Of a stretch of DNA of 31,142 bases, positions 1 to 31,142 are shown piece by piece (position 1 is the stretch's first letter; each line of letters begins with the position of its first letter). Both the position numbers and the translations under genes were made by a program. The stretch is from Spirogloea muscicola (Eukaryota; Streptophyta; Zygnematophyceae; Spirogloeales; Spirogloeaceae). The notes below the pieces were generated by a model, which saw nothing but the letters and a program-made list of their open reading frames with translations, was not told the origin of the DNA and made no database searches. The stretch lies in assembly GCA_009602725.1 (NCBI GenBank), contig WELB01000041.1, positions 511,305-542,446 on the forward strand, in the 5' to 3' direction.

Positions 1-34
<34 letters not shown>
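1..34. repeat. (CGC)n trinucleotide microsatellite at window edge
   Basis: The window opens inside a pure CGC/CCG repeat of about 11 units. It belongs to the GC-rich stretch upstream of the transporter gene, and its true length is cut by the window edge. Similar CCG/CGG tracts recur near most other gene 5' ends here. Confidence 0.95.
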
Positions 35-35
<1 letters not shown>

Positions 36-239
36 GTGTTGAAGGCTCCTGCCGTCGCGGCAGCCGTCGGATCAGGCCGGCCAGGCGGCGTCCGGTGCCC
101 GGCCGACGCAGTGCAGGGCGGCGACGCCCGGCGGAGATTCGGCGACGAAGGCGTTGGGCATTGCCAACCGGGACTGCTGTTCTGAGGCGTTGGATAGCGC
201 GGAGGCGGCGGGGAGGGCGGCGGGGTGCCGCCCGCCGCC
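35..239 (+). promoter_or_regulatory. GC-rich 5' flank/5' UTR of the cation-chloride cotransporter
   Basis: This GC-rich, CpG-dense stretch lies directly upstream of the transporter start codon. I see no TATA-like box at a sensible position. It ends in a GCCGCCGCC run immediately before the ATG, a strong initiation context. The role as promoter and 5' UTR is inferred from position only. Confidence 0.4.
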
Positions 240-3200
240 ATGGCCGACGACGGCGGCCCCCTCGTGCCGCCCGAGGAGACGAATGGCCGCGCCGACGGCG
301 AGCACGAGCATGTGGCGCTGGAGATGAGCACCGTGGATCTCTCGGAGGATGCGCCGAGCCCGAGCGGGGCGGACGGCGCTCACAGCGATGCGGGGAGCAG
401 GTTCGACCCCTGCCTCCCCCTCATTCGTGCCTCTGGGTCGCGCGTCTTGGCAGGACCAGCGTGCTCCAGGTCAGGGCGCCTTGACTCTTGCAAGCGCACC
501 TGACAGCTACCTCTTGGCAGCAGTCTGCAAGACAATGGCGAGTAGTCTTGCCAGATGCTGACCTACAGTTTCAACCTGCTCTGTCTCGTCGAGTGGATGT
601 TGCGTAAATCGAGTTCTGCTTTCTGGCCTGCATTGTCATGACGAAGGAGGACTGACAGTGTACAGCTCTGACAGCTGCATAGACTTAAGGGTGCGCTCAG
701 CTTAGACAGGTCGTCTTGGCTTTCGCCACAAGTATACCAAGTCCAAGTGCCTGACTGCAGACTAGGTGTGGATCCCCCTCTCATGGCAGGTCTAGCAAGC
801 AGAGGAGATTGAGCTCAGAAAGTGGCATCGAGGAATCCATCTTCGATCGCGCAGAGCGAGATTCGAAGATGGAGCTCTTTGAGTGCGACCCACTCGTTGA
901 TGTGATGGGCCTCAAGAGGTATTGAGCTTAGGTGCCAAGTTGTTGCAAGTTGCTCTAGCATAGGTGGATCTTGGACAAGCTCCTTCGTCCTGTGTCTTAC
1001 AAGCTTGTAATTGCTTCTCTGCATCTAGTAGAGTGCACTGGTGTGACTGAACCAGGCTAATCTCCTTTGCTCATATTGGAATCTTCATACCATGTTTCAG
1101 CATGGCTGGTCGAGGAACTGGAAGCTTCAGTCCTCGAGAAGGCATGGAGGACGTCCCTGTGACACTAGGAGGAGCAGCAAGAGTCAGTCATCATCTTCCC
1201 TTGTGGAAAGTTGTGTGCCCGTTTGACACACAGCTAGTGTCTAGAGCCTCTGTTCTCCCTGAGTGCCACTAAGCAGTCCAAAATACTAGTGACAAGCAAT
1301 ACATCTACTTGGAAGTGATTGTAGCTCCTTGTTCCACCATGGGCAGGAGAAAAAAACTCAGAAGCTGGGAACACTAATGGGAGTCTTCATACCATGCTTT
1401 CAAAACATTTTGGGCATCATTTACTACATCAGATTTTCATGGTGAGGCTCTCTCTTGTGCAAGGTGAAAGTTGCAGCCACCTTTCCTTGTTGTTTCTTTG
1501 ACCAGAAATCTAGATCAAGGACCAATCGTCCACTGGCATGGCTGGACTGAAAGTGAGTCCGGAGGTAAAGAGGTGACACCTATGTCTTCTGCATATTCAG
1601 GATTGTTGGCATTGCAGGAGTTGGACAAGCACTTCTCCTGGTCTTGCTGTGCTGTTGCTGCACTTTCCTAACAGGAATATCCCTCAGTGCTATTGCAACC
1701 AATGGCGCCATGAAGGTGAAGCACTACTACTGGTCCTCTTATTGAGGAGAAGGATAGGACAAGACACATTCTTTTTTTGGGGTCCAACAGGCCCTGTACA
1801 CCATGTGTTGCGTATGTTCAAGTCACCTCAAAGAATGTCTCCTCGATATCAGGGTGGAGGACCTTACTATCTCATTGGGAGAGCTCTAGGACCTGAAGTT
1901 GGTGTCAGCATAGGCCTGTGCTTCTTCCTGGGGAATGCTGTTGCGGCTGCTCTGTAAGCCTACTCTTTGAAGCAAAGCAATCAGCCTGCTTCAAAGGAAA
2001 GTAGTATTGCAAAGTATTGCAAACAGATTGTTGATTTCTGCAATATAGCAGCTCACTGATCTGGCCTAGTGAAGATCTGCACTCTTTCACAAGCTTGTTC
2101 CTGCCTTACCAGGTATGTGCTCGGAGCGGTGGAGACTGCACTAACTGCCCTCCCAGGGATGAGTCTCTTTGGACGTAAGCTTGTTGGGCGCCCTCCTTCT
2201 GCCTTCTTGCATGTTCTCAATATCAATTGTTGAAAAGTGAAGTTTTGCCCTCCAGGCCATATCAGGGCAAGAGAGTGACATTCTGTAGTCACTCTGCATT
2301 ACTCATGAACAAATCTTACCTCCTGTGCAGGGAATGTTGATTACATTGCTCAGGCGCCCTCCTCTGTACAGATGATGGCCCCATCTGGCGCGCCAGAGCT
2401 CTTTAAGGTTGTGAATCAACATGACATGCAGGTCTATGGAGTCATTGTCACAGTGATACTCTGCTTGGTGGTCTTTGGGGGAGTCAGGATACTCGCCAAA
2501 CTTGGACCACTTTTCCTGGTGCCAGTGCTGATCACAATAGTGCTCATCTTTGTTGGCATGTTCGACTCGCCAAGAGGCAGTCAACCAGGTAATTGTGGCG
2601 CTTAGTGCGAGTCCAATCTGTGGAAGCTCAGATGATTTTTGTTAATTTCAAAATGAGCAGTCGCTATTACTGCGTGGCCTTCTTGTCCATGTTGCAGGTA
2701 TGTCAGGGCGACTACATTGGTATTCACTGACAAAATACCTGCTTCATGCACTCATGCAGATGGTGTCACAGGCGTGAGGTGGAAGACTTTGAAAAGCAAC
2801 TGGGGCTCTGCCTATCAGAAGACCAACCATGCTGGCATACCTTCCCCAAATGGCAGCTTCTATTGGGGTTTCAAGTGAGCATACACTGCTCTTTGAGCTC
2901 ACTAGATACTGGTCATGTGACCAACTCCCACTGAAAGCGAGGCGCCATTGTCAAGATGTCTGATAGTAGTATTGTCAAAACACTGCAGTGCCTTGCTGGG
3001 CCTCTTCATCCCAGCTGTGACAGACATCATGGCTGGGTCGAATCGTTCCGCATCTCTTCGTGATACCCAGACATCTATTCCTGTGGGGACTTTGTCAGCA
3101 ATTGGTTGCACAACTGTGCTCTACGTCGTTTCAGTCTTCATCATTGGAGCTGTCGCTACACGTGAGGTTCTTCTGGTAGATCGGTGAGTATGACCTTCAT

Positions 3201-6200
3201 TGCTAAGAACCTGTTTCCCCCTTGTCACTTCTGCAGTGCGCTCATGGGCCTCTTCTTCCCTGCTGTCACGGGAATCATGGCTGGCTCAAATCGGTCTGCC
3301 TCGCTGCGAGATACTCAGAAGGCCATTCCAACTGGCACTCTTTCAGCAATTGGGGCCTCCACTGTCCTTTATGTCATTTCTACTTTTTTGATTGGGGCTG
3401 TTGCTGTCCGTGAGGTACTTCTGACAGACAGGTGACTAGCATGCATATTGGTCTTAGAAGTACCTGTCACGACAGTTCCTCGGCAGTATGACAGCCACCG
3501 CTTCTTATCAGGACTCGGGATTGCATCACTAATTAGATTCTTCACAGTGGTTGATCATATTGACCTCAGATTGCTGGCTGCTTGTGGGTTACATGGAGTA
3601 GGCTTGTGTCGCCTTGCCCAAAACGTCTTAAATCTTGGCTGACAATTGTTGCTTCCTCTGTAAATACCTGCAGGCTTCTACTTGCTACCCTTGCTTGGCC
3701 AGTTCCAGCTGTCGTTTACGTTGGCATCATCCTGTCAACCCTAGGTGCAGCATTGCAAAGCCTCACTGGTGCTCCTCGTCTACTTGCTGCAATTGCAAAT
3801 GATGACATTTTACCATTACTGAACTGGTGCAAGGTACTTCCAAGCCGGTCATGCCCATTGCGTCTCATAAATTCTTTGGCTTTGATGCTTCGTTGACAGA
3901 GGCCTTGTGTGACGCTTGTGACATACCTTGTGATCTTTTAGCCTCCTGTATAATTATATACGTCAGTGATCTCATGTTTTTGTTTGGGTGTCTGCAGGCT
4001 CCAGATGGCACGGAGCCAAACGTGGCTACACTTTTCACCATGCTCATCTGCTGTGGTTGTGTTGTAATTGGCAACCTGGACTACATCACTCCGGTCATCA
4101 CCATGTTTTTCCTACTCTGTTATTGCGGCGTTAATTTGTCCTGCTTTCTATTGGACCTCCTTGATGCTCCTAGCTGGCGCCCTCGCTGGAAATGGCACCA
4201 TTGGGCTGCTTCTCTTGCTGGTGCCATCCTATGTATCGGTGAGCCGATACTCTGTGAAGCCCTGAAATATTGTGATTTCACTACTCGTGTTGCTGACTTA
4301 TCAGCAGGCAGCTAATTGTGTGATTGCGTTGCATAATCTGCTCATTCTCTTTGACATCCTGCCAGTCCCTTCCTTGCTTTCACCCTTGGGTATCCTTGTG
4401 CATTTTTTATGTACACGAAGAGGCTGCAAGCTTTTGATGATATGTATCACCAGCTTTTCACATCCTCTAACCCAACCCTTGTATCTGCTCAAATGTTCCT
4501 GTTTGTAGTCATCATGTTCATGATTTCCTGGGGCTTCACCATTGTGGCATTGGCGCTTGCTGCTCTTATCTACTACTATGTTGGAAAGAAGGGGAAAGCG
4601 GGTGATTGGGGGGATGGTTTTAAGTCAGCTTATTTCCAACTGGCCCTGCGATCATTGAGATCTCTCGGAGGTGAAGCTGATTTCTTTGTGTACGAGGCAT
4701 AAGCAGTTGCTATTTGCATGTAGAGTTGTTGGGTTATTGTCATTCTAATATATTGTCTGTCTGTAATTTGTTGCACAGCCACTGCCGTGCACCCCAAGAA
4801 TTGGTACCCAATACCCCTCATTTTCTGCAAGCCTTGGGGCATCCTTCCCCAGGATGTGCCGTGCCACCCAAAGCTTGCTGACTTTGCAAACTGCATGAAG
4901 AAAAAGGGTCGTGGAATGAGCCTGTTTGTGAGCATCCTAGAAGGGCCTTACAAGTAAGCAATTGGCAGAATCTTCTCACCGCATCATCTTACCACTAGTT
5001 AGGACCTTTGTTGAGAGGTTCCGTTGTCTTCTTCCTGCCGTCTGGAGTTTGCTATGGATTTTAGATACATTGCCCTAGGGTCATATCATCCGCGTACCCG
5101 CATTCTCCCTGCCACGTGTGAGTAGCAATTGGTCTTTGTCATGGTGCTACTCACTCTGGCATGCTTTGGACTACTTGTATAGATGGACAAGCATTTGATT
5201 CTTATATGACACTCCTCATACTCTGTGCTGTGCAGGGACAAGGTGGAGGAAAGCCGTCATGCCAGCCGGCTTTTGGCAACTTACATCGACTATAAGAATT
5301 GCGAAGGGGTTGCTGAGGTGGTTGTTGCTCCTGACATGCGAGATGGCTTCAGGGCCATCGTCCAGTGCATGGGGTTAGCCAATCTCAAGCCCAATATTGT
5401 TTGCCTGAGGTACCCTGAGATATGGAGGAATGAAGGGGAGGGGCACAATAAGCACATCCCGGACACTTTTGTCTCCATCATAAATGACTGCTCGGTTGCT
5501 AACAAGGTAAGCTTGCAAAGCTGTGACAAGACCTGCAAGTCCTAAAAATTGTTTGCTCAGTCTCCTGAAGCACTGGTCTCATCTGAGCTGAGGTGGGTTG
5601 CTTGGCTGAGAATTGAAGCTGGCAATGCTGGTTGTATGACATACACCTAGCAGTCTCTGTCTTGTTGCTTTTTGTAACTTCTTAGCTGTCTCTGTTTGTG
5701 TTGTGTGTAACAATACTGCGTCCCTTGAGCTGTGCAGGCCTGTGTCATTGTCAAAGGGCTGGATGAGTGGCCTGGAGAATTTCAGAAGCAGTATGGCACG
5801 ATTGATCTATACTGGATAGTCAGAGACGGTGGCATCATGCTCCTCCTTTCCCAGCTTCTTAGAGCTAAGGAAAGTTTCGAGAGCTGCCGCATCCAGGTCT
5901 TCTGCATAGCAGATGAGGACTCAGAAGCAGAGGAATTCACAAGGTACACAAGCTCTAAGGGTCGATGCTTTAATGCCTTGAAAGCCTGGCCTGTGCTTCT
6001 CTCTGTCTGTCATCTACACTCTCACGATGAGCATGTAGATGTACTTCTTTATTGCTTCACTATCTCAATTCGTGGTCAAGTTGGCCTGTACTGGAAACAC
6101 CAGCTAGACGAGGATACCAAGGTTCCCTGATGTTTGTGAAGACTAGCTGACTTGTGATCAGCTTGAGAGTACCTACCCATGCCTGATGCCTAATCGAGGT

Positions 6201-6868
6201 TGCAAGGATTATGCTGCAGAGATGTACGGAAGTTTCTGTACGACCTGAGAATGCAAGCAGAGGTCATCGTGGTGACGATGAAGTCGTGGGAGGAGCACAA
6301 GGAGGACCAAGAAGCAGATCCAGCTCGTGCTGGAACTGTGGAGGCTTTCTCAAAGGTCCGCAGGTTCCAACCCCTCATGCAGAGGTCTTTATGCTCCGCA
6401 CTGTTGTCTGTTGGGGTCTGGAATGTGCAGCCGCATTGGTTGGCCCATCCTGACAATAGTATCTTGTGCTGATTTTCAAGAGGTTATCAAATCATTCTTC
6501 AAGAATATGTGGTGGTTGAGACTTGGAGGGACTTTTGATCAATATTAGGTTGCCACATGCAGGCACGGAAGCGAATCATGGCACATGTGGGCAACATGTC
6601 TGAGGGCAGTGCAAGCGGTGAGCAACTGGAGTACCGGTCCGTGTCTGAGGAGAAAGTGAACAAATTCATATACACGGCGATCAAGCTCAACTCAATCATC
6701 ATGCGGTATTCACGCGCGGCTGCGGTGGTGCTTGTTTCCCTCCCCCCTCCCCCACACCACCACCCGTCATACTGCTACATGGAATACATGGACCTCCTTG
6801 TGGAGGGCATTCCACGCTTGCTCATGGTCCGCGGCTACCGGCGGGACGTTGTTACTATCTTCACTTGA
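240..6868 (+). CDS. Cation-chloride cotransporter (SLC12/CCC family, KCC/plant CCC1-like), 18-exon transcript
   Basis: Membrane carrier for coupled K+ (or Na+/K+) and Cl- transport. Exons by hand: 240-400, 790-918, 1101-1182, 1347-1441, 1601-1715, 1853-1953, 2113-2174, 2331-2588, 2760-2874, then 2989-3183 or 3237-3431, 3674-3833, 3998-4238, 4509-4670, 4779-4953, 5236-5506, 5738-5943, 6220-6355, 6563-6868. All phases match and the spliced CDS is 2970 nt (989 aa), close to plant CCC1 length. Family signatures in order: [20 protein letters not shown] in the N-terminal tail; [17 protein letters not shown] (TM1); [15 protein letters not shown] (TM6); [88 protein letters not shown]; and the conserved end [13 protein letters not shown]. 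The ATG at 240 has the best initiation context; 225 is an in-frame alternative. The sequence alone cannot separate KCC from NKCC transport mode. The gene is complete and converges on NDOR1. Confidence 0.95.
2989..3183 (+). other. Alternative exon A of the transporter (TM6 region, Asp variant)
   Basis: This 195-nt exon lies between AG at 2987-2988 and GTGAGT at 3184. It adds 1 nt to the preceding phase and leaves 2 nt, exactly as exon B does, so it joins the upstream codon (AA+T, Asn) and the downstream codon (CG+G, Arg) correctly. It encodes [20 protein letters not shown] followed by a hydrophobic helix and ends REVLLVDR. It differs from exon B at 13 of 65 residues (about 80% identity) and at roughly 56 of 195 nucleotides, with many silent changes. 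The most striking difference is Asp where exon B has the family-typical Gly (PAVTD versus PAVTG). There are no stops or frameshifts. Confidence 0.88.
3237..3431 (+). other. Alternative exon B of the transporter (TM6 region, canonical variant)
   Basis: This exon is also 195 nt with the same phase at both ends, preceded by TTCTGCAG and followed by GTGACT. It encodes [20 protein letters not shown] and ends REVLLTDR, matching the cation-chloride cotransporter consensus better than exon A. The intron between A and B (3184-3236) is only 53 nt, while every other intron of the gene is 108 nt or longer. Including both exons would keep the frame but duplicate the TM6/TM7 segment, which the fold should not tolerate, so one exon per mRNA is expected. 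That is an inference without transcript data. Confidence 0.9.
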
Positions 6869-8042
6869 GCCCCAGCTGGGCTTGCAATCAACAGTTGGGT
6901 GCCATGTCCTCATTGCTTTCCTCATAATTTTGCTCATCCTTCCGTAAGTCCTGCACATGCATTGTGTAGCTACTCACTCGACCTTCTGAGTCATGGTTCG
7001 CTGGGACAGCCTGACTTCCTTGCGCCCTGCAAGATCTGCTAGACTCCTTCATGCTGTCTTTCACCTTTTGCCATTGCGTTTCTGTTCTCCTTGCCTCTTC
7101 GGCCGTCAACCTTGGCACTGCTGCAATGGTCCCCAGCAAAGCATTAAACTGACAATGCGAATCTATTGAGCTGTATCCACCATTCCATAGTGTTGCTCAA
7201 TCTGTGTATGCATCACTTGCCCACATACTGTTGGACTGGCTATGGTCTCCATGGACTACTAAATGGCCTCACATAGGCTACTCTTTTATCTGATCAACAC
7301 GTCCTCGTTCTAAGTGAGCATGCCGCAGCTAGAAGAGCTTGGATGAGGTATAAGGCCCTAACGTGGACCAATCTTGCAGTATGACTGCATGCTAGCATGC
7401 ACTCTTCACCACAATGTTGAACTGTAGAAGTTGATACTGTGTGACTTGCATCTATGCACTGCTAACAGATCCACATGAGTAGCCCATGTGCTACTCATTC
7501 TTTCAGTCAACACGTCCGCATTCTGAGTGTGCGTGCCGCTTCTTGAAAAGCTTGTACATATAAGACCCTGAACATTCACCCGTCTTACGATGTGAATGTG
7601 GTGGAGCATGCACTTCTCCACACACAATCACAGTGGCATGTTCCTAAATATGAGAGACCTTAGACAGTGGCTCCGCAACATGCACACCTCGTATGGTGAT
7701 GTCCATGACAAGACAGCCTCGCTGCTTTCCCATCATTTCATGCAATCTTAGGCCCCTCTCCTGGGATGCTTTGGTTTAGCCTCACCACTGTAGAAATGAA
7801 TAGAGTGTCTTGCACAGATGAGGCCTGCTTGCATGCAATTGCAACTGACTCAACGCCTTGCAAGGGATCAACAGCAATTATGAAAGACTCTCAATCAGAC
7901 ATAAAGTTGCAGCACACGATGCCCAAGCTACATGCAGCCTCTGACTGCTCGGAGCCAGGATGGCGGCAACGGCTAGTAATGGCATGTACTCAATGTGATA
8001 TCATGTTATACCATCACCCAAAGGCGGTGCTGAACGATAGCT
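6869..8042. other. Convergent intergenic region between transporter and NDOR1
   Basis: This contains the 3' UTRs of two convergent genes. Open frames are short and match nothing I recognise. It holds a diverged direct repeat (annotated separately) and a 16-bp perfect palindrome at 7386-7401 (TGCATGCTAGCATGCA). No clear polyadenylation signal could be assigned on either strand. Confidence 0.6.
7279..7625. repeat. Two diverged direct repeat copies in intergenic DNA
   Basis: A block near 7279-7415 is echoed near 7490-7625. Both have CTACTC, then TCAACACGTCC, then a CTAAGTGAGC/CTGAGTGTGC element, then TGCCGC, an AGCTT, ATAAG(G)CCCT, and finally GCATGCAC followed by TTC. The copies differ by many substitutions and small indels, so this is an old tandem duplication of about 135 bp. 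No transposon ends were seen. Confidence 0.6.
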
Positions 8043-13092
<5,050 letters not shown>

Positions 13093-13100
<8 letters not shown>

Positions 13101-13128
13101 TCGCGGCGGCGGCGGCGGCGGCGGCGGT
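13093..13128. repeat. CGG microsatellite with an ambiguous base at the NDOR1 5' end
   Basis: A run of eight or nine CGG units (13104-13128) lies just upstream of the first recognisable NDOR1 codons, and an N occupies 13093. The reading frame is open through the N, but no in-frame ATG exists before a stop upstream. The true start codon may have been lost in a collapsed gap. Confidence 0.75.
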
Positions 13129-13930
13129 TCTCGGCGTGGCGTCCGGGACTAGGGGTTTAAGAAAGTAGGGTTTGTGGTCCAGAGCCCAGGTCAGCGGTTC
13201 AATGATATGAGCCCCGTTAAACCCCTGACGTGGGGTTTAGTCTGCAATTTGCAGACGGAGGTACTTGCAGGTGCCACACTCAAGGTGCGTCACAGAACTC
13301 TGCCCACGACTGTCGCACGAGTGCAGGCAAATGAGCTCAGACCCTGCGGCCTCGCTTGCGTGCAGCTCGCTCCTTGGTGGCTTGGCAGGCTGCGACTGCG
13401 CCCGCAGCTGGCTTGTCACCAACTGCATCTTTCTGCCGCACCGTGCACGTACTCAGCAGTCGCGCCATCGCCCAAGCCGCACGCAAGTGCGTGCTGCCAG
13501 CGAAGCGCATCCAGTATCTGTCTGCAGTGGACAGTCTTCTGCAGGGTCGCCCTCCGTACCTGTGGCTCTCAACCAGCCAATGCACAGCCTACACAGCCAC
13601 TCTCGTAGTCGTTGGCAACATGCACGAGCGCTGGCCCTTACTGCAAGCCAGCTGCACTTGCTCAATCTTCTTGATGCAGGAATGAGGTGTCAGAGTGTAG
13701 CATTGCATAGAGAGCACTCACGACATTCATCTCTTGAGGATCTGACTCCAGTCTTTACAGCAGCTGGACCGCACCCACGGGAATAAATTGCTAACAGGCC
13801 TGACCTTGACATGTAGTGCAGATATTGACACTTACGATCAAGCACAGCAGCACGACAATGTTGGAGGTAACTTCCATCCTTCCAAGTACACTGCAAGCGG
13901 CGTGGTAGCATACTTCGGCCAGCACCCATT
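13129..13930. other. Intergenic region between NDOR1 start and DUF1350 end
   Basis: Both flanking genes run leftward, so this holds the NDOR1 promoter and the DUF1350 3' UTR. Overlapping open frames of 80-170 codons occur on both strands, but none shows splice-consistent similarity to a known family, and GC-rich sequence produces such frames by chance. Telomere-like motifs (AAACCCC, GGGGTTTAG) occur between 13151 and 13241. Confidence 0.5.
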
Positions 13931-16900
13931 TCACAAGCTGTCAAAGAAGTTGGCCATGGCCCTGACCAGCTTTCGCATGTCGGCGAGCGCGGCCGAGCGG
14001 AGCCCCTGCGCAACGGCATCCAGCGGCGAGAAGGCGCTGCCAACTTCCCACTTGAAGTCCTGGATGTCATCAGGGGGAGGTGTGAGGCTTTGTTAACAGT
14101 TTGTCACAACGTAGCACCAGATCTTGCTAGACGCTGCACTTACAATCTGCCAATGGGCGAGTGGACTTGATTGATTGGGTAGATAGAGACGCACGGGCGC
14201 GAGCGGCGTTGCATGCGTGCCAGGCAGCTCCAGCTTGACCAAGGTGCCGCCGCACGCGGCGGCCCTCGGCCGCAGCAGGCTCTCCAGGATGTCTGTCTCG
14301 TCAATCGTGTCAATCTCAAATTTCACCTGCTCAGACATTGTGCAATTAGCCCGACAAATTATCGACTGGACTGTCTAGGGATTCACATGCGAATACGCCC
14401 AATGCTTGCCCATCCAAACCCTCCTTAGACTTCCGAAGTGCAAAGCTGTAGCGCATCAAAAGCAGTTGTCAAGCCTGCACCACAAGCTTTCCTGACCCTG
14501 AACTGCAACTGCACTCACACTCCAAGAACCGTACACAATGTAGTCAGCACAGGGCACGCGAGTCATGAGGTATACCAGCAGGTTGTGTGGCACAGCGTAG
14601 TGGTTGGCTATGGACACCCGGTTTTCTGATGGGCTGGGGGCAAACTCCACCACTCCATCTCGCACCTGCAACAGATGAAGCTCCTCACCTCATTATTCTA
14701 ATATATCTTCAAAGACTCAAGAGTGCTGGATGGTACCAGTCAAGGGTGAGAGGAGGCCAGTGTTCGTAACAGCAGACTTACAATTTTGTCAACAACTATC
14801 TTCTATGCAGCACATATGCCACACGGGTAGGCCTCTAACGGCACAGGGTAACCCATACCTGACCAAAGACTGGCCCAATCTGGTTGAGGAACCTTAGGAC
14901 TGGGTCAAGATCAACGGGGCCACTCTCTGCCAGCCTCACCGCTTCATCTGCCCGGCACAGAGCAGTTGAAATTACATGAGATGGGCCCGAGGCGTATGGG
15001 TGTGGCTGACAGCGTCGCCCTTCTGCCAGCTCCAGTGCAGGCCAATTTGAGTAATAGCAAAAAAGATAACAGCGCTAACAGGACCTGTAGGACAAGCAAA
15101 GGTATGGATTATAGGAAGACGGTGCAAAGTAGAAATCACTACGAATTTGCTTGAACACGTTGCATCAGCAAGTATGCACAATATAGTCTGCAAAAAGTGC
15201 TATCAAGACGCAAATACAACAACTCTTGAATATAGCTTTTGCAGCAACACACCCACGAGGCTGAGCGCCAGGCCCGTCAGTGGGGAGCTCTCAATGGCTG
15301 GTGCGAGTTGCTTCAAGCCTGGTCCAAGCTGCAGGCACATGATCGCAAGTTCCATGTCATACAGCTGACAGTGCTTTATCCTCTTAGTGCTCATTCAAAC
15401 CCTACTTGGAGTGCCAATTCGCCCACAGTTCTGTAGTTATCGAATACATAGAAGGTTATTGTGACCAACTCTAAGGCATACTGTGACCAGCTCTGGTATA
15501 TCTTGCTAGTGACCACTTATCCTTCTACATGTGACGAGTGCACACGCTGATTAGGTCATCCACGTCCGAGCAAGTCCACTCTCTGCTTGACACATTGTCA
15601 TGCTTCTCACTCAACTCATGTATTGGCAGGACACATGCATTGCTCTTTTGCAACATGAGTATACTGTCCAGCATGCACAAGTACCAGACCTGCTCAAAGA
15701 AAGGCACAGCGCCAGTCGCGCCCTTGTTATTGAAGGAAAGAATTGCATTTGCCTAATAAGAAGCACCAAGAGTTTGATTGGTCAAGCATGAACCCTGACA
15801 ACTGGACTACATCAAGTGAGACGTACATGTACACTTGCTAAACTCCAGGTACTGACTGATGGGTCGAAAACATCAGTCACAGTAGTCCCAATGAATCCAA
15901 TGCCAGGGAATTTCAGCTCTGTAGTTTAGAGTTGCACATATATAAGTTTGCCTGTACTTGCACGTACAATGCGAGACTCCTCCGCCACAGGACAACAAAA
16001 GAACACCTTACGTGGGAGTACGAACCTGGGGGAGGGTCCGGTCGGTGCACAGGCTGCCAATCAGCACCTGCATGAGGGCGCCGTTGCTGCAGCCACCCAT
16101 CATTGTGTAGCATAAGCCCAGGGAGAAGGTTGGCAAGCGGACACGAGCCTCAGCACTGGCCTCCATGGCGGCAGTGCCCGCAGACCAAGTGACACACGAC
16201 TTGAGCAAGCAAGCGTGCTTGGCCATAGCTGATGAATGCTGTGCTAGATTGAGGCTAGCCCAAACGTACTTCCTCCAGAAAATTAATCAAGGGCGCTCAT
16301 GATGTTGCCTCAACCCCAGAACAAGGGCTCTTACTGATGAGGTTGAGGGACTGTGGAACATTGGGGCCAACCTGTGGCCGACGCTGTAGATGGGGAAGCC
16401 CTGGACGGCAGCCGCAGAGATGCCAGCGTCTGGGAGGCCGGAGGCCCGGAGGAGGTCGAGGGCGTCATTGAACTTGTCGTGGATGCGGCGGGACGACGCG
16501 GCGTGGTCGAACGTGACCTCGTACGGCGTCGCCACGACGAGGTAGCCCTCCTTCACCAGCAGCTCGATCAGCAAGCTGCGGCGGCGCTGCCGGTGGCCCC
16601 ATGCCGCTCAGCGCATGCAGCCAATCAAAGCCCACCATGTTTCCGATGCTAGATGCTGTGTGAAGTGCAGATAGAGAAGGTTGCAATGCAATCCAAGTCG
16701 TTGCTGGTCATATCTACAAACATGAAGACATTCCTCTACTTCACACAGGTACAGCAACCCATGTACGAGATGCAGGAGTGGCGAAGAGGAGATAGAAATA
16801 TGCAACCAATGAATAATTCTGCACAGAGGTGGCTTTTTCTGCTAACCACAAAGACACAGGTTCCTTCGATCTAAGTTTTGGTGCTATTGCGGGGGTTATT

Positions 16901-17337
16901 GTACATGCATTTCTGTAGTGTTTGCGTGAAGTGAGCACAACCTGGAACTCGCCTCGCCACCCAGGTGCTAGAGACAGCGGCGGAGCGCACCAATGCTAAA
17001 CCCTGGACCTCGAGATCGGGAGACTAAACCCTAGCACTAGTGTCAAGCTTCTTGACACTAGTGCTAGGCTCAGCGTCTCGGAGCTCGGAGCTCAGCGTCT
17101 GAGTGGAGCCATGAACCCCAAGCCCTGGACAGCGGCGCGGCGCACCTGTAGGTGACGTCGGGGCTGGCGCCAATGAAGGCGCCGCCGAGGAAGTTGAGGA
17201 GCGCCCGCGGCGGGCCCCGCGGCGCGTACACCTGGCACTGCCCGACGCGGCGGAAGGCCGGGTACGACCCCAGCCACGCAGCCGACTGTGGCGCCGCGGC
17301 GGCGGCGGCGGCGGCGGCGGCGGATCTGGCTCCGCCN
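13931..17337 (-). CDS. DUF1350 family protein (alpha/beta-hydrolase-like)
   Basis: DUF1350 proteins are conserved in cyanobacteria, algae and plants, probably plastid-located; biochemical function is unproven. Exons on the minus strand: ~17337-17146, 16575-16372, 16086-16026, 15752-15690, 15328-15253, 14947-14859, 14665-14576, 14326-14144, 14059-13931, with matching phases. Visible signatures: LLNFLGGAFIGASPDVTY, LLVKEGYLVVATPYEVTFDH, the nucleophile elbow VGHSNGALMQVLIGSL (G-x-S-x-G, Ser formed across the 16372/16086 splice), ANAILSFNNKGATGAVPFFE, VRDGVVEFAPSPSENR, and KFEIDTIDETDILE near the end. A stop at 13931-13933 ends the protein in FFDSL. The start is uncertain: an N at 17337 sits in what would read CCATGGC on the minus strand if it were A on the plus strand, but that ATG is out of frame with the rest. 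A missing short exon between 15753 and 16025 cannot be excluded. Confidence 0.88.
17030..17068. repeat. Perfect 18-bp inverted repeat with 3-nt loop in DUF1350 intron 1
   Basis: The arm 17030-17047 (CCTAGCACTAGTGTCAAG) is exactly complementary to 17051-17068, with CTT between. It directly abuts a telomere-like CTAAACCCTAG motif (17024-17034); a second CTAAACCC lies at 16996. The hairpin would form in both RNA and DNA. No transposon ends or target-site duplication were identified. Confidence 0.85.
17294..17322. repeat. GGC microsatellite in the DUF1350 first exon
   Basis: A run of GGC/GCG units encodes poly-Ala in the DUF1350 frame on the minus strand, just upstream of SAAWLGSYPAFRRVG. It ends close to the ambiguous base at 17337. 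Together these make the start of that gene unreliable. Confidence 0.8.
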
Positions 17338-17576
17338 TGGCCCGCCCGGCAACTGCTGGCGACGGCGTGTGACGGGGGATGCCGTCACGCGGCTGACGGG
17401 CCTCCCCTTAACAGGAGAAAACCCCTCACCATCTGGAGCCGCGCTCCATTCCACACGTTTTCCTCGTCAGAGCTCCCAATGGGCCGGAGCCAACGGCCAG
17501 TGGCATCAGGACCTCCTGCTTTGGCCAACCACAGCCGTCGCCCTTTGCTGGAAGCGTCTGCCACCTTGCAATACAA
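17338..17576. promoter_or_regulatory. Shared divergent promoter region, DUF1350 (-) / PrmA (+)
   Basis: This lies between the first recognisable DUF1350 codons and the proposed PrmA start. It is GC-rich without a recognisable TATA element. Long open frames cross it on both strands but change composition across the N, and I do not trust them as genes. The promoter role is inferred from gene arrangement only. Confidence 0.35.
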
Positions 17577-20500
17577 TGCGGCTATCATCGAGTCTGCAGC
17601 GCTCCCAGGCACTCGCGATTCGCCAGCGTGCTGGTCGTGCATTCGCGCAGGCCCGTGGCTTCCGTGGTGCTGGTTTGGCTCCTCAGTATGGCGTATCAGC
17701 CCCCTCAGCCAGCTCACTACCCAGTTAACAGGACACTCGTAAGGCTACAACTGGCCTCCAGTTTACTTTCATGCGCACCGCGCGCCTTCCCTCTGAGTCT
17801 ACTTCCATCTGAGCGCGCGCTCGTTGCCAAACGCCATCTGCCCCCCCCTGCGGCATCGGTGGCGGCGGCTCCTGCGGCATCGGTGGCGGCGGCTTCGGCG
17901 ACGGCAGAGCGGCAGCGGCGGCGACGGCGGCAGCGGCGGCGGCATGCTGTCGCTGCAGGCCGTCCTCGACGGCGACCGCGCTGTGAGCCGCCGCCACCGC
18001 CACCGCCGTCGCCGCCGCCGCCGCCGCAGGAGCACATCTGGCCCGCATGATGCCCCTAACCCTAGAATTCAAATCTAAATCCTAAACGCCAGGGCGCGCT
18101 GATGGACGCGCTACTGGAGCACGGCGCGGCCGCCTGCAGCGTGGAGGACGCACACCTGGGGACCGCCGCCGAGCAGGAGGTACTCGATCCTGGCCCCTCA
18201 AACACAAAGCCTTAACCCGGTCACTACATCAAAGGCAGTGTTCGGCCTAAGCATTAGCCCGTCTCCGCTGCCGACAACCACCATGGGTGCCAGCTGCCAC
18301 AACAATGCCGCCACTGGCACACCATTATCCTGCCGTAACTGCCGTAGTTACTGTGAAGCTGCCAGTCACGTGAACCCCTGGCCGAGCAGGCCTGGCGCCT
18401 CCGAGCTCACCCCGCGCGAGCGAGCCGCGGCCGTTGGATGGGCGCAGATCTACGCCGCTGGGCCGCTGCCGTGGCAGGCCCCGGAGCAACGCCAGCCGCT
18501 CTGGCAGCAGGTCTTGTGCCTCTAACCCTAAATCCTAAACCCCAAACCTGTATCCTAAACCCTTAACCCATCATGGGTTCCTTCCCTTGCATCCGCAGCT
18601 CCTTGCGCTGGTTTTGCTTGCCTGCCGTCCATGTGGGCTTCAGTAGCCGCAGCTCGTGCAAGACGGCAGTGGCAGAAGTCGCTGACGCTCTCGCGCCCTT
18701 GGTGCTGGTCTCGCAGAGCCGCTTGGTGGCCCTGTTTTTTTGCACCAGCGATGCAGCGGCAGCACTGGCCGCTGCCGCCACCGCCGCCGGTCTCGACTCA
18801 GTGCCCAGCTTCTCACTTGAGTACATTGCCAACAAGGACTGGATAAGCCATGTACAGGTGCAGGATCTGAGAAGATTATCTCGGAGGACTTATGGCTAGA
18901 AGTATACTTAAGAGGGAAACTAAGACTAAGAGAAAACACTCAGCCAAGCTTAGAGTGCATCAGTGGTGCGGTGCTCTTTGTCATTGAGCTCGAACTCTTT
19001 GCGCCGTAACTCGGCACTTTGGACGTGCATGAAGCCCCCCTGCATTTGCAGCAGTCCATGGTGGGCCCCTTAGTGTTGCTCGGACACACTGCAACTTAAT
19101 GGTAGTGCTGATGGTGCGCTGAGACTGCTGGCTGTGTTGTCTGCGGCAGAGACTGTATTGCTCCACAGAAGTCGCTGATGGCCTCTGGGTTGTGCCCAGC
19201 TGGGAGACGGAGCTTCCCCCTGTGAGACTCAACTGTCCAGCTCTAACAGATTTTGAGCCCAACTGCAGCTTTCCTGTGCCTTCCTCCATCCACAACACCA
19301 GAGCCGCCAGTACTCAAAGCTCCCTCAGACCTTGTCCATTCTTTTGGGCTGGCCTTTCCCAGCCACCAGTCAATCTGGCCGCGCTTTCTCAAACCCAGTC
19401 ATTAGGCCCCTCCCTGGTTCTCTGCCACTATCTCAGTCCATTTGGATAACCTCTGCTTGTCCTCGGCAAATAGGTGCGGATCCCATGAATGTAGACTTCA
19501 GAGCCTAACTTGTGAAACTCCTTGGAGCTGCTTGCCCTCTTCAACAACCTTCGGCACGTTGGCCACTTGCTTGATGAGTTTTTCCACGATGGAATATTCG
19601 CTGCACTTCTTTAGTGCAAGCTGGGTCATAGTGTCTTTATTAGGCATAACACCTCAGGTTCCCAAGTGGTGGAGTCCAGGGCTTGGTTGCTATGAGTCTA
19701 TATCATCAACTACAGGAGCAGACTGCATGATAGTTGTGTTTGCTTGTTAAATTTGGAGACAAGACCATAATCAGGCAGTAATTGACTTGGAATACCACAG
19801 GACCCTGCAGCGCTGAGCATCCTGCTGGAGCCCGGCGTGGCGTTTGGCACGGGCGACCACCCAACCACACGCCTGTGCCTCCGGTGGCTCAAGAGTGTGG
19901 TGCGTCGTCGTCTCTGCACTTGCTCTTGCTGCCGGAGCTCATCTGTGACATTCATTCCTGATTTGCCAGGGGTTTTCGAAGGCCAAGAACGCTTGCAAAG
20001 CATACCTCAAGACCCTCATCATGATCTTTGTCGGCCGCGAAGGTGAACGGCGGCGAAGTGATCCTGGACTATGGATGCGGCTCCGGCATCCTGTCACTGG
20101 CAGCGCTCAAGGTGAGCATCGCTGTCCTTCTCTGAAGACTCACGCTGTCTACACTCACAGACACCGACCCTCCCTAGTGGACCACTAACCCCATTTCTCT
20201 AGTGTAGAGCAGCTCTTGTATTGAAAATCACATCCGCTGACTCCAAGTCCTGTTTCTCCGCTGCCGAGCAGCTGCAAGGCTCACGGGCCGTTGGCGTTGA
20301 CATCGACCCCCTCGCTGTCTCCTCAGCTATGCACAATGCGCGCCTCAATGGGTATGCGCCACCTGTGTTCGAGACCGTTCTGAGGGCTCCTGATGGCGGG
20401 GACCCTGCAGCTCCTGGACGGCTCCAGCAAGCCGGCAAGTGGCCAGCATCAGAGGGAGCCGGCTTGTTTGACATTGTTGTGGCCAACATATTGGTGGGCC

Positions 20501-20908
20501 CCTTGCTGCTGTTGGCGCCGCTGCTCGCCAGCTATGCCAGGCCAGGAGGCAGGATCGCTCTCTCGGGCATCCTCACCTCGCAGGTGAGCGAACGCCTGCT
20601 ACAGCGCTTGTCCGTGAGCGTGGGTCAAGGAGAAGGGACTTGCTTTTATGGATGTCTTTGCGTGTGATTCCCAAAGTGTCTGGATGTGGGAGTGCTAAAG
20701 AAATGAAAGTGAGCTAAGCATCATTGGTGACAGCGGAGATTCTATATTCAAGGTGCCTCACAGGCTTCTGATGAGGGTACACTCTATTGCTGAGCAGGTG
20801 GCTGCAGTCACGGAAGCTTACGGGCCATTCATGGTCGATGTCTCCTTTACTGAGGAGGATGGTTGGGCGTGCATACAAGGGACACGCAGCGCTAGAAGTC
20901 GATGTTGA
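17577..20908 (+). CDS. Ribosomal protein L11 methyltransferase-like (PrmA family), organelle-type
   Basis: SAM-dependent methyltransferase; the family methylates ribosomal protein L11, in plants in organelles. Firm exons: 18093-18179, 18448-18510, 18717-18857, 19150-19221, 19801-19899, 20043-20111, 20272-20583, 20798-20908, all phase 0, giving 317 residues. Signatures: [23 protein letters not shown] joined to [40 protein letters not shown]; motif [59 protein letters not shown]; and [17 protein letters not shown] before the stop. The start is inferred: an ATG at 17577 opens an Arg/Ser/Ala-rich peptide ([18 protein letters not shown]) that looks like a targeting sequence, but the exon or exons joining it to 18093 could not be fixed. 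The gene converges on the SR-protein gene. Confidence 0.88.
17836..18035. repeat. GC-rich imperfect trinucleotide region (GGC/GCC-type)
   Basis: This contains two copies of a CTGCGGCATCGGTGGCGGCG unit (from about 17847 and 17871), followed by GGC/GAC-rich sequence and a CCG/CGC tract near 17990-18030. Open frames exist in every direction and are compositional. It lies in the poorly resolved 5' part of PrmA, so part could be coding. Confidence 0.65.
18517..18570 (+). repeat. Cluster of telomere-like motifs in a PrmA intron
   Basis: Starting right after the donor at 18511, the intron carries TAACCCTAAATCC, TAAACCCCAAACC, TATCCTAAACCC and TTAACCC in succession. They are degenerate copies of the plant-type telomere repeat CCCTAAA. 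A second such cluster (18051-18088) lies just before the acceptor of the exon at 18093. Confidence 0.8.
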
Positions 20909-21805
20909 TGTTTGGACCATACGTTATCATTAAGCCCAATAATTTGATCAGTAGCTGACTTCAGTTTGTTAACAGAGGTGAAGATGCAGCGACCTGCAAG
21001 TGAATCAATAGTAAGAGTCGCCAGAGCAGCTGCAGGCGACAACACAGCTAGCTTGAAATTTTGACAAAGTAAGGTCTGACAATCACTTACGCACCTTTTC
21101 TCCTCGCTAGCAACAGTTTCATCTATTTGATGGGTGCCTTTCGGGCTATCACCTGCCCCTTGCTGAGGGTGTACAGTGGGCATGCAGATTCTTGTTCCTC
21201 GTCAAGCAGCACAAACCAACAACCTTGCGCATACAACTCAAGCTTTGTCCTGTATCATTTTTGGCAGCCCTCCCAGCACTTCACCTTGATTGCAGCCCAT
21301 TACGCACCCATTGGTGAAGCGATGGCACTTGTGCTTCTGCCAATGCAGAAGACGCCATTGGAACTAATGCAGTATTCGAGTCTAAGATGCAAAAAGGTTA
21401 ACAGCAGGTTTCAAGGAGAGTATTTCATTATTCAGTCAGCTTCTTAAGAGCAAGACCTATGACATGCGGAAAGAATGTCAACATTTCGGTTGCCCACAAG
21501 TGGCTTGTAAGAGCACCTTCAAAAAGCAATATTCTGTCTCTGCTTGACAGAATTCTAGCGCACATATGCACACTCTTAGATCTTCATTGACACGACCTGC
21601 GCCAGGCACCTGCGTCACGAATGGTCAGCACACATTGCAAAAGCCTTCTCCTCCATCTGCTGCTCCTTGTTGCTTGCACGTAAGTCCATCCTCCTGTCAG
21701 ACACGAGGTTATGGGACTGTCCATCAGACAGCCCAGCTCTTGATGGGATACTTGCCTCCAGTGCCAGCAAGCACGTTGGCCGGAAACTTTGTTCTGCAGT
21801 CACCA
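20909..21805. other. Convergent intergenic region, PrmA (+) / SR protein (-)
   Basis: This holds the 3' UTRs of two convergent genes. Open frames of 80-120 codons exist on both strands, but none continues a neighbouring exon in phase and I recognise no family. I see no transposon or RNA gene here. Confidence 0.55.
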
Positions 21806-24450
21806 CTAAGCTTCGTCCTCTGCCGGCGCCGCAATGGAAGGCTCATCATCCTTCAACTCGTCGCCAGCTGGAGCACCATCCTGCGGCTGCGCAGCATGCA
21901 ACTAAGGGATGAAGACAAGTTCCAATCTAATATCAACCCCCACAGTGTTAGCCTCATCCCACACACTCAAGCACAGCTAAACAGAAAGCTCTTGCAAAAT
22001 ACATATGTGCAACAAAGGTAATGTTCCGCACCGCAGGCGCTTACCTCGTCAACTTCGTCAACAGGCACATCTCCGTCAACCTTGACATCTTCCTTTGCAT
22101 CCGGTGCAGTATACCCATCGCCCTTCTGCAAGCGGCACAACTTTCAAGTCAGCGGTGTCTTAGAACATTCTGCAGGCTGTCCTTAAGTACTTGACAAGTG
22201 AGAATAAGGGAAGGGTTTGCCTAGCCTTTTCAATTCAGCTCATGCCAAACTTCTAAGATCTGGTGCATTCATATGCTACAGTCTACGAGATGGTACATAC
22301 AGGTGCGACTTCAGGCGGCGGGGACTTAGAAGCGGGGCTGCGGCTCTTAGAGACTGAGCGCGAGCGCGACCGGGACGGAGACCTGCATTGATATGAGTGA
22401 AGATAAATAACTGCTGCATCCCACAGGACTTGAACATCAACAATATTTTAGAGACCTTCAACTATGTGCATGGCTGACAGCTTTGAGAGACAGTGACAAA
22501 CGCTTCCAACTGAAGACTCAATACAGCTCTCGAATATCAGCTCATTGTGCATGTGCCAACCGCACAATGAAATACTTGCACGCATCACAAAGGAGGACTC
22601 TTGGTCCCAACACCTATGTGACAATTATACATCTCCTTCATCAAGGACGCTGCTGTTCACAACTTCATTAATGATATGCGCTGACACGCCCAACAGCAGC
22701 AAGTAGGTCTGAACAATTCACCGCGATGGAGAGCGTGACCGCGAGTGAGAGCGCGACCGCGAGCGGGAGCGGTCCGACCGTGAACGTGACCGGCTCGGCG
22801 AGCGGGAGTAGCTGCACCACATTTCAGTAGCAGGCTATCAGCAAGTAACCCGCGAGAAGACATGCTTAAAGATAGATTGCGATGCATTTGGATTGATGGG
22901 AAAATTTGACTAAGAACGTAGGGATGCCAGGGTTGTGTTGTGAGGAGCCCATATATCCCAATCAAATGTACGAGGCAAACATCACTGTTGCTCGTACCTG
23001 CGGCTGCGGCTGCGCCGTGCATCACTACCCCTGTCCTCCTTCACCTGGCCAGGATGTAGCCAGTATGGACAGTGACCACACAACCAGTGAGCTTCACATG
23101 GAAATGCATGTGCCAAAAGCGCTGTCTTGCTTGTCCTACTGATACATCACCAACTGACTGCCCAATCGTAACTTGCAACGTGCATCAAAATCCATATGAT
23201 TGGTTGAATAAAATCAACATTGTCGAGGGATATGGAACACGAGGTCAGAGGGAATGTAGCTGAGACGGCTCACGCGGATGTACGCCCTGGCGAAGGGGTT
23301 CCGAAATTCTGAATCGTCCAGTTTCTTGATCTGAAGAAAGGAGGCAGGAGACGGCAGATCTCAGATCAGTTTCCAGCAACAGATGGTTGTGTCTAATGAT
23401 AGGTATAAATTTAGAATGCGACATTGCAACAGGTTGCTTTAGTGTCTTGTATTAGTGTCTTGTAACGGCCATGATCTATTAGAGCTGACATTGCAAGGGA
23501 GCACTTAGTGCTATTGACTGCGAGCAACTCGTGCAACGTACCGCGTACTTCATGTCATCGCCTGTGACATAGTCAACAATCCCCATGGCGCCTGCACGTG
23601 CACGGTGGCTGCTTCTCATCAATCGACCAAGAAAGCACGAAATTTGTTGGCCGCATCTTGTCATACAACCAAGAAAGCTCAACAGATGTACATGTTGTGC
23701 ATGTGCAGACTAACAGCAGGAGGTGAGGGTCAAATTGCATGCGCCTTGAGAATGGATGAGGCAGCTGCGAGCACACCGTTGCCATCACGAAAGACCTGGG
23801 CGAAGCACACATCGCCAGCCTTCCGCATGTGGTCCTGGTAATATCAAGAAAAGAAAGAAAGAAACCATCAGCCTCCAGTTGGGATCATTCCATGGGTTGA
23901 TATTGTTGCTTGGCACTGGCTAGCATGAGAAGAATGTGAGTTCTGGAGGCTACCAAAACCTGGCCCACCTTGAGGTCCTGCCACGATGCTGATGCTGGAA
24001 GGCCAGTTACAATCACTGCAAGTGCAGCAGCATCACAACGGATTACTTTAGGGATGAGGTGTGCTTTAGTGGATAGAGCAGCTTACTAAAACAGCGTGTA
24101 AGGGCACCAACTCAAGCAGTTGTTGCCTCTCTTCTACAAGTCTTGGCATCGCGGTCTATAATCAGCTTTTCAAAGTACATAGCTTCTTTTTCAGCTTGGA
24201 GCAGTTCAACACCAACATGATCCAGTGGATGAAAGATGGTTGTATACTGACAACTTGGTAGTTTGGAGCACTAGGCACTGCCATGCAGAACCACAACTGT
24301 AAAGCAGCAGGGCATATGGCAGCTTGCAATATGCACAGCACACCTCGATATTCGGAGCGCCGCGAAACACCACCACCCCGGCCGCCACCGTACCCGCCGC
24401 CGCCGCCGCCGCCGCCGCCGCCTCCTCCGCCGCCGCCGCCGCCGCCGCGG
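21806..24450 (-). CDS. SR splicing factor, SRSF1/SR34-like (RRM2, RS domain, acidic tail); 5' part not found
   Basis: Nuclear splicing regulator that binds exonic enhancers. Exons on the minus strand: ~24450-24344, 24015-23969, 23834-23777, 23591-23542, 23330-23274, 23044-22998, 22811-22722, 22382-22301, 22125-22045, 21886-21806, all in phase. The first visible exon encodes a poly-Gly linker ending YGGGRGGGVSRRSEYR. RRM2 follows: [20 protein letters not shown] with the invariant SWQDLKDH, then AGDVCFAQVFRDGNGAMG, IVDYVTGDDMKYA, and LDDSEFRNPFARAYIRV. An RS domain (SRSPSRSRSRSDRSRSRSRS) follows. Unusually, the protein continues into a tail of about 60 residues rich in Asp, Glu and Pro and ends APAEDEA at a TAG (21806-21808). 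SR34-type proteins normally begin with RRM1; no RRM1 exon was found between this linker and the divergent BiP start only about 150 bp away. The gene is either truncated, misassembled at the CCG repeat, or an RRM2-only form. Confidence 0.88.
24392..24449. repeat. CCG/CCT microsatellite encoding the SR-protein poly-Gly linker
   Basis: About 58 nt of CCG units with CCT interruptions on the plus strand read as about 18 consecutive Gly codons on the minus strand. It lies immediately 5' of the SR-protein RRM2. Such a tract could easily collapse or misjoin in assembly, exactly where RRM1 should adjoin. Confidence 0.9.
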
Positions 24451-24602
24451 TTAATACAGGCCGCCAGCCATCGGCGGCAGCCGCAGCTCAGAGCCGTTGG
24501 CTCTGTTGCCTCCGCGGCGGCCTGTGAAGCTCCGGTTATACTGCCTTGCAGCTCCAGCTCCCACAAGACGACCTCCACTGCCTTCGTCCCAACGAGCACG
24601 CG
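24451..24602. promoter_or_regulatory. Short divergent region between SR protein (-) and BiP (+)
   Basis: Only about 150 bp separate the SR-protein linker exon from the BiP start codon. I searched by eye for a canonical ER stress element (CCAAT-N9-CCACG) and for heat-shock elements and found neither. An Arg/Gly-rich frame on the minus strand (24705-24451, containing GRRGGNRANGSELRLPP) ends here but is out of phase with the linker. Confidence 0.35.
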
Positions 24603-26498
<1,896 letters not shown>

Positions 26499-26545
26499 NC
26501 ACTGCCGCCGCAGTGAGCTCGGGCGCAGGCCCTGCGCGGCCCGCC

Positions 26546-27881
26546 ATGGCGGCGCTGGCGAGGTTGCTGCTCCTCGCGCTGCTCCTCTGCGCGCTCGCAG
26601 CGCAGGGGGCCCGCGCCCAGCGCCGCCGCGTGCACATCCCGGACGAGCTCGACGACGTCGTCGACGACGAGGAGGACGAGGAGGTGCGCCAAACCCCACC
26701 CTAAACCCTAAACCTCCACGCGCCCTGCTCCTGTGCGCCTGCCCGTCCTTCCACCACACGGCGAGGTGGAGCTCCGCGAGCACAGGGTCGGCTGCCATGG
26801 CGGCGACGACGGATGACGTGGAAAGGGATAACCTGCCTGTTTTGAAATAATGGAAGGCCAAAGTGGCTGAGTACATCGGCAAGCACATCTGATGACGCAC
26901 AGTACTATTTTGAAAACGAGGGATGAGCGGTAGGATAGTGCGGTAGGATAGTGCTTGAGGATTGCCGGGGGAACTTAGGGAGTGGACATGGACACTGCTG
27001 CCGCTGACCGTGCCGCCGCCACGGTTGTGCGGCCAATGCCCGCCCGTTGGTGCTGATGTCATGCTGTTATCTTGGCCACCTTAGTATAGTGATTCGATGC
27101 ATGAAGCCCCTACTGCACTAACTCTTGCCTGAACTGTGGCTGTAGTCGGCAACCCTATCATGTCATATTCACTGCGCGCCTTCCCTCTCTCTCACTGCCT
27201 GCAGTGGAGGGAGTGGGGCAAGAAGCGGGCCAAGGCTGCGCCGTTCAAGGACCTCAACAAGATGGACCCCATGGAGGCCATGCGCGAGGCGCAGCGCTCC
27301 CGCCAGGGCGCCGCCATGGGCTTCGCCAAGCTGCGATACGACCCCGACCGCCCTGCCGTGAGCCTGCCACAAGCAGCGTTCGTCTGCCGCTGTCGCCGCT
27401 GCTGGATCCTGGCCGCTGTCGGCGGATGAAGCTGGCTCTCATTCTTAGGCTGAGACTTGGGCTGCCTCTGGTCGGACAGGAGGAGGCGTCCAAGATCGCT
27501 GCACGGTGGACACAGCTGCTCAAGACGGGCTCCGTCATCTCCCGCATCTACGCTGTGGACGCCAACACCATCCTCCTCCACATGGACTCATACGCCGACG
27601 TACCCGAGGTCAAGCAGTTTGTTCTCAGCCGTGACGAGGCGTACGAGTTCAAAGCCAACGAGAAGACGTACAGGCGGCCCGGCGACCCGCCGCTGGAGCA
27701 AATCGCTGCAGACATCCAACGGCAGGAGGAGGAGCGGCGCAAAAGCATGGAGGCCGAGCGCAAAGCGGAGCGCCGCGCCAAGAAGGAGGAGGAGGAGCGA
27801 CGGCAGCGGCAAGCGGAGGACGACGAGAAGGGAAGTGTCGGTGGAGGGGGCGTGGATGCACCCATCGCCGACGAGCTCTGA
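26546..27881 (+). CDS. MESD-like ER-lumen chaperone (LRP-chaperone domain)
   Basis: In animals MESD is an ER chaperone for YWTD beta-propeller/EGF modules of LDL-receptor-related proteins; the algal client is unknown. Exons 26546-26683, 27205-27357 and 27480-27881 are all phase 0 and give 230 residues. There is a signal peptide (MAALARLLLLALLLCALAAQ), then an acidic stretch (DELDDVVDDEEDEE), then the MESD core: WGKKRAKAAPFKDLNKMDP, GFAKLRYDP, EEASKIAARWTQLLKTGSV, RIYAVDANTILLHMDSYADV, VKQFVLSRDEAYEFKAN, KTYRRPGD. A charged Lys/Arg/Glu-rich helix follows and the protein ends PIADEL, a KDEL/HDEL-like retention tail (animal MESD ends in a similar tetrapeptide). The ATG sits in GCCGCCATGG-like context. 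The gene starts 47 bp after the N that cuts BiP, so true adjacency to BiP depends on that join. Confidence 0.88.
26690..26716 (+). repeat. Telomere-like motifs at the start of MESD-like intron 1
   Basis: CAAACCCCACCCTAAACCCTAAACCTCC begins within 10 nt of the donor at 26684 and includes two consecutive CCCTAAA units, the cleanest example in the window. It is inside the intron, and the first TAA would terminate the unspliced frame. Confidence 0.85.
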
Positions 27882-29149
27882 GGATGCCAGTGGAGCATGC
27901 ATTGGACACCGACTACGTGATCGATCCAGGGCAAGTTGCGGGCGGCCTTCTCATGCAGCGGGGCACGCAGAGCCTAAACCTGGTGTGACATCTCAGGACT
28001 TAAGGTCACACGTTAAGAACCCCAAGGCCTGGGGGCCATCTCATCTGGGGCCGCTGCGCTCCACAATGCTTTTTGCTCCAGCACTCTGCATGCTGGCAGA
28101 GCTGCGGTGCTGCAGATCCCTGCCATCACAATGCATCTCTGCGCAGCACTGATGTTGGTGAAGGCGATCAAGTTGCACTTTGGCTGCACGACACACAGGG
28201 ACAGCTTTCTTGCCAATCACTGTGAAGTTGTCTCTCAATGTTGCTAGGGTTGACAATCTGGGACTGCGCAGTTGACACCGTCCTGCATTGGTGTAGACGA
28301 GCCATCTGGGTTTACTGGTTTTATGAAGCTCCTACCAGCTTGTGATTAACGTGGGCTTACAGAATCTCATATTGCACGACCTACGCAAGGGCCAGCTCCC
28401 AGTGGTTCTGCTTGAGTTCACCCAGCCAGGCCCCACCTTTGTCTCGGTGCCACTGGAAGCAGAGGGAACAAGCCAAAGAGGGAGCGCTAGAGGAGTGGGC
28501 TCTCCCTACAATAGGAAGAGGAAGGACGATGATGATGGAGTGTTGAAGGGCAGGAGGGTCTCGAGCTGGCCAACGGGACGCCTCTGCTCCATGCGTGTCA
28601 CACAATAGCAATAAAGAATGGTTGCACGCAGAGCCAAATGGGCTTCTGGGAGCGCTTCTGAGCACAGAGAGTCTATGGGCATGTGTGCGGAGCAGCAAGG
28701 GACGACCCTTGCTGGGCGAGCGCCAGCGTGGGCATGCTCAAAATAGGAGGCCGCGCAACCAGCTGAAAGCTTTGAGGACGACTTTGACTGGCTTCGGAGC
28801 GCGCATGAGGTCCAAGGGGCTCTGCCCTGGCAGGACAATCACAACCTGCAAAGCGTGCAGCACATAAGCATGAGCAGCATGCACAGCAAGTTGGCCGCGT
28901 TCTTCTAGCACGATATGTTGAAAGCCCATCAATGATTGGCCACTTTGTGCAGACTGGCAGTCTAGTCTGACGCTCTCCTGACCGTCTTGGAGGTGTTAAG
29001 TGTGGCTTCAGCTTACAACCTGTCCGGCATGGGAAGACATAGTGTAATCCAAGGAGCTAGCAGGTCAGGGTTGTTAATTCAGCATCAGTGGTGCTCAGTG
29101 ATCAGTGACTGAGCTGCGTAAACCAATGACTAGCTGACCCTACATAACC
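27882..29149. other. Convergent intergenic region, MESD-like (+) / 3D-domain (-)
   Basis: This holds the 3' UTRs of two convergent genes. An 88-codon frame on the plus strand (28342-28608) and overlapping minus frames show no recognisable domain or splice continuity, so I call no gene. No repeats or RNA genes were recognised. Confidence 0.5.
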
Positions 29150-30965
29150 CTAAGCAATTGGAATAGTAAGAAGGCTTGTTTGGTCAAGCATCTGCAGAGT
29201 ATCCACTGTTGATGCTACGAGCGCATGGAAAGAAGAGTTGTGCTAACCTGCACTTTGCGGCGTCCCCACTGAAGCGCATCGCGGTGCGAGTGGTGGTACA
29301 GGTCAATGCGAAAGGCGCCCTTGATAGCGCCGCCCCGGTCCTCTACCTGGGGCCCGACATGATGCCTCCCAAGTAAGGACGTGCAAGAGCAGACATGAGT
29401 ACTATGCACCACTCAATCTTTACTAGGTACTGAGTACAAAGTGAGATATTGTTCATAAGCCAATTTCAAGACATCGTCAAGCCAATCTTGATATCGACTC
29501 TAGTCGATTCAAAGGCAGTTTGAAGCCACTTGTCTTTCTTGATGTAAAGCACTAGCACTTTCACGCGACAACATCTAGTCAAGGTTTGACCATGTACAGA
29601 GAGCTGACTGGGTCACTCTCATTTGCACTTGAAGATGACACGTCAACAGCCTCCCATCCAGCTCAAAACAACGTGCTCTCAATGCCAGGTCCAAGCTAGG
29701 TAAGTGGGGTAAGGCTCAAGCTTCTACCTCGCCCCAACCGTAGCCCGGAATGTACATGCGGGTGCCAAAGGGGTAGTGCACTGTGTCGGCGGCGATGGTG
29801 CCATGCCGCGGCAGAAATCGCCATGGAAAGAGCAGGATGCGGCCTGGAATCTTTGCCGCCTGCTCCAGGCTCGGCCGCGAGAAGATGGGCGGCCTCGCCT
29901 GCGCAATGTAGCCAGTAAGAAGTACTTTAATGCATTGTCAACAACCGCTAAACTTATGTCAGAGCCCAACTCGTCTGACTGTTGAGCTCAAGTTGCTTCT
30001 GGCTGCCTGGTGAGTTGCAGCGACGTACTCTGCGGCCAGCAGTCAGCAGCATATGCACGCACCTGGCCCGGCATCCGGCCATTGGCTGTAAGGCCTCGGT
30101 AGCCCTCGCCCAGCTGGCTGGTCCCCGTCCAGTACCTGCAAGATTGGCCGGCTGGCGCAGATTACGCTGCTGCCCACCTCGGCTGCTGCCGAACTCACGG
30201 GACTCGTCACAACATGGTGTCAACCCACGTTTGGAAGCATTCTAGTAGGAAATAGGGTCTAAGTTAGGATTTATACAGTATCATACTACATTTAGATAGA
30301 GGAATCATTAATTTGTAGGGATTAGGGCAGACTACGGCAGCCTCAGTCCACTTGGACCCTTTGCAGGTCGCTGCTGCGATGGCCGACGACACCACCGGAG
30401 CAGCCTGTCCCCAGCTTGAGAGTTACATATACACTGGGAGGTGCTTTCCCTTCCCCATTCAAATTTTCGTAGGCTTACTAGGAACTGAAACAAGCAAAAA
30501 CTCGTACCCATATCTTTCCACTTCTTCAGAATGTTCTTCGTATATTTACTTCTACTCAATTCTACTCAATGATTCTGATAAACTTCAAGTAATGAAGTCT
30601 ACTTGTTTTCGTAGTGTAGGAAGGTAGCGGGGGAAGGAGGGAGGTGGAGGCAAGGGAAACCGTGCGAGCAGCGGGAGGCCGGTCTCGATGCGGCGGCGGG
30701 ACTTGCGACGGATGCGGAGCGAGACCCAGGAGGGCGACAGGCCGACGTAGTACGCGCCGGGCAGCTTCAGGCCCCACTCCCAGTTGCAGCAGTAAGCGCA
30801 ACTAGCGCGGGATTCACGGCGCGGCGCGCGCGGGCGCAGGCAGGCCGGCTCAGCTCAGCCATGCCGGCAGCGGCGGCGACGGCGGCGGCGGCGGCGGCGG
30901 CGGCAGCGACGGCTTGCCCACCTGCAGTAAGCCGTGCACTCGATGACGCGCTTGATGGGGGGCAT
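29150..30965 (-). CDS. 3D-domain (Asp-Asp-Asp, double-psi beta-barrel) protein, bacterial cell-wall-enzyme-like
   Basis: 3D domains occur in bacterial lytic-transglycosylase-like proteins; the role in algae is unknown to me. Exons on the minus strand: 30965-30922, 30801-30661, 30135-30063, 29898-29728, 29346-29248, and a tentative last exon 29191-29150. All phases match, giving 189 residues. Order: MPPIKRVIECTAYC; Cys-rich start of the next exon, then NWEWGLKLPGAYYVGLSPSW; YWTGTSQLGEGYRGLTANGR; LFPWRFLPRHGTIAADT; HYPFGTRMYIPGYGWGEVE; DRGGAIKGAFRIDLYHHSHR; DALQWGRRKV. The core Asp residues lie in AADT, EDRGG and FRIDLY. The ATG at 30965 is the first in-frame methionine after an upstream TGA, but no targeting peptide is visible, so a further 5' exon beyond the window is possible. 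The last exon rests only on phase and a stop codon. Confidence 0.82.
30862..30902. repeat. GCG/CGG microsatellite in 3D-gene intron 1
   Basis: About 40 nt of GGC/GCG units with GAC interruptions, between the exons at 30922 and 30801 of the minus-strand gene. It produces poly-Ala or poly-Pro frames that are compositional. Confidence 0.85.
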
Positions 30966-31142
30966 GGACGTCACATCGTGAGGCCCCTCACGCCGCCGCC
31001 GCCGCCGCCGCCGCCATCAACGCCGCCGCCGCCGCCGCCGGAGGCGGGGGGCCAGTAGTGGCGTGGCTTTCAGCGCCACCCTGAAGGCGATATCAGCCCA
31101 TTACGGGCACGATCGATTTCCATTACCCGCACCGGCCTCGCC
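30966..31142 (-). promoter_or_regulatory. GC-rich 5' flank of the 3D-domain gene with CCG microsatellites
   Basis: Two CCG tracts (about 30992-31014 and 31021-31040) lie directly upstream of the proposed start codon on the minus strand. An in-frame TGA lies between them. The window ends here, so an upstream exon or promoter elements cannot be judged. Confidence 0.4.

Follow-up and report, generated by a model that had tools for sequence, protein, structure and literature searches.

Results

The gene examined here occupies positions 240-6868 of the window (the whole 31,142-nucleotide stretch of DNA that was analysed), on the forward strand, as do all features described below. Its modelled coding exons run from ATG to stop with GT-AG introns between them, and with exon B (see below) the modelled protein has 997 amino acids. 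The exon model was settled by comparison of three genomic copies, and its frame stays open in both the window and copy C5, and in copy C60 over the part that is present there. The B form contains the AA_permease and SLC12 domains (Pfam PF00324, 162.7 bits, and PF03522, 127.2 bits, respectively), and the protein is closer to KCCs than to NKCC/NCC proteins, with 367 bits for the best KCC chain versus 221 bits for the best NKCC chain. Judged by its domains and these scores, the gene is a KCC-type SLC12 gene of the K-Cl cotransporter subfamily, although electroneutral transport itself is only predicted. A preceding analysis of the bare letters (hereafter the sequence-only reading) had described it as a cation-chloride cotransporter from the green lineage. 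The family assignment holds and can be narrowed to the KCC type, and the lineage is supported by Rubisco small-subunit genes that are split by an intron and lie on large contigs of the genome.

Within this gene, two adjacent homologous exons, A (2989-3183) and B (3237-3431), lie between a constitutive exon encoding the end of the large extracellular loop (2760-2874) and another encoding the TM8 region (3674-3833). The two constitutive exons are delimited by splice sites and frame. Exons A and B are 195 nt each, share the same phase and have intact splice sites, with gcag at both acceptors and the donors gtgagt (A) and gtgact (B). Whichever exon is used, the left junction encodes Asn (AA/T, the slash marking the junction) and the right junction Arg (CG/G or AG/G); thus, either exon splices cleanly to the flanks, as had been proposed together with the equal lengths, the common phase and the good splice sites. 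The pair aligns to TM6-TM7 (about residues 420-485 of KCC1). A and B are identical at 71.3% of nucleotides and at 52 out of 65 residues (80%), in agreement with the earlier estimates of about 70% and 80%, and they match at 58, 51 and 30 of the 65 first, second and third codon positions, respectively. The low matching at third positions fits an old pair that has been under purifying selection. Furthermore, a repeat search independently found the pair as a 208-nt direct repeat (2983-3190 and 3231-3438) that is 73% identical, far above chance. Because 195 is divisible by 3, double inclusion and double skipping both hold the frame, which rules out a frameshift on double inclusion as the enforcer of the choice.

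The genome contains three syntenic copies of the gene (in the window, C5 and C60), and in all three of them both exons are open and separated by a 53-nt intron. A total of 53 sites separate A from B in every copy, and because these differences are common to all copies, the exon duplication is older than the gene triplication. Between A and B, dS is 1.17-1.25 and dN is 0.16-0.18, and dN/dS, a comparison that the sequence-only reading had suggested, is about 0.14; the between-copy dS is 0.08-0.16 over the rest of the coding sequence. With a dS of about 1.2, the shared differences and the presence in three copies, the view that the duplication is old and that both exons have been kept intact is well founded. 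Exon A of the window shows zero replacement and two silent differences from either other copy, without any replacement change among the three copies, and exon B shows three replacement changes among them. Silent differences in A and B together amount to 4 out of 111 sites between the window and C5, versus 90 out of 618 elsewhere (Fisher one-sided P = 0.0004), and to 2 out of 111 between the window and C60, versus 53 out of 405 elsewhere (P = 0.0001). No difference separates C5 from C60 in exon 9 (101/101), the next intron (112/112) or exon A (195/195), and conversion between these two copies may account for part of the low divergence. The window differs from both at 14 of the 112 sites of the intron preceding exon A, and at only 2 silent sites in exon A itself. 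An assembly duplication is ruled out, since the pair is found on three contigs of differing sequence. Also, exon A is unlikely to be a pseudo-exon, given its open frame, its intact splice sites and the lack of replacement changes among the three copies.

The intron between A and B (3184-3236) is 53 nt long, and the shortest among the 18 others modelled in the window gene is 108 nt, in agreement with the earlier remark that it is half the size of the next smallest in the gene. It is identical at 52 out of 53 sites both between the window and C5 and between the window and C60, versus 84% pooled over the other introns (binomial P about 0.001), and equally conserved 53-nt stretches occur in the other introns in 3 of 1340 cases (window-C60) and 0 of 2226 cases (window-C5). 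Elsewhere in the genome, the shortest of 54 introns is 93 nt, with lengths estimated from profile coordinates. This sample drew on 75 of the 104 CCT rows and 27 of the 50 synthetase rows, and most of those that had in-frame stops or lacked a neighbour were left out. Two omitted CCT rows (C267:150350-150676 and C63:50878-51177) extend about 84 nt beyond the profile length, and introns near 84 nt may exist in this genome. Far shorter introns are spliced in some eukaryotes. Four branch-like sites were scored in the 53-nt intron by consensus, namely ATGAC (+10), TTCAT (+16), CTAAG (+23) and GTCAC (+44), none of which is well placed; TTCAT is altered in copy C60, and GTCAC lies 9 nt from the acceptor end. 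CTAAG (3203-3207), whose candidate adenosine by a simple consensus score is about 23 nt from the A donor, belongs to the GCTAAGA that had been singled out as the sole branch-like site. Its branch-like character and its distance stand, but its uniqueness does not, as the other three sites also score. In human splicing, about 50 nt are reported to be required between donor and branch point (PMC6692369), and the intron and its candidate branch spacing are indeed short at the sequence level, compared with both this limit and the other introns of the genome. Since no other estimated intron is shorter than 93 nt, A-to-B joining is probably sterically disfavoured.

At the position of Gly433 (KCC1 numbering), which belongs to the Cl2 site of KCCs, exon A encodes Asp and exon B encodes Gly. 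Consequently, the TM6 ligand set Pro429, Thr432, Gly433, Ile434 and Met435 is complete in the B form (5/5), and four out of five are present in the A form; the TM6 potassium ligands, Pro429 and Thr432, are kept in both. Over 56 residues, A and B have, respectively, 33 and 33 identities with KCC1, 31 and 33 with KCC2, and 30 and 31 with KCC3. A and B are thus about equally close to animal KCCs, indicating that A is not a decayed copy. The Gly/Asp difference at the chloride-binding glycine was absent from the sequence-only reading, and gives the exon choice a concrete possible meaning.

Relatives outside this genome were found in bacteria. A scan of genome contigs yielded at least four bacterial loci, and none was confirmed in viral contigs by the scan. 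In a single bacterial phylum, 49 of the 194 genomes contained a match, which was strong (E below 1e-15) in 21 of them and weak in the other 28. With tblastn, 28 of 33 bacterial loci matched (24 strong and 4 weak); the strong ones include the four loci of the genome-contig scan (as L044-L047), so that the two sets overlap. At the position of Gly433, 23 of the 24 strong loci have Gly and the remaining one does not cover it; the four weak loci have Gly, Gly, Ala and Ala, and are probably other permeases.

Discussion

We propose that the TM6-TM7 exon of a green-algal KCC-type gene was duplicated in tandem and that the two resulting exons became a mutually exclusive pair. Isoform A would be produced by the 2874-2989 and 3183-3674 splices and isoform B by the 2874-3237 and 3431-3674 splices, and 3183-3237 joining would be disfavoured because every branch-like adenosine in the intron is either within 10-23 nt of the donor or just 9 nt from the acceptor end. 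We infer the exclusive use, its steric cause and its effect on transport from these features, and consider it likely that A and B form a mutually exclusive pair, enforced by the 53-nt intron, that yields two KCC isoforms with different chloride sites.

Isoform B would then be an ordinary K-Cl cotransporter with the Gly433 backbone contact for the second chloride, and isoform A a carrier in which the chloride site is weakened, changed or bypassed. Gly433 has been described as contacting chloride (PMC7200160). KCCs are reported to transport K+ and Cl- in a 1:1 ratio although their structures contain two chloride sites, and the role of the second is open (PMC11994965); a natural isoform pair that differs at this site, with both forms under selection, would make its role directly testable. 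It would be tempting to regard B as a chloride-coupled K+ carrier and A as a K+ carrier in which the aspartate replaces the second chloride, such that splicing switches chloride dependence or ion stoichiometry. This idea is speculative and rather improbable, but if true, it would represent a one-gene switch of a kind that the SLC6 family shows only between genes.

Alternatively, the Asp might simply inactivate isoform A. KCCs are dimers, and an isoform A without transport of its own could act as a dominant-negative or regulatory partner, reducing KCC activity in the dimers that contain it, an explanation that we regard as possible but somewhat doubtful. In its favour, even the change from Gly to Ala at this position (G433A) is reported to impair KCC4, and the matching change to abolish the activity of a KCC2-based chimera (PMC11994965). 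However, the other TM6 ligands are kept in A, which is as near to animal KCCs as B and has accumulated no replacement change among the copies.

The exons could also be used either-or with RNA structure or splicing factors acting at the donors to enforce the choice, in place of the short intron; this explanation appears unlikely. The B donor lies in a predicted hairpin (3413-3465; arms 3413-3422 and 3456-3465) with the lowest z among the 19, 19 and 11 donors of the three copies (-3.74, -1.67 and -2.10), and a weaker, similarly placed stem around the A donor (3165-3212; arms 3165-3172 and 3205-3212) shows one two-sided difference (T-A/A-T) from the B stem; both structures are leads only. Moreover, silent sites in the two exons are more conserved than those in the remainder of the gene, which would be expected of regulatory sequence. 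However, the stem at the A donor does not exceed shuffles in stability, one pair of the B stem does not form in C5 or in C60, and the B donor has an ordinary predicted accessibility (0.41-0.49). The fold of the whole region is no better than that of shuffles.

Inclusion of both exons, resulting in a protein with two extra transmembrane helices, is very unlikely: both lengths hold the frame, and the topology could survive as TM6-TM7 comprises an even number of helices, but the 53-nt intron has only poorly placed branch-like sites and a conserved fold would gain a second ion-binding helix. Least probable by our estimate is a reading of exon A as an unused relic whose similarity between copies is due to gene conversion. 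The identity of C5 and C60 over exon A and the intron before it might suggest this, but the exon's dS from B, open frame, intact sites and low dN/dS speak against it, as does the contrast in the window between its two silent differences and the 14 differences in the preceding intron.

For a mutually exclusive A/B pair, the gene family and the exon arrangement are of kinds already known, and what looks new is where the swap lies and what it exchanges; no published description of this exon pair was found in the open-licence literature on algal and Chlamydomonas exclusive exons and on cation-chloride cotransporters. Mammalian NKCC2 (SLC12A1) is likewise an SLC12 gene with alternative versions of one membrane-segment exon, and its exon-4 isoforms are reported to differ in ion affinity (PMC6873903, citing others). 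However, its variable exon encodes the second transmembrane segment of NKCC, whereas the segment encoded by the A/B pair is TM6-TM7 of a KCC and the swap alters a residue directly at the chloride site, in line with the previous remark that the place of the swap differs. With the A/B pair, the SLC12 family would have a second carrier tuned by exon choice, now at the ion-binding helix itself. Among green algae, exons 4 and 5 of Volvox carteri cyn23 are also adjacent and of equal length (106 nt each, with 13 protein differences), and their exclusive use was checked by RT-PCR (PMC4378016), but cyn23 encodes a cyclophilin rather than a transporter, without an ion-site change; the A/B pair would add a green-algal example of exclusive splicing from which a clear functional prediction follows. 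As for the proposed steric constraint, in OGDH exons 4a/4b and in alpha-tropomyosin the branch points of the in-between intron are too near the donor (PMC7969005, PMC6692369), at 25-41 nt in OGDH, where they are reported to hold the exons exclusive (PMC7969005); those branch points were mapped, whereas the ones in the 53-nt intron are guessed from consensus. Finally, LeuT (Glu290) and TnaT (Asp) of the SLC6 family are described as having an acidic residue where their relatives need chloride (preprint PMC12139788). The family and the site are different, and the substitution there lies between genes, whereas here it may lie between two exons of one gene.

Results

A KCC-type SLC12 transporter gene lies in the window's first 7 kb (240-6868, forward strand); its 997-residue product in the exon B form is matched by both Pfam AA_permease and SLC12, and the membrane part of this product scores 367 bits against animal KCCs versus 221 bits against NKCCs. 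Exon A (2989-3183) and exon B (3237-3431) have equal length and phase and the same neighbours, and the gene is open with either, as the sequence-only reading had proposed. Its estimates of about 80% amino-acid and 70% nucleotide identity also held, with 52 of 65 residues and 71% of the DNA identical and the differences mostly at third codon positions. Our alignments to KCC chains likewise agree with its placing of the pair at what we take to be TM6 and TM7 of a cation-chloride cotransporter. Sequence inspection covered window positions 1-9000; positions 15000-17000 served as query only.

Compared over these two intervals, the block occurs in three syntenic copies in the genome (153 Mb, 471 contigs), on C41 (the contig of the window), C5 and C60, with main aligned stretches 82-93% identical, and in a profile search of the genome the SLC12 C-terminal domain was limited to these contigs. 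Several further gene families are often three-copy, with exceptions (two copies of some CCT and synthetase genes, four of Rubisco small subunit); the copy numbers suggest a triplicated or three-haplotype genome. The Rubisco small-subunit genes, intron-split and on large contigs, support a green lineage. In all three copies exons A and B are retained with exactly 53 nt of intron between them, which rules out an artefact, including the assembly duplication that had been named beforehand as a danger. Upstream of the full gene on C5 lies another, partial copy in tandem, spanning the gene's first 2.8 kb (matching window 13-2795, ~89% identical).

The exon duplication is old. Across the three copies, 53 of the 195 sites separate all A sequences from all B sequences, while the copies differ among themselves at 0-2 sites in exon A and 1-5 in exon B. 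Because dS is ~1.2 between A and B versus 0.08-0.16 between genomic copies (rest of coding sequence), the exon duplication is several times older than the triplication; with both exons open in every copy, the earlier claim of an ancient pair kept intact is sustained.

Among copies, replacement changes are absent from exon A and confined to three variable sites in exon B. Silent change in the two exons reaches about one quarter (window-C5) or one seventh (window-C60) of the level in the remainder of the gene; the C60 comparison starts at exon 9, everything before it falling within or past a stretch of N. The intervening intron (3184-3236) is 52/53 identical, against an average of 84% for other introns. 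This pattern points to constraint on RNA as well as protein across the pair; equally conserved 53-nt stretches of other introns number 3 of 1340 (window-C60) and 0 of 2226 (window-C5). Conversion between copies may contribute to the low divergence, since no difference separates C5 from C60 between exon 9 and exon A, both included. At window 2875-3183, the preceding intron (112/112) and exon A (195/195) match fully between C5 and C60, which differ elsewhere; this suggests conversion or a recent common origin of the stretch.

The intron that follows exon 12 holds a candidate microexon (4366-4389; 24 nt, in frame, eight residues), within a 47-nt block (4356-4402) that is the same in all three copies (47/47 identical twice) between flanks 75-81% identical. 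It may be optional, as its residues have no counterpart in animal KCCs and the reading frame is kept whether or not it is included.

Discussion

Thirteen residues distinguish A from B, three of them in or beside the TM6 ligand stretch: Met (B) or Leu (A) at 424, Phe or Ile at 428, and Gly or Asp at 433 (KCC1 numbering, taken from the 6kkr alignment range). Excerpts of previous studies indicate that the Gly433 backbone contacts chloride in KCC4 (PMC7200160), that Gly433 to Ala lowers KCC4 activity to 78% of wild type (mock 38%), and that the equivalent substitution renders a KCC2-based chimera inactive (PMC11994965). Position 433 is Gly in all six KCC chains with alignments inspected (32 matched sequences) and in 23/23 close bacterial relatives where aligned; exon A has Asp in 3/3 copies, with Pro429, Thr432, Ile434 and Met435 unchanged. 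We speculate that isoform A either has lost normal chloride coupling or uses the acid in place of chloride, for which LeuT Glu290 and the TnaT Asp of the SLC6 family, described as chloride stand-ins in the part of PMC12139788 available, are a proposed parallel.

The intron between the exons is, as anticipated, about half the next-shortest of the gene (108 nt in the window). Shortest introns elsewhere were estimated at 93 nt in 40 CCT junctions (two excluded CCT rows imply ~84 nt) and 133 nt in 14 tRNA-synthetase junctions. The distance of each branch-like adenosine in the 53-nt intron is 10-23 nt to the donor or 9 nt to the acceptor end, and crowding of donor and branch point would probably block joining of A to B. 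Human splicing is stated to require ~50 nt between the two (PMC6692369, in part), and OGDH exons 4a and 4b are described as exclusive through a donor-to-branch-point distance of 25-41 nt (PMC7969005, in part); by analogy, a steric block of the same kind likely explains the predicted absence of A-B joining. The start of the short intron resembles that of the intron after exon B (3432-3470), and thus the duplication may have extended into the downstream intron, so that the new 53-nt intron was left lacking a normal branch site.

In each copy, the predicted hairpin around the B donor has a lower z than that of any other donor tested (19, 19 and 11 donors), and the A donor sits in a related, unremarkable stem with one two-sided difference. 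Because the B stem loses one base pair in C5 and C60 and predicted B donor accessibility is ordinary, a role for hairpins in exon choice is only a lead.

In the open-licence literature on algal, KCC and exclusive-exon topics, we found no description of an exon swap at this place. The variable exon of NKCC2 is exon 4, located at transmembrane segment 2, according to the sections seen of PMC6873903, whereas A and B vary TM6-TM7. For exclusive use of equal-length adjacent exons in green algae, Volvox cyn23 offers a precedent, as the accessible text of PMC4378016 describes it.
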